From positions 124,001 through 188,000 of the forward strand of contig NZ_CP092587.1 of NCBI RefSeq assembly GCF_023920225.1: a stretch of DNA of 64,000 bases, written 5' to 3'. The notes under the pieces were generated by a model. That model was not told where the DNA came from. It was given only the letters and a program-made list of their open reading frames with translations, and searched no databases. This DNA is from Vibrio gazogenes (GTDB lineage Bacteria > Pseudomonadota > Gammaproteobacteria > Enterobacterales > Vibrionaceae). Below, in pieces: positions 1 to 64,000 of the stretch (position 1 is the first letter of the stretch; the number at the start of each line of letters is the position of its first letter). A program made the translations under genes and the position numbers.

Positions 1-243
1 TCTTCAAATCGCGCATCATCAAAGGGTTAATTTTTATTTTTTTATCAATAATAATAAGTCATTTCTGGACGTGTCTATATAAATGATAATTATCTCATTG
101 ACTTCAATAGATAATTTGAATGATCATAGTTGCTTGGTTTCATATATTGTATGCACTTCTATTTTTATCACGTTTGATATGACTCATGAATCAATCTAAT
201 TGTCGCTGTCAGCGTTATTTTCTGATGGGAAAACTCGAATATA

Positions 244-759
244 ATGAATGTGACTTTGATAGAGAGTAAGGTTCAATCTTACCAAGCCGTAACTTCCACA
301 ACTGTTCGTATCGAGTTGTCTAACTCCCAGACGGTGATTCTGAGACTGTCGGAGTCGTGGGTATTGAATCAAGGTGACTTGGTCGCCATTGCTGGATTTC
401 AGGATCCACAAAGTAACGTATTGATAGGCTATGGCTATATCAATCTGTCGCAACATGTAAAATCAATTGCGCGTAGTCATGGGGGGCCTTTTTTCTTCTT
501 CGGCGCACTGCTGAGCATCATCACATTGGGTATAGTCGCGTTTATTTTCTCCGGAGAAGGAATGATCGCGTTTTCTGACATTTTGACCACGCTTCCTCTT
601 GCTGTCGTATTACTATTTTCTGGCTTCTTCATTTGGATTGGTATCAAAGCCAAACGAAAAGAACGATGCGTGAAGGGAATGCTGGAGCAAGTGGAAATGA
701 AAGCACTTGTTGATGTAACAACACCCCCTAGGGATACAAAGATAGTTCAACGCATCTAA
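244..759 (+). CDS. Small two-helix inner-membrane protein, function unknown
   Basis: 171 residues. The N-terminal 75 or so residues are polar and beta-rich, possibly a small barrel-like domain. Two hydrophobic segments follow, near residues 80-103 (starting FFFFGALL) and 110-135, then a basic cytoplasmic-type tail with KAKRKER. I do not recognise the family. It stands alone, with no partner gene within 400 bases downstream, only a dead transposase fragment. The ATG has only a weak ribosome binding site, so the start is provisional. A role in membrane protein quality control or signalling would be speculation. Confidence 0.6.
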   Translation: MNVTLIESKVQSYQAVTSTTVRIELSNSQTVILRLSESWVLNQGDLVAIAGFQDPQSNVLIGYGYINLSQHVKSIARSHGGPFFFFGALLSIITLGIVAFIFSGEGMIAFSDILTTLPLAVVLLFSGFFIWIGIKAKRKERCVKGMLEQVEMKALVDVTTPPRDTKIVQRI

Positions 760-873
760 ATCATCATCTCAACTGTTTATTGATGGGAAAGGTTGCCTGC
801 TTATCCCTTTAGCCCCATATCTAATCTAGCCATGAGAAGTAAAAGAGAAACCGATATAGCAACTGGACTATAG

Positions 874-1038
874 TCATTGTTCAGAGTGTTGGTGATTTAT
901 CTGCGAACCAAAGTTATCGGGCGAACATATCTGTCTCGTGACCAAGTGTGTCAAATGCTTTTTGAGTGCGTAGAAGTTGATTATCATTGGACAAAAAGGC
1001 ACAGTGCTCTTGGATTCCCTAAGCTTAATTATCTTTGA
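874..1038 (+). pseudogene. C-terminal remnant of an IS3-family transposase (OrfB)
   Basis: The frame reads VIGRTYLSRDQVCQMLFECV and then a VDYHWTKRHSALGF-like stretch. This is the conserved end of IS3-type integrases, usually E-x-YN-x-x-RRHSALGY. A stop precedes it at 871-873, and neither the catalytic DDE region nor a start is present. It lies just upstream of rmlBADC and marks a past insertion. The rest of 760-1184 holds only the short leader of rmlB; no other gene is seen. Confidence 0.7.
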
Positions 1039-1184
1039 TTATTCGAATGCTTAATGGTGAATCCAGTATTGCTGGTGCAAATCATGTAGTAAAAGTACAA
1101 AATACACACTCTTTGTAAGATAATGACGATAATCAGTTCATTACCACTGTTAGGGTGGAAAAATCGGAAATATAAGAGATAGTT

Positions 1185-2249
1185 ATGAAAATTCTCGTTA
1201 CTGGTGGTGCAGGCTTTATTGGCTCAGCGGTTATTCGTCATATTATAAAGCACACGACAGATAGTGTAATTAATGTCGATAAGTTAACGTATGCTGGTAA
1301 TTCTGAGTCGTTGCTCTCTATCGCAGATAGTGAACGCTATTATTTTGAACAAGTTGATATTTGTGACCGTGCAGCGTTGGAGAGGGTCTTCTCTAAACAC
1401 CTTCCTGACGCTGTCATGCATTTAGCCGCTGAGTCTCATGTGGATCGCTCCATCGATGGACCCGCTGCTTTTATCGAAACAAATATTGTTGGGACATACA
1501 CTCTTCTTGAAGTCGCCCGAAAATATTGGATGGTTTTGACAGGGGAGCGTCGAACCGCTTTTCGTTTTCATCATATTTCAACTGATGAGGTTTATGGTGA
1601 TCTTGAGGGCACAGATAAGCTGTTTACCGAAGAGACATCTTATGAACCTTCTAGCCCCTATTCCGCGTCGAAAGCTTCCAGTGACCACTTGGTTCGTGCT
1701 TGGTTACGTACCTACGGTTTACCAACAATTGTAACGAATTGTTCTAACAACTATGGCCCGTATCATTTCCCTGAAAAGCTTATTCCCTTGATGATTCTTA
1801 ATGCATTGGATGGTAAATCTCTACCAGTTTATGGGGATGGGATGCAAATTCGTGATTGGTTATTTGTTGAGGATCATGCCCGTGCGTTATACAAAGTTGT
1901 GACAAAAGGCGTCGTCGGTGAAACTTATAATATTGGTGGTCACAACGAGAAAGCGAATATTGAGGTTGTTAAGACGATTTGTTCATTGTTGGAAGAGTTG
2001 GTTCCAAACAAACCACAAGGTGTTGATCATTATCAAGACCTCATCTCCTACGTAAAAGATCGTCCGGGACATGACGTCCGATATGCGATTGACGCAAGCA
2101 AGATTGAACGTGAGTTAGGTTGGAAGCCTGAAGAAACATTTGAATCAGGAATTCGCAAGACTGTCGAATGGTACCTCGATAATAAAATGTGGTGGAGTCG
2201 GGTGCTAGATGGTTCATACAGTTTAGAGCGTCTGGGTGTGGGGAAATAG
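1185..2249 (+). CDS. rmlB: dTDP-glucose 4,6-dehydratase
   Basis: 354 residues, the usual length. It converts dTDP-D-glucose to dTDP-4-keto-6-deoxy-D-glucose, the second step to dTDP-L-rhamnose, in the cytoplasm. It is an extended short-chain dehydrogenase: the NAD site GGAGFIGS is at residues 7-14, the family triad TDE is at 133-135, and YSASK supplies the Tyr/Lys pair at 159 and 163. First gene of a tight rmlBADC operon, 3 bases from rmlA. A decayed second copy of its 5' end lies at 39848, next to hldD. That suggests the intact operon here and the ghost there have a shared history. Confidence 0.95.
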
Positions 2250-2252
2250 AAA

Positions 2253-3125
2253 ATGAAAGGTATTGTTCTCGCCGGTGGTTCTGGTACTCGTTTGTATCCT
2301 TTGACTCGTGGTGTATCAAAGCAACTTCTCCCAATTTATGATAAACCGATGGTGTTCTACCCGATATCTACGTTAATGCTAGCAGGCATCAGAGATATAT
2401 TGATCATTACTACACCACAAGATAAAGATAGCTTTAAGCGTTTGTTGGGGGATGGAAGTGATTTTGGTATCAATCTGACCTATGCCGTTCAGCCGAGTCC
2501 TGATGGTTTAGCCCAGGCATTCATTATTGGTGAGAACTTTATTGGTGATGAAAGTGTTTGTTTGGTACTGGGAGACAATATTTTTTACGGACAATCATTT
2601 AGTAAAACGCTTCGGCATGCTGCCGAAAGAGAGCATGGCGCTACAGTCTTTGGTTACCAAGTTAAAGATCCTGAACGTTTTGGTGTTGTTGAGTTTGATG
2701 ACAATATGAAAGCGATATCGATTGAGGAAAAGCCTGAGTTACCCAAATCGAATTATGCGGTGACAGGTTTATACTTTTATGACAATCGAGTCGTTGATTT
2801 TGCCAGAAAAGTTAATCCTTCAGCCCGAGGCGAGCTAGAGATTACCTCTATTAATGAGATGTATCTCAATGATGGCTCACTTCATGTTGAGCTTCTTGGG
2901 CGTGGTTTTGCTTGGCTAGATACCGGGACTCATGAAAGCTTACATGAAGCCTCTTCGTTTGTTCAAACAATTGAACATGTACAGGGACTTAAGATCGCTT
3001 GTCTGGAAGAAATTGCTTGGCGCAATCAGTGGTTATCAGTCAGTGATATTGAACGATTAGCGAAACCAATGCTGAAAAATGAATATGGCCATTATTTACT
3101 CTCTTTAACTAATGGAGTGGAGTAA
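2253..3125 (+). CDS. rmlA: Glucose-1-phosphate thymidylyltransferase
   Basis: 290 residues. It makes dTDP-glucose from glucose-1-phosphate and dTTP and is feedback-controlled by dTDP-rhamnose in characterised homologues. The nucleotide-binding loop [11 protein letters not shown] is at residues 8-18, followed by [11 protein letters not shown]. The conserved LGDNIFYG and a C-terminal [13 protein letters not shown] are also present. The ATG lies 3 bases after rmlB. Its stop overlaps the longest possible rmlD frame, but rmlD most likely starts just after it. Nothing looks damaged. Confidence 0.95.
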
Positions 3126-3129
3126 GGAT

Positions 3130-4002
3130 ATGAGGGTGTTAGTCACAGGATGTAATGGCCAGGTTGGTCATTACTTAGTTGAGCAGCTTCGTGGCAAGGT
3201 TGATTTGCTATCTTATAGTAAAGAGCAGCTTGATATAACTGACCAAGTAGCAGTTTTTTCTATCGTGTCAGAGTTTGCTCCTCACTATATAATCAACGCG
3301 GCTGCATACACCGCAGTTGATAAAGCGGAGCAAGACGTAGACTTGTCGTATGCGATTAATCGTGATGGTCCTCAATATCTTGCGGAGGCGGCTGATCGTT
3401 GTGGTGCGGTAATGCTTCATATTTCGACTGACTATGTATTCGATGGCGATGTAGATGGCTCCTACACCGAGAGAGACGCTACAGCTCCGCAGAGCATTTA
3501 CGGGGAAAGTAAACTTGCAGGTGAAATTGCAGTTGCTGAAGCATGTAGACGGCATTTAATCTTACGTACGGCATGGGTGTTCGGTGAACACGGCAGTAAT
3601 TTTGTTAAAACCATGCTAAGGCTAGGTGCCGAACGTGACGCTTTAAGTATAGTGTCGGATCAAGTCGGCGGGCCTACTTATGCCGGAGATATTGCTAAAG
3701 CTTTAATTACGATGATCGAATTCATTGATGCTGGTAAAGAACCACTGTGGGGTATATATCACTTCTCAGGTGCTCCATACGTAAGCTGGTATGAATTCTC
3801 CCGTGTAATTTTTGACCAAGCAGAAAGTTCTCAGATTTTAGACAAGAAACCATTATTAAAAGCAATCCCAACTCGTGAGTTTCCAACCCCAGCGAAACGC
3901 CCTGCTAACTCGCGTTTGAACTGTGACAAAATTGTTCAGCAATTTGGTATTAAGCCAAGTGATTGGCAGAAAGCACTCATCAATATTCGGAACTATAAGT
4001 AA
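3130..4002 (+). CDS. rmlD: dTDP-4-dehydrorhamnose reductase
   Basis: It reduces dTDP-4-keto-L-rhamnose to dTDP-L-rhamnose with NAD(P)H, the last step. Rossmann motif GCNGQVG is near residues 7-13, STDYVFDG is central, and YGESK supplies the catalytic Tyr/Lys. I chose the ATG at 3130 over the one at 3112 because GGAGTAAGGA sits just upstream and the MRVLVTG start matches the family. That puts the start 4 bases after the rmlA stop. About 290 residues, normal length. Translation is probably coupled to rmlA. Confidence 0.93.
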   Translation: MRVLVTGCNGQVGHYLVEQLRGKVDLLSYSKEQLDITDQVAVFSIVSEFAPHYIINAAAYTAVDKAEQDVDLSYAINRDGPQYLAEAADRCGAVMLHISTDYVFDGDVDGSYTERDATAPQSIYGESKLAGEIAVAEACRRHLILRTAWVFGEHGSNFVKTMLRLGAERDALSIVSDQVGGPTYAGDIAKALITMIEFIDAGKEPLWGIYHFSGAPYVSWYEFSRVIFDQAESSQILDKKPLLKAIPTREFPTPAKRPANSRLNCDKIVQQFGIKPSDWQKALINIRNYK

Positions 4003-4007
4003 AAGTT

Positions 4008-4553
4008 ATGAACGTTATCGAAACTAAAATTCCAGATGTGAAGATTATCGAACCTCAAGTTTTTGGTGATGATCGTGGATTTTTCATGGAAACATGGCAG
4101 CAAAAAAAATTTGAGGCGTTGGTTACGGGAAAACCTACACCATTTGTACAGGATAACCACTCTAAATCAGGTCAGGGAACCCTTCGAGGTTTACATTATC
4201 AAACCGAAAATACCCAAGGTAAGCTGGTACGAGTGATTTATGGAGAAGTATATGATGTTGCAGTAGATATGCGTCAAGATTCACCAACATTTGCTCAATG
4301 GGTCGGTGTGATACTGTCCGATGTAAATAAGCGTCAACTTTGGGTGCCTGAAGGCTTTGCTCACGGATTTTATGTGATGAGTGATGTAGCAGAGTTTGTC
4401 TACAAGTGTACCGACTATTATAACCCGAGTGCTGAACACTCAGTTATCTGGAATGATGCTGACTTGGGGATAGAGTGGCCGTTAATGGTGGAACCGAGAC
4501 TCTCTGCTAAAGATATGAGTGCTTCCCTATTTGCTGATGCTATTAAATTTTGA
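4008..4553 (+). CDS. rmlC: dTDP-4-dehydrorhamnose 3,5-epimerase
   Basis: 181 residues of the RmlC cupin family. It epimerises C3 and C5 of dTDP-4-keto-6-deoxyglucose. The motif LRGLHYQ with the catalytic His is near residue 62, DVAVDMR follows, and VPEGFAHGF is near 116-124. Last gene of rmlBADC, 5 bases after rmlD. No plus-strand terminator is obvious after it. The hairpin at 4681-4706 has its T-run on the other strand. Downstream the sequence becomes the edge of the yicC-associated island. Confidence 0.94.
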   Translation: MNVIETKIPDVKIIEPQVFGDDRGFFMETWQQKKFEALVTGKPTPFVQDNHSKSGQGTLRGLHYQTENTQGKLVRVIYGEVYDVAVDMRQDSPTFAQWVGVILSDVNKRQLWVPEGFAHGFYVMSDVAEFVYKCTDYYNPSAEHSVIWNDADLGIEWPLMVEPRLSAKDMSASLFADAIKF

Positions 4554-4627
4554 TTTGAAATACGATCCAGAAATGTTGTGATTCAATGAAATCGGACTCT
4601 ATTTAAGGGCATATTCGATCATTAACC

Positions 4628-4649
4628 TTACTCACCAGTTGGTTGAAAA
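4628..4649 (+). repeat. Arm-type repeat copy 1 of the yicC-linked integrase
   Basis: TTACTCACCAGTTGGTTGAA resembles the copy at 4849-4870 (about 19 of 22 positions) and shares TTACTCACCAGTT exactly with 13788-13800. The other two copies flank the island interior, so this one, outside the attachment remnant, hints at an older or tandem integration. The role as an integrase arm site is inferred. Confidence 0.5.
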
Positions 4650-4680
4650 AACCGGAAAGGGTTTGAAATCCAATGAAAAC

Positions 4681-4706
4681 AAAAAAGCCCCTATTTACAG
4701 GGGCTT
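4681..4706 (-). terminator. Rho-independent terminator, minus strand (displaced yicC terminator)
   Basis: Stem AAGCCCCT at 4685-4692 pairs with AGGGGCTT at 4699-4706. On the minus strand it is followed by six T's. It lies about 40 bases after the yicC-like stop at 4744. The same spacing holds between the live yicC stop (13915) and the hairpin at 13855-13878. So it reads as the terminator of the displaced yicC tail, not of rmlC. Confidence 0.75.
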
Positions 4707-4743
4707 GGTAAGATTAGGTAAGCTCAAAGAGACTCAAAATAAC

Positions 4744-4767
4744 TTATTCTATATTTTGGATCTGTTC
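4744..4767 (-). other. Displaced yicC 3' end: probable attachment-site remnant (distal island end)
   Basis: On the minus strand these 24 bases read GAA CAG ATC CAA AAT ATA then GAA TAA, i.e. E-Q-I-Q-N-I-E-stop. The live yicC gene ends with exactly these residues (13938-13915). Six of 24 bases differ, five of them in synonymous third positions and one more also silent, as expected for the same codons from a different host. Upstream of these codons the frame no longer resembles YicC. Known mobilizable islands of Vibrio (MGIs moved by SXT-type elements) integrate at the 3' end of yicC and leave such a copy. Confidence 0.75.
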
Positions 4768-4840
4768 GTGGAGTGATATTTATATTCTTACAAAAATCAA
4801 TGTCTTATGCTGTTTTTCCGGTTGAGCAATATGCTTCCAC

Positions 4841-4871
4841 TTACCAGTTTACTCACCACTTGGCTGAAACA
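4841..4871 (+). repeat. Arm-type repeat copy 2 (inner distal end)
   Basis: Matches 13792-13822 at 27 of 31 positions. The shared core is ACCAGTT-x-ACTCACCACTT followed by TGAAACA. The copies lie in the same orientation near opposite ends of the island, as expected for integrase arm-binding sites or island-end repeats. Function inferred. Confidence 0.55.
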
Positions 4872-4912
4872 TGATTTTTTACTCGCACCCTAGAGCTGCC
4901 TTATATTAGTTA

Positions 4913-5557
4913 CTACGAATTATACCATGAGACAAAATTATTCTTAAGAACAGCCAAGCATTGTTTAAAACTTAGCAGATTGTGAGTTTTTTCGGTTCTA
5001 AATTTCTGCACAATGCTAGGGTGTTTGAGCTTTTCCAGACAGCAGGGAACCTCTGAGCGTGTATACCTCTCCGAGCCGTTATAAGAGTCAGTTCTAACTA
5101 TCGTCAAGCAGATTTCATCGGCCTTATCGGTATACGTCAGACTAAAGTGCAGCTCCGGAAAATCTTTTTCTATCTCTTTAACTGACGATTGTATGCCCAT
5201 GAATTCGTAATCCAAGAAATACTCATATATTTCTACATTACGAAGGGGAGAAAGGTTTTGGAAAGCTTGAGGATTAAAATGTTCAAGAAATCGAGCTATC
5301 ACTACCCGATGCTTTCCAGCATTAATGAAGTACTCATCCCCGATTTTTTTTAGAGACAGGCCTGATTTTTCAATATCGGAAAGATAGTAATCAGGATTTC
5401 TCTCAAGTTCTTGAAGATTTCGCCTGATTCTTTTTAAGTGCCGACCATTAAGGCAATCTCCCCATGTCATATCTCCATACCCTTGATCGATACCAATGAC
5501 TTTTCCCAAGGGAATGTCTTCAACTATCTTTTTGTAGTTAGAAAGGGTTCTACCCAT
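4913..5557 (-). CDS. ParB/sulfiredoxin-fold-like protein, 5' end cut by an insertion sequence
   Basis: 214 residues in this frame. A stretch reading GDEYFINAGKHRVVIARFL (about residues 73-91) resembles the G-x-HR motif of ParB/Srx-type nucleotide-binding domains, so a ParB-like nuclease or DNA-binding role is possible. The first codons (MGRTL) come from the terminal inverted repeat of the adjacent IS. A stop lies just upstream in frame, so the native N-terminus is missing or replaced. It is a cargo gene of the island, read toward the distal attachment remnant. Whether the truncated protein is made or active cannot be told. Confidence 0.5.
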   Translation of the reverse strand: MGRTLSNYKKIVEDIPLGKVIGIDQGYGDMTWGDCLNGRHLKRIRRNLQELERNPDYYLSDIEKSGLSLKKIGDEYFINAGKHRVVIARFLEHFNPQAFQNLSPLRNVEIYEYFLDYEFMGIQSSVKEIEKDFPELHFSLTYTDKADEICLTIVRTDSYNGSERYTRSEVPCCLEKLKHPSIVQKFRTEKTHNLLSFKQCLAVLKNNFVSWYNS

Positions 5558-5608
5558 ATTTTACGGACACATCTATAAAGAGGCATACTATGCCTAAAAG
5601 GAGTGTCT

Positions 5609-5896
5609 ATGACCAAGCGAAGAAAATATTCTGCAGAATTCAAACGCGAAGCCGTTGCGCTGACTCAGCAACCGGGTGTGAGTTGTCGTCAGATAGCATT
5701 AGATATCGGCATCAATCCTAACTTATTAAACCGTTGGAAACGAGAGGCGGAGCAGTCACAAGATAAAGCATTTCAAGGCACTGGCTCTCCTCGTGATGAA
5801 GAAATGGCGAGGTTAAAACGCGAATTAGTTAAAGTGAAAAAGGAACGTGATTTTTTGCGAGAAGCGGCAACGTTCTTCGCCAAAGAGTTACCGTAA
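5609..5896 (+). CDS. IS3-family transposase OrfA (helix-turn-helix subunit)
   Basis: 95 residues from the ATG at 5609, which follows AAAAGGAG at good spacing; a GTG at 5603 is the less likely start. [16 protein letters not shown] begins a typical transposase_8 helix-turn-helix (residues 3-50), and a C-terminal leucine/charged region ([20 protein letters not shown]) looks like the coiled coil used for dimerisation. It binds the IS ends and, by frameshift into orfB, gives OrfAB. Confidence 0.88.
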
Positions 5897-5925
5897 GGTA
5901 TCTTGCGATATCGCGTTGCCGCGAT

Positions 5926-6750
5926 GTGTTTTCTGTTCGCCTCATGTGCCGTTGTTTGCGCGTCTCTCCTAGTGGTTATTACGCTTGGGTGGAACGTCAG
6001 CCAAGTGCGCGTGCTCTTACTAACGCAACGTTATTAAAACGAATGCGCGAGCTCCATGATGATAGCGGTGGCATTATCGGCGCACCACGTATGCACGAAG
6101 ATCTGCAAGCCGAAGGGTTGAAAGCGAGCTTAAATCGTGTAGCCAGGCTGATGTCAGCGAATGGACTTTATGGCTGGCCGCGTAAAAAAGGTCGAGGGGC
6201 AAAGCGAAAGTCCGCACGTCCTGATGGTTTAAAGAATCATCTTGAGCGGGACTTTAATGCTTTGGAGCCGGAAACCAAATGGGTCACAGACATTACAGAA
6301 ATTGGGACACTTGAAGGGAAGCTTTATCTGTGTGTGGTGCTTGACCTGTTTAGCAAGCTCATCGTTGGCTGGTCGATGCATCATCGACAAGACCATCATA
6401 TGGTGATTCGAGCCGTCGAAATGGCGGTTTGGCAGCGACAGGAAAGACATCATGTTATCTTACATTCAGATCGTGGCACACAATTTACCAGTGGAGATTA
6501 TCAGCGCTTTCTCAAGCAAAAGAACCTAACCAGCAGCATGAGTGCTGTAGGCCATTGTGCAGATAACGCGGCTTGTGAAGGGTTCTTCGGTGTGATGAAA
6601 CGGGAACGAATCAATTATCGACAATACCGGACAAGAAATGAAGCCAGAGCAGATATTTTTGATTATATCGAACGGTTCCATAATCCAAGAATGCGACGTA
6701 GACTGGCGAATCAAGACAGCAAATTTACGTCTTTACTAAACCGTCCGTGA
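5926..6750 (+). CDS. IS3-family transposase OrfB (DDE integrase domain)
   Basis: 274 residues from a GTG. In IS3 elements this frame is normally made as a fusion with OrfA by -1 frameshifting, so the true product begins further upstream. An HTH_21-like N-terminus (SPSGYYAW) is followed by the rve integrase core. The catalytic acids are visible as [17 protein letters not shown] and NAACEGFFG (D, D, E). The end reads [10 protein letters not shown]. It looks intact, so the element could be active. Confidence 0.88.
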
Positions 6751-6765
6751 AAACGGGGTAGAACC

Positions 6766-7071
6766 CTACCTTTGAATGCTTTTACAGAGCGCAACTATGT
6801 ACTGATCTGCGTCCTGAGGTTCTGAATAGATTTCCCCATATTCTTCTGCGGCCATAAAATCAGAAAAATCATCAAAGGCCGCTTTGCTTAGGTACTCAGC
6901 CAAATGAGTTGCATCGTCAGAACTCTTGCACAGCAAAACCTCCGGCCAGAGCAGGTCACCATCTGGCCCCCGATTGCCGGGCTGATCGGGCGGATCTAAC
7001 CTGACGACCCAAACTTCTCTTAGCTCATGTGCTCCAGCTAGGTTGAGCAGTTCAATGCCATTTAACTTCAT
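6766..7071 (-). CDS. Small acidic protein of unknown function, 3' end at the IS junction
   Basis: 101 residues from the ATG at 7071, preceded by GGAG; a longer frame to 7134 lacks a convincing start. The sequence is rich in Asp/Glu (EEYGEIYSEPQDADQ). I recognise no domain. Its stop codon TAG is formed at the edge of the IS terminal repeat, so the native C-terminus may have been longer. It could be an immunity- or antitoxin-like island protein, but nothing proves it. Confidence 0.45.
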   Translation of the reverse strand: MKLNGIELLNLAGAHELREVWVVRLDPPDQPGNRGPDGDLLWPEVLLCKSSDDATHLAEYLSKAAFDDFSDFMAAEEYGEIYSEPQDADQYIVALCKSIQR

Positions 7072-7258
7072 AAAAATAACTCCGTGCTTAGTGGACGGAG
7101 CCATTATCCCGCTGATAACTACCGAGTTTGGCACGCCAAACTGCCCGATTTGGACAAATGTCTTGTCGGTATAGTCAGAAGGAAATTTCCAGATTTTGAC
7201 CTGGGTTGGTGTTGCTGGTTGAATGTATATAAATGAATTTAAAAAGATATTTATGTTT

Positions 7259-7295
7259 CGTTACATGTCACGAATGTAAAATGTGACATGTAACG
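7259..7295. repeat. Perfect 13-base inverted repeat with 11-base spacer
   Basis: CGTTACATGTCAC at 7259-7271 is the exact reverse complement of GTGACATGTAACG at 7283-7295. Each arm contains the palindrome ACATGT. No T-run follows on either strand, so it is not an ordinary terminator. It fits an operator for a dimeric regulator, or a cruciform next to the phased array starting at 7309. Function unknown. Confidence 0.6.
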
Positions 7296-7308
7296 CCACT
7301 GCAAGGGC

Positions 7309-7608
7309 ATATGTGGGAACGTTGCACGTTTAAGGCTTGGGTATATTGGTTGGCTGCACGATTAACGCTTAAACCTATGGGGTGGTTGCACGGATGAACT
7401 ATTTTTAACCGTTGTTTTCGGCGTTTAGTGCGATTTTGATGGTGTTTTCGGGGGCGTTAAAACCTGTTCAACGTGATTTTGTAGTTATGTTGGATTGTTG
7501 CACGGATATTTCTCGGATATGTGGGGACGTTGCACGCTTGGTTTTGGTAGTGCAAAACGATACCCCAATTTGCCACCATGACCACAAGCTTTTTACCACT
7601 TGTTGCAC
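7309..7608 (+). repeat. Phased TTGCACG repeat array in a gene-free stretch
   Basis: TTGCACG occurs at 7322, 7386, 7498 and 7530, CTGCACG at 7354 and TTGCACT at 7603, all on the plus strand. The first three are exactly 32 bases apart (7322, 7354, 7386), as are 7498 and 7530. The two best copies extend to a 20-base repeat, ATATGTGGG-R-ACGTTGCACG, at 7309-7328 and 7517-7536. Thirty-two bases is about three helical turns, so bound proteins would stack on one face. Possible readings are iterons, a transposon-end or recombinase site cluster, or a multi-operator control region for the flanking genes. The rest of 7135-7721 shows no convincing gene. Confidence 0.65.
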
Positions 7609-7721
7609 TTTTACCTAAGAGTCCATTTAGCAACCATCCAGTTACATCTGGGGCCGCTTAGAGTGAAAAGGAGTCTGTTGGATGCGGTCAGAAAATCGGG
7701 GGGCTATTCTCCTATGCCGAC

Positions 7722-9629
7722 CTAAGCTAACTCTTCAATCAAGCTGACGTAACCTGGATGTATCTTGAATTTCATCTTAGGTCCACTCTCGTATCTGGCT
7801 GCACTCGATGCGAGAGAAGTTAAGTCAATTTCGGCCTGGTTGAGCAAGTCCTTCAAGTATTCCTTAGGGATCTGGTTTTGCACAAGCAGGGGCAGCAGGC
7901 TTATGAATGAACAGGGATTGCTGGCGACTAAGGCCAATATCTCCCGTGACGTCGGGTAGGCGGCCTTATCCAGCCATATACTGTAATGGTCATCATTCGC
8001 GTTTTTTGCTTCTACAGTCCACTGTAGCCGGCGAATGACTAGGTGTTGCTGCATGATTGGCCAGAAGTCGTTACCATAGATGTCAATACTTAACATCTCA
8101 GTGGTAGCTTCCCACAGCGCTTGAAATAGCGCGGCGGATTGGTTAAGTATTTCGAGATTGAGAGTTTCCTGTGCGTTAGCAGTACAGTCCAGAATCCCTA
8201 GGCCTACGTCAACCAATGTTCGCATCAGTCCTGAAGCATCTGAGGGTTGCCATTCTGCGGAAATTTTATAAATGGGACGGAATTCGAGAATTTCCCTCAG
8301 CACAACGCTAGAGTTCCACATATTCAGCCAGTGACTGGTGAAGTTATCGCTCAATGCGACGGAATACCCGAGCACCCGGCAAGCATAGTTGTTGGGCTGA
8401 GTAGCGTGATATTCACTAACATGGCTTCTAATCGACTGACCTTTGGAGGAGTTCCACTCGGTAGGTGTCAAGTTCCATTCGTTGATGAAATCTCTGACGT
8501 CCGGTGCCGGAAACCTGTCGGGCTGGTTCGAATGTAGAAGTGCTAGCATGGATTGATAAACCCATGGCTCCCAAGAAAAATTCAATTGCTCGGAAACGGT
8601 TGGGGAACAAGGAAGTGGGAGTTTATCGGCTAATGCCCATAATATATCTTGGCTACTCAGAGATCGTTTTTGACCCGAGTTGTTATCAGGGAAGTTAAGG
8701 TACTGGCGAGTGAGCCATGTGCCCCAACGCTTAAACAGACCCTCGAAATCGGATCTTTTGGCGACAGTATCAACGAAAGAAGCGAGCAGAGATTCGACGT
8801 GCGGCTCTAACACAGAGGGAGGATGTCCATGCCCATCAGCAATGTGAATGAGTTTCATACTTCCGTGCCTGAGCAAGCTAGGTAGCAATAGGGCACCATC
8901 CCATGAGCCATCGCTTTGGAAACTTGTTGGAGACCTGTATGTGAACTGTTCCCATAAATCGTAGTTACGGTAAAACTCAGGGCTGTCGAGTACTCGATTG
9001 ATCAAGACTAGGCTTTGTGTGGAGTTCATCCATTTAAACAATGTGTTGAGATCAAGCTTTGCTAGTAATTTAACCCATGGCCAACTGGAATCATCGGTCC
9101 GACTTTCCCTGGTATGTCCGTACCAAATTTCATCGAGGGTGATTGGATGGGATGGATCAACCTCATATTCCTGAAGCAGCTTTTTTTCAGCATCGGCGAA
9201 ATGTTGTTCAGCTAAATTTAAGAGTGCCTCTTTGAAAGCATCATTTTTCAGAGCTACGACCAGTGCCACTTCCGTCCATAAATGCTCGACCCACCATGAG
9301 TTTCGGGCGAGAGCCCTGAAGGCTGCGTACCAGTTTTCAGTTTCTGAAGAGGCCCAGGCTGTTACAATTCCGATCACCAAAGTTGCCTGAATTCTCGGAT
9401 CGTCCGACGCATCGAAATCCTCGTGAGAACCGTCCAAGTGAGTGGTAAATCTCTTAAGAGCATTCTCGGCATCATCCTGGATGCAGAAGTATTCTGTTAC
9501 AGACGTGATCAATAAATCGGGAGATGCAAAGCTACCTTCTGCGAAGTCTCCAATTAACGACTCGGCGATTGTGTATGATTTCTGCATTTCAGATTCATAA
9601 GCAGGTGGCAATTGCCATTCTTTGTTCAT
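7722..9629 (-). CDS. Large helical protein of unknown function, third gene of the PLD-like cassette
   Basis: 635 residues from the ATG at 9629, which lies 2 bases after the stop of the preceding gene and follows AACAGGAA; a longer frame to 9665 would overlap that gene by 34 bases. No enzymatic motif is seen. The protein is rich in Leu, Trp and predicted helix throughout, like an alpha-solenoid scaffold. No signal peptide or membrane segment is present. Tight coupling to two HDRF-motif proteins upstream suggests one complex. Its location in an island next to an integrase suggests, but does not prove, a defence or conflict role. Confidence 0.7.
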   Translation of the reverse strand: MNKEWQLPPAYESEMQKSYTIAESLIGDFAEGSFASPDLLITSVTEYFCIQDDAENALKRFTTHLDGSHEDFDASDDPRIQATLVIGIVTAWASSETENWYAAFRALARNSWWVEHLWTEVALVVALKNDAFKEALLNLAEQHFADAEKKLLQEYEVDPSHPITLDEIWYGHTRESRTDDSSWPWVKLLAKLDLNTLFKWMNSTQSLVLINRVLDSPEFYRNYDLWEQFTYRSPTSFQSDGSWDGALLLPSLLRHGSMKLIHIADGHGHPPSVLEPHVESLLASFVDTVAKRSDFEGLFKRWGTWLTRQYLNFPDNNSGQKRSLSSQDILWALADKLPLPCSPTVSEQLNFSWEPWVYQSMLALLHSNQPDRFPAPDVRDFINEWNLTPTEWNSSKGQSIRSHVSEYHATQPNNYACRVLGYSVALSDNFTSHWLNMWNSSVVLREILEFRPIYKISAEWQPSDASGLMRTLVDVGLGILDCTANAQETLNLEILNQSAALFQALWEATTEMLSIDIYGNDFWPIMQQHLVIRRLQWTVEAKNANDDHYSIWLDKAAYPTSREILALVASNPCSFISLLPLLVQNQIPKEYLKDLLNQAEIDLTSLASSAARYESGPKMKFKIHPGYVSLIEELA

Positions 9630-9631
9630 GA

Positions 9632-10273
9632 CTATTTTTTCCTGTTGGCGTTGGCCATCTTCCAAGCTGTATCAAAAAACTGGACAGCTTTATGGGCATC
9701 AGCACTCCAGCCTCTACTCGCTGCGTTTACATCTCGGTGGAAGCCACCTACAGTAGCGCCAAAATGCCATAGCTCTTCATCAATGATTGCAAAGCGGTCG
9801 TGAATATAATCGAAGTCTTTGAAGGCAAATGAGATCTCCACTTTTAAGGGGGCATCGACCTTTGCGCGATCATCTGTTACGAAGTCTTCTAATTCCTTAA
9901 ATTCTTTCTCGATTTCCGCTTGGTCATCATGATGACCTGTTAAAATTCTTATAGTTTGAATATGGTTTGTGAGGAACCAATTCACAACTTTCTTTATTCT
10001 TCGACCGTGGCTAGGATTTTTACCGTCTTCAGAAAATAGATGCTTATCAATTATCCACACCCGTTGCGCGGTGCTGATAGCTTTCTCAAATTCTCTTACT
10101 ATACGTACGTCATCAACTCCATATCGAGCCATAATGGCATCATACTCTGGGAAATGATGATGGCTTTCGCCACTCTGAGTCGCCTCGCAAGGTATGAGTA
10201 ATTGTGGAGAGAATTTCTTCTCTACCATCTGTGGGGTCGTATTGACACTGTTTCGTGAAGTTAGCTTAGCCAT
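9632..10273 (-). CDS. PLD-like phosphodiesterase-fold protein, single HDRF motif (cassette gene 2)
   Basis: 213 residues. VWIIDKHLF (72-80) is the usual first strand of phospholipase-D-like domains. The motif HDRFAIID (H158) with the following FGATVGG is the PLD active-site block H-x-K/R-x4-D, here with Arg in place of the common Lys. Only one such block is present, so activity would need a dimer or the related domain of the 566-residue neighbour. The family includes nucleases as well as lipases. It sits between the other cassette genes: 59 bases after the first, and nearly touching the third. Confidence 0.7.
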   Translation of the reverse strand: MAKLTSRNSVNTTPQMVEKKFSPQLLIPCEATQSGESHHHFPEYDAIMARYGVDDVRIVREFEKAISTAQRVWIIDKHLFSEDGKNPSHGRRIKKVVNWFLTNHIQTIRILTGHHDDQAEIEKEFKELEDFVTDDRAKVDAPLKVEISFAFKDFDYIHDRFAIIDEELWHFGATVGGFHRDVNAASRGWSADAHKAVQFFDTAWKMANANRKK

Positions 10274-10332
10274 TATTCACATCCTGCGCTCCTTGCGTCG
10301 TCTGCGCTTCAGTTCCGTTGCACATCATGCAC

Positions 10333-12033
10333 TTATTTCGCGTCTTTCACGTCACGCCCACAGTGAACGCATGGCTTCTTAAGTGCCTTCCGCGGGACTT
10401 TGAAATCCTCCAGAGGAAGAGCGTTGTTGTAGAGGCGCAGAAGATGATCGAGGATTTTCTCGCCATGGGGTATGCGCATGGTAAGCGTTGGCCGTATACC
10501 GATAGAGTTCAGAGAACTGCCGATCATCCATACACGACCATCGATCGCGATGAATCGATCATGAAACAGACTGTTTTCTGCATTCGCGACTTTGATTTCA
10601 ATATTGTTCTTGTGACTACCTTGGAAGATAGCTAGATTTTCTAGCAATTTTTGGTGTGTGTCCTGTGTCGTCTCACTATCAATTTCGGTTCCAGTTGTCG
10701 CTTCGTTGATCTGTTTGAAAGCACTGCTTGAAGTTAGGATTTGTATCTTGATCTCGTCTCGTTCAATAGCAAATAGATATTGGAGAATCTGGTTTGCGCT
10801 GAAGTATGGATCAGCGATGAAGATGCTTGAGTGAGCGTGCTTGAACTTTTTCCTGATGTGTTCGAGCGCTTCCTTGCGTTGGTCAGCCGTAAACCACGTT
10901 TGCTCATATACCTTGGCACTGTGATTAAGGAGTCGCTCATTTTTTGCGTCTAGCAAACGCTGGAAAGCATTTGTTGTATTCGGTGCTTTCCCCAATGTTT
11001 GTGAGGATGCTAAGGTTTTTTTATTGGTGACGTACTCATCTACTGCGCTCTTCTTTTTATCCGTCTCGGGAACCGAAACTTTAATGCGTTGCTCGACCAC
11101 GTCTATCCTCGTGTTCATTTGTCGAAGGAACTGTCGCATGGGCGTTTGCAGTAAGACTCCGCGTTCTGTGTGTGTCAGGATAAGACCGGAGCCATGGATG
11201 GATGACGGTCTTTCAATCACAACCAAGCCATCCTCCGGTACCGGAACTGTATCAAAGGAGGTGAGTATCCCTTCTTGCCCTTCCATTGAGGTCAGGCTCA
11301 AACCTTTAAGTTTCCTGCCTGGGTGGGGCTTCAAATGGATATACAACGCTTCGGAACCGTCTTCTTTAGGATCAACGAATTGCCGGACTGAATGAACATC
11401 GCAGTCCGGCACAGCGAGCGCCATCCCACCTATATATTCAGGGTACTCCCTAAAATCGACATGCATGTGGTGCTCTAGGAATTTGAAGGCTTCTTGGCAA
11501 TGTTTGCTTTGTCCGTTTTGGTCAAGGAAACTCGGCCATTCTTGACTGTCTGAGATTCGACGTGAGTACCTGATGATGCCAAGGTTACGGAAAGGGATTG
11601 AAGGACGTTCAGATTTAAGCGTGATGTCGTCACTTTCCAAGGGCACGCCCAATACAGGCCATGTTGGAAAGTCACTTAGCTTGCCTGCGGAGAGGGGCAC
11701 TCCATCAGAGTCCTTCCGGGCATCACGAAGGGGAATGGGTGTACCAAGTTCATCAGATGCGGTTCGGTACCACCGGATGGCTTCTTCTGCGGTCATGACG
11801 ATACGGTCGACCGCAATAGCGCCTTCTTCCTTGAATTTTTTGAAGTAAGGCTTGGCAGGTCTCAAAGGGACTTGCCTACCTGATGCCAGCAACCATACCG
11901 ACGCGAACAGCAAACGTAGAGGAGGTCGCTCAGATGTAGATCGTGGTGGCACAACCACAGCGACATGCACGACCGCATGTTCGAAGCCGTCAGTCAATTT
12001 ACTATAGGGGTTACTGCTTTCGTTACTTTCCAT
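10333..12033 (-). CDS. Multidomain protein with C-terminal PLD-like domain (cassette gene 1)
   Basis: 566 residues from an ATG. The N-terminal 340 or so residues match nothing I recognise and include beta-rich stretches (HVAVVVPP; GLVVIERP). From about 400 a PLD-like domain begins: IFIADPYFS (D408) as first strand, and HDRFIAID (H491) followed by WMIGSSLNSIG as the active block, again His-x-Arg. A single Cys pair (CVHCG) lies near the C-terminus. It heads a three-gene minus-strand operon with another HDRF protein. It is likely an effector, perhaps a nuclease, with its own sensing domain. The function is inferred. Confidence 0.7.
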   Translation of the reverse strand: MESNESSNPYSKLTDGFEHAVVHVAVVVPPRSTSERPPLRLLFASVWLLASGRQVPLRPAKPYFKKFKEEGAIAVDRIVMTAEEAIRWYRTASDELGTPIPLRDARKDSDGVPLSAGKLSDFPTWPVLGVPLESDDITLKSERPSIPFRNLGIIRYSRRISDSQEWPSFLDQNGQSKHCQEAFKFLEHHMHVDFREYPEYIGGMALAVPDCDVHSVRQFVDPKEDGSEALYIHLKPHPGRKLKGLSLTSMEGQEGILTSFDTVPVPEDGLVVIERPSSIHGSGLILTHTERGVLLQTPMRQFLRQMNTRIDVVEQRIKVSVPETDKKKSAVDEYVTNKKTLASSQTLGKAPNTTNAFQRLLDAKNERLLNHSAKVYEQTWFTADQRKEALEHIRKKFKHAHSSIFIADPYFSANQILQYLFAIERDEIKIQILTSSSAFKQINEATTGTEIDSETTQDTHQKLLENLAIFQGSHKNNIEIKVANAENSLFHDRFIAIDGRVWMIGSSLNSIGIRPTLTMRIPHGEKILDHLLRLYNNALPLEDFKVPRKALKKPCVHCGRDVKDAK

Positions 12034-12495
12034 GTAGTGCTCGCTATCAGTCGAAGACGCTGGCTTAAGATATTTCTTTAAACTATCGCTAATAAGTTTT
12101 ACTTAGCTGGATATATGACAGTGATTTATATCGCGGAAAGGAGGGCGGCTGTAAAATTTCATTAAGGAATTTCGCCACTTCGTCATCCTGCGACCATCAT
12201 ATAAGCATTCAGAGGTTTCGAAAAGGGAGTTGACGTGTAGTCGTCGATCAAAGGCTGGCTCTGACTGGTCTGAGAAGGGTAGTAAAAAATTACCATTCTT
12301 GGCAGAAATATGTCTTGGAGAGCGTCTGCTTTTAGCACTCTGCTAACTTTGGTCCAGTGAAAAAACGGGGCAGTTCCTCTGCAACGAGTGCTAAGGCATA
12401 ATTTGCATTTAGGCTTCTACTGGAACAAGCTGAGCGAGATATAGCTTGTTCCTGGGTTGTTTCTTCAAAGGAACTCAGGAAAAGTTTGTTCCAAT
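12034..12495. other. Gene-free stretch between the PLD-like cassette and the integrase remnant
   Basis: No coding frame with family likeness was found on either strand. It must contain the promoter of the minus-strand cassette starting at 12033, but I could not pick a -35/-10 pair with confidence. No RNA gene was recognised. Confidence 0.4.
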
Positions 12496-13743
12496 TAGCC
12501 AAAAATGACGGAGAGCTTATAAATCCAGATGAATGAGAGGTGTAACTAGATCGGCAACTTTCTGGTGAGCAGCTTTCAGTTCTTCAAAGTACTCATACCG
12601 ATCATATATCCCGTCAACTCATCCCTGCCGGTGATTGATGCACAACCGAGCGACGTGATTTGGTGTTCCTACTGATGCAGCGAGACTCCTAAATGTTCGT
12701 CGTAAGTCATGTACTGTAAAATGCTCGATATCACCCATTACGTTGGGGGGCTGAACCTTCCTCCCAGCTTCTCGTCCAAATAACTTTGAGATTGCGCTAT
12801 TCAGGGTATCAGGTCCCATATGTAATAGATTGCTTCGGCGTCTGGCTGGAAAAACGTAATCAGAGCCCATCGATCTTACTTTGAGCTCACTAAGCCATGT
12901 CATTGCCTGACTTGGTAAAGGGATAGAAATAGCTATTCCAGTTTTCACCCGCGATTCGGGGATGTGCCACACAGATTCTGTCATATCAAATTCCCACCAA
13001 GGAGCTTCACATAGTTCACTCTTCCTGTTACCTAGTACCAAAAAGAGGCAGCACAGCAAATAGTTATCTCTACCAAAGCTATTTAGATGGCTACGAAATA
13101 CTTTAAAGACTTTCTCGATTTCATCCAGATCTAATGCCCGTTTACAACTGTTTTCAAGGCCTCCAGCATCGTTTATTGTGAAAGGTGCAGCGGGATTATT
13201 GGCGGTTAATCCAAGCTTTAAAGCGTGCTTGAAAAGCTGCTTCATATAACCCAGAGTGTCATTGGCAATGGTTAGACGGCCGCTATCCCTAACTCTTTGA
13301 ATTATCTATCGAACATCCAGAGCTGTGACGTCCTGAATTTTGAACTCGCCGATGACTGGCTTAATTTCCTTTCTATATATTCGAGCTGGAATATTGGGAT
13401 GCTTTAGCCTTGGCGCTAAATCGTTTTTATACCAATCCTCAAATAAATCATCGACCGATATGATACCAGTCCACTTTTGACGCTGTTTTGCAATGAGGGG
13501 ATCTACTCCTTGCCTTAAGTCACGTTTAAACACCTCAGCTTCTGATCTTGCATCGGCCAAAGACATACTAGGGTACTGCCCCAGAGTCATTTGTTTACGT
13601 TTGCCATTTCCACTATATCGAAGGGCCCAATAGGGCGCTCCCGAGTCTGGAACGATAAAGTAGAGTCCTTTTCCGTCGGATTTCCTTGTCGGCTCTCCTG
13701 ATTTTGCAAGTGATGCCACCTGCTTTGCGGTCATTGATGCCAT
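12496..13743 (-). pseudogene. Tyrosine-recombinase integrase with two in-frame stop codons
   Basis: One continuous frame reads from 13743 through a TAG at 13308-13306 and a TGA at 12621-12619. The first piece has the DUF4102-type N-terminus (KSDGKGLYFIVPDSG; YWALRYSGNGKRKQMTLGQYP). After the TAG the frame continues QRVRDSGRLTIANDTLGY into the catalytic domain, with GNRKSEL and HDLRRTFRSLAA. After the TGA it continues VDGIYDRYEYFEEL, the normal place of the last helix and the nucleophile Tyr. The stops thus interrupt a P4-type integrase of about 410 residues. It reads away from yicC, 170 bases from it, as expected for a yicC-targeting integrase. The last codons (12496-12520) are uncertain. Confidence 0.85.
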
Positions 13744-13787
13744 TGTGCCTCCTAATACTCACCATTTGATGCAAGTATAGCGAGGCA

Positions 13788-13822
13788 TTACTCACCAGTT
13801 AACTCACCACTTAGATGAAACA
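13788..13822 (+). repeat. Arm-type repeat copy 3 (yicC-proximal island end)
   Basis: Contains TTACTCACCAGTT, identical to 4628-4640, then AACTCACCACTTAGATGAAA, matching 4849-4871 closely. It lies between the integrase start (13743) and the yicC terminator, where arm-binding sites or the integrase promoter would be expected. Confidence 0.55.
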
Positions 13823-13850
13823 GATTGAAACGTACAAGAACAGAGTGAAA

Positions 13851-13878
13851 ATAAAAAGCCCTGCTAAATCAGGGCTTT
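13851..13878 (-). terminator. Rho-independent terminator of yicC
   Basis: AAAGCCCTG at 13855-13863 pairs with CAGGGCTTT at 13870-13878, and on the minus strand the T-rich run TTTTTATTTT follows. It lies about 40 bases after the yicC stop. The counterpart at 4681-4706 follows the displaced yicC tail at the same distance. Confidence 0.85.
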
Positions 13879-13914
13879 GATGAATATTGGAAAGCTTTGG
13901 AAAACAAGAGAAAA

Positions 13915-14781
13915 TTATTCAATGTTCTGAATTTGCTCCCTCATCTGTTCAATCAGAACCTTCAGTTCGACGCCGGAAGCGGTGACTTCGGTATTGATTG
14001 ATTTCGAGGCCAGCGTGTTTGACTCACGGTTGAATTCTTGCATCATGAAATCCAGACGGCGGCCACAGGAGCCCCCTTTTTTGAGGATGTTTTTGGTCTC
14101 TTTGACGTGAGAATCAAGGCGGTCGAGTTCTTCGGCGACGTCGGATTTTTGTGCCATGAGAACCAGTTCCTGTTCGATTCGGCCGGGGTCGAGTTCGACA
14201 TTGGCTTCTTCAAACTTATTCAGCAGACGTTCACGTTGCCACTCGATGACTTCAGGCATGTGTTCACGGACTTTGTTGGCTTCCTGAGTGATGGCATCGA
14301 GACGCTGCTCGATCAGCGCTTTCATATTCTCACCTTCCCGTCCGCGGGATTCGATGAACTCCGTTAAAGCACCGTCAAACTCATCAAGCAAAGATGTATT
14401 GATCGTGTCCATATCGTGTTCTGGCGTTTCCATGACTCCCGGCCATTGCATGACCTGAAATGGATTGATGCGACTGAGTTCTCCGGTCATATGCATGACT
14501 TGACTGGCAGCATCGATTACCTGTTTGGCGAGCGTTTCGTTAATTGTTAGCTCACCTGCTGTGGATGAGTTTGCCTCAAAGCGTAGGTGACACTCTACTT
14601 TGCCCCGCGCCAGACGTTTGCGGAAGCGTTCACGCAGAATCGGTTCTAGGCTACGGAATTGTTCAGGAAGACGGAAATAGGTTTCGAGATAGCGTTGGTT
14701 GACGGAGCGAATTTCCCAGACGGCTGTACCCCAGTCAGCTTTGACCTCTTTGCGTGCATATGCGGTCATACTATAAATCAT
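13915..14781 (-). CDS. yicC: YicC family endoribonuclease/stress protein
   Basis: 288 residues from the ATG at 14781, giving MIYSMTAYARKE as in E. coli; the TTG one codon earlier is not needed. The YicC N-domain covers about 1-155 (VNQRYLETYFRLPEQFR) and the DUF1732 C-domain about 200-288 (EELDRLDSHVKETKNIL). E. coli YicC has been reported as an endoribonuclease involved in small-RNA turnover. The 3' end (E-Q-I-Q-N-I-E) is intact and serves as the island's attachment site, and its terminator follows. Divergent from rph, as in other Vibrio. Confidence 0.95.
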   Translation of the reverse strand: MIYSMTAYARKEVKADWGTAVWEIRSVNQRYLETYFRLPEQFRSLEPILRERFRKRLARGKVECHLRFEANSSTAGELTINETLAKQVIDAASQVMHMTGELSRINPFQVMQWPGVMETPEHDMDTINTSLLDEFDGALTEFIESRGREGENMKALIEQRLDAITQEANKVREHMPEVIEWQRERLLNKFEEANVELDPGRIEQELVLMAQKSDVAEELDRLDSHVKETKNILKKGGSCGRRLDFMMQEFNRESNTLASKSINTEVTASGVELKVLIEQMREQIQNIE

Positions 14782-15014
14782 CAAATTTTCCTTAAGTCTT
14801 GAATATTTGGACTTGATATTGGTTTTATCTTAACACAATTCTACCGTGTAAGACGTGCGTTGAGAGTGAATCCGGCGGATTGTTTTATCGTCATTTCGGC
14901 TGATGTTGCTTGCGTTGTGCAGGGGATTCTTGATGGTGGTTTGCTGAGCGGATTTCCGCTATAATCTGCGGCCAATTTCATCACTCATCCAAGACAACAA
15001 CAGGTAGATACCTT

Positions 15015-15731
15015 ATGCGTCCAAACAACCGTGCTGCGGATCAAGTTCGTCCGATTCAAATTACTCGCCATTATACTGCCTATGCTGAAGGCTCAGTGTT
15101 GGTTGAATTCGGGAATACCAAAGTGTTGTGTAATGCCAGTGTGGAGGAAAATGTTCCCCGTTGGTTGAAAGGTCAGGGTAAAGGTTGGGTGACCGCTGAA
15201 TACGGGATGTTACCGCGCGCGACTCATTCGCGAACGCGTCGGGAAGCTGCCAGTGGTAAGCAAGGTGGTCGGACGATGGAAATCCAGCGATTGATTGCCC
15301 GTAGTTTACGTGCAGTGGTTGATCTGGAAGCGATGGGTGAAATCATGATCACGGTTGATTGTGATGTGATTCAGGCTGATGGCGGCACTCGGACGGCGTC
15401 GATTACCGGTGCAAGTGTGGCGATGGCGGATGCGTTTCAGTCTTTAGTTCAGTCCGGAAAACTGAAGAAGAACCCGATGAAAGGTCATGTAGCTGCTGTT
15501 TCTGTCGGGATTCTCGGTGATGATGTGTTGTGTGATTTGGAATATGTCGAAGACTCGTCTGCCGACACCGATATGAATGTGGTGATGACCGAAGCCGGGA
15601 AAATGATTGAGATTCAGGGGACGGCAGAAGGCGAACCGTTCAGCCATGAACAACTGCTGGATCTGCTGGCTGTCGCGAAAAAAGGTATCACGGATATTGT
15701 GGCTGTGCAGAAAGCGGCCTTAGAAGATTAA
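15015..15731 (+). CDS. rph: Ribonuclease PH
   Basis: 238 residues, full length. A phosphorolytic 3'-to-5' exoribonuclease that trims tRNA precursors, acting as a hexamer. Characteristic stretches are [20 protein letters not shown] at the start, [19 protein letters not shown] near 55-73 and the [21 protein letters not shown] region near 76-98. [20 protein letters not shown] is near 117-136. Unlike the frameshifted allele of E. coli K-12, this gene is intact. It is followed by a terminator-like attenuator and then pyrE. Confidence 0.96.
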
Positions 15732-15740
15732 TTGTCGAGA

Positions 15741-15767
15741 ATGGCGCCTTGTTGGCGCTATTTTTTT
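15741..15767 (+). terminator. Terminator/attenuator between rph and pyrE
   Basis: ATGGCGCC at 15741-15748 pairs with GGCGCTAT at 15754-15761 (one G-U), followed by seven T's. In enterobacteria the equivalent hairpin makes pyrE expression respond to UTP through transcription-translation coupling. The same control is likely here but inferred. Confidence 0.8.
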
Positions 15768-15838
15768 AGCGGTTGTTTTGTAGGTGGGAACATCGACAGT
15801 CGTTATCAGAAAAAAGAGCAACGAAAAGAGAGAAAGTC

Positions 15839-16483
15839 ATGAAAGCGTACCAGCGTGAATTTATTGAATTTGCCCTTGAAAAAGAAGTCCTGAAATTTGG
15901 TGAGTTTACTTTGAAGTCCGGCCGGAAAAGCCCCTATTTTTTCAATGCCGGTTTGTTCAACACCGGACGGGATTTGGCGCGTCTGGGGCGTTTTTATGCA
16001 GCGGCATTGGTCGATTCAGGGATTGATTACGATGTGTTGTTTGGCCCGGCTTATAAAGGGATTCCCATTGCAACCACAACCGCCGTTGCTTTGGCGGATC
16101 ATCATGATGTCGATACGCCTTACTGTTTCAATCGCAAAGAAGCCAAAGATCATGGTGAGGGCGGACATCTGGTCGGCAGTGCGCTCCAAGGCAAGATCAT
16201 GTTGGTGGATGACGTGATTACAGCTGGCACGGCGATTCGGGAGTCGATGGCCATTATCCAAGCCAATGGTGCAGCACTGGCGGGTGTATTGGTAGCGATC
16301 GATCGTCAGGAAAAAGGCTCCGGTGAATTATCCGCGATTCAGGAAGTGGAAAAAGACTTCGGTTGTGCCGTGATTTCAATTGTCGGCCTGACCGACTTAA
16401 TTACCTATCTCGAAGAACAAGGTAATAGTGCTGAACATCTGGCAGCGGTGAAAGCTTATCGTGATCAGTACGGTGTCGCTTAA
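15839..16483 (+). CDS. pyrE: Orotate phosphoribosyltransferase
   Basis: 214 residues from the ATG at 15839; the longer upstream frame (15773) runs through the leader and is not expected to be translated. It joins orotate and PRPP to give OMP in pyrimidine synthesis. [20 protein letters not shown] is the typical start, [11 protein letters not shown] is near residue 68, and the PRPP loop [10 protein letters not shown] is near 122-132. It sits behind the rph-pyrE attenuator. Confidence 0.96.
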
Positions 16484-16515
16484 ATTCGCTACGGATTGAA
16501 ATGATTGCCTGAATG

Positions 16516-16544
16516 AAAAAACTCAGCCACTGGCTGAGTTTTTT
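16516..16544. terminator. Bidirectional terminator between pyrE and lpxN
   Basis: ACTCAGCCA pairs with TGGCTGAGT, flanked by A's on the left and T's on the right, so it can terminate on both strands between two converging genes. Confidence 0.85.
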
Positions 16545-16548
16545 GATG

Positions 16549-17517
16549 TTACTGATATATTTTTTTGCCGTCGCGCTGCGTTTGTAGCAGAAATAAGTTC
16601 CACATATATTGTTCCGGATGTGGCGTGACCAAATCTTCAATTGCTTGATTCATTGCTCGGGCATCTTGTTCTTCATCACCGGTTGGGAAATTTTCAATCG
16701 CCGGCAATATATACACTTCATATTTGGATGTTTTATCGTTATAAGCGGGTAATACGGGGACCACTTTCGCTTTCGATAAACGCGCCATTTTGCCAAAACC
16801 TTTCAGCGTGGCTTTTTCGGTGGCAAAGAAGGGCACAAAAACAGAATTCTGAGGGCCATGATCTTCATCGGGAAGCCAATAACCGATGTAACCATCTTTA
16901 ATGGAACGAACGAACGGTTTCACACCCGCGTCTCGTGCAAAAATACGTCCGCCATATTGCATTCGTTGGACGTGCATCAACCAGTCACCAATCGGGTTAC
17001 GCTGCGGCTTCATAATGGTTGTGACTTTATAACCGCGCGCCGCCAGCATGACCGCAGGGTAATCCACTGCCCAGGCATGGGGTGCGAGAATGATGACTTT
17101 TTCTCCGGCATCCAGTAACGGTAGCAGATTTTCCTCACCAATCAGTTCTCCCCGTTGTTGATTATGCCGGGTCGAGCGCACTAAAAACTCAGAGTAGCCC
17201 AGCATGTACTGGGCTGCTTTGACAAACGTTTCGTACAGAATTTGTTCGCGCTCTGCTTCGCTTTTTTCCGGGAAACAGTAGGTGAGATTGATGCGAGCCC
17301 GACGCACGACACGACCATTTTTATTGACGATCGGCTTGGCTATTTTACGTGCGAGCCCGTCTCGCCATTTCGGGGGGATAAAAGCAAATAGTGCAGCAAC
17401 CAAGATACCTAACCAAGTTCCCCAGTGGCGAGGATGCAAAAAGGACCACTGGAAAGTCGGATTGTAAAGGTAATTGTCAATGCTGTTTTGACGAGGATTG
17501 TCTGGCGTTGAACTCAT
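16549..17517 (-). CDS. lpxN: Lipid A secondary acyltransferase, LpxM/LpxN type
   Basis: 322 residues. An inner-membrane acyltransferase adding a secondary acyl chain to Kdo2-lipid A. One N-terminal membrane segment (GTWLGILVAALFAFIP, about 33-48) precedes the HTB-like catalytic motif HAWAVD (H-x4-D). The position corresponds to V. cholerae VC0212, described as LpxN, which adds a 3-hydroxylated chain needed for later glycine modification. Chain specificity cannot be read from this sequence, so LpxM is the alternative. A paralogue, lpxL, lies 19 bases upstream. Confidence 0.85.
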   Translation of the reverse strand: MSSTPDNPRQNSIDNYLYNPTFQWSFLHPRHWGTWLGILVAALFAFIPPKWRDGLARKIAKPIVNKNGRVVRRARINLTYCFPEKSEAEREQILYETFVKAAQYMLGYSEFLVRSTRHNQQRGELIGEENLLPLLDAGEKVIILAPHAWAVDYPAVMLAARGYKVTTIMKPQRNPIGDWLMHVQRMQYGGRIFARDAGVKPFVRSIKDGYIGYWLPDEDHGPQNSVFVPFFATEKATLKGFGKMARLSKAKVVPVLPAYNDKTSKYEVYILPAIENFPTGDEEQDARAMNQAIEDLVTPHPEQYMWNLFLLQTQRDGKKIYQ

Positions 17518-17536
17518 GAATGCATAATCCTGATGT

Positions 17537-18481
17537 TTATTGATATCGAGTGTGACTGGTTCCGTCAGGCAACGATTTAAATCGTTTGTGAAGCCACATC
17601 CATTGGTCCGGGGCGCGCATGATCACCATTTCAATATATTGATTGAGATAAGCTGCTGCTGCCGTCATATCCTTCTGGGGATATTGCTCTTCAATCGAAA
17701 TATCGGCCATGATTTCATAGGTGCCCTGAGTCGTCCGGAATCCGGAAACGGGGACAATAGCACACTTACTGGGGTAGGCAATCAAGCTGGTACCGGTTGT
17801 GGTACAAGCCTCATCAACACCAAAAAACGGCACAAAGACGGATTTATTATGACCATAGTCTTGATCCGGCAGATAAAATAGCCGTTCGCCTTTGCGTAAC
17901 ACGCGAATCATCTGCTTGAGATCGCGGCGGTAAACCAGTTTGTTGCCGTTGCGGGTTCGGCCGCGATACTGGATAAATTCATAAGCAGGATTGCTATGTG
18001 GGCGGTAAACACCATAGCCGGGTAAGCCGAGTACAGCAAAACCACGGGCACAGATCTCCAGATTCAGGGCATGCACTGCACACAACAGTACACCCTTATT
18101 GTTTTCTGCATGTTGGCGTAGGGCACTGATATCTTTTTCAACCAGAATGCGGCGAAAACGCCAAGTCGGCCAGAACCATGTGATCCCCGATTCGACTAAA
18201 GCCGCACCGGTATTTTTGAAGTTCTCGGCTACCATCGCTTCGATATCATCAGATGACATCTCAGGAAAGGCGAGTTTCAGGTTTGTTTTGGCAATATGGA
18301 CACGCTTTTTGCCAAACTTCATGCCTAATTTTCCCAGTGAGCGTCCGAGTGAAAGCGATACGGAATAAGGCAAGAGATTTACGATTGCAGCGAGAAGGCC
18401 GAATCCAAACCAAACACCCCAGTATTTGGGGTGTAATAATGAGACGGAAAAGGCAGGTTTGCCGATTTTGTAATCATTCAT
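17537..18481 (-). CDS. lpxL: Lipid A secondary acyltransferase, LpxL type
   Basis: 314 residues, paralogous to the next gene. A membrane segment near residues 19-40 (WGVWFGFGLLAAIVNLLPYS) is followed by HALNLE, the H-x4-E/D catalytic motif, and YGVYRPHSNP. It acts on Kdo2-lipid IVA before the second acyltransferase. It sits 6 bases after slmA on the same strand, so slmA-lpxL-lpxN probably form one transcript. Confidence 0.88.
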   Translation of the reverse strand: MNDYKIGKPAFSVSLLHPKYWGVWFGFGLLAAIVNLLPYSVSLSLGRSLGKLGMKFGKKRVHIAKTNLKLAFPEMSSDDIEAMVAENFKNTGAALVESGITWFWPTWRFRRILVEKDISALRQHAENNKGVLLCAVHALNLEICARGFAVLGLPGYGVYRPHSNPAYEFIQYRGRTRNGNKLVYRRDLKQMIRVLRKGERLFYLPDQDYGHNKSVFVPFFGVDEACTTTGTSLIAYPSKCAIVPVSGFRTTQGTYEIMADISIEEQYPQKDMTAAAAYLNQYIEMVIMRAPDQWMWLHKRFKSLPDGTSHTRYQ

Positions 18482-18487
18482 AAAGTG

Positions 18488-19084
18488 TTATTTCAATTGT
18501 GCACTGAGCAGTGACCAGTATTGTTCAAAATTTGCAGTTGGCTGATATTTGAAGTCTGAACGAACAAAACGGTTCAAACTTCCTTCAACCTGTCCTAATA
18601 GTTGAGCTGCCAGAATATTTTCTCCGACAGGGAATGATTTGCCTTCGCGAAGTTGACGCTCACGTAAAATCTGACGTAAAGAGGTTTCGATGCGTTCAAA
18701 AAGCTGGTTGATTCGTTCACGGAGCCGCTCGTTTTCAAACATCAGCGCATGACCGGATAATATCCGAGTCAGCCCGGGGTTGCGTTCAGAGAATGTTAAA
18801 ATCAACTGCATTACCATGTTCAGGCGGTTGAGCGTATCTTTCTCTTCGTTGAGGATCATATTAATCCGCGACATCAGCGTTTCTTCGATAAACTCGATCA
18901 GCCCTTCGAACATGCGGGCTTTGCTGGGAAAATGACGATAGAGCGCTGCTTCTGAAACACCGACCTGCTTCGCAAGCTTGGCGGTAGTAATGCGAGAGGC
19001 ACCATCATGAGACTCTAGCATCTCAGCCAGTGCCTGAAGAATTTCGTCACGGCGATTACTTTTTTTTGTTCCGGTCATTTCCAT
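18488..19084 (-). CDS. slmA: Nucleoid occlusion factor SlmA
   Basis: 198 residues, the standard length. A TetR-type DNA-binding domain covers about 10-60, with [20 protein letters not shown] as the recognition helix region. SlmA binds sites scattered over the chromosome and blocks FtsZ assembly over the nucleoid. The gene lies between coaBC and lpxL as in V. cholerae and E. coli. No defect seen. Confidence 0.95.
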
Positions 19085-19150
19085 ACCCTTTCCGTTACCA
19101 CATGCTATCAGTAACCGGGTGAATGAATTCAGTCGGTTACGATTGTTATT

Positions 19151-20353
19151 TTATCCTATTTTTTCACTGATAAGTGTCATGAGTGCCAGCGCCAACTGTG
19201 ATTTGGGAGCCAATGGTAGTTTTTGCTCCCCAGTGGGCCAGAACAGATGAAGTGCATTTTGATCGCTATTAAATCCTTGGCCGCTGACGGACACATCGTT
19301 TGCGCAAATCATGTCTAGATTTTTACGCGCCATCTTCGAACGGGCATACTGTTCAACCTGTTGGGTTTCTGCTGCAAAGCCGACCGTAAATGGTCGGTGA
19401 GTGGTCATTGCTGCAACAGAGGCGACAATATCTGGATTTTTAACCAGCGTGATGGTCATGGTATCGGAATCGTCAGTTTTCTTGATTTTTTGATCGGCAA
19501 TGTCCGCTGGCCGATAGTCGGCAACTGCAGCACAACTGATAAAGACATCATGCTCAGGGGCTTGCATCATTACCGCGTCATACATCGTGGCGGCACTGCT
19601 GACATCGATTCTTTGGGCACCAATCGGCGTCGATAAATGGGTCGGTCCGGCTATTAGCGTGACATCAGCACCGAGTTGGGCCGCCGCTCTGGCTATCTCA
19701 AATCCCATTTTCCCGGAACTGTGATTGGTCATATAACGGACTGGATCGAGTGCTTCTCTGGTCGGGCCGGCAGTAATGAGCACCGATTTTCCTGTAAGTA
19801 ACTTGGGGTGGAAAAATTGCTCACACAATTGCACCAGTTGCATAGGCTCCAGCATACGCCCCGGTCCGACATCACCGCAGGCCTGTTCTCCGGCATCCGG
19901 TCCCCAAATATACATACCGAATGATGCGAGAGTCTCCAGATTTCTCTGGGTGGCGACATGACGATACATTTGCTGATTCATGGCCGGTGCGAGGGCTACG
20001 GGAGCCTGCGTTGCTAAAATAAGAGTGGAGAGCAAATCATTCCCCATACCTGCTGCGATACGGGCAATGAGGTCAGCACTTGCCGGTGCCAACAGAATGA
20101 GATCAGCCCATTTGGCCAGCTCGATATGGCCCATTGAGCGTTCAGCCGCCGGATCCAGCAAGCTGTCTGAGACGGGGTAGCCGGAAACAGCCTGCATGGT
20201 GAGCGGTGTAATGAAAGATTTTGCTGCATCGGTCATGACGACTCTGATTTCTGCACCGTGTTCAATCAGGCGCCGTGTCAGTTCTGCACATTTGTATGCT
20301 GCGATGCCACCACTGATCCCCAGCAGTATTTTTTTTCCTGCCAATGTTTGCAT
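19151..20353 (-). CDS. coaBC: Bifunctional phosphopantothenoylcysteine decarboxylase/synthetase
   Basis: 400 residues. The N-terminal FMN-dependent CoaC domain (about 1-185) starts with [15 protein letters not shown] and has the PAMNQQMY motif. The C-terminal CoaB domain (about 190-400) starts [17 protein letters not shown] and has DQKIKK, with the catalytic Lys region, and FAAETQ. It makes 4'-phosphopantetheine from 4'-phosphopantothenate and Cys in CoA synthesis. Length and motifs are complete. Confidence 0.96.
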
Positions 20354-20547
20354 GTTTTGATTCCTTAATCACTCTGCGCGCTATGCTAGCACAACTCCTG
20401 AAAAGATGTCAGAACTGTGTCAGAGGAACTCATCCGCTCAGATTGTCATATTCAAAGACTTGAGTATGACTCACAGATATTTATGCCAATATATGCAATA
20501 AAAAAACTATTGATAAATAGTCAATCGATATAAAGATAAGGAATCTT

Positions 20548-22227
20548 ATGTTTAGTTCTCTTCGGAGCCGGACCAAGCTCCTCTTAATTACTGTCATTCC
20601 TCTGATGGTTATTACAGCGATGATTACAATGGTGTATTACTGGAGTGGGATGACTTCACTGAAGCAAGAGCTGGCACAATATCGACAAGAATTGGTAACC
20701 AGCCATAAAAATGAGCTGAAGTCTTATATTATGATGGGTACAACGGCCATCAAGTCTCTTTATGATAGTGATCAAAATGGTGAAAATCAGGCTCGGGCAA
20801 AAGAGATATTAAAAGCCATGCGTTTTGATGATGATGGCTATTTCTTTGCCTATAACTCTCAAGGCGTGAATACACTGCATGCGATTAAGCCACAACTGGA
20901 AGGGAAGAACCTCTATAACCTGAAAGATAATAATGGTGTTCCGGTCATTGCGGGTTTAATTGAAGCGGCAAAATCGGGGGATGGATTCCTCTATTTCTCA
21001 TGGCATAAGCCCTCTCTGGATGCGCAAGCACCGAAGTTAGGTTATGCCGAATACCTGCCGAAATGGGATTGGGTGTTGGGCACTGGTGTTTACATTGATG
21101 ATATTGATCGTCAGGTGGCGGCTTTTCAGAAGAATCGGGAAAAACTGTTATATCAACAAATGTGGTCTGCGGTTGGATTGTCGGTGGCAGGGTTGGTATT
21201 AACGATTATTATTGTGAGCTGGTTGGTTTCTAAAGGCGTCGCACCATTGCATCATATTCTGAAATCGTTGCAGGATGTAGCAGCAGGCGGTGGTGATTTG
21301 ACTGCTCGTTTACATGTGGAAAGCCATGATGAAGTCGGTATGGTGGCCGAAGCATTCAACTCCTTCATGGATAAATTACATCCGCTGATTTCAGATATCA
21401 GCCGGACCGAGCATGAGGTGGTATCGGCTGTGAGTGATCTGGATCAGCAGACGTCTCATTCAAATCAGAAGATGAACAATCACTGTCAGGAAACCGATAA
21501 AGTCGTTGCTGCGGTTACAGAAATGAGTGCGACAGCTCGTGAAGTCGCATTGAATACCAATTCTACCGCCCAAGCGATAGAGTCAGCAAATCGGCAGATT
21601 CATGAGGCACAGGATGAGGTGAATTTCGCGATTGAGGGGATTAGCAGTTTGGTGAAAGAGGTGAATCTGACCTCTGATGCAATCTCGGAATTGAGTCAAC
21701 AAGCCGGAGAGATCACACAAGTTCTGGATGTGATTGGGGAAATTGCTGAACAGACGAACTTACTGGCATTAAATGCTGCAATAGAAGCGGCAAGAGCCGG
21801 GGAACAAGGGCGAGGATTTGCGGTGGTTGCCGATGAAGTTCGCTCGCTTGCGAGCCGGACTCAGAATAGCACGCAAGAGATCGGCAATATGCTGAATTCG
21901 TTGAATCAAGGGGTGACGAAAGCGGTCAGCCGTATGAAAGCGAGTCGTGAGCGGGGCGAAAGCACTGAACAAGAATCGGTTCGTATCAGAGACAGCTTGT
22001 CCGGTATTTCTCAATCGATTCGGACCATTCAGGATATGGGAATTCAGACCGCGTCAGCCGCAGAGCAGCAAAGTGTGGTTTCTGAAGAGATCAACCAGAA
22101 TCTGGTCGCGATTCAGCAGATTGTGAATGAGTTGAGCGATAATCTGCAACAGTCGGAATCAATCAGTGGCCGTTTGGCGTTATCTGGCAAGAAAATGGGA
22201 GATTTGGTCGGGCACTTTAAGATTTAA
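20548..22227 (+). CDS. Methyl-accepting chemotaxis protein with periplasmic Cache domain
   Basis: 559 residues. Membrane segment 1 is near 10-32 and a single Cache-type sensor domain spans about 35-190 ([40 protein letters not shown]). Membrane segment 2 is near 210-230, HAMP follows at about 230-285, and the signalling domain has the conserved hairpin [20 protein letters not shown] near 410. It is anchored in the inner membrane and signals through CheA/CheW to the flagellum. The ligand is unknown; small organic acids are common for this sensor class. It occupies the same place as V. cholerae VC0216, between coaBC and radC. Confidence 0.9.
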
Positions 22228-22336
22228 CCGACATAACAATTGCAACTGGTGTTGATATCTCTCGGATTTTTTATCAACAAAGTTGAATTTGATTTTATCT
22301 CCAGTATTTGTATGGCAAACCGAGAGGAGCTATACA

Positions 22337-23011
22337 ATGAGCCTGAAATTCCTTCCTAAAGAGTCAATGCCACGGGAAAAGTTACTTTCCCGTGGTCCCC
22401 ATGCCCTGTCTGATGCTGAACTATTGGCTATTTTCTTGCGAACCGGTGTTGTCGGGATGAATGTCCTCGAATTAGCTGATTTTCTTTTACAGGAATTCGG
22501 TTCACTTCGTGCATTATTTTCAGCCCAGAAGAGTGTGTTTTGCCAACATAAAGGTTTGGGAGAAGCGAAGTTTGTGCAAATGCAGGCGGTGTTAGAAATG
22601 GCTCAGCGTTATTTTTCTGAGACGATTCAAAGAGGAGATGCACTGACGAATCCGCAATATACCCGTCATTATCTATCAGGAATACTTCGGGACAGGCGCC
22701 GTGAAGCATTCTATGTGCTGTTTCTGGATAACCAGAATCGGGTTATTTGTGGTGAAATTCTTTTTGAAGGCACGATCAATGCTGCGAGTGTTTATCCGCG
22801 CGAGATTGTGACGCGAACATTGCAATATCATGCCGCATCCGTGATTCTGGCTCATAATCATCCGTCTGGCGTTGCAGAACCTAGTCAGGCAGATCGACAT
22901 ATTACACGACGGATTATCGATGCTTTGGCGCTGGTGGATATCCGCGTTTTGGATCATTTTGTCATCGGTGATGGCGAGATTGTGTCTTTTGCTGAGCGAG
23001 GCTGGATTTAA
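22337..23011 (+). CDS. radC: RadC/MPN-family protein
   Basis: 224 residues from the ATG at 22337, which follows GAGAGGAGC; an upstream GTG/ATG frame from 22283 has no ribosome site. An N-terminal helix-hairpin-helix ([20 protein letters not shown]) precedes the JAMM metal site [18 protein letters not shown] (H-x-H...D) near 170-187. Once proposed in DNA repair, its cellular role in bacteria is still unsettled. Its place before rpmB-rpmG is conserved. Confidence 0.93.
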
Positions 23012-23232
23012 CATTGATTGATGCTTGGTTGCGGTAGTGCGGTAGGCGTTGAACGGCTTATCGTGATTTTGCGAGAGAGTTGTCGCTTTCGGTTGATTTG
23101 ATGGTTTTTACGAAAGTTTTTAGTTGTGGGAACAGGAGATTCTGTTATCATTCGGCCACTAAATTTTCAACCTATTATCAGCTCGGCGATGAAAAAGATC
23201 TCAGGATCTGCAAAAAAGGATCTGTTCGGGTC

Positions 23233-23261
23233 TTGAGCAATGCACATCAAGTTAGTATAAT
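23233..23261 (+). promoter_or_regulatory. Sigma-70 promoter of rpmB-rpmG
   Basis: TTGAGC at 23233-23238 and TATAAT at 23256-23261 are separated by 17 bases, close to consensus. It leaves a leader of about 115 bases before rpmB, where the remaining part of 23012-23383 shows no other gene. Confidence 0.8.
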
Positions 23262-23383
23262 GCGCGACCTTTGATAGCCTTGTATGGATTTTCCATAATG
23301 GTTTTAAACCTCACCCTTCAACATGGAGAGAGGTTCGGCCACCAAGGTTGATATCGAGCTGAAACGATTTGGAGAAGACATTC

Positions 23384-23620
23384 ATGTCCCGAGTATGCCA
23401 AGTAACTGGTAAGCGTCCTGTAGCGGGGAACAACCGTTCGCACGCACGTAATGCTACTAAGCGTCGTTTTCTGCCGAACCTACAAACTCATCGTTTCTGG
23501 GTAGAGAGCGAAAAACGTTTTGTTAAACTGCGCCTGACTGCGAAAGGCATGCGTATCATTGATAAGAAAGGCATCGATGCCGTTCTTTCTGATATTCGTG
23601 CTCGCGGCGAAAACGTTTAA
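23384..23620 (+). CDS. rpmB: 50S ribosomal protein L28
   Basis: 78 residues from the ATG at 23384 ([20 protein letters not shown]), the universal L28 start; the frame extends further up but not as L28. A basic large-subunit protein. Co-transcribed with rpmG 13 bases downstream. Intact. Confidence 0.97.
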
Positions 23621-23633
23621 GAGGAATTGAGCA

Positions 23634-23801
23634 ATGGCTAAAGGCATTCGTGAAAAAATTCGTCTGGTATCATCTGCTGGTACTGGTCATTTTTACACTA
23701 CTGACAAGAACAAACGCAACATGCCAGGTAAATTTGAGATCAAAAAATTTGATCCAGTGGTTCGCCAGCACGTTGTTTACAAAGAAGCTAAGATCAAGTA
23801 A
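23634..23801 (+). CDS. rpmG: 50S ribosomal protein L33
   Basis: 55 residues, starting [20 protein letters not shown] and ending VVYKEAKIK. This is the zinc-free L33 type: the four cysteines of the zinc-binding form are absent. Second gene of rpmBG, preceded by GAGGAATTGAGCA. Confidence 0.97.
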
Positions 23802-23830
23802 TTGAACTGCTTTTTGTAAGTGTTATAAAA

Positions 23831-23852
23831 CCCAGCTTCGGCTGGGTTTTTT
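23831..23852 (+). terminator. Rho-independent terminator of rpmBG
   Basis: CCCAGC, loop TTCG, GCTGGG, then six T's. A strong tetraloop hairpin 30 bases after rpmG. Confidence 0.93.
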
Positions 23853-23939
23853 ATTATCTCCTACCTACCTTTTTGCTGCGAAAGATCATAGGATGAACGG
23901 ATATATCGATAAGCGACAATATCTGTTGAGAGTGACCTG

Positions 23940-24443
23940 ATGAAGGATCGAAAACGACGTTGGAATAATTATCTGATTCTGGCGGTGATTTTATTTATCG
24001 TCATTTTGAATCTACCATCCATGATTAAAAATTATCTTTTACCTCATGAAGCGCAGAACAATCCATCGCTTCTCAATCCCCAACTGACCATTACTTCGAT
24101 ACACACTCAGCCTTGGTCGCTGGTGCGTGACCCGAATGGCGACTGGACATCGACGGTGTCATTTAATATTTCAGCGTTAGAACTGGTACAACGGTGGCGG
24201 AATCTGGTTGGTACACCGGTTGATGAAAAGACCTACCACTCATTATCTGGCAAGTTGAATGATCCGGGAACGGTTGAAGTCTGGTATGAAGAGCAGGAAG
24301 AGCCGCAGCGGATTACCTATTATCGTTTTCCGCAGTTTTGGTTATTAAAAAACTGGCAGGAACACTGGATTGCTATCAGCGTAGAAGACCATTATCTGTT
24401 TCCATCGGTTATCGCCGAATTATCAATGCAGCAGGAGAATTGA
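23940..24443 (+). CDS. Conserved Vibrio membrane-anchored protein of unknown function
   Basis: 167 residues. A basic start ([10 protein letters not shown]) leads into one membrane helix ([19 protein letters not shown], about 11-29), and the rest is a soluble, probably periplasmic domain. I recognise no domain. The stop is 1 base from mutM, so the two genes are translationally linked. The position fits V. cholerae VC0220, between rpmG and mutM. Confidence 0.7.
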
Positions 24444-24444
24444 A

Positions 24445-25254
24445 ATGCCGGAGTTACCGGAAGTTGAGGTAAGCAGACTGGGAATTAGCCCTTTTTTGGT
24501 GGGTGAGCAAGTGAAATCCGTGAGTGTGCGGACGCCGAAACTCCGTTGGGAGATTCCTTTTGAGCTACAGCAGATTACGGGGCAAGTGATTCGGCGAATT
24601 CATCGCAGAGCAAAATACCTCTTGTTGGAAACCGATGTCGGCACTGCGATTATTCATTTGGGAATGTCAGGTTCTTTGCGCGTGTTGGATGTTTCGCTTC
24701 CGCCCGGCAAACACGACCATGTCGATCTGTTCATGATGAACGGGAAAGTGCTGCGCTATAACGATCCGAGACGATTTGGTGCGTGGTTATGGGCAGAGAA
24801 GGGTATGACTCATTCGGTGTTCGATAATCTTGGACCGGAACCGCTTTCTGATGAACTGACAGCCGAGTATATAGCCGCGAGAGCGAAAGGAAAACGAGTG
24901 ACAGTCAAACAGTTTATTATGGACAATAAAGTGGTCGTAGGTGTCGGGAACATTTATGCCAATGAGTCGTTGTTTACCACTGGGGTTCGACCAACCCGGG
25001 AGGCGGGTTCACTGACAATGCGTGAATGGGAAACGCTGGTGACAGAAATTAAAGCGGTGCTGACCCGCTCGATTCAACAAGGTGGCACGACCTTGAAAGA
25101 CTTTGCTCAAACGGATGGGAAACCCGGTTACTTTGCTCAGGAACTCCGTGTTTACGGGAAAGAAGGGGAGCCGTGTCCTGAATGTGGTCAGGTGATCGTG
25201 GCGCAGAAGATTGGACAACGGAATACCTTCTATTGCCCGCTCTGTCAAAAATAG
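24445..25254 (+). CDS. mutM: Formamidopyrimidine-DNA glycosylase
   Basis: 269 residues. It removes 8-oxoguanine and formamidopyrimidines and cuts the AP site by beta/delta elimination. The catalytic N-terminus MPELPEVE (Pro2, Glu3) is present. So is the helix-two-turn-helix with [11 protein letters not shown] near 167-177, and the C-terminal zinc finger CPECG...CPLC near 246-267. Complete. Confidence 0.97.
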
Positions 25255-25273
25255 TGCCCTATGGCCTCTGTCG

Positions 25274-25774
<501 letters not shown>

Positions 25775-25937
25775 TTATCTCAACAGTTAAACAGCGTTCC
25801 TTTGGTATATACCGAAGGTAGCTCAAAATACAAAGTTTGTCAGAGTATCTGACACTCACACTATAGTAACAAAAAGGCTCAAAATAACCTATTGATGTCC
25901 GTCTGAACGATGGTATGTGACGGAATAAGAGTTTGAA

Positions 25938-27002
25938 ATGAAAAAAATACTTGTTATTCGTAATGATAAAATCGGTGATTTCATGCTGGCATGGCCGAGT
26001 TTCGCGATGCTCAAAGCATCGATTCCCGATTGTCACATTACTGCGTTAGTACCTCATTATACTATCGCGCTTGCCGAATTATGCCCGTGGATTGATGCCG
26101 TGCTTGAAGATCCGACTAAAAAGGGTTCAGCAGCATCTCAACAAGCGTTGATTGAAGCGATGCGCCAGCGTCACTTTGATGCGTCGATTAACTTATTTTC
26201 GACCACTTACAATGCGTTGTTGGTCTGGAAGGCGAAAATTCCATACCGAATGGCTCCGGCGACGAAACTGGCACAAGTGTTTTACAATCATCGGGTGAAG
26301 CAGAAGCGCTCACAGTCTGCGAAACCTGAATTTGAATATAATTTGGATTTGATTCGGGCCTTTTTGCAGGAGCATCAGATCCCCGTGGTTGAGCCGCAGC
26401 CACCTTACCTAACTTTCACCGCATCAGAACTCGCTAAACAAAAAGACAAACTGGCTGCTCAGCTAGGAATTGGTTCTGCCAAACCATGGCTGTTTGTTCA
26501 TGCGGGAAGTGGCGGTTCAGCCAATAATCTGTCTCTCGAACAGTATAGTCAGTTGATCGATGGGATAAATGGTAACTTTGAGGTGGTGCTGACTGCCGGG
26601 CCGGGAGAGGAAGAAAAAGCCTATCAACTCCAACGATCGATCAACCAACAAGGTGAAAAAGCCGTTGTCTATCATAAGAATGACGGGTTGGTCGATTTCG
26701 CCAGATCAATTGCCTGTGCGAGCCTTTTCATTGCAGGATCGACCGGTCCCTTGCACATTGCTGCTGCCATTGATGTTCCGACGATTGGTTTCTTTCCTGC
26801 CAAGCGTTCGGCAACACCATTACGCTGGTATCCGTTGAATTCGCAAGGGCGTCATTTATCATTTGCCCCCCCGGCACGCGGTGGTCAATCACAACAGGAA
26901 GATATGAGCCAAATTCAAATCGAATCGCTCTTGGGTGATATTAATTTTTGGGTGGCGCCGTATTTGTCCTTATCCACAAATCAGCGTATTTCACAAATGT
27001 AG
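25938..27002 (+). CDS. Glycosyltransferase family 9 (heptosyltransferase-like), LPS core
   Basis: 354 residues. An N-terminal [19 protein letters not shown] block and the C-terminal [12 protein letters not shown] sugar-nucleotide block are typical of ADP-heptose:LPS heptosyltransferases. It acts at the cytoplasmic face on core oligosaccharide; which heptose it adds cannot be read. First plus-strand gene of the core cluster after coaD, as in V. cholerae (VC0223 position). Its last 62 bases overlap the converging glycosyltransferase gene, which is unusual and worth checking. Confidence 0.85.
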
Positions 27003-27720
27003 AATGTGCCGAAAGCAGGGATAGGAGTAATCCCTGCCTTCCATCTAAGAAACCTGCTTTGATCACATACATTTTCACAAAGCATCCGAGTGCATGAATG
27101 ATGCCTTGGCCGAGACTGCTTGTTTTACCGCGTTGTTGGCGTTGTTCTGCCCACGCTTTCGCATATCCGGCTGACTTGACCAAGTAGTGATTCATATCGT
27201 CGTAAGTATAGTGAATTGCGTCACCGGAAAGAGTTTCAACATGCATGGATGATGTCACTTCGACTTTCTCATGAACCAATGCATCGTTGTATTGGGTCAG
27301 CTGGGTTGGATAGAGACGTAGGACTTTATCCGGATACCAACCACAGTGACGGATGAATCGACCAAACACCCAACTTAACCGCGAGATTTGATAGATGGTA
27401 TTGGGTCGATTTGCTTTCACCGCGTCTTGAATACTGCGGCGCAGTTCCGGTGTGATTCGTTCATCGGCGTCTAACCATAAGACATAATCCGATTCGACAT
27501 ACGATTGTGCGAGACGACGCTGTGGCCCAAATCCCGGCCAGTCAGTGTTCAAAAAGAATTTATCGGTAAACTGCCGGGCAACATGTTCGGTTTCATCGGT
27601 ACTCCCTGAATCGAGAATGACAATCTCATCGACCCAGCCCTGAACCGTTTTTAGACAGGCTTCCAGATGCTTGGCTTCATTTTTTACAATCAGGGCCACG
27701 GCTAAGGTTGGTTGTGTCAC
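26941..27720 (-). CDS. Glycosyltransferase family 2, WaaE/KdtX type LPS core transferase
   Basis: 259 residues. [20 protein letters not shown] at the start and [19 protein letters not shown] near 31-49 form the GT2 nucleotide-binding fold; [10 protein letters not shown] supplies the DxD. This subfamily adds glucose to the inner-core heptose in several Gram-negatives. The 3' end overlaps the converging GT9 gene by 62 bases. The following minus-strand gene ends upstream at 27838. Confidence 0.85.
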
Positions 27721-27837
27721 GATGGTAAGTCTCCGTTGAGATGATGTTATTGTTCGAGTCGGGTTGCTGTCAGATGATAGCAGGATACAGCTATTTGTCT
27801 TTAAGTCGTTTGTCCGCCTGTTCGGGCGGGATTTGAC

Positions 27838-28890
27838 TCACAGATTAAAATCTTTCACTGCCTTCTCAAACATTTGAATGACTTGCGTTGCCTGAATCCG
27901 ACACATGGCTGATTTGTCTTTGACACGGGCACGCCAGTTTAACGCAGCGATGGTTTTACCGGTTTCTGCTTGAATCGCCTCTTCATAGACGGAAACAACA
28001 TAATTCTGATAGCAATAAGGCCCGGTTCGTTGTGGGTTATGGTGAGCATACAATCCGATAACTGGCGTCCCCATGGCATTGGCCATATGAGTCGGCCCGG
28101 TGTCCGGTGCAATCACCAGATCGCTGTGATCTAACAAAGCCAGCATCTGTTTCAAGGTGCTGTGACCGACTAGATTGGCCACCGGGAAATCGATCAAATC
28201 AAGTATCTGGTTGGCTAAATCGAGTTCGACTTGTGCGGGGGAACCGGCAAGGATGATATGCCAACCCTGCTGATGGATATATCGTATCACTTCAGCGTAG
28301 CCTGCGGCTGTCCAGTTTTTATAGGCTTTACTGGCGCCGGGAACTACCACCAGATTCCGCTTGTCTTGACTGAGTTGTTGCGTTGCCCATTGCTGGTCAT
28401 GGTGATTGTAAGTGAGTGTCCACTTTGGTGTGATATCCCGAATACCAATATATTGTGCAAAGGCAAGCAGGCCATCCAGTACATGAGGGTTATTCGGGGA
28501 AGGGACGTGCTGATTGGTAAACCAAGTTTGACAGTCTTGACTGCGTGTGGCGTCGAAGCCTAACTTATAGGTTGCTTTGATTCCCAACGTGGCAATACTG
28601 GCTCTAAATGCATACTGCATATGGAGGAGCGCATCAAATCGCTCCCCTTTCAGGGTTGCCCAGAGCTGTCGGTAGGCTTGCCAGCCTTGCTTTTTATCAA
28701 ACACAATGAGGTTGATATTATCGAGACCAGCCAGTAATTGCGCTTCTAACCGACCTGTAATCCAAGTGATGTTGGTTTCAGGCCACTGGCGTTGAATGGT
28801 TTGAACCGCTGCAACGGCATTGCACACATCTCCAATGGCAGACAGACGCAGGATACATATCGATCGAGGGGCGGAATCAAATAACGCCAT
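27838..28890 (-). CDS. Glycosyltransferase family 9, ADP-heptose:LPS heptosyltransferase
   Basis: 350 residues from the ATG at 28890 (MALFDSAPRSICILRLSAIG); a longer frame to 28980 runs into the divergent promoter of kdkA. ICILRLSAIGDVCNAVAAV is the N-terminal donor/acceptor fold. VVVPGASKAYKNW and PDTGPTHMANAMGTPVIGLY are the C-terminal ADP-sugar motifs. It resembles the WaaC/WaaF family; substrate not certain. Confidence 0.87.
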   Translation of the reverse strand: MALFDSAPRSICILRLSAIGDVCNAVAAVQTIQRQWPETNITWITGRLEAQLLAGLDNINLIVFDKKQGWQAYRQLWATLKGERFDALLHMQYAFRASIATLGIKATYKLGFDATRSQDCQTWFTNQHVPSPNNPHVLDGLLAFAQYIGIRDITPKWTLTYNHHDQQWATQQLSQDKRNLVVVPGASKAYKNWTAAGYAEVIRYIHQQGWHIILAGSPAQVELDLANQILDLIDFPVANLVGHSTLKQMLALLDHSDLVIAPDTGPTHMANAMGTPVIGLYAHHNPQRTGPYCYQNYVVSVYEEAIQAETGKTIAALNWRARVKDKSAMCRIQATQVIQMFEKAVKDFNL

Positions 28891-28990
28891 AATGAACACT
28901 ATAAAGCAATGAGAGTTGTCCGGAATTATGCAGAGAGCGGAAGAAAATGTAAAATGCTGATTGAGTGAAGTTTTAAGCATTGGGTAAGCC

Positions 28991-29692
28991 GTGAAAACGT
29001 TCGAAAAAGGTAAATTACGGGTGTGGTATGACGAGACGTTGTTATCATCATCTCCGGAGCAATGTTTTGATGTCAGTTTCTGGCAGCAACAGGATAAGAT
29101 TGTCGGTCAGGCCTATGGCAGAGGGACGACATGGTTTATCCAACTCGATAACCTTCAGGGTGCATTGCGGCATTACCGACGGGGCGGCTTGTTTGGGCGG
29201 CTCGTTCGTGATCATTATCTTTTTTATCAATGGGATAAAACTAGAAGTTATCAAGAATTTCAGATTTTAAACCACTTGAGAAATGCAGGTGTGAATGTGC
29301 CGCGTCCGATTGCGGCCAGAGCGGTGAAAAAGCATGTGTGCTATCAAGCCGATTTAATCACGGAAAAAATCCCCAATGCTCGTGATTTGGTGACAATTCT
29401 TCAGGAAAATGCATTACATGATGAAATGTATGTGAAAATCGGGCGAGAGATTCGTAAGATGCATGATGCCCAAGTCAATCATACCGACTTGAATATTCAC
29501 AATATTTTGGTTGATGAGCAAGAACGAGTTTGGATTATTGATTTTGATAAGTGTATGATTCAGCCTGATGGTGGTTGGAAGGAGGATAATATATCTCGCC
29601 TGAAACGCTCATTCTTGAAGGAGCAGCAGAAGCGGAATATTTGTTGGACACTTTCATCATTTGATTGTTTGTATCGAACATATAGCGAATAA
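28991..29692 (+). CDS. kdkA: 3-deoxy-D-manno-octulosonic acid (Kdo) kinase
   Basis: 233 residues from a GTG start. Kinase-fold protein of the WaaP/KdkA family that phosphorylates Kdo in the inner core, as needed in Vibrio and Haemophilus, which carry a single phosphorylated Kdo. Visible motifs are the early Gly-rich/Arg block HYRRGGLFGRL, the catalytic loop HTDLNIHNILVD near 166-177 and the metal site IIDFDK near 184-189. Divergent from the GT9 gene with 100 bases between. Confidence 0.92.
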   Translation: MKTFEKGKLRVWYDETLLSSSPEQCFDVSFWQQQDKIVGQAYGRGTTWFIQLDNLQGALRHYRRGGLFGRLVRDHYLFYQWDKTRSYQEFQILNHLRNAGVNVPRPIAARAVKKHVCYQADLITEKIPNARDLVTILQENALHDEMYVKIGREIRKMHDAQVNHTDLNIHNILVDEQERVWIIDFDKCMIQPDGGWKEDNISRLKRSFLKEQQKRNICWTLSSFDCLYRTYSE

Positions 29693-29798
29693 GTCATGAA
29701 GACTATCATATTTATTGTGTAGCAGAATCACTAATATTTAAATGAGTTTAAGGTGAGTATAGTATGTGTATTAGAGTCAATAAGGTTGGATTACATCG

Positions 29799-30779
29799 AT
29801 GAATATTCTTTTTATTTGCCCAAATTGGTCTGGATTAGCAACTCCAATCATTGATGAAATGTCTCGCCAAGGACATTATGTTACTCATCTCGACCATTCT
29901 GACTTATCTAAATTTCAGTATATTGATACTTGCCATCGTGTTATGTCAAAACTCTATAGTAAATTATCAGGTTTAAACTATAAACATAAACAGACAGAAG
30001 TTCAGATAGAACAAATGCTGACAAGTTTTTTTATTGGTCGAGATAAATATGATGTGGTTATAATGACTGATCCTAATCTATTTAACCGTCATCATTTGGA
30101 AATACTGAAATCCAATACAGCTACATTAGTTGCGACATTATGGGATAGTTTAAGAAAATCTCCTGATAATGCAGATAACCTTGACATGTTTGACTTTGTA
30201 TTTAGTTATGATGATATAGATTGTAAAGAAAGTGGGTTTATAAAAATAAATAATTATTTAGATCCAACGTGGAATGCGATCTTTCACTATGACGAGTGTA
30301 AGTATGATTTATTCTCTATCATGTATTTTACAAAGGAAAGATATCAACATGTAAGAAAAATTCTAGATGCTAATCCTTGGTTGAATCCTAATATTATATT
30401 TTATTGTGATCATCCTCGTAAAATGAATTATATAAAAGATCATCGAATAAAGTCGACAGATAAGCTGATTTTAGGTGAAGATTTAGCTCGTTGTATTAGT
30501 GAGTCAAAGGGCATTTTGGATGTATTACAGGGGGAACAATCAGGTTTGTCATTTAGAATTTATGAATCTATTGGCTATCAAAGAAAATTGGTTACAACAA
30601 ACTCCTATATTAGAAACTATGATATATATAATCCTAATAACATAGCTATAATTAAAGATGATTACAAAATTCAGAATGATTTTTTTAATAAGCCATATGA
30701 GTCCATAGATAGTGATGTAATATATAAGTATACGTTGGAGCAGTGGGTTAAGAAGATTATGAGTAAAATAGCATATTAA
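29799..30779 (+). CDS. Probable LPS glycosyltransferase of unrecognised family
   Basis: 326 residues, AT-rich compared with its neighbours. MNILFICPNWSGLATPIIDE has the look of a GT-B glycosyltransferase start, and RIYESIGYQRKLVTTN near 260-280 resembles the C-terminal donor-binding Glu region of GT4/CgeB-like proteins (x-E-x-x-x-x-x-K). I cannot place it in a named family. It sits between kdkA and waaA, which suggests a core-decorating enzyme. The 3' end overlaps the converging waaA by 23 bases. Its low GC content suggests recent acquisition. Confidence 0.6.
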   Translation: MNILFICPNWSGLATPIIDEMSRQGHYVTHLDHSDLSKFQYIDTCHRVMSKLYSKLSGLNYKHKQTEVQIEQMLTSFFIGRDKYDVVIMTDPNLFNRHHLEILKSNTATLVATLWDSLRKSPDNADNLDMFDFVFSYDDIDCKESGFIKINNYLDPTWNAIFHYDECKYDLFSIMYFTKERYQHVRKILDANPWLNPNIIFYCDHPRKMNYIKDHRIKSTDKLILGEDLARCISESKGILDVLQGEQSGLSFRIYESIGYQRKLVTTNSYIRNYDIYNPNNIAIIKDDYKIQNDFFNKPYESIDSDVIYKYTLEQWVKKIMSKIAY

Positions 30780-32037
30780 CGGTTTTCTTTAAGGCACCAG
30801 TATTGTTCATGACGAGATTTTTGGCCTGAGATGACATCTGCCTCAATTGATTAGGATTTTTTAATAATGTCATAATGTTGGGAGCAATTTTATCCCCACT
30901 ATCCAAAATAAGGAGTGCTCCGGACTCGTGTAAAGATAAAGTGATATCACGAAAGTTATAATAACTTGGACCAGTGATTGTTGGTATTCCTAGAGATGCC
31001 GGCTCTAAGACATTATGTCCTCCAACAGCTTTTCCGATGAAACTTCCTCCCATGACACAGATATCAGCTGCACCCATCAGGGTCAACATCTCTCCCATCG
31101 TATCTCCAAGGTATACTTGATATGGTTGACTATGTGTGCTTTCTTGAGTTCGTCTTTGAGTGCTCAGACCTTCTTTTACACAGAGTTCATATACCGAGTT
31201 AAATCTTTCAGGGTGGCGAGGGACAAGTATAAGGAGTGCATTTGGGTACTCTTTCAAAATCCGCTTGTGATTTTCAAGTATTAATTCGTCTTCTCCTAAA
31301 TGAGTACTGGCTGCAATCCATACCGGCCTTTCGGAACCTATGCTGTGTCGCAAAGATCCTGATTTTCTTTTAATTTCTTCTGAAATTTCAATATCATATT
31401 TAATCGAACCAGTAACTGATAATTGTGAGGCATGTGCACCTAGTTTTTTAAATCGGTTACTATCATCTTTATGTTGGCAATAGATATGGTCAACTTGGGG
31501 TAGACATAAATTGATTAAAGGTTTTACTTTTTGGTAATTACGATATGATTTTTCTGATAATCGAGCATTAATAATGGAGATTCGTATACGACTCTTTTTT
31601 ACCATATACAATAAATTAGGCCAGAGCTCAGTCTCCATAATAATTAAATGACTTGGTTTTACTGATTGAAGAAAACCACGAATAGCAAAAGGAAAGTCAA
31701 GAGGCATATATCGATGCTCTGCAATAGAGCTGATTTTTTGTGCTTGCTCTGCACCCGTTGGGGTTGTTGTTGTAATGATAATTTTTTTCTCAGGGAAATC
31801 GACATGTAGTTGTTTGATCAATGGGATTACGCTGAGAGTTTCACCGACAGAGACAGCATGAATCCAGATCACTTCTTGATTTTCTGATGTGGATAAAGAG
31901 GGTATAAAACCGAAATGCTCAGTCCAGCGAGAACCGACATAAGGCTTTCCCGTTTTTTTCTTGAATAACTTCAAGAGATAAAAAGGTGCAATAATTGTTA
32001 GTACTAGCGTATAAATTAGTCGGATAAAGTAATTCAT
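30757..32037 (-). CDS. waaA: 3-deoxy-D-manno-octulosonic acid transferase
   Basis: 426 residues from the ATG at 32037; the longer frame to 32079 overlaps the upstream gene. GT30 enzyme that transfers Kdo to lipid IVA. An N-terminal membrane anchor (LIYTLVLTIIAPFYLL) is followed by IWIHAVSVGETLSVIPLI with the essential Glu. METELWPNLLY and MGGSFIGKAVGGHNVLEPA, the donor site, come later. With kdkA nearby, a mono-Kdo inner core phosphorylated at position 4 is likely, as in other Vibrio. Confidence 0.95.
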   Translation of the reverse strand: MNYFIRLIYTLVLTIIAPFYLLKLFKKKTGKPYVGSRWTEHFGFIPSLSTSENQEVIWIHAVSVGETLSVIPLIKQLHVDFPEKKIIITTTTPTGAEQAQKISSIAEHRYMPLDFPFAIRGFLQSVKPSHLIIMETELWPNLLYMVKKSRIRISIINARLSEKSYRNYQKVKPLINLCLPQVDHIYCQHKDDSNRFKKLGAHASQLSVTGSIKYDIEISEEIKRKSGSLRHSIGSERPVWIAASTHLGEDELILENHKRILKEYPNALLILVPRHPERFNSVYELCVKEGLSTQRRTQESTHSQPYQVYLGDTMGEMLTLMGAADICVMGGSFIGKAVGGHNVLEPASLGIPTITGPSYYNFRDITLSLHESGALLILDSGDKIAPNIMTLLKNPNQLRQMSSQAKNLVMNNTGALKKTVNMLFYS

Positions 32038-32039
32038 AT

Positions 32040-32819
32040 TTATTTTTTGACTAAGTCTTTGGGATCCATATGGGTCCACTTACCACGGGGTTTATCTAAA
32101 TATTGGAAGTGCTCATTTGTAAAAGTACCTTGTATGCATACATAATTTCTTCCGCGTGCATGGACTTCTTTTCCTTCTAGAACTCGATTTAATACGTATG
32201 GTCCTGTTGTTCCATAAACGCCTTTCTCGACGTCATAGTTCTCGATGTTACCAACAATCGTATTCATAATCGTTTGATAGTCAGGGTTATTAGGCACTGT
32301 GGCCAGAAAGAAATTTGTATAATCCGTATTCCCTTTTTTAAACTTGATATATAGTGCTTCTTGTTCATCTTTTAAGATTCTACGGAGTGGCCATACCAAA
32401 GTGGCATCAATATCCATATAGATGCCGCCTTGTTGATACAACACTGTAATTCGCCATAAATCGGCTTGAGCAGCGCCATCAGTCAGTTTCTGATAGGCTT
32501 TATACACATGTTCAGGGGCTTGCTCTCTCATGAACTGTTCGCGCTCTTCGGTACTGACATATCGATAATCATAATCCAGAGACATCAAACGATTAAATAA
32601 GTAATTGAGATAAACAGGTAATGTGCTGCGATTAGAATAATTGGTTTGCCAGATGACTCTTGGAATCGCGCTGGTATTTTCCCAATCCAACTTATGCTTG
32701 GAGTAGATTGGTATGGTAAAACGAGTTTTAGGTAAAACCGCATGAAAAAGGTAAGAGAATAGTTTAAATAGATTCCCTATCAGTCGAATTGAGCGGTTGG
32801 TGATGATGATGAAGTTCAT
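32040..32819 (-). CDS. Glycosyltransferase with DxD motif (GT32-like, capsular/LPS type)
   Basis: 259 residues. IPRVIWQTNYSNRS at the start and DLWRITVLYQQGGIYMDIDA near 120-139 (DxD) match the Gly_transf_sug/OCH1-like family, which uses nucleotide sugars and a metal. A short hydrophobic N-terminus could associate with the membrane. It sits 2 bases upstream of waaA and 12 bases after waaL in the core operon, so it most likely decorates the outer core. Donor sugar unknown. Confidence 0.82.
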   Translation of the reverse strand: MNFIIITNRSIRLIGNLFKLFSYLFHAVLPKTRFTIPIYSKHKLDWENTSAIPRVIWQTNYSNRSTLPVYLNYLFNRLMSLDYDYRYVSTEEREQFMREQAPEHVYKAYQKLTDGAAQADLWRITVLYQQGGIYMDIDATLVWPLRRILKDEQEALYIKFKKGNTDYTNFFLATVPNNPDYQTIMNTIVGNIENYDVEKGVYGTTGPYVLNRVLEGKEVHARGRNYVCIQGTFTNEHFQYLDKPRGKWTHMDPKDLVKK

Positions 32820-32831
32820 TATTTTGTCCCA

Positions 32832-34067
32832 CTATGTTTCATTATCTTGAATATGATTAAGATCGTTTCGGGTAAAATTGATTAGTACAGCAAGCATAAA
32901 GCCGTAGAAACTACTGATTAAATTTTGCTCCAGAGGCACTTCGGTTAAACAAAAAATTGAAAACCCTAAAACAAAAATGAATCCGCTGAATGCATGTGTA
33001 GATTGTTTCACATGTCTTAAAAAGAAAAATAGAGGCACGAAGATTAGTGCAACAAACGCTAGAATGCCGAGTATGCCATTGCTCGCTAACATTTCAAAAT
33101 ATTGACTATGTGCATGAGCTCTTTTGACACTGGTCAGCCAATGACTTACTTTCCCTTCTTGGTATAGCTGTCGAATAGTTGCTTCTCTTTGAGCATATGT
33201 TTGACCGATAAGTGGACTCTTCATAAAGGATTGTGTCGCAGAGTGCCACAGTTGAATCCGTCCACCAGAAGATTTAGCGTCAGCGACATCGCCTGATAAA
33301 ATTCGGTGGAATTCAGTAGTTGTGTAATTGATCCTGTCTTGAAATTTGGACGAATAAGTATAGAAAACGATAAAAAATACCGACATGACAATCACTATTT
33401 TTAGCATATTTCTGAGTCTATGCTGTTTGGATTGAAATAGGATGCTAAAAACGACGAGTAATGGAATAGCGAAAATAGCGCCTCGGGTTAATGTCAGTAT
33501 GGTTGCAAAGCAGCAAATTAAGGAAGATAACCATAATATCTTCTTTATATGGCTACTGTAAGCCAGAGTGAGAGCTAAAAAGGCAAGGGAGCAGGATAAA
33601 TAGCCAAAGTTAATACTGTATAAATAACCATCTACTCTGGGCATGCCTTTGATATAAAATTGATAAACTGAAATAATAATTGTGCCAATTGAGCCCAAAA
33701 ATATTCCCCAATCAAGATATTTTCTTGGTGTTGTCGTCTCATTGAGGATGTGTCGAATGAAAAAATAGATCGGGATGATGAATAAATAACGCGAAGCACC
33801 TTTAAAGTATCTTGTTGTTTCCATATCCGATAGATACACAGGAATATTCGCGATGAAGTAAGCAGAAAGAATAGCAATTACCATCCAGTCTAACTTGTCT
33901 AGAGTATAATCTTTCTTCTCTTTAATGAGATACCATACTGAAGTGAACAGTAAAATTAAGATAGCACCAATACTGAAATTTTTAGTACATAACAGCAATG
34001 CCGGGACTAAAAATAGGCAGCCATTCAGTATTTTTTTGTAGTATGTATTTTCCATCTCTACGACCAT
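32832..34067 (-). CDS. waaL: O-antigen ligase
   Basis: 411 residues with about 10-11 hydrophobic helices. A large periplasmic loop (about 215-310) holds RIQLWHSATQSFMKSPLIGQ and a conserved His (HAHSQYFEMLASNG), the Wzy_C/ligase signature. It joins undecaprenyl-linked O-antigen to lipid A-core on the periplasmic face. The ATG at 34067 overlaps the preceding gene by 10 bases; another ATG at 34055 lies 2 bases after that gene's stop and may be the real start. AT-rich. Confidence 0.88.
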   Translation of the reverse strand: MVVEMENTYYKKILNGCLFLVPALLLCTKNFSIGAILILLFTSVWYLIKEKKDYTLDKLDWMVIAILSAYFIANIPVYLSDMETTRYFKGASRYLFIIPIYFFIRHILNETTTPRKYLDWGIFLGSIGTIIISVYQFYIKGMPRVDGYLYSINFGYLSCSLAFLALTLAYSSHIKKILWLSSLICCFATILTLTRGAIFAIPLLVVFSILFQSKQHRLRNMLKIVIVMSVFFIVFYTYSSKFQDRINYTTTEFHRILSGDVADAKSSGGRIQLWHSATQSFMKSPLIGQTYAQREATIRQLYQEGKVSHWLTSVKRAHAHSQYFEMLASNGILGILAFVALIFVPLFFFLRHVKQSTHAFSGFIFVLGFSIFCLTEVPLEQNLISSFYGFMLAVLINFTRNDLNHIQDNET

Positions 34068-35079
34068 GATGAGATTTCACTTTTAATTACCTGATATATT
34101 TTTTGTGGACTCGGTATACTGCCATCAGCATTCATGACGATATAATGCTTCTCATACAGCGGTGTATACCGAAAGGGGACTGTTGAGTAAAAAATACCAA
34201 CCGTCGGTGTATGGGTTGCAATCGCTACATTTCTAACCCCTGTATCAGGGCTTACCATAAGAGAGGCTTTCGCGGTCAGTTCAATAAGCTGTTCTAGAGG
34301 GAGGCAAGCCTGAATTGCGAAATTTGAGTATTGTTTGAGCTCTTCCAAGAAATCACCTTTCTCAAACGGGTTTTTACCTTCAAGAAAAATATGCTTAATC
34401 TCGGGATGATTGGCTAAAGACAGCTCAATGAGTTCTTTCATTTGCTGCTGGCTCAGAATCTTTGAAGTTTGAGAAGCACCATTAAAGAATAAGATAAATG
34501 GATTGGCTTTATCTTGTTCGACACGATGATCTGGATAGTTAAAATCGAGCGGGTAACTTGGATGATGTCCCAGTATTTTTAGCATATCTAACATGCATTC
34601 GACTTCCGGTTGGAAATCTGAACGCGGCACGCAAACATTGTACAGTACGCCGCGAAGATAGCTCTTGTATGGAAAACCGATTTTCAATTTGGCCTGACTC
34701 AATGCCATCATCCAGTGTGAGCGATTGGTACTGGCCAAGTCAAAAATGATATCTTGTTCTCCTAGCGCTTTAATGTTCTTGATTTTATCGAGCACGGATG
34801 TTTCTTGTTTTTTATCTTTGCCGGGCATGATATGAACACGATCAACCAGGTCGTCTGGCATACCATATTGATAGTTTGATACGGCAACAAGTGTGATTTG
34901 TGCATTGGGGAAAAATTTTCTTGCTTCGATTAGAAAAGGACGAGCAATCACTTGATCACCGAGGGCCGCATGTCTGATGACGGCAATTTTTTGATATTTT
35001 GTGGCGAAAATGTTTCGCTCAAATATTTTCTGGCTTTTTTTGTTGCGAAAGCTCCACGCTCAAACCATTGATGTTTCAT
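34058..35079 (-). pseudogene. Glycosyltransferase family 9 gene with a frameshift in a seven-A tract
   Basis: An ATG at 35079 begins KHQWFERGAFATKKAR, then the frame is lost; continuing, KKSQKIFERNIFATKYQKIA and VIRHAALGDQVIARPFLIEA in another frame complete a normal GT9 N-terminus. The shift falls in a run of seven T's at 35035-35041 (A's on the coding strand): eight would restore one frame of about 340 residues. The remaining frame (34058-34951, GTG start) has NGASQTSK and SPDTGVRNVAIATHTP. Either a broken heptosyltransferase-like gene, a slippage-controlled one, or a sequencing error. It lies between waaF and waaL. Confidence 0.8.
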
Positions 35080-35096
35080 AATAATTCTTATCTGAG

Positions 35097-36119
35097 TTAT
35101 TGATGTCTAATCTGACGGATGACTTGATCTGGCGTCAGTTGTTTAAGGCAATTTAGGTGCCCATATGGACACTCCCTTTGAAAACAAGGCCTACATTCTA
35201 TATCAGTACTTAGTGTAATTACATTTTCTGACAATGGTGGCGTGTATTGTGGTGAGCTGGAACCGTAGATGGCAACGATATGACAATGGACCGCTGCGGC
35301 AACATGCATCAAACCCGAATCATTACTGACGACAGTATGGCAACAGGCGAGTAAATCGACTACCTCGACGAGTGTTGTTTTTCCTGCCAAATCAAAACAG
35401 TGTGACTGGTGTTCCAAAGGGAGTAAGCTGCGAATATGTTGCGTGACTTCTTGATCTTTTTGTGACCCAAATAGCCAAATCTGTTTCCCATCTTGTATCA
35501 GAGCTGATGCTAATTCTGCATAATGTTGACTTGGCCATCTTTTGGCTGGGCCAAATTCTGCACCAGGACATAAACCAACGACTTCTCGATCAGATATTAA
35601 AGAAAAACGTTGCCGTAAACGCTTTTGCTGGTTTGAGTCAATGCTCAGTTTTGGTTTGAGGCATTTATCCAGTGACACTTCATCAGTCATTGTGCTTTTG
35701 GGAACCGCTAAGGCAACATAGCGTTCCACCATATATTGAAAGACTTTTCTGTCAGCCCTCAAGTCGTTCAACAGACCATAGCGCATCTCACCTTTCCATC
35801 CTGTTCGGACAGGAATGCCTGCGAATAAGGGGATTAGTGCCGATTTGGCTGAATTGGGGAGAACAAAAGCATGCGTATAACGATTCGCAGCTAATTGGCG
35901 GCCGATTTTCCATCGCTTGGTGAAACTGAAATCACCATGACCGATTGGCATTTCGATGGTCTGATCAACTTCAGGCATTCGTTCCAGAATCGGACCACAC
36001 CAAGCCGGTGCTAAGACATCAATTGTCACATTTGGATGACGGCTTTTCAGTTCGCGATACAAACTCTGCGACATTACCATATCTCCAACCCATGAAGGGC
36101 CGATTATCAGGATTTTCAT
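35097..36119 (-). CDS. waaF: ADP-heptose:LPS heptosyltransferase II
   Basis: 340 residues from the ATG at 36119 (MKILIIGPSWVGDMVMSQSL), the family start; an upstream frame to 36143 is unlikely. It adds the second L-glycero-D-manno-heptose to the inner core. SWVGDMVMSQSLYREL carries the catalytic Asp region, LCPGAEFGPAKRWP is near 190 and SNDSGLMHVAAAV near 268. Second gene in the minus-strand core operon. Confidence 0.93.
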   Translation of the reverse strand: MKILIIGPSWVGDMVMSQSLYRELKSRHPNVTIDVLAPAWCGPILERMPEVDQTIEMPIGHGDFSFTKRWKIGRQLAANRYTHAFVLPNSAKSALIPLFAGIPVRTGWKGEMRYGLLNDLRADRKVFQYMVERYVALAVPKSTMTDEVSLDKCLKPKLSIDSNQQKRLRQRFSLISDREVVGLCPGAEFGPAKRWPSQHYAELASALIQDGKQIWLFGSQKDQEVTQHIRSLLPLEHQSHCFDLAGKTTLVEVVDLLACCHTVVSNDSGLMHVAAAVHCHIVAIYGSSSPQYTPPLSENVITLSTDIECRPCFQRECPYGHLNCLKQLTPDQVIRQIRHQ

Positions 36120-36197
36120 TGGCATAATTTTAGAACAACTCATCTAAATGAGAGGGCATACTACCATCAGCATGATGGTATAGTAAGCAGCACTCGA

Positions 36198-37322
36198 TTA
36201 TTCCTGATAGTAATGTAGCAGATTTTGAGTATGTGTCTGTATTGAAAACTCTTTACATGCTCTCATTCTGGCTGATATTGCGTTATTTTTGGCCTCTTCA
36301 TAGTGCTCATAACTGTTCAGAATGGCCTCTGCGATGGATGTATCACTGGTCGGGGTACAATACTGAGCGTAATTTTCCAGTAGTTCCGGAAGAGCACCGG
36401 TGTTGGCCGCCACAATGGGGCGTTGAGCTGCCATCGTTTCGATTGCAGTTAAACCGAATGCCTCATTGGCATAAGGTAAACAAACGATATCCATGATAGA
36501 TAACAGTTGATGAGTGTCCCGACGAAAACCGGTGAAGATAACATGGCTGCTTAAATCTAAAGATTGAATGGTTTGCCTGACCTGATCAAGATAAGCTAAA
36601 TCGCATCCTTGTGAAGCTTCCAATCCGCCAACGATAACTAGTTTACTCTGAGGGAGGTTTTGCTGAACCCGCGCAAAAGCTTTGACGAGTTCTATTTGTC
36701 CTTTCCCCGGACTAATGCGGCCGAGAGTTCCGATCACAAAATCTTTTTCCGGAAGTGAGAGTGCTTGTTTGATGGTCGCGATTTCATTGGGAAGCAGTTC
36801 TGCTTTGTCAGGAATATCCGTTCCTAACCACAAGCGTGTTATTTTCTCCGGTGGTACCGGAAGTGCATTGACATTTCTCCGGTATGTTTCATCACTGATC
36901 GACAAAACTTGATCAACTTGTTGGTAGACCCAACTGTGGAAGAGATCTTTTTTACTTCTTGTCACACCCATATGTTCAGTGAATATGATTTTCACTGAAA
37001 CAAATTGTTTAATCAGGGCTGCAACTAAGAGATCTCCGGATTTATGACAGTGAATAACATTGATCTGATGTTGTTTGACCCATTGAATGAGAGAGAACAG
37101 TTTGACACTGAGCAATTGAGACTTGCTTCTCGCAGTATATAAGGGAAATTGGTTTTCTCTCATCCCTGACTCAACTTGTGTGTCAGCCAGACATAAACCG
37201 AATATTTGATAGCCTGCGAAGAGGAACTGTTTACCCATTCTGATTGGGTACATTTCCAAGCCCCCCCATCCTTTTGACAGGCATATATGTAATATTACGG
37301 GATGTCTCACTATGCTCTCCAA
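36198..37322 (-). CDS. Glycosyltransferase family 4 (LPS core)
   Basis: 374 residues. GT-B fold: VILHICLSKGWGGLEMYPI at the N-terminus, IGTLGRISPGKGQIELVKAF near 193-212, and CLPYANEAFGLTAIETMAAQ near 285-304 with the E-x7-E motif. It appears to head the core operon that runs down to waaA. Probably transfers hexose or heptose in the outer core; donor not determinable. Confidence 0.88.
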   Translation of the reverse strand: MESIVRHPVILHICLSKGWGGLEMYPIRMGKQFLFAGYQIFGLCLADTQVESGMRENQFPLYTARSKSQLLSVKLFSLIQWVKQHQINVIHCHKSGDLLVAALIKQFVSVKIIFTEHMGVTRSKKDLFHSWVYQQVDQVLSISDETYRRNVNALPVPPEKITRLWLGTDIPDKAELLPNEIATIKQALSLPEKDFVIGTLGRISPGKGQIELVKAFARVQQNLPQSKLVIVGGLEASQGCDLAYLDQVRQTIQSLDLSSHVIFTGFRRDTHQLLSIMDIVCLPYANEAFGLTAIETMAAQRPIVAANTGALPELLENYAQYCTPTSDTSIAEAILNSYEHYEEAKNNAISARMRACKEFSIQTHTQNLLHYYQE

Positions 37323-37429
37323 TTGATAAAAGTGATATATACATTCTACAACATTCGGAGAAAACAGGTTAATTGATTGAGAAAAAAGAGCTCTGAATGT
37401 TCTATCAAAACTCTTTTTATAAGGTGTGA

Positions 37430-38596
37430 TTAATCGGAACCAAATAGATCTCGTGTATAGACTTTGTCTGCAACTTCTGACAATTCATCTGACATCCGAT
37501 TTGAAATAATGATATCGACCATCTGTTTAAATTCATCCAGATTACGCATCACTCGGGAATTAAAGAACTGATCTTCTTTCATTGTGGGCTCATAAATGAC
37601 GATTTCTAGTCCTTTGGCTTTCAGACGCTTCATGATGCCTTGAACAGATGAGGCTCGGAAGTTATCCGAACCGGACTTCATAATCAGCCGATAGATACCG
37701 ACGGTTTGTGGATTCTTCTTCAGAATGCTTTCTGCAATGAAGTCTTTACGAGTTCGGTTTGCATCGACAATTGCGGCGATAATATTATTGGGAACGGTGT
37801 TGTAGTTTGCCAGAAGCTGCTTGGTATCTTTTGGCAGACAGTAACCACCATAACCGAAAGAAGGGTTGTTATAATGATTGCCAATGCGCGGATCGAGGCA
37901 GACGCCTTCAATAATCTGACGGGTGTTCAGACCATGCGCTTCGGCATAAGAATCGAGTTCATTAAAGTAAGCGACCCGCATAGCCAGATAAGTATTGGAG
38001 AAGAGTTTGACCGCTTCAGCTTCTGTGGCATTGGTAAAAAGCACTTGAATGTCTTCTTTCTGGGCTCCTTCTACAAGCAGGTTGGCAAAAGTGGTCGCAC
38101 GATCACTTTGCTCACCGACAATGATCCGTGATGGATAAAGGTTATCGTGTAGCGCTTTCCCTTCACGGAGGAACTCAGGGGAGAAAATGATATTTGGGCA
38201 ATTGAAGCGCTGTTTGATCTGTTCGGTGTAACCAACCGGAACCGTAGATTTAATGATCATGGTTGCTTCAGGATTGATTGCAATCACATCCTGAATGACC
38301 TTTTCAACTGTCGTGGTATTAAAATAGTTGGTCTGTGGATCGTAATCTGTCGGTGTGGCGATGATGACAAAATTGGCATCTCGGTATGCTTCTTCCTTAT
38401 TTAGTGTCGCTTTAAAATCCAATTCCCGTGATGACAAGAACATTTCGATTTCTTGATCGATAATGGGCGATTTTCGTTCATTGAGTAAGGCGACTTTTTC
38501 CTCAATAACATCTAACGCGACAACAGTATGATTCTGGGCAAGCAGGATTGCATTCGACAACCCGACATATCCAGTTCCAGCAACAGCAATTTTCAT
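37430..38596 (-). CDS. ugd: UDP-glucose 6-dehydrogenase
   Basis: 388 residues from the ATG at 38596 ([20 protein letters not shown]). It oxidises UDP-glucose to UDP-glucuronate with two NAD+. The Rossmann GTGYVGLS is at 7-14, EFLREGKAL is near 140, and the catalytic Cys lies in [12 protein letters not shown] near 253. Here it supplies UDP-glucuronate for the core or capsule, and for the UDP-xylose synthase at 56472. Confidence 0.95.
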
Positions 38597-38676
38597 AACG
38601 ACTCCCAACCTAACGTATTAAAAATGAGACACTTGACTATCATACAAGTATCTCTCTGATTAGAAATGGTTAAATG

Positions 38677-39618
38677 CTATTGATTAATGATATGTAAATA
38701 TTCTGAGACACCTTCAGCTACGGTTTTGAACACAATGTCACATCCTGCTGCTCGTAGCTTGGTCAAATCGGCTTGGGTAAATTCTTGATAAGCGCCTTTC
38801 AGGTGTTCAGGAAACGGAATGGTTTCGACACGACCACGGCCATGATGGTTAATGACAGCTTTGGCAACTTCTTCAAATGACTCGGCTTTGCCTGTTCCAC
38901 AATTGAAAATACCGGAAATACCCTGTTCCCAGAACCATAAGTTCACCTGACACACATCACCGACATACACAAAATCGCGGATAAAGTGATGGCTACCTTC
39001 AAATAACTTGGGATTTTCGCCCGCTTTCATCTGATTGTTGAGGTGAAAAGCAACGGACGCCATTGAGCCTTTATGATCTTCTCGAGGGCCATAAACATTG
39101 AAGTAGCGGAACCCCGTGATTTGTGAAAGCTGTTCACCATTTGCTTCTGCATCTTCCCAGAGACGACGAACATAGTTATCAAACTGCTGTTTGGAGTAAC
39201 CATATACATTCAATGCACCTTCGTACTCAGGTGATTCAATGAACGTCTTTGTTTCTCCGTAAGTAGCTGCAGACGAAGCATAGAGAAAGGGGATTTCTCT
39301 GTCTAAACAGTAATGGAGCAGCTCTTTTGAATACTCATAGTTATTGAGCATCATGTATTTGCCATCCCACTCAGTTGTTGCTGAGCAAGCGCCTTCGTGA
39401 AAAACCGCTTCAATCGGACCGAAATCATCACCAGCCATAATCTGTGCTAAAAAGTCATCACGATCCATGTAGTCGGCTATGCTTAGGTCAACGAGGTTTT
39501 TGAACTTTTTGCCGTTTTTGAGATGGTCAACGACAAGGATATCGTCAAATCCTTTGTCATTGAGGGTTTTTACGATATTGCTGCCAATCATGCCAGCGCC
39601 GCCGGTTACGATGATCAT
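38677..39618 (-). CDS. hldD: ADP-L-glycero-D-manno-heptose 6-epimerase
   Basis: 313 residues, standard length. It makes the heptose donor used by the waa heptosyltransferases. [14 protein letters not shown] is the NAD-binding start and [13 protein letters not shown] holds the Tyr/Lys pair near 140-144. Known as rfaD/gmhD; in Vibrio it marks the border between core and O-antigen clusters. Beyond it the sequence turns mosaic. Confidence 0.96.
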
Positions 39619-39785
39619 AGGTTTTCCTGTGAAGAGTATGCATGTGTATAATTGTCGCCCATTATAGCGAGTTGATATGGTGATGTAATCACAAAATCAG
39701 GGTTAAGCATGGGTTAACCTCGCCTCAAGTTAAAGATACATGATCATCCACCCAATATAATTATTCCTCGGCAGATAAGCATTTG

Positions 39786-39812
39786 AGAGCTTTACCCAGA
39801 GGTAGTTGCGTA
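39786..39812 (+). promoter_or_regulatory. Possible degenerate JUMPstart/ops element before the rmlB ghost
   Basis: GAGAGCTTTACCCAGAGGTA followed by GTTGCGT resembles the JUMPstart core (AGCT...CCAG...GGTAGCGT) with gaps. In V. cholerae such an element precedes the first O-antigen gene after hldD. The match is loose, so this is a weak call. Confidence 0.3.
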
Positions 39813-39847
39813 TCTACGATTAATACAGTTAATTAGGAAGTTATTGA

Positions 39848-39996
39848 ATGAAAAATTTGGTCGCTGACGGCGCAGGGTTCGTTAGCTCCGTGGTTGTTCG
39901 TGATATTATTCGAGATACAACGATGATGTTGTTAATGTTGATAAATTAACTTATGCAGGAAACTTGGAATCGTTTCCTTGCATATCGCAGTTTTAA
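39848..39996 (+). pseudogene. Ghost of the 5' end of rmlB
   Basis: MKNLVADGAGFVSSVVVRDI then, after a one-base shift near 39921-39926, [16 protein letters not shown], clearly parallel to the intact RmlB ([35 protein letters not shown]). The homology ends after about 45 codons and a stop follows. The Gly of the NAD loop is also lost. The rest of 39619-40224 holds only a possible 70-residue hydrophobic frame without a credible start. This is the remains of a rhamnose operon at the start of the O-antigen locus. Confidence 0.85.
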
Positions 39997-40224
39997 ACAT
40001 TAAGAAAGAGCCAGCAGTCCAGTCAATAATAGTAGTTTTTTTGATTTTATTCTTACCGATAATGATCGGTTATTTTTATGCTTCTATTAACAGTTTATTA
40101 ATTGTATCTAGATTAACTGTCGCATCAGAATTAAGAACAAGAAAAAATCATTATGTTTCATGCCTAAATGTGTTTCGTTATTTGCAATGAGAGTATCATG
40201 ATTGTGACTGACAACCGAAATAAA

Positions 40225-42099
40225 TTAAAGATCCTCTTGCTTGGGATTATAGCCGGTAGGCGCATCAAGTAAAATTTGCTTGATGCAGTCCACATTAAAA
40301 TCATGACAACATATATCCAGTTGATTTATAAGTATTTCCATTTCTTCCCATGAAAGTTTGTCTTCAGACGCAGCCATGATTTTTTGATGGCTCGTCCCTT
40401 CGACATTTTCCCCAATCAATAGTTCTTCATATAATTTCTCACCGGGACGTAACCCTGTAAAACGGATTTCGATATCCCCTTCATCTACTTTTCCTTCGTA
40501 GTATTCTTTCATACCCATTAAGTGAATCATCCGTTTTGCCAGATCTAGTATTTTTACTGGATCTCCCATGTCTAATACAAATACCTGACCGTTATGTCCC
40601 ATGGCTCCTGCTTGAATGACGAGCTGTGCGGCTTCAGGTATTAACATAAAATAACGAATGATATCTGGATGCGTAACGGTGACTGGGCCCCCTTGGCGAA
40701 TTTGCTTTTTAAAAAGTGGCACGACAGATCCTGAAGAGCCCAATACATTGCCAAACCGAACCATGGTAAATGTTGTGTCCGTCTCTTTATCTGTAAGTGC
40801 CTGAAGTACAAGCTCGGCCATTCGTTTACTCGCTCCCATGACATTGGTCGGGCGAACAGCTTTGTCTGTCGATATCAGTGTGAAGTTTTTGACGCCAGCC
40901 TGAATGGCCGCATTGGCACAGGATAATGTTCCGAAGACATTGTTACGGATGCCTTCGACAATATTGTCTTCAACGAGCGGGACATGCTTATAGGCCGCTG
41001 CATGATAAACCGTTTCTACGTTGTGTGCCTGCATCAGCTTGAGAACTCGGTTTGCTCTCTGTACGGAGCCAAGAGCAGTGATGATTGTTGTTTGTAAATT
41101 ATTTCGGGTCTTTATCGATTGAAGCTCTTGATCAATCTTATATAAGTTATACTCATTAAGTTCGAATAAGACGAGTGTTGTTGGACTTTGTGACAGTATT
41201 TGTCGGCAAAGCTCTGAACCAATGGATCCACCCGCGCCCGTGACCATAACACTTTTATCTGTGATATTTTTTGATAATAAACTTGGATCGGGATCAACCG
41301 GTGCCCGACCAAGTAGATCGAACAGATCCAGATCCCTGACATCGGTAGCTCTTGCTTTACCGGTGGCTATATCTTCCACACTAGGCACCGATTGTACTTC
41401 TATCGGCCAGTGAGAGAGTTTTTCAAGTAATCGCAGCCGCTCACCTTTGCTGATGTTATTGATCGCAAGCAGTAGTTTCACTGGTTGATAGAGTGATTTT
41501 AACTGCTCGAATTCATCACTATGATGAACTCGAATACCAAACATAATTTGTCCGGTTTTGGTCGGGTCATCATCGAGCAGAATCACCGGATGATATTCAT
41601 CACCCTGTATGAGAGCATAGGTCAGATCTCTGCCAGTTGCGCCAGCACCGTATATGAACACATTGGGTTTATGGCGTTTGTAATCGTAGTAATAAATTGT
41701 TCGAATTAGGATTCGAGGCCCACCCAGAGTCAGAATCGCCAAACCAGCGTAGATAAATGGAACGCTTCTGGGAATAAATGCCTGAAAGAAAAAACCACTG
41801 AGTGCAAGTGTTAAAGAGGATAGAAAAACCGCTAAGAATATATGCCCGATTGCGGGGAGCATCATATAACGAAGTACAGCGCGATACATGCCAAACCGCA
41901 CAAAAGTTATCAGTGTTACTAAAACTGTTGCTAAAACACAAAACCCCTCTCTATATCCCAGGACGAAATGGAAACCATCAAGACGGAGAACCATTGCAAA
42001 GAGCAATGATGTCAAGACTGAGAGGATATCATAACCAATGCTAATGACGCGCTTATTGCGACGTCTGGTTCGGAAAAGTAGTTGAATCGGAGTAAACAT
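40225..42099 (-). CDS. WbpM/CapD-type nucleotide-sugar 4,6-dehydratase (membrane)
   Basis: 624 residues from the ATG at 42099. Four N-terminal membrane helices (about 15-125), a CoA-binding-like middle domain (VFIYGAGATGRDL), then an extended SDR domain with VTGAGGSIGSELCRQIL near 290. The usual Tyr-x3-Lys is replaced by Met: NVMGASKRMAEL. That replacement is the hallmark of the long WbpM class, as in UDP-GlcNAc 4,6-dehydratases. It makes the keto intermediate for QuiNAc/FucNAc-type sugars. Divergent from the epimerase at 42303, which probably uses its product. Confidence 0.9.
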   Translation of the reverse strand: MFTPIQLLFRTRRRNKRVISIGYDILSVLTSLLFAMVLRLDGFHFVLGYREGFCVLATVLVTLITFVRFGMYRAVLRYMMLPAIGHIFLAVFLSSLTLALSGFFFQAFIPRSVPFIYAGLAILTLGGPRILIRTIYYYDYKRHKPNVFIYGAGATGRDLTYALIQGDEYHPVILLDDDPTKTGQIMFGIRVHHSDEFEQLKSLYQPVKLLLAINNISKGERLRLLEKLSHWPIEVQSVPSVEDIATGKARATDVRDLDLFDLLGRAPVDPDPSLLSKNITDKSVMVTGAGGSIGSELCRQILSQSPTTLVLFELNEYNLYKIDQELQSIKTRNNLQTTIITALGSVQRANRVLKLMQAHNVETVYHAAAYKHVPLVEDNIVEGIRNNVFGTLSCANAAIQAGVKNFTLISTDKAVRPTNVMGASKRMAELVLQALTDKETDTTFTMVRFGNVLGSSGSVVPLFKKQIRQGGPVTVTHPDIIRYFMLIPEAAQLVIQAGAMGHNGQVFVLDMGDPVKILDLAKRMIHLMGMKEYYEGKVDEGDIEIRFTGLRPGEKLYEELLIGENVEGTSHQKIMAASEDKLSWEEMEILINQLDICCHDFNVDCIKQILLDAPTGYNPKQEDL

Positions 42100-42302
42100 T
42101 GCTTTATGCCCAATTGATAACACTGAGATGTGGGAGGTTTATGTCTTATTTATCTTTATCGGTTGTATATTTTTGTTCTTGAGCACCGATGGTCTAGTTT
42201 AAGTCTTACACTTCATCTGAATCAATTGTAAACTTCGGATTATTGTAAGTAATCGATATTGTTAGGCCGCTTTTTGAGCATCTATATATTGTAGGATATC
42301 GC

Positions 42303-43253
42303 GTGAAAATTTTTGTTACTGGTAGTTCAGGTTTTGTTGGAAGACGTGTCACACAAATGGCTCATGCTCAAGGGTGGGATGTGTTAACGCACGGCAGAAC
42401 TGCAAATCATGTGCAGCAACCGTCAATTGTTTGTTCACTCGGTGCTGATACTGATTGGAGTCCGGTTCTTGATGGTGTTGATTGTGTGGTGCACTGTGCT
42501 GCCAGGGTGCATCAAATGCATGAATCTCCGGAAGAAGCGCAACATGGTTATCATGATGCCAATGTGCTGGGGACACTGAATCTGGCCCGTCAGGCTGCAA
42601 AGGCGGGTGTAAAACGGTTGGTATTTATTAGTTCAATTAAGGTCAACGGTGAGTGGACGACAGCAGGGCGCCCTTTTTTACCGACATTAGATAGGAAACC
42701 TGAAGACTCTTACAGCATCAGTAAATATCAGGCGGAAGTCGGTTTATGGCAGTTAGCTGATGACACCGGGCTGGAAGTCGTTGTGATTCGTCCGCCATTG
42801 GTTTACGGGCCTGGGGTCAAAGCCAATTTTTTAGCGATGATGAACTGGGTCGAGAAAGCAATACCACTCCCATTCGGGGGGATTACAGCACAAAGAAGTT
42901 TAGTTTATCTCGATAATCTGGCTGATCTCATCATCACGTGTTGTACGCATCAGGCTGCGACAGGGCGTACATTTCTTGTTTCTGATGACCACGATATCAC
43001 GATTTCCCAGCTCCTACGTCTTCTCGCGAAAGTCATGAATGTACCGTCCCGCCTAGTACCGATTCCCCCTCAGTTTTTGTTGTGGGGACTATCATTATTC
43101 GGGAAACGGGCAGTGGGTCAACGGTTATGTTATCCTTTGCAACTTGATATTTGTGCAACCAAAGAGACGTTGGGTTGGGCTCCGCCAGTCTCTCTGGAAG
43201 ACGGTCTTAAACAAACGGTTCTGGCATATCAACAGCAGAAAGAGCAACAATGA
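42303..43253 (+). CDS. NAD-dependent sugar epimerase/reductase (WbpV/WbpK-like)
   Basis: 316 residues from a GTG. Rossmann motif GSSGFVGRRV near 7-16, FISSIKVNGEW near 109, and YSISKYQAE supplying the Tyr/Lys pair near 139-143. In clusters with a WbpM-type dehydratase and an initiating transferase, this family reduces or epimerises UDP-4-keto sugars to UDP-QuiNAc or UDP-FucNAc. Its stop overlaps the next gene by 4 bases (ATGA), so the pair is coupled. Confidence 0.85.
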   Translation: MKIFVTGSSGFVGRRVTQMAHAQGWDVLTHGRTANHVQQPSIVCSLGADTDWSPVLDGVDCVVHCAARVHQMHESPEEAQHGYHDANVLGTLNLARQAAKAGVKRLVFISSIKVNGEWTTAGRPFLPTLDRKPEDSYSISKYQAEVGLWQLADDTGLEVVVIRPPLVYGPGVKANFLAMMNWVEKAIPLPFGGITAQRSLVYLDNLADLIITCCTHQAATGRTFLVSDDHDITISQLLRLLAKVMNVPSRLVPIPPQFLLWGLSLFGKRAVGQRLCYPLQLDICATKETLGWAPPVSLEDGLKQTVLAYQQQKEQQ

Positions 43254-43795
43254 TTAGATTACTAGATTTTATTTTTGCACTACTTGGGCTTGCGATTCTG
43301 TGGCCCGTCATGTTGTGTGTTTGTATTGTGGGATATTTTGATACCAAGAGTCCGATTTTTACCCAAACTCGAGTTGGTCGGTATCAAAAGCCATTTACAC
43401 TGATTAAGTTTAGAACCATGCCGCCTGATACTCAGTCTGTTGCGACACATCTGGTCGGTTCGGCTTCGGTAACAAAGTTAGGTTCATTTTTAAGAAAAAC
43501 CAAGATCGACGAGTTACCGCAGCTCATCAATGTGCTGAAAGGGGAGATGAGTTTGGTCGGTCCAAGACCTTGCTTGTTTAATCAGACTCAACTGATTGAA
43601 GCAAGGGAAACTCGGGGCGTGTTTAATGTGCTGCCTGGCATTACCGGATTAGCGCAAGTCAATGAGATTGACATGTCTACGCCTGAATTGCTTGCTGAGA
43701 TGGACCAGAACATGATTCAGACCATGAATATCCGGCACTATTTCTTATACATTATTCAGACAGCCCTTGGTAAAGGAAGCGGGGACAGGGTCTGA
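43250..43795 (+). CDS. Initiating sugar-phosphate transferase (PglC/WbaP C-domain type)
   Basis: 181 residues, a small monotopic phosphoglycosyltransferase. A re-entrant hydrophobic N-terminus (LLDFIFALLGLAILWPVMLC) is followed by FTLIKFRTM, KIDELPQLINVLKGEMSLVG and PRP. It transfers a sugar-1-phosphate to undecaprenyl phosphate on the inner membrane, starting each repeat unit. The acceptor sugar is probably the product of the WbpM-type dehydratase and epimerase beside it. Confidence 0.9.
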   Translation: MIRLLDFIFALLGLAILWPVMLCVCIVGYFDTKSPIFTQTRVGRYQKPFTLIKFRTMPPDTQSVATHLVGSASVTKLGSFLRKTKIDELPQLINVLKGEMSLVGPRPCLFNQTQLIEARETRGVFNVLPGITGLAQVNEIDMSTPELLAEMDQNMIQTMNIRHYFLYIIQTALGKGSGDRV

Positions 43796-43889
43796 TGCCC
43801 CTCCGGTTGTAGCCCATTTTTTAAACGCTAAAACGCTTTTGTGACAGTATTTTTCAGCGACACTGTTTTTTAGCGGCAATTCTCGGTTG

Positions 43890-44858
43890 CTACAGTGACT
43901 GATAATACTGGGTCAGCGTATCGATAAAGTAGGATTTTTGGTCGCAAGGCAGGGCATTGATGCCGGCTGCGGCTTTTCGTCCCCCGCCTGTTGCAAATAA
44001 ACTACAAACGTCATCAGCACCGATCCGGTTTTTTAAAGGTGCTCGGACACTGACGGTATAATCTCGCTGGTTTTTATTGAGGGTTAAAACCGCATGCGCC
44101 AGTTCGGGGGATTGGTTAGCTAGTTGATTGCCAAACACCCCACTAATTCGTCTTGCCCAAGCGTCATTGGGAAGTTCAAAGATTCGACATGACTGATTTT
44201 CAGTCAATGGTGTGAGACGCATCACTTGAGCATTGTCATTCGCATAGCCTTGCTGCAAGAGATAATAGGGCGAATCTGGATCTTCTCTCAGCATGAATGG
44301 GTTGGGGTAGTTGATCAGTTGTTGAAAAAGCTCTGCCGGAGGTATATGAAGATCATCTAAGGTCGCACCGTAACCGTTGTAGTTGATTAATGTCCCGAGT
44401 TCACAGAGAAAATCGGTATCTTCCTGAGATAACCTTTCATGATTTGCGACTGATTGAGCACGTTGATGGAGATTGTCGCCGAAAGCCCCGGCAATTGCCC
44501 AATGAACAAATTTTCCTTTGAGTTGTTGATTAATGAGCAAGCTGGTACATGTTTCAGCATCTAAATTGATCAGTGTTTCCAGATATTCTGAATCAGGGAT
44601 AGTACCGCTTTGGTGATGGTCACAGTAGAAAACGGAAATGTGTTGGGCGAGGAGTTGTTGTAACGGCTCAATGTTCTTCATCATTGAGATATCAAGTACT
44701 GTCACTGAAGTTGCATCACCCAGTGTGACGACTTGCTCCAACAGTTTGATGTCTCTCTTGACACCAGTAATCAACCGATGTGCTTTTGGTGTACTCAGAC
44801 GCAATTGCAGCAACGCAATAATACCATCCGCATCACCGTTAAAGACGTCATAGTGCAT
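43890..44858 (-). CDS. DHH/DHHA1-family phosphoesterase
   Basis: 322 residues. YDVFNGDADGIIALLQLRL at the start and FYCDHHQSG near 77-85 give the metal-binding Asp/DHH motifs, and the C-terminal DHHA1 signature is SLFATGGGRKAAAG near 290-303. Relatives cleave nano-RNA, pAp or cyclic dinucleotide products. Which substrate applies here is unknown. It lies on the minus strand between polysaccharide genes without an obvious link. A role in second-messenger turnover would be interesting but is unproven. Confidence 0.82.
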   Translation of the reverse strand: MHYDVFNGDADGIIALLQLRLSTPKAHRLITGVKRDIKLLEQVVTLGDATSVTVLDISMMKNIEPLQQLLAQHISVFYCDHHQSGTIPDSEYLETLINLDAETCTSLLINQQLKGKFVHWAIAGAFGDNLHQRAQSVANHERLSQEDTDFLCELGTLINYNGYGATLDDLHIPPAELFQQLINYPNPFMLREDPDSPYYLLQQGYANDNAQVMRLTPLTENQSCRIFELPNDAWARRISGVFGNQLANQSPELAHAVLTLNKNQRDYTVSVRAPLKNRIGADDVCSLFATGGGRKAAAGINALPCDQKSYFIDTLTQYYQSL

Positions 44859-44899
44859 GCCGTTTTCTCCTCTACGACAGTATATAATATATAGGATGC

Positions 44900-44936
44900 A
44901 TGATACTTATCTCGTTATCAATGAGATAAGTATCAT
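44900..44936. repeat. Perfect 14-base inverted repeat downstream of gfcD
   Basis: ATGATACTTATCTC (44900-44913) and GAGATAAGTATCAT (44923-44936) with a 9-base loop. GATGCAT and ATGCATC lie just outside. No T-run follows. It could be an mRNA-stabilising 3' hairpin of the gfc operon, or an operator for the DHH gene starting at 44858. Confidence 0.65.
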
Positions 44937-44952
44937 AATGAATGCATCGTGT

Positions 44953-47163
44953 TTATTCTGCAATTGATTTTGTAAACCAAGGTGAGCGAGCATCGGTCAT
45001 ATTGTAAAGCTCATACTGCCGATTGAGTTTTTGTCCCCCGTCCCGCATCAATGGCAACCAAGAGATATTGGCACGCTGAACACTTGGTTTGATGGTCATC
45101 AGATCCAGCGGAATCGAAATATACACGCCTTTGGTAAAGTTCCCTTCCCCATATTCTGACGCAGATAGATTTGTTTTCGCTGCGAATACGCCGGCAATCA
45201 CGCCACTATCAAACTGTTTTGAGAAATCAACCGTAACCCCTTTATCTTCGGTGAGGTACTGACCCGCGCTAATCTTGAGCAAGGTATTATTGAAGAGCGA
45301 CCAGAATTGCGGCTGCCAATAAAGAGTTGCGTGGCCGGTAAATGTTCCTGTTTGAACGCGGTAGTAACGGGCGGTTTGAGCATCAAAATGCCGCTCTTCT
45401 TTATATAAGCCCAATACGCTATCGGGATCGCGCTGTTTGACATAATTCCCGTCAATCCCGAAAGCCCAGTTCTGATTGAGTGGACGATAGATGATTTCAC
45501 CACCGGCGCCGGCAAACATGGATTCCAGATAACCACCATAGGCTTGCCCGTAGATGTTGTCTCCGTAATGATCAAAGTAGGTCAGTTGAAGACTATCCAT
45601 ACGAAAGGTGTGATCATAATATTGACGCGCCAGTGTTCTGACCCTTTTTAAATCGGTTCCATCTGGTGGCACGGTGTACTTATACTTATCGTAGTTATCG
45701 GTAATGTTGCCATATAAGCTACTGGAGAGGATGACATGTTGTCCCATCCGATAGCTACTATTGGCTTTTACCCCAATGGCATAAAGGTAGAAATTCTCAG
45801 AGCCGCCGAAAGATTGTTGTAAAGTTGGCGTGAGACCCAATTGCCAGTTTTTGGTGCTTTGAGCCTTCACTTCTCCAGAGATAACAGCGGGTTGATTGGT
45901 CGTTTTTGCATCATCGAAATCCGCTCCCGGGTAATCATTCTTCGCCACGCGCTCAAATGCATAAGCGTTGATCTGTGTTTCTGTCAGCGGTTGCCCATTT
46001 GCGGTTTCAACAATTTTATAGGTATCGGCATCCACACCACTGTTCGCGATCAACAATGCAGCGCGTTCTTCTGCCTCTTTCTTATGACGATATTTTTGCT
46101 GCGTCCCTGTGAGTGTCACGGTCTTGTTGGCTTGATCCTGTCGGAGAGATACCTGTTGATAGCCAGCAATTTTTTGAACATCAGCTACAAGTCGTTGCCA
46201 TTCTTCTTCTGACAATGCGCTTTTCTTGGGTTGTGGATGGTAATCTGGTCGGGGTTCGTCAATCCAGACTGGTCTGAGTTTCGCAAGATTGGTATTGAGA
46301 GAAATCCCTGCGGTGAATGTATTACCACGTTCATAGCTCAGCCTCAAACGAGCCCAGTCTGTGAATGAATAGACCAGTCCGACGTTCCACGGTGTGGATA
46401 CCGGCATGGCTTTCTTCCCCTGAGTGACAGGAAAATCACTTTGGTAGTTATTGCCATCGTATTCTAGTTTGAACACAAGGGGATCAAACGGTGTCTGATA
46501 TTCGATGCCGCCATAGACTGAAGCACATCCGGTGAACATACTACCAAGAGAAACGCTGCCGGTTGTGGCCTGATAACCTGTACTTCGGCCACAGTCGGAA
46601 GAGGTTTGGTTATCACCGGATAAATTGCCCCGGTTGCCGATATACCCCCACCCCACACCGAGCGTAAAATCAAGCGGACCAAACTGTTTATTGGCTGCAA
46701 TATATTCGCCATCAAATAGGCCAGTACCGCCAATATCTCGGAATCCGACGGCAATTTGGGGAAGCCAAAAACTTTCATCTATAAGGCTGAGTTTTACATC
46801 GGCAGATTTGTCGGTATATTTTGTGTCGCCGCTAAAAGATGTGTCGTTACTATAAAGTAAATCATGGATCTGGGTATAGCGGATGGTCGTTTCCAGCCAA
46901 GGAAATAACTGGAGAGACAGTGAATAGTTAATATAGTCATCATTGTTGGTGACGTTCAGTTCAAGCGCCCCTTCCGGCATCATTCTCCCACTCGGCATCT
47001 GGATTAATCCCACACCACCGAAATCGGATTGGGAATGAGTCAGTGATGGTGGGCTAAATTCGTCTGAATGGGCGCTTAGCGATGTCAGGCCAAAGACAAT
47101 CGTCGCAATTGTCATGGATGTATAAGTTGGCCAGGTTAAAGAACCGGATAAGTATTTCATCAT
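44953..47163 (-). CDS. GfcD/YjbH (WbfB)-like outer-membrane capsule protein
   Basis: 736 residues with an N-terminal signal-like helix (about 15-32, ending near SLSAHS). The rest matches the YjbH family: FGGVGLIQMPSGRMMPEGAL near 48-67, a periplasmic middle part, and a beta-rich C-terminal half ending in a membrane-strand-like pattern. In group 4 capsule operons GfcD/YjbH is an outer-membrane factor for polysaccharide secretion. It overlaps gfcC by 4 bases (ATGA). Last gene of gfcABCD. Confidence 0.85.
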   Translation of the reverse strand: MMKYLSGSLTWPTYTSMTIATIVFGLTSLSAHSDEFSPPSLTHSQSDFGGVGLIQMPSGRMMPEGALELNVTNNDDYINYSLSLQLFPWLETTIRYTQIHDLLYSNDTSFSGDTKYTDKSADVKLSLIDESFWLPQIAVGFRDIGGTGLFDGEYIAANKQFGPLDFTLGVGWGYIGNRGNLSGDNQTSSDCGRSTGYQATTGSVSLGSMFTGCASVYGGIEYQTPFDPLVFKLEYDGNNYQSDFPVTQGKKAMPVSTPWNVGLVYSFTDWARLRLSYERGNTFTAGISLNTNLAKLRPVWIDEPRPDYHPQPKKSALSEEEWQRLVADVQKIAGYQQVSLRQDQANKTVTLTGTQQKYRHKKEAEERAALLIANSGVDADTYKIVETANGQPLTETQINAYAFERVAKNDYPGADFDDAKTTNQPAVISGEVKAQSTKNWQLGLTPTLQQSFGGSENFYLYAIGVKANSSYRMGQHVILSSSLYGNITDNYDKYKYTVPPDGTDLKRVRTLARQYYDHTFRMDSLQLTYFDHYGDNIYGQAYGGYLESMFAGAGGEIIYRPLNQNWAFGIDGNYVKQRDPDSVLGLYKEERHFDAQTARYYRVQTGTFTGHATLYWQPQFWSLFNNTLLKISAGQYLTEDKGVTVDFSKQFDSGVIAGVFAAKTNLSASEYGEGNFTKGVYISIPLDLMTIKPSVQRANISWLPLMRDGGQKLNRQYELYNMTDARSPWFTKSIAE

Positions 47164-47942
47164 GGCAATCTGTTTCTGAGTAACTCGACAACAAGGTCGT
47201 TGGGATTTTGGCTGCGATCATTTGGATAGATAACAGGGAGTTCTTCAACCGTAAGCGGGACATAAATAATCGCTCCCGGAGCGATTTCTGCAAAGGTTTG
47301 GTTCCAGTACCCTATCGGATGTTTTTCTACTTTGCCATCGGGTTGGATTATGATGACCTTTGAAATCGTTTGGTCAAATAGCCCGGCAGTTTGCACATAG
47401 TTTCTCGCATCCAGACGAGGCTGCCACGTTTGTTTGCCTGGTTTCTTGACGCCACCCAAAACCAGCACATTTTTAGGTGTGCTTTTTAGGGTAATGAGCC
47501 AGTTTCCGCTTAGTTTAGGATTCAGTGACAGATGGAGGCGAATTGCATCTGGATCAATCGTTTGAAAAATTCGCTTAGCGTAGTGTAGAGATTCGAGAGA
47601 GCGTCTGAGTTGTGCCCAGTAGAACCAAGAATCATGATAGCGTTTGCTGGCGATGGTTTTCTGTTTTGCGATGACTTCGAAAACTTGTTGTTTCAACTTA
47701 AATTCGACGTTGATGTCATAGAGGGCAGATGTGAACCAGTCGATCATACGCCAATCTGCTCCCGTTTGATTCAGCGCTTGTAAAACGACTTCATCGAGAC
47801 GGGGATAATCATTGTAGGTGAGGTGGCTTGGTGGTGACGATTCAAAGTGAATATCTACATCAGTTGGCGCGGCAAATGAAACGGAAGTCAGTCCGGTGCT
47901 GATGCATAGAGTTAAATAAAAGACGATTGTCCATGGCTTCAT
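47160..47942 (-). CDS. GfcC/YjbG (WbfC)-like periplasmic capsule protein
   Basis: 260 residues with a signal peptide (WTIVFYLTLCISTGLTSVSFA then APTDVD, cleavage near 25). The GfcC family carries two ubiquitin/SLBB-like domains; LVLGGVKKPGKQTWQPRLDA near 160-179 and APGAIIYVPL fit that. E. coli GfcC is periplasmic and needed for group 4 capsule assembly. It overlaps gfcB and gfcD by 4 bases at each end, so the three are translated together. Confidence 0.83.
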   Translation of the reverse strand: MKPWTIVFYLTLCISTGLTSVSFAAPTDVDIHFESSPPSHLTYNDYPRLDEVVLQALNQTGADWRMIDWFTSALYDINVEFKLKQQVFEVIAKQKTIASKRYHDSWFYWAQLRRSLESLHYAKRIFQTIDPDAIRLHLSLNPKLSGNWLITLKSTPKNVLVLGGVKKPGKQTWQPRLDARNYVQTAGLFDQTISKVIIIQPDGKVEKHPIGYWNQTFAEIAPGAIIYVPLTVEELPVIYPNDRSQNPNDLVVELLRNRLP

Positions 47943-48649
47943 CCGTGATTGTCTCCCACGTAACGCTTGCCGAGAGAAAGAGTCAGTTTTTCTGAACCCG
48001 GGAAAATGTACTGTTCACTTGCAATCACCTCACCCGAGTGGGGACTGATCCAATAGTTATTTTGATATTGCTGATTTATCTGGGGAATATCGACCTGTTC
48101 AACAACATGAAGCAGAGCTTGGGTGCCATTGGGCAGATGTTTGCTTTCTACATCTCCAACCGTAAAGGTTGATAGTGCTTGATAATCTGTGTGATATCCC
48201 GGAGACCAAGTCATTTTATATTGCCATGTGCGAGGGGTTGTGTCTTTTTGTAGTCCTAATACCAGAGGATCAGTATGGTTCGACTCAATATGAATGAGAT
48301 TCCCTTCTTTTAGGCTGACAGTTTTAATTACTCTACCAGCTTGTGTTACCAGCATCTCACGATCGGTCGATAGCCATTTGAAAATCGTCGGATGTTCTGG
48401 TGAGCGTGTTGTTTCGACCCATGTGAGAATCATCAACGCGAGTGGATTTTCTCCCATCCTGACATACACACTTGCATAAGGAATTTGGGCAACTTTGTCG
48501 GGCGTAATGGAATGATCATCCGGTCCCCATAAAGCAGATTGGATGGTATCAGACAGATCCTGAGCATTTTGAGAGCATCCGACAAGTAAGAGTAATGATG
48601 TGAAAAATAATAAGTAACAATAATGAGAAAAACGCAAGAATTTTGTCAT
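47939..48649 (-). CDS. GfcB/YjbF (WbfD)-like lipoprotein
   Basis: 236 residues from the ATG at 48649. The signal peptide ends in a clear lipobox (LLLLVGC), so Cys25 or so is lipidated. The body resembles the YjbF/GfcB family (YASVYVRMGENPLALMILTW; STDREMLVTQAGRVIKT). It is an outer-membrane lipoprotein in group 4 capsule export. It follows the small gfcA-like gene across a hairpin that may lower its expression relative to gfcA. Confidence 0.84.
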   Translation of the reverse strand: MTKFLRFSHYCYLLFFTSLLLLVGCSQNAQDLSDTIQSALWGPDDHSITPDKVAQIPYASVYVRMGENPLALMILTWVETTRSPEHPTIFKWLSTDREMLVTQAGRVIKTVSLKEGNLIHIESNHTDPLVLGLQKDTTPRTWQYKMTWSPGYHTDYQALSTFTVGDVESKHLPNGTQALLHVVEQVDIPQINQQYQNNYWISPHSGEVIASEQYIFPGSEKLTLSLGKRYVGDNHG

Positions 48650-48671
48650 AGAGGTATAATTAAACCAAATA

Positions 48672-48704
48672 AACAACAACCGCCGAAGACGGCTGTTGTT
48701 TTTA
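48672..48704 (-). terminator. Hairpin attenuator between gfcA-like and gfcB-like genes
   Basis: ACAACAACCG (48673-48682) pairs with CGGCTGTTGT (48690-48699) with one A-C mismatch. T-rich sequence follows on the minus strand (TTGTTGTTTATTT). It probably stops part of the transcripts after the small first gene. Confidence 0.6.
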
Positions 48705-48730
48705 TTGAATTAACAGTCAATAACTATTGA

Positions 48731-49024
48731 TTATTGAGGCGTTGTTACTGTTGTGGTTGTGTCATTCGAAGCGCTGACCGCAACAGCAGTCGCTGCAACG
48801 ATCGCTGCAGTTGTTGCTGCAATCGTTGCACTTATACCACCAATCGCGGTACCAGTCGCTGCTGCTACACTACCAGCTGCGCCTGCTCCAGCCCCTGCTC
48901 CAGCAGCCCCTGCTCCAGCACCGCCAGAACCAGTACCACCGGAAACAACGCCCGCGGCTGGGGCAGCACTTGCAATACCACTGAAAGCAAACATTGCCAG
49001 CAAAGTAATTGCAGTTTTCTTCAT
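48731..49024 (-). CDS. GfcA/YjbE-like small exported Gly/Ala-rich protein
   Basis: 97 residues. Signal peptide MKKTAITLLAMFAFSGIASA is followed by a Gly-Ala repeat zone (GSGGAGAGAAGAGAGAGAAG), then an Ala/Ile/Thr helix-forming segment and a Thr-rich end. This fits YjbE/GfcA, the first gene of the exopolysaccharide/group 4 capsule operon, whose role is unknown. A frame on the opposite strand is an artefact of the repetitive codons. Confidence 0.75.
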   Translation of the reverse strand: MKKTAITLLAMFAFSGIASAAPAAGVVSGGTGSGGAGAGAAGAGAGAGAAGSVAAATGTAIGGISATIAATTAAIVAATAVAVSASNDTTTTVTTPQ

Positions 49025-49637
49025 ACTTATCTCCTAGGAAATAACATTAACATCGATGTCGCTCATAAAATAGACAAGAGCCTTTTAAAGATAATACATT
49101 CCTGTCGGTTATGTAAACTACGTTGTGGGATTTTATCGACTTAGAGTGAATTGTTAGAAAAATTCATTATCTATTTCTGCCAGCCAAACGGATGTATATC
49201 GTTGCATTAATATTTTCAAATTTAACCTGACTTAGGGAATGATGTCTCTGTGCTTCACGTTTGTTTTTGACATGTCCGATAACTGGAACTGATACATAAA
49301 TTCAGTGATTACAACATGAATAGGTGTCTCACATCTGATTATAAATCAATGTGTAGCAGTATAGACTTGCATTATTAATTGCATTATTGTAAATAAAACT
49401 GTGTGAAAGATAAGAGTTTTTACTTTTTAAGATAGTGTATAGTAAGAATGAGGCATGAATCTTGATATATCAACCGTTTTATTCATCATTTGATAAATTT
49501 GCTTCTCTCTACTAAAACTATGAAAGATAGATATAAGTATGTGAATGATACTCCTGTGCGCATCTTAATCTTAATATGGTTACCTCTATTTTTTTTGAAA
49601 ATTTCTAACTTTTAACGTTTGGTAGACTTAGTTCAAT
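49025..49637. promoter_or_regulatory. Shared divergent control region of the gfc and wzi-wza operons
   Basis: AT-rich and free of genes. It separates the minus-strand gfcABCD-like operon from the plus-strand wzi-wza-wzz operon. A possible -10 (TATAGT) lies near 49437-49442, but no convincing -35 was found. The transcript leader would continue to the JUMPstart at 49721. AT-richness suggests H-NS-type silencing; no specific operator was identified. Confidence 0.5.
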
Positions 49638-49720
49638 TTGCGAACTGGTTATGAGTCCATTCGGATTATGTTTGCTCACGTATTGTGGGTATCTGTTTTG
49701 AGTGTAAGGATAAACTCCTC

Positions 49721-49759
49721 GCATGCTTTTTGGGAAGCTGACCCAAGGGCGGTAGCGTA
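49721..49759 (+). promoter_or_regulatory. JUMPstart with ops element
   Basis: GGCGGTAGCG at 49748-49757 is the exact ops core, preceded by a stretch resembling the JUMPstart consensus (GCATGCTTTTTGG, AAGCTG, CCAAG). In enterobacteria and Vibrio this recruits RfaH to RNA polymerase, allowing long O-antigen and capsule operons to be read to the end. Its presence inside the longest open frame shows that frame starts too early. Confidence 0.85.
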
Positions 49760-49814
49760 CTTAAACGAATTATTTTCTTCTTCTAATGATCGTCAGTTTA
49801 TTGTGAGTCCCGTC

Positions 49815-51185
49815 TTGGCTAAAAATATACCTCTAAGATACTTGTCATTTTATCTCATTGCTTTGCTTTTTATTCTTTCTCCGGAAAGCAAAGCAGCGCC
49901 TTGGGTATCTATGGATGATGCCTATCTTAAATCTGATCTACAGATGCTGGCGGATGCTGGTCTTATTTCTGTACCTATCAATTCTTATCCAATCCGTTGG
50001 TCTCGCCTTGATACCGATCTACAACTGATGCATATGGTTCCGCTCCCTCCGTCACTTGAGCAAGCCTATCAACATCTTAGTTATGCATTAGACCAGAACG
50101 CTATAGGTAATGGTCGCAAACATGTGGTTTTAGGGTATGCTCGCACGTCTCGGGACGACAGGAGTTTTGCCGCTCCGTTGACCACACACTGGCAGGTAAA
50201 ATCGAGCTATGAACTTATAGAACATGATTATGCTTTTCGTGTCGCTGCAAACTATCAGCGTTCCCCGGATAAATCCGGCAATGAAGATACAGACTATGGA
50301 CTGGATGATAGTTATCTTGCACTGAATTGGGGAAATTTGAGTGCGACTTTCGGCAGTCTGCAGCATTGGTGGGGACCGACGTCGATTTATAATCTGGCTT
50401 GGGGGCATACGCGTCGCACCATACCCGGTCTCAATTTGGCTTATGATGGCTATGACTGGCCGATATTCGGTAACTGGCATGCTGAAACTTTCTGGGGATT
50501 TAATGAAACCCCAAGCCGGAATGATAAGCAGTGGTCAAACCGATTTGAGTTTAGCCCTTTCAACCGATTGAATATTGGACTAGTTTATCAGAAGTGGTTT
50601 GACAAACCTGATTGGGATGGATATTTGACTGGCTCAGTTCAACCGCAGGACGGCGAACAAGAGCAATATAGTGCCGATATTCGTCTGAGTCTGCCTGTAT
50701 TGAATATGGGAACCGTCGTGACTCAGAGTATTTATGCGCAGGGAGCCAGTTTGGTGAATGAGCGCTCACTGGGGTCACTGGTCATCGGCTGGCAAAGTCA
50801 GTTCGATCTTGGTGGGCAATCGCTACGTTGGACTGCTGAGGTGAAGCAGTTAACCAATGATGCAAAGCAACAATGGCGAAACATGCTGTCTGATCGCACA
50901 ACTATGGTTGGGCAACATGACTATCAGTCTGTCAGTGGTATGGATATCGGAGAAGCCAAATCATTGAAACTGCTTTGGATCACGCCTGATAGCTGGGAAT
51001 TGACATTACAAGGGCAGAGTTATCATCAGAGTGATGATGATGAAACCCTGAAAAAACTAACGGCCTATGTGCGTTTGCCGTTGGCAAACAGCCGTCTGAC
51101 ATTGGGCTCCGATTTTATGCCTGATACCAAAAGTAATCAAACCGATAAATGGAATTACTGGGTTAACTGGGATTTTCGTTTTTAA
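49815..51185 (+). CDS. wzi: Wzi-family capsule assembly protein
   Basis: About 457 residues from a TTG at 49815 (GTG at 49803 is the alternative). The frame is open from 49638, but that would include the JUMPstart. Signal peptide NIPLRYLSFYLIALLFILSP ends near ESKA, then a mature outer-membrane beta-barrel: WWGPTSIYNLAWGHTRRTIP near 180 is typical of Wzi/caps_assemb_Wzi. Wzi holds capsular polysaccharide on the cell surface. First gene of the plus-strand export operon, 30 bases before wza. Confidence 0.85.
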   Translation: MAKNIPLRYLSFYLIALLFILSPESKAAPWVSMDDAYLKSDLQMLADAGLISVPINSYPIRWSRLDTDLQLMHMVPLPPSLEQAYQHLSYALDQNAIGNGRKHVVLGYARTSRDDRSFAAPLTTHWQVKSSYELIEHDYAFRVAANYQRSPDKSGNEDTDYGLDDSYLALNWGNLSATFGSLQHWWGPTSIYNLAWGHTRRTIPGLNLAYDGYDWPIFGNWHAETFWGFNETPSRNDKQWSNRFEFSPFNRLNIGLVYQKWFDKPDWDGYLTGSVQPQDGEQEQYSADIRLSLPVLNMGTVVTQSIYAQGASLVNERSLGSLVIGWQSQFDLGGQSLRWTAEVKQLTNDAKQQWRNMLSDRTTMVGQHDYQSVSGMDIGEAKSLKLLWITPDSWELTLQGQSYHQSDDDETLKKLTAYVRLPLANSRLTLGSDFMPDTKSNQTDKWNYWVNWDFRF

Positions 51186-51215
51186 TCGATTCACTATCAA
51201 CTGTTTGGACATTGG

Positions 51216-53852
51216 ATGAACTTGATGAGATATATTCTATTCAGATTAATCATAGTTTTTTTTGTTTCCCTTAGTAGTTTTTCTTCTTGGTCTGCCAATT
51301 TCACCGCTTCACAGATTGCCCAATTTAAGCAACTATCACCAGCGCAGCAGCAGGCATTGGCTCAGCAATATGGTGTTGAACTATCAACCTTAATGGGTTC
51401 GGATAAAGCTGTAGATATACCTCGGCCTGTTCAGACGATAGAGCCGAGAGATGTCGATAAACAACAAAAAACAGCGAAAGCAGGAGAGGGCGATGCGGCT
51501 AAACAGTTAGTTAACTTTGGTTATGATTTATTCTCGGGTCAGCCTTCAAGCTATACCCCTGTTGATGATTTACCGGTTCCGAATAACTATCTGATTGCTG
51601 CCGGTGACGAAATCAATGTGCAGCTGTTCGGAAGTCAAAATAATAGTTACAGTCTCAATGTTTCTCGTGATGGAAGTATTCAATTCCCCAATTTAGGCCC
51701 GATTCACGTCGCTGGACAGACATTTAGTGAGTTAAAAGCGAATCTGACTGAACGCATCAAAAAACAAATATTGGGCATTGATGTGGCTATTTCTCTTGGT
51801 TCATTACGGATCATGCAAGTTTATGTTACAGGGGATGTATATCAGCCGGGCGCCTACAATATTCCGAGTTTGGCAACCGTAACTCAGGCTCTGATTGCTG
51901 CTGGTGGATTTAGCAAAAGTGGGTCGTTGCGAAATGTCACGGTTCGTCGCGAGAATAAAGTGATCGCCCAGTTAGATTTATATAACTTGCTTTTGCAAGG
52001 AAATAATCTGAGTGATATTCGTCTACAGTCGGGTGACACTGTATTTGTTGCAGCCAAAGGACCCTCTGTCAGCATTCGGGGAGAAATTCGTCGCCCTGCT
52101 GTTTATGAAATTAAATCAGGAACGACGATTAAGCAACTGCTGAAGCTTGCCGGAGGGAGTAAAGCGAGTGCTTATTTGCCTCAGCTTCAGGTTAAGCGTT
52201 ACCAGAACGATGGAATTCACATTCATACGCTTGATTTAACCAAAGATAAAGATAAGTTATTTGTCCTGCAAGATGGTGACGATATTACAGTTAAACCAAC
52301 TAGCGATGTATTAAAAAATGCAGTGATTGTGAGAGGTGCCGCTATACGGCAAGGTGCATACTCATATTCTCAGGGTATGAGAGTTTCGGATCTATTCTCT
52401 TCATCGGATGATCTTGCACCGAATGCAGATCTCGATTATGCGATCATCGTGCGCGAAACTGGACATAAGCATAACATCAAAGTCTTACAATTTAGTCTGA
52501 ATAATGCCATCAATCTTACGAATTCATCAGATAATCTTGTATTGCATTCCAATGATCAATTATTCGTTTTTGCCACAGATATTTCTTTGGATGAATGGAA
52601 GACTGAATCTGTAAAACAGCAACCAGCGACATCAGGCGATTTATTTACTCACTCTGAAAAAAGCATGAAAGAGCACTCAAAAAAACGGGATGCATTGACA
52701 GGGGTTGAACTGGTTGATAGTGAAAAACCTAAATTAGCGGAACAAGGCAGTGATAAAGATCTGCAGGAAATGCAAAACAGTCGCTTGCAGTTATTGAAGC
52801 CCTTAATTAATCGTTTACAGCTACAAGCTGTGAATGGCGAGAGAGCGAAAATTTATGAAATCAGTGGTGCCGTTCGTTATCCGGGCGTATATCCGCTGGT
52901 TGAAGGCGGCAGCCTAAAAGAAGCCATTGCTGCGGCTGGTGGGCTGCTGGAGTCGGCAGCTAAAGATGAGGCTGAATTGTCTCGCGTTGTTCCGATGCCT
53001 GGTACAATTGCGATTCATCATCAGACATTTGATTTAATCAAAGCGCTGACTAATCCCAATGATAACTTTCTGCTTGAATCTAAAGATCGGATCGTTGTAC
53101 AACGCAAAACCAACTGGAAGACTAACAATATTGTTGAGATTCAGGGAGAAGTTATGCATCCCGGAAGCTATACAATCAACCAAGGTGAAACGATTCACGA
53201 TTTAGTGAAACGTGCGGGAGGGCTTTCCCAGTTCGCTTATCCACAAGGTGCTGTATTCAGTCGTGAGGTATTACGCCTACAAGAGCAGCAGCGGATGAAA
53301 ATGGTGACCAATAGTCTTCGACAAGAGATCGCTTCACTGACACTCCGACGTCAAAGTAGTGCTGCAACGTATACCTCATCTCCGACAGAAGCGATGAAAG
53401 TTGTCGATGATTTGTTGGATATTCCAGCGATTGGACGTTTAGTCATTGATCTACCGAATATTTTATTGGGAAATGCTCAAGACGACGTCATGCTTGAAGA
53501 TGGTGATAAGCTTTATATTCCTCCGAGAAGAAATACGATCTCGGTACTTGGTCAGGTACAAATCGCAAGTAACTTTACATTTAAACCTGGTCTTTCTGTC
53601 GAGAAATACATTAGCTTAGCTGGCGGGGAGAAAAAACAAGCGGATACTGATCGTGTTTATGTGATTCGGGCCAATGGTGCAGTGATGTTACCGAATCAGT
53701 CTCACTGGTTTGTCCGTTCTGAGAAATCTTTAGCACCTGGAGACACAATTGTTGTTCCGATTGATACAGATTATCTGGACGGTCTGAGTACATTTAGCAC
53801 TGCAACACAGATGATGTATCAGATCGGTGTGGCATGGAATGCGATTAAATAA
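51216..53852 (+). CDS. wza: Wza-like outer-membrane polysaccharide export protein (OtnA/WbfF type)
   Basis: 878 residues, much longer than E. coli Wza (about 380). Signal peptide about 1-27 (FFVSLSSFSSWSA). The poly-export domain begins near 125 with NNYLIAAGDEINVQLFG, then several SLBB-type repeats (VTGDVYQPGAYNIPSLATVT; ISGAVRYPGVYPLVEGGSLK; IQGEVMHPGSYTINQGETIH; VLGQVQIASNFTFKPGLSVE). Long SLBB exporters of this kind occur in Vibrio O-antigen capsule clusters. No lipobox is seen near the start, so anchoring may differ from Wza. Confidence 0.88.
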   Translation: MNLMRYILFRLIIVFFVSLSSFSSWSANFTASQIAQFKQLSPAQQQALAQQYGVELSTLMGSDKAVDIPRPVQTIEPRDVDKQQKTAKAGEGDAAKQLVNFGYDLFSGQPSSYTPVDDLPVPNNYLIAAGDEINVQLFGSQNNSYSLNVSRDGSIQFPNLGPIHVAGQTFSELKANLTERIKKQILGIDVAISLGSLRIMQVYVTGDVYQPGAYNIPSLATVTQALIAAGGFSKSGSLRNVTVRRENKVIAQLDLYNLLLQGNNLSDIRLQSGDTVFVAAKGPSVSIRGEIRRPAVYEIKSGTTIKQLLKLAGGSKASAYLPQLQVKRYQNDGIHIHTLDLTKDKDKLFVLQDGDDITVKPTSDVLKNAVIVRGAAIRQGAYSYSQGMRVSDLFSSSDDLAPNADLDYAIIVRETGHKHNIKVLQFSLNNAINLTNSSDNLVLHSNDQLFVFATDISLDEWKTESVKQQPATSGDLFTHSEKSMKEHSKKRDALTGVELVDSEKPKLAEQGSDKDLQEMQNSRLQLLKPLINRLQLQAVNGERAKIYEISGAVRYPGVYPLVEGGSLKEAIAAAGGLLESAAKDEAELSRVVPMPGTIAIHHQTFDLIKALTNPNDNFLLESKDRIVVQRKTNWKTNNIVEIQGEVMHPGSYTINQGETIHDLVKRAGGLSQFAYPQGAVFSREVLRLQEQQRMKMVTNSLRQEIASLTLRRQSSAATYTSSPTEAMKVVDDLLDIPAIGRLVIDLPNILLGNAQDDVMLEDGDKLYIPPRRNTISVLGQVQIASNFTFKPGLSVEKYISLAGGEKKQADTDRVYVIRANGAVMLPNQSHWFVRSEKSLAPGDTIVVPIDTDYLDGLSTFSTATQMMYQIGVAWNAIK

Positions 53853-53971
53853 GTCTATAGGCTTTGCCTAAAGTTGTTGGTGCGGTACTAGTTCTGATGT
53901 GAAAGATATGTGGAAGTAGAATTAGTATTTCATACTAAATTGTATTTTTGGTAATAAGAGTTTTATTATTT

Positions 53972-54949
53972 ATGACTGAATCCCTGAATAAAGATTCTTC
54001 GAGAGTGTCTTCCGATTACATCTCTAATGAACTAATAAAATTGGAAACGACGGATGAGATTGATTTAAGAGAACTTGTCGCCGTAATCTGGCATGGTAAA
54101 TGGGTAGTTATACTCTGTTCGATTATCTGTGCTATCTCCGGTGGAATTTATGCATATATACAACCTGATATATATGAATCAGATGTACTACTTACTGCTG
54201 CATCAACGGATAGTAATTATCAACTCGCATCAATGCCAAATCAACTCAGTGGAATCGCTTCTCTCGCTGGTATCAATATAGGAAATGGTTCAGGTACTCA
54301 AAAGGTATTATATGCACTTCAGGTGTTACAATCTCGAAAATTTATAAGTAATTTTATTAGAGAGCATGACTTGTTAGTGCCATTGATGGCAACGGAAGGG
54401 TGGGATAAGAAAACAGAGGAATTTTCCTATCAGAAAGATATTTATAATATAACAGATAGAGAATGGGTTCATAAAAATGGAATAAGTTTAAAACCAAGTC
54501 TATTAGTAGCAACAAACTATTTCATTAAAAAAGTCATGCAAGTTAACATAGATACTAAAAATCATATGATGACGGTCAGTCTAAATTTTTTCTCTCCTTA
54601 TAGTGCCCAACAATGGCTGAACTGGCTGATTGAAGATTTAAATGATGAAATACGTCATCAAGATATGATTGACGCTCAAAACAGTATTGATTATTTAGAA
54701 AATCAGGTGACGAAAACTAGTTTAGCTGATAGCCGCACAATGCTTTATCAATTGATGGAGCAGCAAACTAAAAAGTTGATGTTAACCAAAATACATAAAG
54801 AATATATATTGAAGACTGTTGATCCAGCAGTTATAGCTGAACGTCCTGATAAACCTAAAAGAAAGCTTATTGTAATTATTAGTATGTGTTTGGGAGCTTT
54901 TTTCGGGATAGTCACTGTGTTAATGAGACGAATCATTTTGACTAGTTAA
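53972..54949 (+). CDS. wzz: Wzz chain-length determinant
   Basis: 325 residues from the ATG at 53972; the upstream frame to 53948 is less likely. Two membrane helices, near 42-61 (VVILCSIICAISGGIYAYI) and 300-320 (LIVIISMCLGAFFGIVTVLM), flank a periplasmic helical domain. The proline-rich PDKPKRK lies before helix 2, as usual. It sets O-antigen or capsule chain length. There is no Wzc-type kinase domain here or elsewhere in the window. Gene is AT-rich, as is everything to 62 kb. Confidence 0.9.
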   Translation: MTESLNKDSSRVSSDYISNELIKLETTDEIDLRELVAVIWHGKWVVILCSIICAISGGIYAYIQPDIYESDVLLTAASTDSNYQLASMPNQLSGIASLAGINIGNGSGTQKVLYALQVLQSRKFISNFIREHDLLVPLMATEGWDKKTEEFSYQKDIYNITDREWVHKNGISLKPSLLVATNYFIKKVMQVNIDTKNHMMTVSLNFFSPYSAQQWLNWLIEDLNDEIRHQDMIDAQNSIDYLENQVTKTSLADSRTMLYQLMEQQTKKLMLTKIHKEYILKTVDPAVIAERPDKPKRKLIVIISMCLGAFFGIVTVLMRRIILTS

Positions 54950-55049
54950 ATTTCAGTAAAATATCTCTGGTTTAATATTTTCAGGTCATTATATTTTTGT
55001 TATTCATTCTTGAAGTTTTTAATTATTTGTATGAGGGATTGTCATTTTA

Positions 55050-56378
55050 ATGATGATTATTAATAAAATTAAACTATTAACAAATAATAAAGAATTTCTT
55101 AGATATTTTAGTAATACTTCATGGCTTCTCGGTGAAAAATTATTGAGGTTGACTCTAGGGGTATTTATAGGTATCTGGATCGCTCGTTATTTAGGGCCTG
55201 AACGGTTTGGTATATTTAATTATGTGCAAAGCTATGTTGCTTTATTTACAGCTATTGCAACACTTGGTTTGGATAATATTATTGTTAGGGAGCTGGTTAA
55301 AAGCCAAAGTGCAAGAGATGAACTATTAGGTACAGCTTTTGTTCTCAAATTGATCGGAGCAGTCGTCACACTTGTTTTACTTGGTATGACACTTTGGTTG
55401 CAAACAAGTGACTCTCAGACCACTTTATATGTTTATATAATCGCATCGACAACTATTTTTCAAAGTTTTAATGTAATTGACTTTTATTTTCAAAGTAAGG
55501 TGTTAAGTAAATTTGTTGTTTTTAGTAATATTATCAGTTTATTAATATCATCTATCATTAAATTATTTTTAATATTGAATGATGCACCATTGATAGCATT
55601 TTTTTATGTGGTACTGTTTGACAGTTTGATCTTGTCACTTGGGTTTATTTTTTTCTATTTTTATAACAGATTATCTTTTTTAAATTGGTCTTTTAATAAA
55701 AATTTAGCGATAGTTTTATTGAAAGATAGCTGGCCTTTAATACTGAGTGGTATTATCGTTTCCATTTATATAAAAATCGATCAAGTCATGCTAAAGGAAA
55801 TGATAGGTAATGAAGCTGTTGGTGTATATGCTGCCGCAGTAAGGTTGAGTGAAGTATGGTATTTTATTCCAGTAGTTATTTGTTCTTCTCTATTCCCCGC
55901 ATTAATTGATGCAAGAAAACAGAGTGAGAATTTGTATTATGATAGATTACAAACTATTTATAGCTTGATGTCTTTTATTGCAATTATAATAGCTCTATCT
56001 ATGACTTTCTTATCTAATTGGTTAATACATTTACTTTATGGGGTTGAATATTATCAAGCTGGAAAAGTTCTGATGATACACATATGGGCTGGGATATTTG
56101 TATTTATAGGTGTTGCTAGTGGGAAATGGTTATTAGTCGAAAACTTACAGATTATCTCAATTGTTAATACAGCATTTGGTGCTATAGTTAATATAGTTTT
56201 AAACTACATTTTTATAAAAAAAATTGGTGTTGAAGGTGCTGCATGGGCAACATTAGTATCATATTTCCTTGCGGCATATTTGAGTCTATGTTTTTGGAAA
56301 AAAACAAGAATAAATTTCATAAATATATCAAAGAGTTTATTATTTATAAAATCATTAAATATTAAAAGGAATAATTAA
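55050..56378 (+). CDS. wzx: Wzx flippase (polysaccharide transporter)
   Basis: 442 residues with 12 or so hydrophobic helices of the MOP/PST family: LGVFIGIWIARYLGPERFGI near 32-51 is the typical start. It moves undecaprenyl-linked repeat units across the inner membrane. No Wzy polymerase was found after it in this window, so wzy probably lies beyond 64000 or is unrecognised. Strongly AT-rich. Confidence 0.9.
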   Translation: MMIINKIKLLTNNKEFLRYFSNTSWLLGEKLLRLTLGVFIGIWIARYLGPERFGIFNYVQSYVALFTAIATLGLDNIIVRELVKSQSARDELLGTAFVLKLIGAVVTLVLLGMTLWLQTSDSQTTLYVYIIASTTIFQSFNVIDFYFQSKVLSKFVVFSNIISLLISSIIKLFLILNDAPLIAFFYVVLFDSLILSLGFIFFYFYNRLSFLNWSFNKNLAIVLLKDSWPLILSGIIVSIYIKIDQVMLKEMIGNEAVGVYAAAVRLSEVWYFIPVVICSSLFPALIDARKQSENLYYDRLQTIYSLMSFIAIIIALSMTFLSNWLIHLLYGVEYYQAGKVLMIHIWAGIFVFIGVASGKWLLVENLQIISIVNTAFGAIVNIVLNYIFIKKIGVEGAAWATLVSYFLAAYLSLCFWKKTRINFINISKSLLFIKSLNIKRNN

Positions 56379-56471
56379 ATTTAACTAATATACAATTCTA
56401 AGATATTTTATAATATATGTTTATGTTATAAAAATCAATGAATATTATGTCATGCAAAGGAAATATATAAG

Positions 56472-57407
56472 ATGAGAAAAAGAATTCTAATAACTGGTGG
56501 CGCCGGATTTTTGGGTTCACACTTATGCGATCGGTTACTAGCAGAAGATAATGAAGTTATTTGTGTTGATAACTTTTTTACTGGTAATAAATCTAATATT
56601 GTTCATCTGTTAAAACATCCTTATTTTGAATTAATACGTCACGATATAACTTTTCCGTTATATGTTGAAGTTGACGAGATATATAATCTTGCTTGCCCTG
56701 CTTCTCCTGTACATTATCAATTTGATCCAGTTCAGACCACTAAAACCAGCGTTATTGGAGCGATTAATATGCTTGGTTTGGCCAAACGCTTAAAGGCTCG
56801 GATTTTACAGGCCAGTACTAGTGAAGTTTATGGTGATCCGGAAATTCATCCACAACCGGAAAGTTATCGAGGGAATGTCAACCCAATAGGTATTCGTGCG
56901 TGCTATGATGAAGGCAAGCGTTGCGCAGAGACCCTGTTTTTTGATTATAATCGCCAGCATAAAGTTGATATTAAAGTTATGCGTATTTTCAATACTTATG
57001 GTTCAAGAATGAATCCTAATGATGGGCGTGTAGTCAGTAATTTTATTGTACAAGCATTGAAAAACGAGCCGATTACTATCTATGGTGATGGAAATCAATC
57101 TCGTAGTTTTTGTTATGTTGATGATTTAATTGATGGAATGATTCGTTTAATGAATAGTCGGGATGGTTTTACTGGCCCTGTTAATATTGGGAATCCCACG
57201 GAATTTACTATGCTTGAACTGGCGCAACAAGTTATTGGGTTGACAGGATCATCTAGTCGAATTATTTATCAACCATTACCTCAAGATGACCCTTTGCAGA
57301 GACAACCCAATATTGATTTGGCAAGGCAAGAGCTGAATTGGCAGCCTACTATTCAGCTGGAGCAGGGATTAAGTAAAACAATCGATTATTTCAGAGGTAT
57401 TATTTAA
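56472..57407 (+). CDS. uxs: UDP-glucuronate decarboxylase (UDP-xylose synthase)
   Basis: 311 residues. SDR fold: [17 protein letters not shown] near 6-22, [19 protein letters not shown] near 119-137, Tyr/Lys in [11 protein letters not shown] near 145-155, [10 protein letters not shown] near 172. This exact set is the soluble UXS family, which turns UDP-glucuronate into UDP-xylose. It depends on ugd at 37430 for substrate. Overlaps the next gene by 1 base. Confidence 0.93.
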
Positions 57408-58417
57408 TGAATCAAAATAGTTCTATCCCGCCTTCGCCACTAAATACAGCAGTTTTATTTTTGGTATTTAACCGTCTGGATACCACGAAACAGGTTTTCC
57501 GGGCTATTCGAGAAGCAAAACCACCGAGATTGTATATTGCATCGGATGGCGCTAGGGAAACAAAAGAAGGTGAGTCGGATAAAGTTAATGAAGTCAGAGA
57601 ATATTTAATTTCTAATATAGACTGGGACTGTGAAGTTAACACCCTATTTCGGGATAATAATCTGGGTTGTAAGTATGCGGTAAGTGGTGCGATAGACTGG
57701 TTTTTTAAAAATGAAGAGATGGGAATTATTCTGGAAGATGATTGCTTGCCTAGCCAGAGTTTTTTTTGGTTTTGTGAAGAGTTATTAGAAAAGTATAGGG
57801 ATGAACATCGAGTCAGCTCAATCTCGGGAAGTAATCCTTTTAAATATGCTGATAATATCAATGGAGAAGAAGAAAGCTATTTTTTCTCTAAATACAATCG
57901 AATCTGGGGATGGGCTAGTTGGAGAAGAGCTTGGAGCCATTATGATGTTCACATGAGGGTTTGGCCTGAAGCAAAAAAAAGGAAAAGTCATTATGTCTTT
58001 TTTGAGTCAAAAGCTGAAAGAGAATCCATGGAGAATATATATCAACAGTGCTATGAAGGGAAAATTGACACTTGGGATTTTCAATGGAGTTTTACTAAAT
58101 CTTTAATGATGTCTGTTACTCTAGTCTCAAAGAAAAATTTGATTAAGAATATTGGTGAGGGTGTAGATGCTACACATACTCATCATTTACCTAAAGAAAT
58201 TTCTGATTCTCGTTTGGAAAATGTTAGTTTTCCATTAAAACACCCTAAAGAAATTATAATTGATTATAATAAAGATTTACATACGATGAAGTATAGATTT
58301 GATAAATTTGGAATATTGAAGTATGTGAAAGAAATTATTAAGAAAGTTTTAAAAAAAATTCATCTATTCAATGAAATGAAAAAAATAATGTATTCATTTT
58401 CAAATGGAAAAATATAA
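57407..58417 (+). CDS. Glycosyltransferase, GT2-like (nucleotide-sugar A-fold)
   Basis: 336 residues. VLFLVFNRLDTTKQVFRAIR near 15-34 and MGIILEDDCLPSQSFFWFCE near 105-124 (EDD as the DxD) are seen in O-antigen glycosyltransferases of the hemolysin/methyltransferase-like GT2 group. RIWGWASWRRAW near 166 is also typical. The start overlaps the uxs stop by 1 base, so transfer of xylose is an attractive guess. C-terminal 50 residues are Lys-rich. Confidence 0.82.
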   Translation: MNQNSSIPPSPLNTAVLFLVFNRLDTTKQVFRAIREAKPPRLYIASDGARETKEGESDKVNEVREYLISNIDWDCEVNTLFRDNNLGCKYAVSGAIDWFFKNEEMGIILEDDCLPSQSFFWFCEELLEKYRDEHRVSSISGSNPFKYADNINGEEESYFFSKYNRIWGWASWRRAWSHYDVHMRVWPEAKKRKSHYVFFESKAERESMENIYQQCYEGKIDTWDFQWSFTKSLMMSVTLVSKKNLIKNIGEGVDATHTHHLPKEISDSRLENVSFPLKHPKEIIIDYNKDLHTMKYRFDKFGILKYVKEIIKKVLKKIHLFNEMKKIMYSFSNGKI

Positions 58418-58511
58418 CAAATTGAATATATTATAATTTTATAGGATAATTATAGAAAGTGATATAATCTCACACCGTATCATTTTAAATCAAAAATAAA
58501 GTACAATATTA

Positions 58512-58731
58512 AATATTGGTCGTAGTGTGTTTATAGGAAGTTTTGTGTTATTTTTTATAAAAATTAGATATCAGTAATAATATTTAAATAGGTTGGATAA
58601 CGGTGATTAATAAAGGTGTTACAATTGGTATTAGTAGTATAGATTCTGCAGGAGATTTTGTTATTAATAATGTAAAAGAAAATATTGCCTTTGCAGAAAT
58701 TTCAGTGACAGTTGTCAAGAGGATAGATTAA
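58512..58731 (+). pseudogene. Ghost of a hexapeptide-repeat acetyltransferase
   Basis: Two fragments in different frames. NIGRSVFIGSFVLF from 58512 resembles a hexapeptide turn (I-G-x-x-V-x-I-G). From 58603 (GTG) INKGVTIGI then GDFVINNVKENIAFAEISVT and VVKRID resembles the C-terminal coil (V-x-x-D-V-P-E-N...V-I-K-R-I). A single gene must have lost its frame. The 58603 frame ends one base into the next gene's ATG. The rest of 58418-58730 is AT-rich with no gene. Confidence 0.55.
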
Positions 58732-59765
58732 TGAAGTCTGTAGGTATTTTAACATTTCACCATGGCCATAATTATGGTGGTTTTCTTCAGGTCTATTCAT
58801 TATATAAATATTTAAGTTCATTAGGTCATAATGTTAAAATTATTAATTATTTTAATCCTATTGATGAAAAAAATAAATTTAGAATGACTTATTTGAATAG
58901 AAATATATTTAATTTGCCAGTTCATATAAGAAGAAAAAAAATATTCGATAACTTTCTACTTATGTTACCAACAACAGACAAAGTTTGTAGTATAGAAGAA
59001 GTGGAGGAAAATTTCGATACTGTTGTTTTAGGTAGTGATGAAGTTTGGAATTTTTATAATCCTATGTTTGGTAAAGACTTATCCTACTTTGGCCAAGGGG
59101 TTAAGTCTAGTAAAATTATTTCATATGCCGCTAGTTTTGGTACAAGAACACCAGAGTATGGCATTGATGAAGATGTAAAAGAAGCAATAAAAAAGATTGA
59201 TTCTATTAGTGTCAGAGACATTAATTCTAATGAAATGATTGAGTCTATTGGTTTAAATGTAGAGATAGTTGCTGATCCTACTTTTTTAATTGATCAAAAA
59301 GATCACTTGGTAGATATAAAAACGAATGAAGATTATTTATTGTTTTATGGATTTATGCTTCATGAAGGTGACATTCGATTAATTAAAGATTTTGCTAGGG
59401 AAAATAATTTAAAAATTATTTCTGTAGGATATAAAAATAGATGGTGCGATCTGAATATTTTGGATGCTAATCCGTTTGAGTGGAATACGTATGTTCATAA
59501 TGCAAAGTATGTGGTAACAACAATGTTTCATGGCCTTGTTTATTCTATTATTCATGAAAAACAATTTGTATTTGTCATGAATGATTATAGAAGATATAAA
59601 GTGGGTTATTTAATGAAATATTTAAAACTTGATAGTTCCACTTATTATCATGAAAATGATAATATTATAGATAAAATGCTTAGTCATATTGACTATAAAT
59701 TCATTAATAGCAATCTTAATGAACTTATAGCAAATTCAAAAGAATTTCTTATTAGAGAAATATGA
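58731..59765 (+). CDS. Polysaccharide pyruvyl transferase family protein
   Basis: 344 residues. HHGHNYGGFLQVYSLYKYLS near 10-29, FDTVVLGSDEVWNF near 100-113, ISVRDINSNEMIE near 159-171, and TTMFHGLVYSIIHEKQFVFV near 264-283 define the PS_pyruv_trans fold. It would add a pyruvate ketal to a sugar of the repeat unit from PEP, giving negative charge. It sits directly before a nitroreductase-like gene, a pairing often seen in surface-polysaccharide clusters. Confidence 0.88.
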   Translation: MKSVGILTFHHGHNYGGFLQVYSLYKYLSSLGHNVKIINYFNPIDEKNKFRMTYLNRNIFNLPVHIRRKKIFDNFLLMLPTTDKVCSIEEVEENFDTVVLGSDEVWNFYNPMFGKDLSYFGQGVKSSKIISYAASFGTRTPEYGIDEDVKEAIKKIDSISVRDINSNEMIESIGLNVEIVADPTFLIDQKDHLVDIKTNEDYLLFYGFMLHEGDIRLIKDFARENNLKIISVGYKNRWCDLNILDANPFEWNTYVHNAKYVVTTMFHGLVYSIIHEKQFVFVMNDYRRYKVGYLMKYLKLDSSTYYHENDNIIDKMLSHIDYKFINSNLNELIANSKEFLIREI

Positions 59766-59768
59766 TGT

Positions 59769-60779
59769 ATGAAGGAAAAGATTAAAAAGTTTTTGCCTCA
59801 GATACTGTTGAATCGTTTAAAGTATCTGTATGTCTTTTATCTTTTAAAAAAAGAATACAATTATGATTTTATTAGATATATTCGATATTCGGTTACAGCA
59901 ACACCATTGAATAATTATGATAAACTTACTGGTAGGATCATTGCTCACTATCATGTTATTGAAAAAGGCCTTAGTTTACCTAATGTCAAGTATGGTTTCG
60001 GAAAAGCTATTGTTTTTGATTTAATTACATTGATGAGGCAATATTCCGAGCAAGGGTATAATCTGGATGATATAAATTATCGAAGTGCAATCGGCGCTAT
60101 AGAGAGTTATATTAACTTTCATATAATAAGTAATGAGAGACAATGCATTAAAGATATTGAAAATGTATTTAAAAAATTAAATAGTGAAAAATCTCCTTAT
60201 GGTGGTGTTAAAAATATTACTAGAAATGAGCTGCTATCAATTGTAGATAATTCAAAATATGATGATTTTTTTAATTCAAGATTCAGTGTTCGTGACTTTT
60301 CCAGTAAAGATATAGACCCCAAATTAGTTACAGAAGCTGTTAAGTTAGCTCAAAAGGCACCTTCTGTCTGTAATCGGCAGAGTGCCAGAGTATATTCTAT
60401 ATATGATGAAAAGTTACAAAGAGAGATTTATGATATACATCAGGGAAATAGAGGATTTGGACATAAGGTAAATAAACTATTAATTATAACCTCTGATCTA
60501 GCATACTTTAGTGGTACTCATGAGAGAAATCAGTCTTTTATTGATGGTGGTATCTTCCTAATGTCGTTACTGAATGCATTACACTTTAAAGGTATAGCTA
60601 GTTGTACTTTAAACTGGAGTGCAACAAGTGAACAAGACAGAAAAATAAGACAAGTTATAAATATAAAAGATAGTGAAAATATAATAGCTCTAATAGCTAT
60701 TGGTAATTATAAAGAGAGTTTCTATGTTGCACAGTCAAATAGGAAAGGACTAGATGAAATTTTTGTGGATTATAAATAG
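59769..60779 (+). CDS. Nitroreductase-family FMN oxidoreductase in the polysaccharide operon
   Basis: 336 residues. A helical N-terminal part (1-165; GRIIAHYHVIEKGLSLPNVK) precedes the nitroreductase fold: FSVRDFSSKDIDPKLVTEAV near 173-192, QKAPSVCNRQSARVYS, then GGIFLMSLLNALHFKGIASC near 260-279. The FMN-binding Arg in SVRDF is present. It lies 3 bases after the pyruvyltransferase. Its role in polysaccharide synthesis is unknown; it may modify a sugar or substituent oxidatively. Confidence 0.83.
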   Translation: MKEKIKKFLPQILLNRLKYLYVFYLLKKEYNYDFIRYIRYSVTATPLNNYDKLTGRIIAHYHVIEKGLSLPNVKYGFGKAIVFDLITLMRQYSEQGYNLDDINYRSAIGAIESYINFHIISNERQCIKDIENVFKKLNSEKSPYGGVKNITRNELLSIVDNSKYDDFFNSRFSVRDFSSKDIDPKLVTEAVKLAQKAPSVCNRQSARVYSIYDEKLQREIYDIHQGNRGFGHKVNKLLIITSDLAYFSGTHERNQSFIDGGIFLMSLLNALHFKGIASCTLNWSATSEQDRKIRQVINIKDSENIIALIAIGNYKESFYVAQSNRKGLDEIFVDYK

Positions 60780-60859
60780 GTCAAATTTTTTGCATGTTTG
60801 AAGTTTTTCCTATTTTTAAACGTGAAAGTATTTTGTGTGGTGATGGTTGATTAATAGCT

Positions 60860-62053
60860 TTGGAAGTCTTCTCATTGAATAGAATAAAAGATATTGTTAA
60901 GTTTATTATTCATTTTATTATTCATTTTATTATTAATTTACTTATTTTTCCATCAAAAGAAATTAAGTCGAAATGTTTATTAATTATTCGCCTTGATGCC
61001 ATAGGTGATTATATTCTGTTCAGAAATTATATAAAAGAACTAAAGCAGAGCCAGAAATATAAGGATTTTAGTATAACATTATTGGGAAATGTTGTATGGA
61101 AAGAGCTTGCTGAGGAGCTTGATTCTGAATATGTTGATAGGTTTATCTGGTTAGACAGAAACAAATTTGCCAAAGATTTATTTTATCGCTTTAGTATGTT
61201 AAAGCTGATTACTTCAAATGGTTATGAAGTTGTAATTAATCCTGTATATAGCCGGGATTTTTTCTATACAGATATGATTGTTAACTTAGTGAGTGCGCAG
61301 CAAAAAATTGGCAATACAGGTAATCTTTCAAACATTGAGAAGTGGCAGAAAAAAATTAGTGATAAATTTTATGATAAGTTAGTGTCTACGGACAATGAAG
61401 TATTATTTGAGTTCAGTCGAAGTAAAACGTTTTTTGAATATATATTGGCAGAGAAAATTAATCTTGATAAGCCTCATATTGAATTAAAACCCAAAGCATT
61501 GAACTTCAGGCTACCCGATAATTATGTAGTGCTTTTTATTGGTGCTAGTGCAAAATATCGGAGGTGGAGTGTAGAGAATTTCTCAAAAATAGGAAGTTAT
61601 TTGAACGAAGTCTTTGGCTATAATATTGTTCTTTGTGGTGGTCCTAACGACAGAGATGAATCAAAAATATTTAGTAATTATTTTCAAGGTGAATATCTTG
61701 ATCTAATTGGAAAAACCTCACTCGTTGAACTTCTTTATGTTATTTATAATGGAAGTCTGATGATAGCTAATGAGACGAGTGCACCTCATATGGCCGTTGC
61801 ATTGAATATGAATAATATATTTGTTATCTCGAACGGAAACCATTATGGTCGTTTTACTCCATATCCGAAATGTATGACTTCTAGTTATCATGTTGTTTAT
61901 CACCCTGAAATTGAAAAGGATATGGGAAACTATAAAAAACTAAGTAATCTTTATGGACATGGTAGTTCTCTAGATATTGATGAGATAAGCATTGAAACAG
62001 TTATTCATAAAATTAATAATATATTAAATAAGAACACAGGGTGGAATCTATGA
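60860..62053 (+). CDS. Glycosyltransferase family 9-like protein
   Basis: 397 residues from a TTG; another TTG at 60875 is possible, and the true start is uncertain. A hydrophobic N-terminus built from repeats ([11 protein letters not shown]) is followed by [20 protein letters not shown] near 41-60. The C-terminal ADP-sugar site is [20 protein letters not shown] near 303-322. It resembles heptosyltransferases but lies in the capsule operon, so the donor may not be heptose. Confidence 0.8.
60902..60937 (+). repeat. 12-base tandem repeat, three units
   Basis: TTTATTATTCAT twice and TTTATTATTAAT once, in frame at the 5' end of the glycosyltransferase gene, encoding IIHF repeats. Unit gain or loss would lengthen or shorten the N-terminal hydrophobic segment by four residues without breaking the frame. 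Confidence 0.85.
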
Positions 62054-63168
62054 AAAAAGCACTAATCACTGGGATTACCGGTCAAGATGGATCTTACCTT
62101 GCGGAGTTTTTATTAGAAAAAGGGTATGAAGTGCATGGAATTAAAAGGCGTGCTTCCTCTTTTAATACACAAAGAATTGATCACTTATATCAAGATCCCC
62201 ATACCCTAAATCCAAAATTAAAGCTCCACTATGGTGATTTAACGGATAGCTCAAACTTAACCAGAATTATAGAACAGATTCGTCCAGACGAAGTGTATAA
62301 CCTAGGGGCTCAATCCCATGTGGCGGTATCGTTTGAATCTCCGGAATATACGGCTGATGTTGACGCTATGGGAACATTACGTTTATTAGAGGCGATTCGC
62401 TTTCTGGGATTAGAGAAAACCACTCGTTTCTATCAGGCTTCAACATCAGAGTTATATGGGTTAGTGCAAGAAACCCCTCAAAGAGAGACGACACCTTTTT
62501 ATCCTCGTTCTCCTTATGCCGTGGCTAAACTTTATGCCTACTGGATTACAGTAAATTACCGAGAAAGCTACGGAATGTACGCATGTAATGGCATTTTATT
62601 CAATCATGAATCTCCTCGGCGTGGTGAAACCTTTGTGACTCGAAAAATTACCCGAGGGCTTACAAACATTGCACAAGGACTGGAAGAGTGTCTGTATATG
62701 GGCAATATGGATGCACTTCGTGACTGGGGACATGCGAAAGATTACGTACAGATGCAATGGTTGATGCTTCAGCAGGAAAAACCTGAAGATTTTGTAATTG
62801 CTACAGGCGTTCAATATTCTGTTCGTCAGTTCATTATTTGGAGTGCAGCCGAGCTCGGTATTGAGTTGGAGTTTCGGGGCGAAGGCGTTGATGAAGTTGC
62901 GGTTATCACGTCTATCCATGGAGACAAAACGCCAGCACTGAAAACTGGGGATGTTATCGTGAGAGTGGATCCGAGTTACTTTCGTCCGGCAGAAGTTGAA
63001 ACTCTGCTGGGAGATCCTAGCCATGCAAAACAGAAATTAGGCTGGGAGCCGATAACGACAGTTCAAGAAATGTGCTCAGAAATGGTTGCTGAAGACCTGA
63101 AAATAGCCCAGCAACATGCGTTTATGAAAGCAAACGGTTTTGATGTCCCTGTTTCTTTGGAGAACTAA
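62050..63168 (+). CDS. gmd: GDP-mannose 4,6-dehydratase
   Basis: 372 residues from the ATG at 62050, which follows AGGGTGG; a GTG at 62041 is less likely. It makes GDP-4-keto-6-deoxy-mannose, the first step to GDP-L-fucose. [20 protein letters not shown] near 4-23, [20 protein letters not shown] near 130-149, Tyr/Lys in [10 protein letters not shown] and [14 protein letters not shown] near 184 are all present. Its base composition is closer to the housekeeping genes than the AT-rich genes before it. Followed 1 base later by fcl. Confidence 0.96.
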
Positions 63169-63169
63169 A

Positions 63170-64000
63170 ATGACGAACTTAAATGCCCGAATCTTTGTCG
63201 CTGGCCACAATGGTATGGTTGGCCGTGCAATTGTTCGTCAATTACAGCGTCGAGGATATCAAGATATTGTCACCCGTTCCTCTAAAGAATTGGATTTAAG
63301 AAATCAGGCTCAAGTTGCGGCTTTTTTCGCTGAGCAGCAGATCGATGAAGTCTATTTGGCAGCGGCTAAAGTCGGTGGGATTCACGCGAACAATACATAT
63401 CCGGCTGATTTTATTTACGATAATTTGATGATTGAAACGAATGTAATTCATCAGGCGTATGCGAATGGGGTTAATAAGTTGCTGTTTCTTGGCTCTTCTT
63501 GTATTTATCCAAAGTTAGCTGCACAGCCGATGTCGGAGTCGGAGCTTCTGAATGGCTATCTTGAGCCGACGAATGAGCCTTATGCAATTGCTAAAATTAC
63601 CGGTATCAAATTGTGTGAGTCGTACAATCGTCAATATGGTGTAGATTACCGCAGTGTGATGCCAACCAATCTTTATGGCCCGGGAGATAACTATCACCCC
63701 GAGAATAGTCATGTCGTTCCTGCATTAATTCGTCGTATTCATGAAGCAAAACTATCCGGGTTGGCGGAAGTTGTGATTTGGGGAACCGGCTCACCGAAAA
63801 GAGAGTTTCTACATGTAGATGATATGGCTGAGGCCTGTGTTTTTGTTATGAATCTGGATGATTCTGTTTATCAAAAAAATACCCAGCCGATGCTCAGTCA
63901 TATCAATGTGGGAACCGGACAGGATTGTACGATTCTGGAACTTGCTCAAACGATTGCAAAAGTCGTGGGGTTTAAGGGGAAAATAACAACTGATCCGACG
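63170..64000 (+). CDS. fcl: GDP-L-fucose synthase (cut by the window end)
   Basis: The first 277 residues of about 320 are in the window. It epimerises and reduces the Gmd product to GDP-L-fucose. [17 protein letters not shown] near 9-25, [16 protein letters not shown] near 106-121 and [13 protein letters not shown] holding Tyr/Lys near 135-147 are diagnostic. FGxG-type ...[17 protein letters not shown] is near 197. The C-terminus continues past 64000. Also called wcaG. Confidence 0.95.

Follow-up and report, generated by a model that had tools for sequence, protein, structure and literature searches.

A decayed yicC island in Vibrio gazogenes that probably displaced the end of yicC and was inserted over an older island

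Introduction

In Escherichia coli, the e14 prophage in icd is an instance in which a housekeeping gene has its 3' end replaced by a silently diverged copy, e14 being a prophage whose replaced segment is longer than that in the yicC case described here. The yicC-specific integrative elements IEPplInd1 (for which the Pokkaliibacter contig NZ_LAPT01000132 is listed), IEEcoMOD1 and IESenUSA1 carry SGI1-like mpsA, traG, traN and sgaC genes, and the trees in the same source use 1,145 positions for TraG and 968 for TraN (PMC8409611). The integrase of these SGI1-like elements, IntyicC, clusters apart from the MGI integrases (PMC8409611). The 3' end of yicC is also the site of insertion of MGIVflInd1, which is mobilisable by SXT (PMC4344509, PMC8409611), and the strain yicC::DUP(MGIVflInd1) is read by us as carrying a tandem copy (PMC4344509). 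Related to the yicC islands are the Shewanella islands GI21, GISpuPO1 and GISspANA3, which encode an integrase and an AlpA-type excisionase, have short attachment repeats (21 or 9 bp), include one composite island and excise upon expression of Xis (PMC8978831). A different gene, dusA, carries two elements side by side, IEVpaBan1a and IEVpaBan1b (PMC8409611).

Here we describe a locus in a 64,000-nucleotide stretch of Vibrio gazogenes DNA (contig NZ_CP092587.1, positions 124,001 to 188,000 of the forward strand), which was analysed as a whole and is referred to as the window, with positions counted from its first letter. We are highly confident that a decayed yicC island at this locus, designated island B, was inserted over an older one, island A, and thereby replaced the end of yicC and displaced the former end. 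Replacement of the yicC end by an island is a known type of event, of which the present locus is a clear new case, and no paper on this yicC island in this species was found in the literature by title or abstract start.

Island B has the same target as the elements of PMC8409611 and as the integrase of MGIVflInd1, and the integrase of its counterpart in V. injensis is 85% identical to that of NZ_LAPT01000132. However, the SGI1-like genes were not found in island B, whose longest ORF (searched over 4550–13910) has 647 aa and so falls short of TraG and TraN in length, with mpsA and sgaC judged by inspection, and the V. injensis island encodes TraD and a TraI-like protein. The first-pass annotation had pointed to the Vibrio mobilizable genomic islands that integrate at yicC. 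Identity as an SXT-mobilised MGI was not supported: the island had no recognisable relaxase gene, and its closest integrase belongs to an element of Proteus terrae. The likeness to the Shewanella islands is one of description; these excise upon Xis expression (PMC8978831), whereas island B has a broken integrase and no recognised excisionase. The side-by-side arrangement of IEVpaBan1a and IEVpaBan1b is similar to that of islands A and B, although the gene and the integrases are different and both dusA members are present as elements (PMC8409611), whereas island A is a relic.

The End of yicC Is Present in Two Copies

The target gene, yicC, is an ORF on the minus strand (13915–14784) with one copy in the genome and relatives in 224 of the 227 same-genus genomes. 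Its live end (minus strand, 13938–13915) reads GAGCAAATTCAGAACATTGAATAA and a second, displaced tail (minus strand, 4767–4744) reads GAACAGATCCAAAATATAGAATAA; both translate to EQIQNIE*, the spacing between them is 9,171 bases, and they differ at six tail positions (3, 6, 9, 12, 15 and 18), every difference being silent. Terminator-like hairpins stand 38 bases beyond the displaced tail (4685–4706) and 37 bases beyond the live one (13855–13878), and these two were the top of 12 hairpins in 4500–14000, a region for which shuffled sequences gave 8.8. Both the synonymous differences and the similar distance of the terminators had been noted in the first-pass annotation, and both are borne out. As yicC sequence was absent 5' of 4767, where TCACTCCAC stands in place of the EQMR codons, a simple gene duplication was dismissed. 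A blastn search of plasmids with 4560–5000 gave no match.

The degenerate codon pattern GARCARATHCARAAYATHGARTRR was present in 224 of the 227 same-genus (Vibrio) genomes, and in exactly two copies in 18 of them (G000, G005, G017, G020, G024, G035, G045, G060, G065, G073, G097, G103, G111, G124, G195, G196, G211 and G215, among which G073 is V. injensis and G020 is V. atypicus). In all 18 genomes the second copy was on the same strand as yicC and downstream of it, 3.9 to 46 kb away, and the reversed control pattern had no matches across the 227 genomes. Based on the spread of the pattern, the ordered second copies and the empty control, the tail pair is something other than chance. The second copy in G111 is a longer yicC piece; leaving this genome out, 17 of the 224 pattern-bearing genomes have a displaced tail, and the duplicated tail can serve as a simple finder of such islands. 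In a class-wide sample the pattern was found in 89 of 369 genomes, our own included, and was doubled in our own only. P. terrae, found via its integrase, also has two tails.

Ends, Integrase and Content of Island B

The proposal of a yicC-targeted island from 4744 to 13938 was upheld: a gene for a tyrosine integrase adjoins yicC, and both ends of the island were found also in V. injensis. Two traits of yicC-targeting elements were observed: an integrase gene, here a pseudogene, adjoins the 3' end of yicC, and a repeat of the yicC end is present at the far end. The live tail (13915–13938, minus strand) was designated attL, on the integrase side, with a putative exchange block at 13928–13935, and the displaced tail (4744–4767, minus strand) attR, with a putative exchange block at 4757–4764 and a 3' part that appears to be the former junction of island A. 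Supporting the designation of 4744–4767 as a displaced attachment site, the displaced tail in four other species precedes DNA that elsewhere is directly after yicC. The tail end at 13915–13938, together with the left end after it, is common to L089, L126, L032 and L034, and the last codons of yicC appear to have been replaced by element DNA.

The integrase pseudogene (12526–13743, minus strand) has an arm domain (PF13356) and a catalytic domain (PF00589) and aligned with the open V. injensis integrase in a single alignment of 406 residues (95%) that is interrupted by one TGA and one TAG, the in-frame stops at 13306–13308 and 12619–12621. The V. injensis integrase matched our genome at this pseudogene only. 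At the DNA level the gene shares 97.2% identity with the integrase gene of the P. terrae element, its nearest relative, and 92.6% with the V. injensis gene, the integrase of IEPplInd1 being more distant. No excisionase gene was recognised by inspection among the ORFs of island B and, in view of this and of the two integrase stops, the island is unlikely to be active; it is probably immobile.

The left end of island B (13757–13878, minus strand) includes the terminator at 13855–13878 and TGGTGAGT repeats at 13757–13767 and 13790–13822, and was found in five of the 227 same-genus genomes, our own counted. A right-end repeat (4839–4871, minus strand) matches the left-end repeat at 13790–13822 (88% over 33 nt). 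Six matches to ACTCACCANNT were found, versus 0.44 expected for the whole window; three of these are in the left end and two in or beside the right end (at 4851, and at 4630, inside the relic of island A). The left- and right-end repeats with TGGTGAGT units are likely to be arm sites of the integrase.

At the right end is a 214-aa ORF (4913–5557, minus strand), the first bases of which lie within the end of an insertion sequence (IS) and which corresponds to a 249-aa ORF in V. injensis. A middle block in common with the V. injensis island (6767–7392, 93%) includes the ORF at 6766–7134 and one copy (7127–7159) of a box close to TTTGTCCAAATTGGGCAGTTTGGCGTGCCAA; five similar copies are in the V. 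injensis island (L089, L109), and an activator may perhaps bind to this box. Beside this block, a 23-base repeat around GTTGCACG occurs in three copies at 7309–7539 and has the look of replication or oriT repeats. The cargo consists of three genes on the minus strand (7722–12033), which encode a VPA1262_N/PLD-like protein (10333–12033), a 213-aa protein (9632–10273) and the 647-aa protein (7722–9665). All three are in identical order on the Klebsiella variicola plasmid NZ_CP092633.1, which was typed as conjugative, with identities of 78% for the first protein and 82% for the third. PADLOC matched the PLD part of the first protein to PDC-S05 (E 1e-9) and to NsnC, and a defence role of the cargo is possible.

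The V. injensis Counterpart and the Insertion Sequence

The V. injensis island extends from the yicC end at C23:28303 to the displaced tail at 63546, a length of ~35 kb. Three segments are shared with the window: the left end and integrase (13992–12502, corresponding to C23:28226–29715, 92%), the middle block (7392–6767, C23:33721–34346; 626 bases) and the right end (5541–4624, C23:62772–63681, 94%), with the 800 bases up to the tail being 97% alike. The cargo between the integrase and the middle block differs, as V. injensis has two genes there, of 679 and 472 aa.

An insertion sequence that we take to be IS3-type (5544–6767, plus strand) has arms at 5544–5581 and 6730–6767 that abut the right-end block and the middle block, respectively. 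It has two transposase ORFs (5603–5896 and 5926–6750; HTH_Tnp_1 and rve), 38-nt terminal inverted repeats, and further copies in the genome, of which two are near-complete (97%) and two are fragments. At the position of the IS, V. injensis has 28.4 kb more DNA, including genes for TraD (TIGR02759, 408 bits, below the model cut-off of 521), for a 1036-residue protein that we read by eye as TraI-like or relaxase-like, and for two proteins of the excisionase (TIGR01764) and AlpA types. The IS site is presumed to be the point of a deletion made by the IS. Measured against V. injensis the loss would be ~28 kb, although the middle of the ancestor of our island may have been different. In the V. injensis island (C23:28475–63546; L089, L109) the 14-base string AACTTTCACATGTG, part of the palindrome AACTTTCACATGTGAAAGTT, was counted eight times over both strands, the full palindrome scoring on each; it is perhaps an operator of that element.

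A Probable Older Island Beyond the Displaced Tail

In the first-pass annotation the DNA beyond 4744 was taken for ordinary chromosome on the side of rmlC. Instead, an A-type, integrase-side island end was found there (4585–4743, minus strand), with the terminator at 4685–4706 and TGGTGAGT at 4630–4640. About 160 bases remain of island A, extending to about 4585 and stopping short of the start of an integrase gene. The site is bordered by a computed ORF (4008–4553, plus strand) that is presumably an rmlC-type gene at the end of an rml (sugar nucleotide) cluster.

Matches to the A-type left end were found in 14 of the 227 same-genus genomes, five of them partial. It stands directly after the live yicC and is followed by integrase sequence in four genomes, the integrase being open in G045 and G215 and broken in G033 and G195; in G054, G137 and G143 the A-type end also follows yicC and no integrase was found within the stretch examined. 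In G000, G073 and G097 the A-type end follows a displaced tail, which indicates tandem sites. The nearest relative by YicC (G060, 99%) has the A-type terminator and pieces of integrase A without a tail, adjoining genes that by eye look like glycosyltransferase genes. Between our genome and V. injensis the A relics agree at 81% and the right ends of island B at 97%, and island A was accordingly assigned as the older layer. We interpret the sequence beyond 4744 as the left end of a nearly erased older yicC island rather than native chromosome, and the locus as a former tandem site of yicC islands beside the rml genes. A shared cut point of the two A relics was considered and rejected, as ours seems in a wider alignment to continue to about 4585.

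Origin of the Live Tail and Point of Exchange

Four genomes with the B left end (our own, V. injensis, G133 and P. terrae) have CAGAACATTGAATAA as the last yicC codons. Relative to CAGAACATTGAATAA, G130 has one silent difference, V. atypicus two, and Pokkaliibacter one plus a different stop codon. The element-borne end is the live one: in V. injensis and P. terrae, too, the B left end comes with these codons, and the integrase DNA of P. terrae is 97% identical to ours. The first-pass annotation held that one tail came from another species; on our reading it is the live tail that is foreign, at any rate beyond the exchange point, and the 3' part of the displaced tail would belong to the earlier junction at this site. 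Conversely, at the far end of C-type islands CTCGACGAACAGATCCA is identical in G060, G035 and G024 (CTCTAC in G124) and the sequence after it varies, and both tails of G017 and of G196, which have C-type left ends, contain CAAATTCA. We read live ends as host sequence up to the exchange and then element, and displaced ends as element sequence and then the former host.

Across 18 pairs of live and displaced tails, the silent positions 6 and 9 differed three times versus 14.1 by shuffling (P 0.0015), and once versus 12.5 expected when G000 and G111 were left out (P 0.0008), in a test that examined nine positions and whose shuffling ignores shared descent. Positions 3, 12, 15 and 21 behaved as in the shuffles, and position 18 was weakly low (P 0.025), an effect not expected from the model. 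The exchange most likely took place inside the 8 bases CARATHCA of the tail, as far as can be judged from these silent sites. Our own pair is an exception that differs at both positions and accounts for two of the three mismatches; P. terrae, the live tail of which is identical to ours, has CAAATTCA in both tails and is a further agreeing pair. Two explanations would give our pair: an element with a Proteus-type overlap entered a CAGATCCA site and the mismatch was tolerated and kept, or yicC underwent a change afterwards. Identity of the 24-base live tail to that of P. terrae was rejected as a diagnostic, being found in at least five other genomes (G023, G044, G062, G080 and G104) without the B left end.

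More tentatively, and with somewhat less than even confidence, we propose that the yicC end in this genus is a shuffled cassette, whose last codons are replaced time and again as successive islands bring ends from other genera, with silent mismatches sometimes left in the overlap after an exchange. If so, our live end would be Proteus-type and the displaced end that of the host, and for each layer the silent sites would record where the exchange took place and which donor was involved.

Flanks of Displaced Tails in Other Genomes

An empty site joining yicC to rmlC-side DNA, as expected from the first interpretation, was sought in five close relatives and not found. In four of them (G060, G130, G133 and G153) yicC is followed by an island left end and integrase sequence, and in the fifth (G201) by a D-type end that is a tentative left end. 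The clearest pair of empty and occupied sites is G009 and G045, as the 199 bases 3' of the displaced tail of G045 match the DNA directly after yicC in G009 (93%). The corresponding flanks of G215, G020 and G017 match the post-yicC DNA of G022, G050 and G029 (94.5%, 85% and 81%), and the remaining flanks had no clear match among the 72 live flanks compared. The displaced set comprised 18 entries, one of which (L065, from G025) must be a live tail, its genome having no other, and the displaced tail of G103 was left out.

The D-type left end follows a displaced tail in G060 and G211, with integrase traces behind it. Integrase sequence was close behind the D-type end in G097, G103 and G211, a weak 25-residue match (E 2e-4) was behind it in G060, and integrase was absent within 3 kb behind it in G201, G127 and G199. 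The displaced tail of G060 precedes the same sequence as the yicC flank of these three genomes, a flank that was considered as a native empty site and rejected given the integrase behind D-type ends in other genomes. We read the D-type end as an island left end, tentatively so in G201, G127 and G199. In G060 (L031, L072) three layers were observed at yicC: an open-integrase island (C), the D-type left end and the A relic.

Proposed History of the Locus

In the history that we favour, strand exchange would have taken place within the EQIQNIE codons, likely in CARATHCA, and the incoming element would have given yicC new last codons and a new terminator (13915–13938 and 13855–13878), with the earlier ones moved to the far end (4744–4767 and 4685–4706). 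The displaced piece would be the junction with island A. Later decay would have removed ~28 kb with the transfer and excision genes at the IS3-type insertion, the integrase would have gained two stops, and the cargo beside it would have come to differ from that of V. injensis.

It is quite unlikely that islands A and B arrived jointly, as a tandem unit from a V. injensis-like donor: the order of B followed by an A relic is the same in both genomes, but the A relics have diverged well beyond the B right ends (81% versus 97% alike), and the near relative G060 has the A relic and lacks the B left end. The model of the first-pass annotation, in which the displaced tail is native, rmlC-side DNA is the normal neighbour of yicC and a single insertion ever took place, is very unlikely. 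Single insertions do occur, as seen in G045 (against G009), G215, G020 and G017, and G054, G137 and G143 have an A-type segment after yicC for which an integrase was not found in the stretch examined; however, what lies beyond 4744 is a left end that elsewhere stands between yicC and an integrase (G033, G045, G195 and G215), and G060 retains the terminator together with integrase A pieces. It is extremely improbable that the displaced tail arose by chance or by duplication of part of yicC, with no relation to an integrase: while the longer second piece in G111 demonstrates that duplications exist, the match here is limited to the last 24 bases, the same repeat is at both ends, the island has an integrase gene, the control pattern was found in none of the 227 genomes, and V. 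injensis has the same arrangement.

With island B inserted over island A, this single site would display the build-up and decay of a hot spot, from insertion and replacement of a gene end through a second insertion on the yicC side of the first to collapse around an insertion sequence and then loss of the integrase. The silent sites of tail pairs help to place strand exchange without experiments. The locus is also a warning that a housekeeping gene can have a foreign end despite an unchanged protein.

Additional Observations

Rheinheimera sp. D18 (L129, around 9700–10588) has a B-type left end and a partial integrase without the yicC body before them; a different set of last codons, CAGAACGTCGAATGA, precedes the B left end, and the genome's own yicC tail is on the same strand, about 47 kb further upstream. 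This left end possibly belongs to the inner of two tandem elements. In our own genome, window 27–701 and a stretch that precedes the window by about 6 kb (L073) both align to identical places in relatives (69–76%), and the two look like a duplicated gene flanking a few kilobases.
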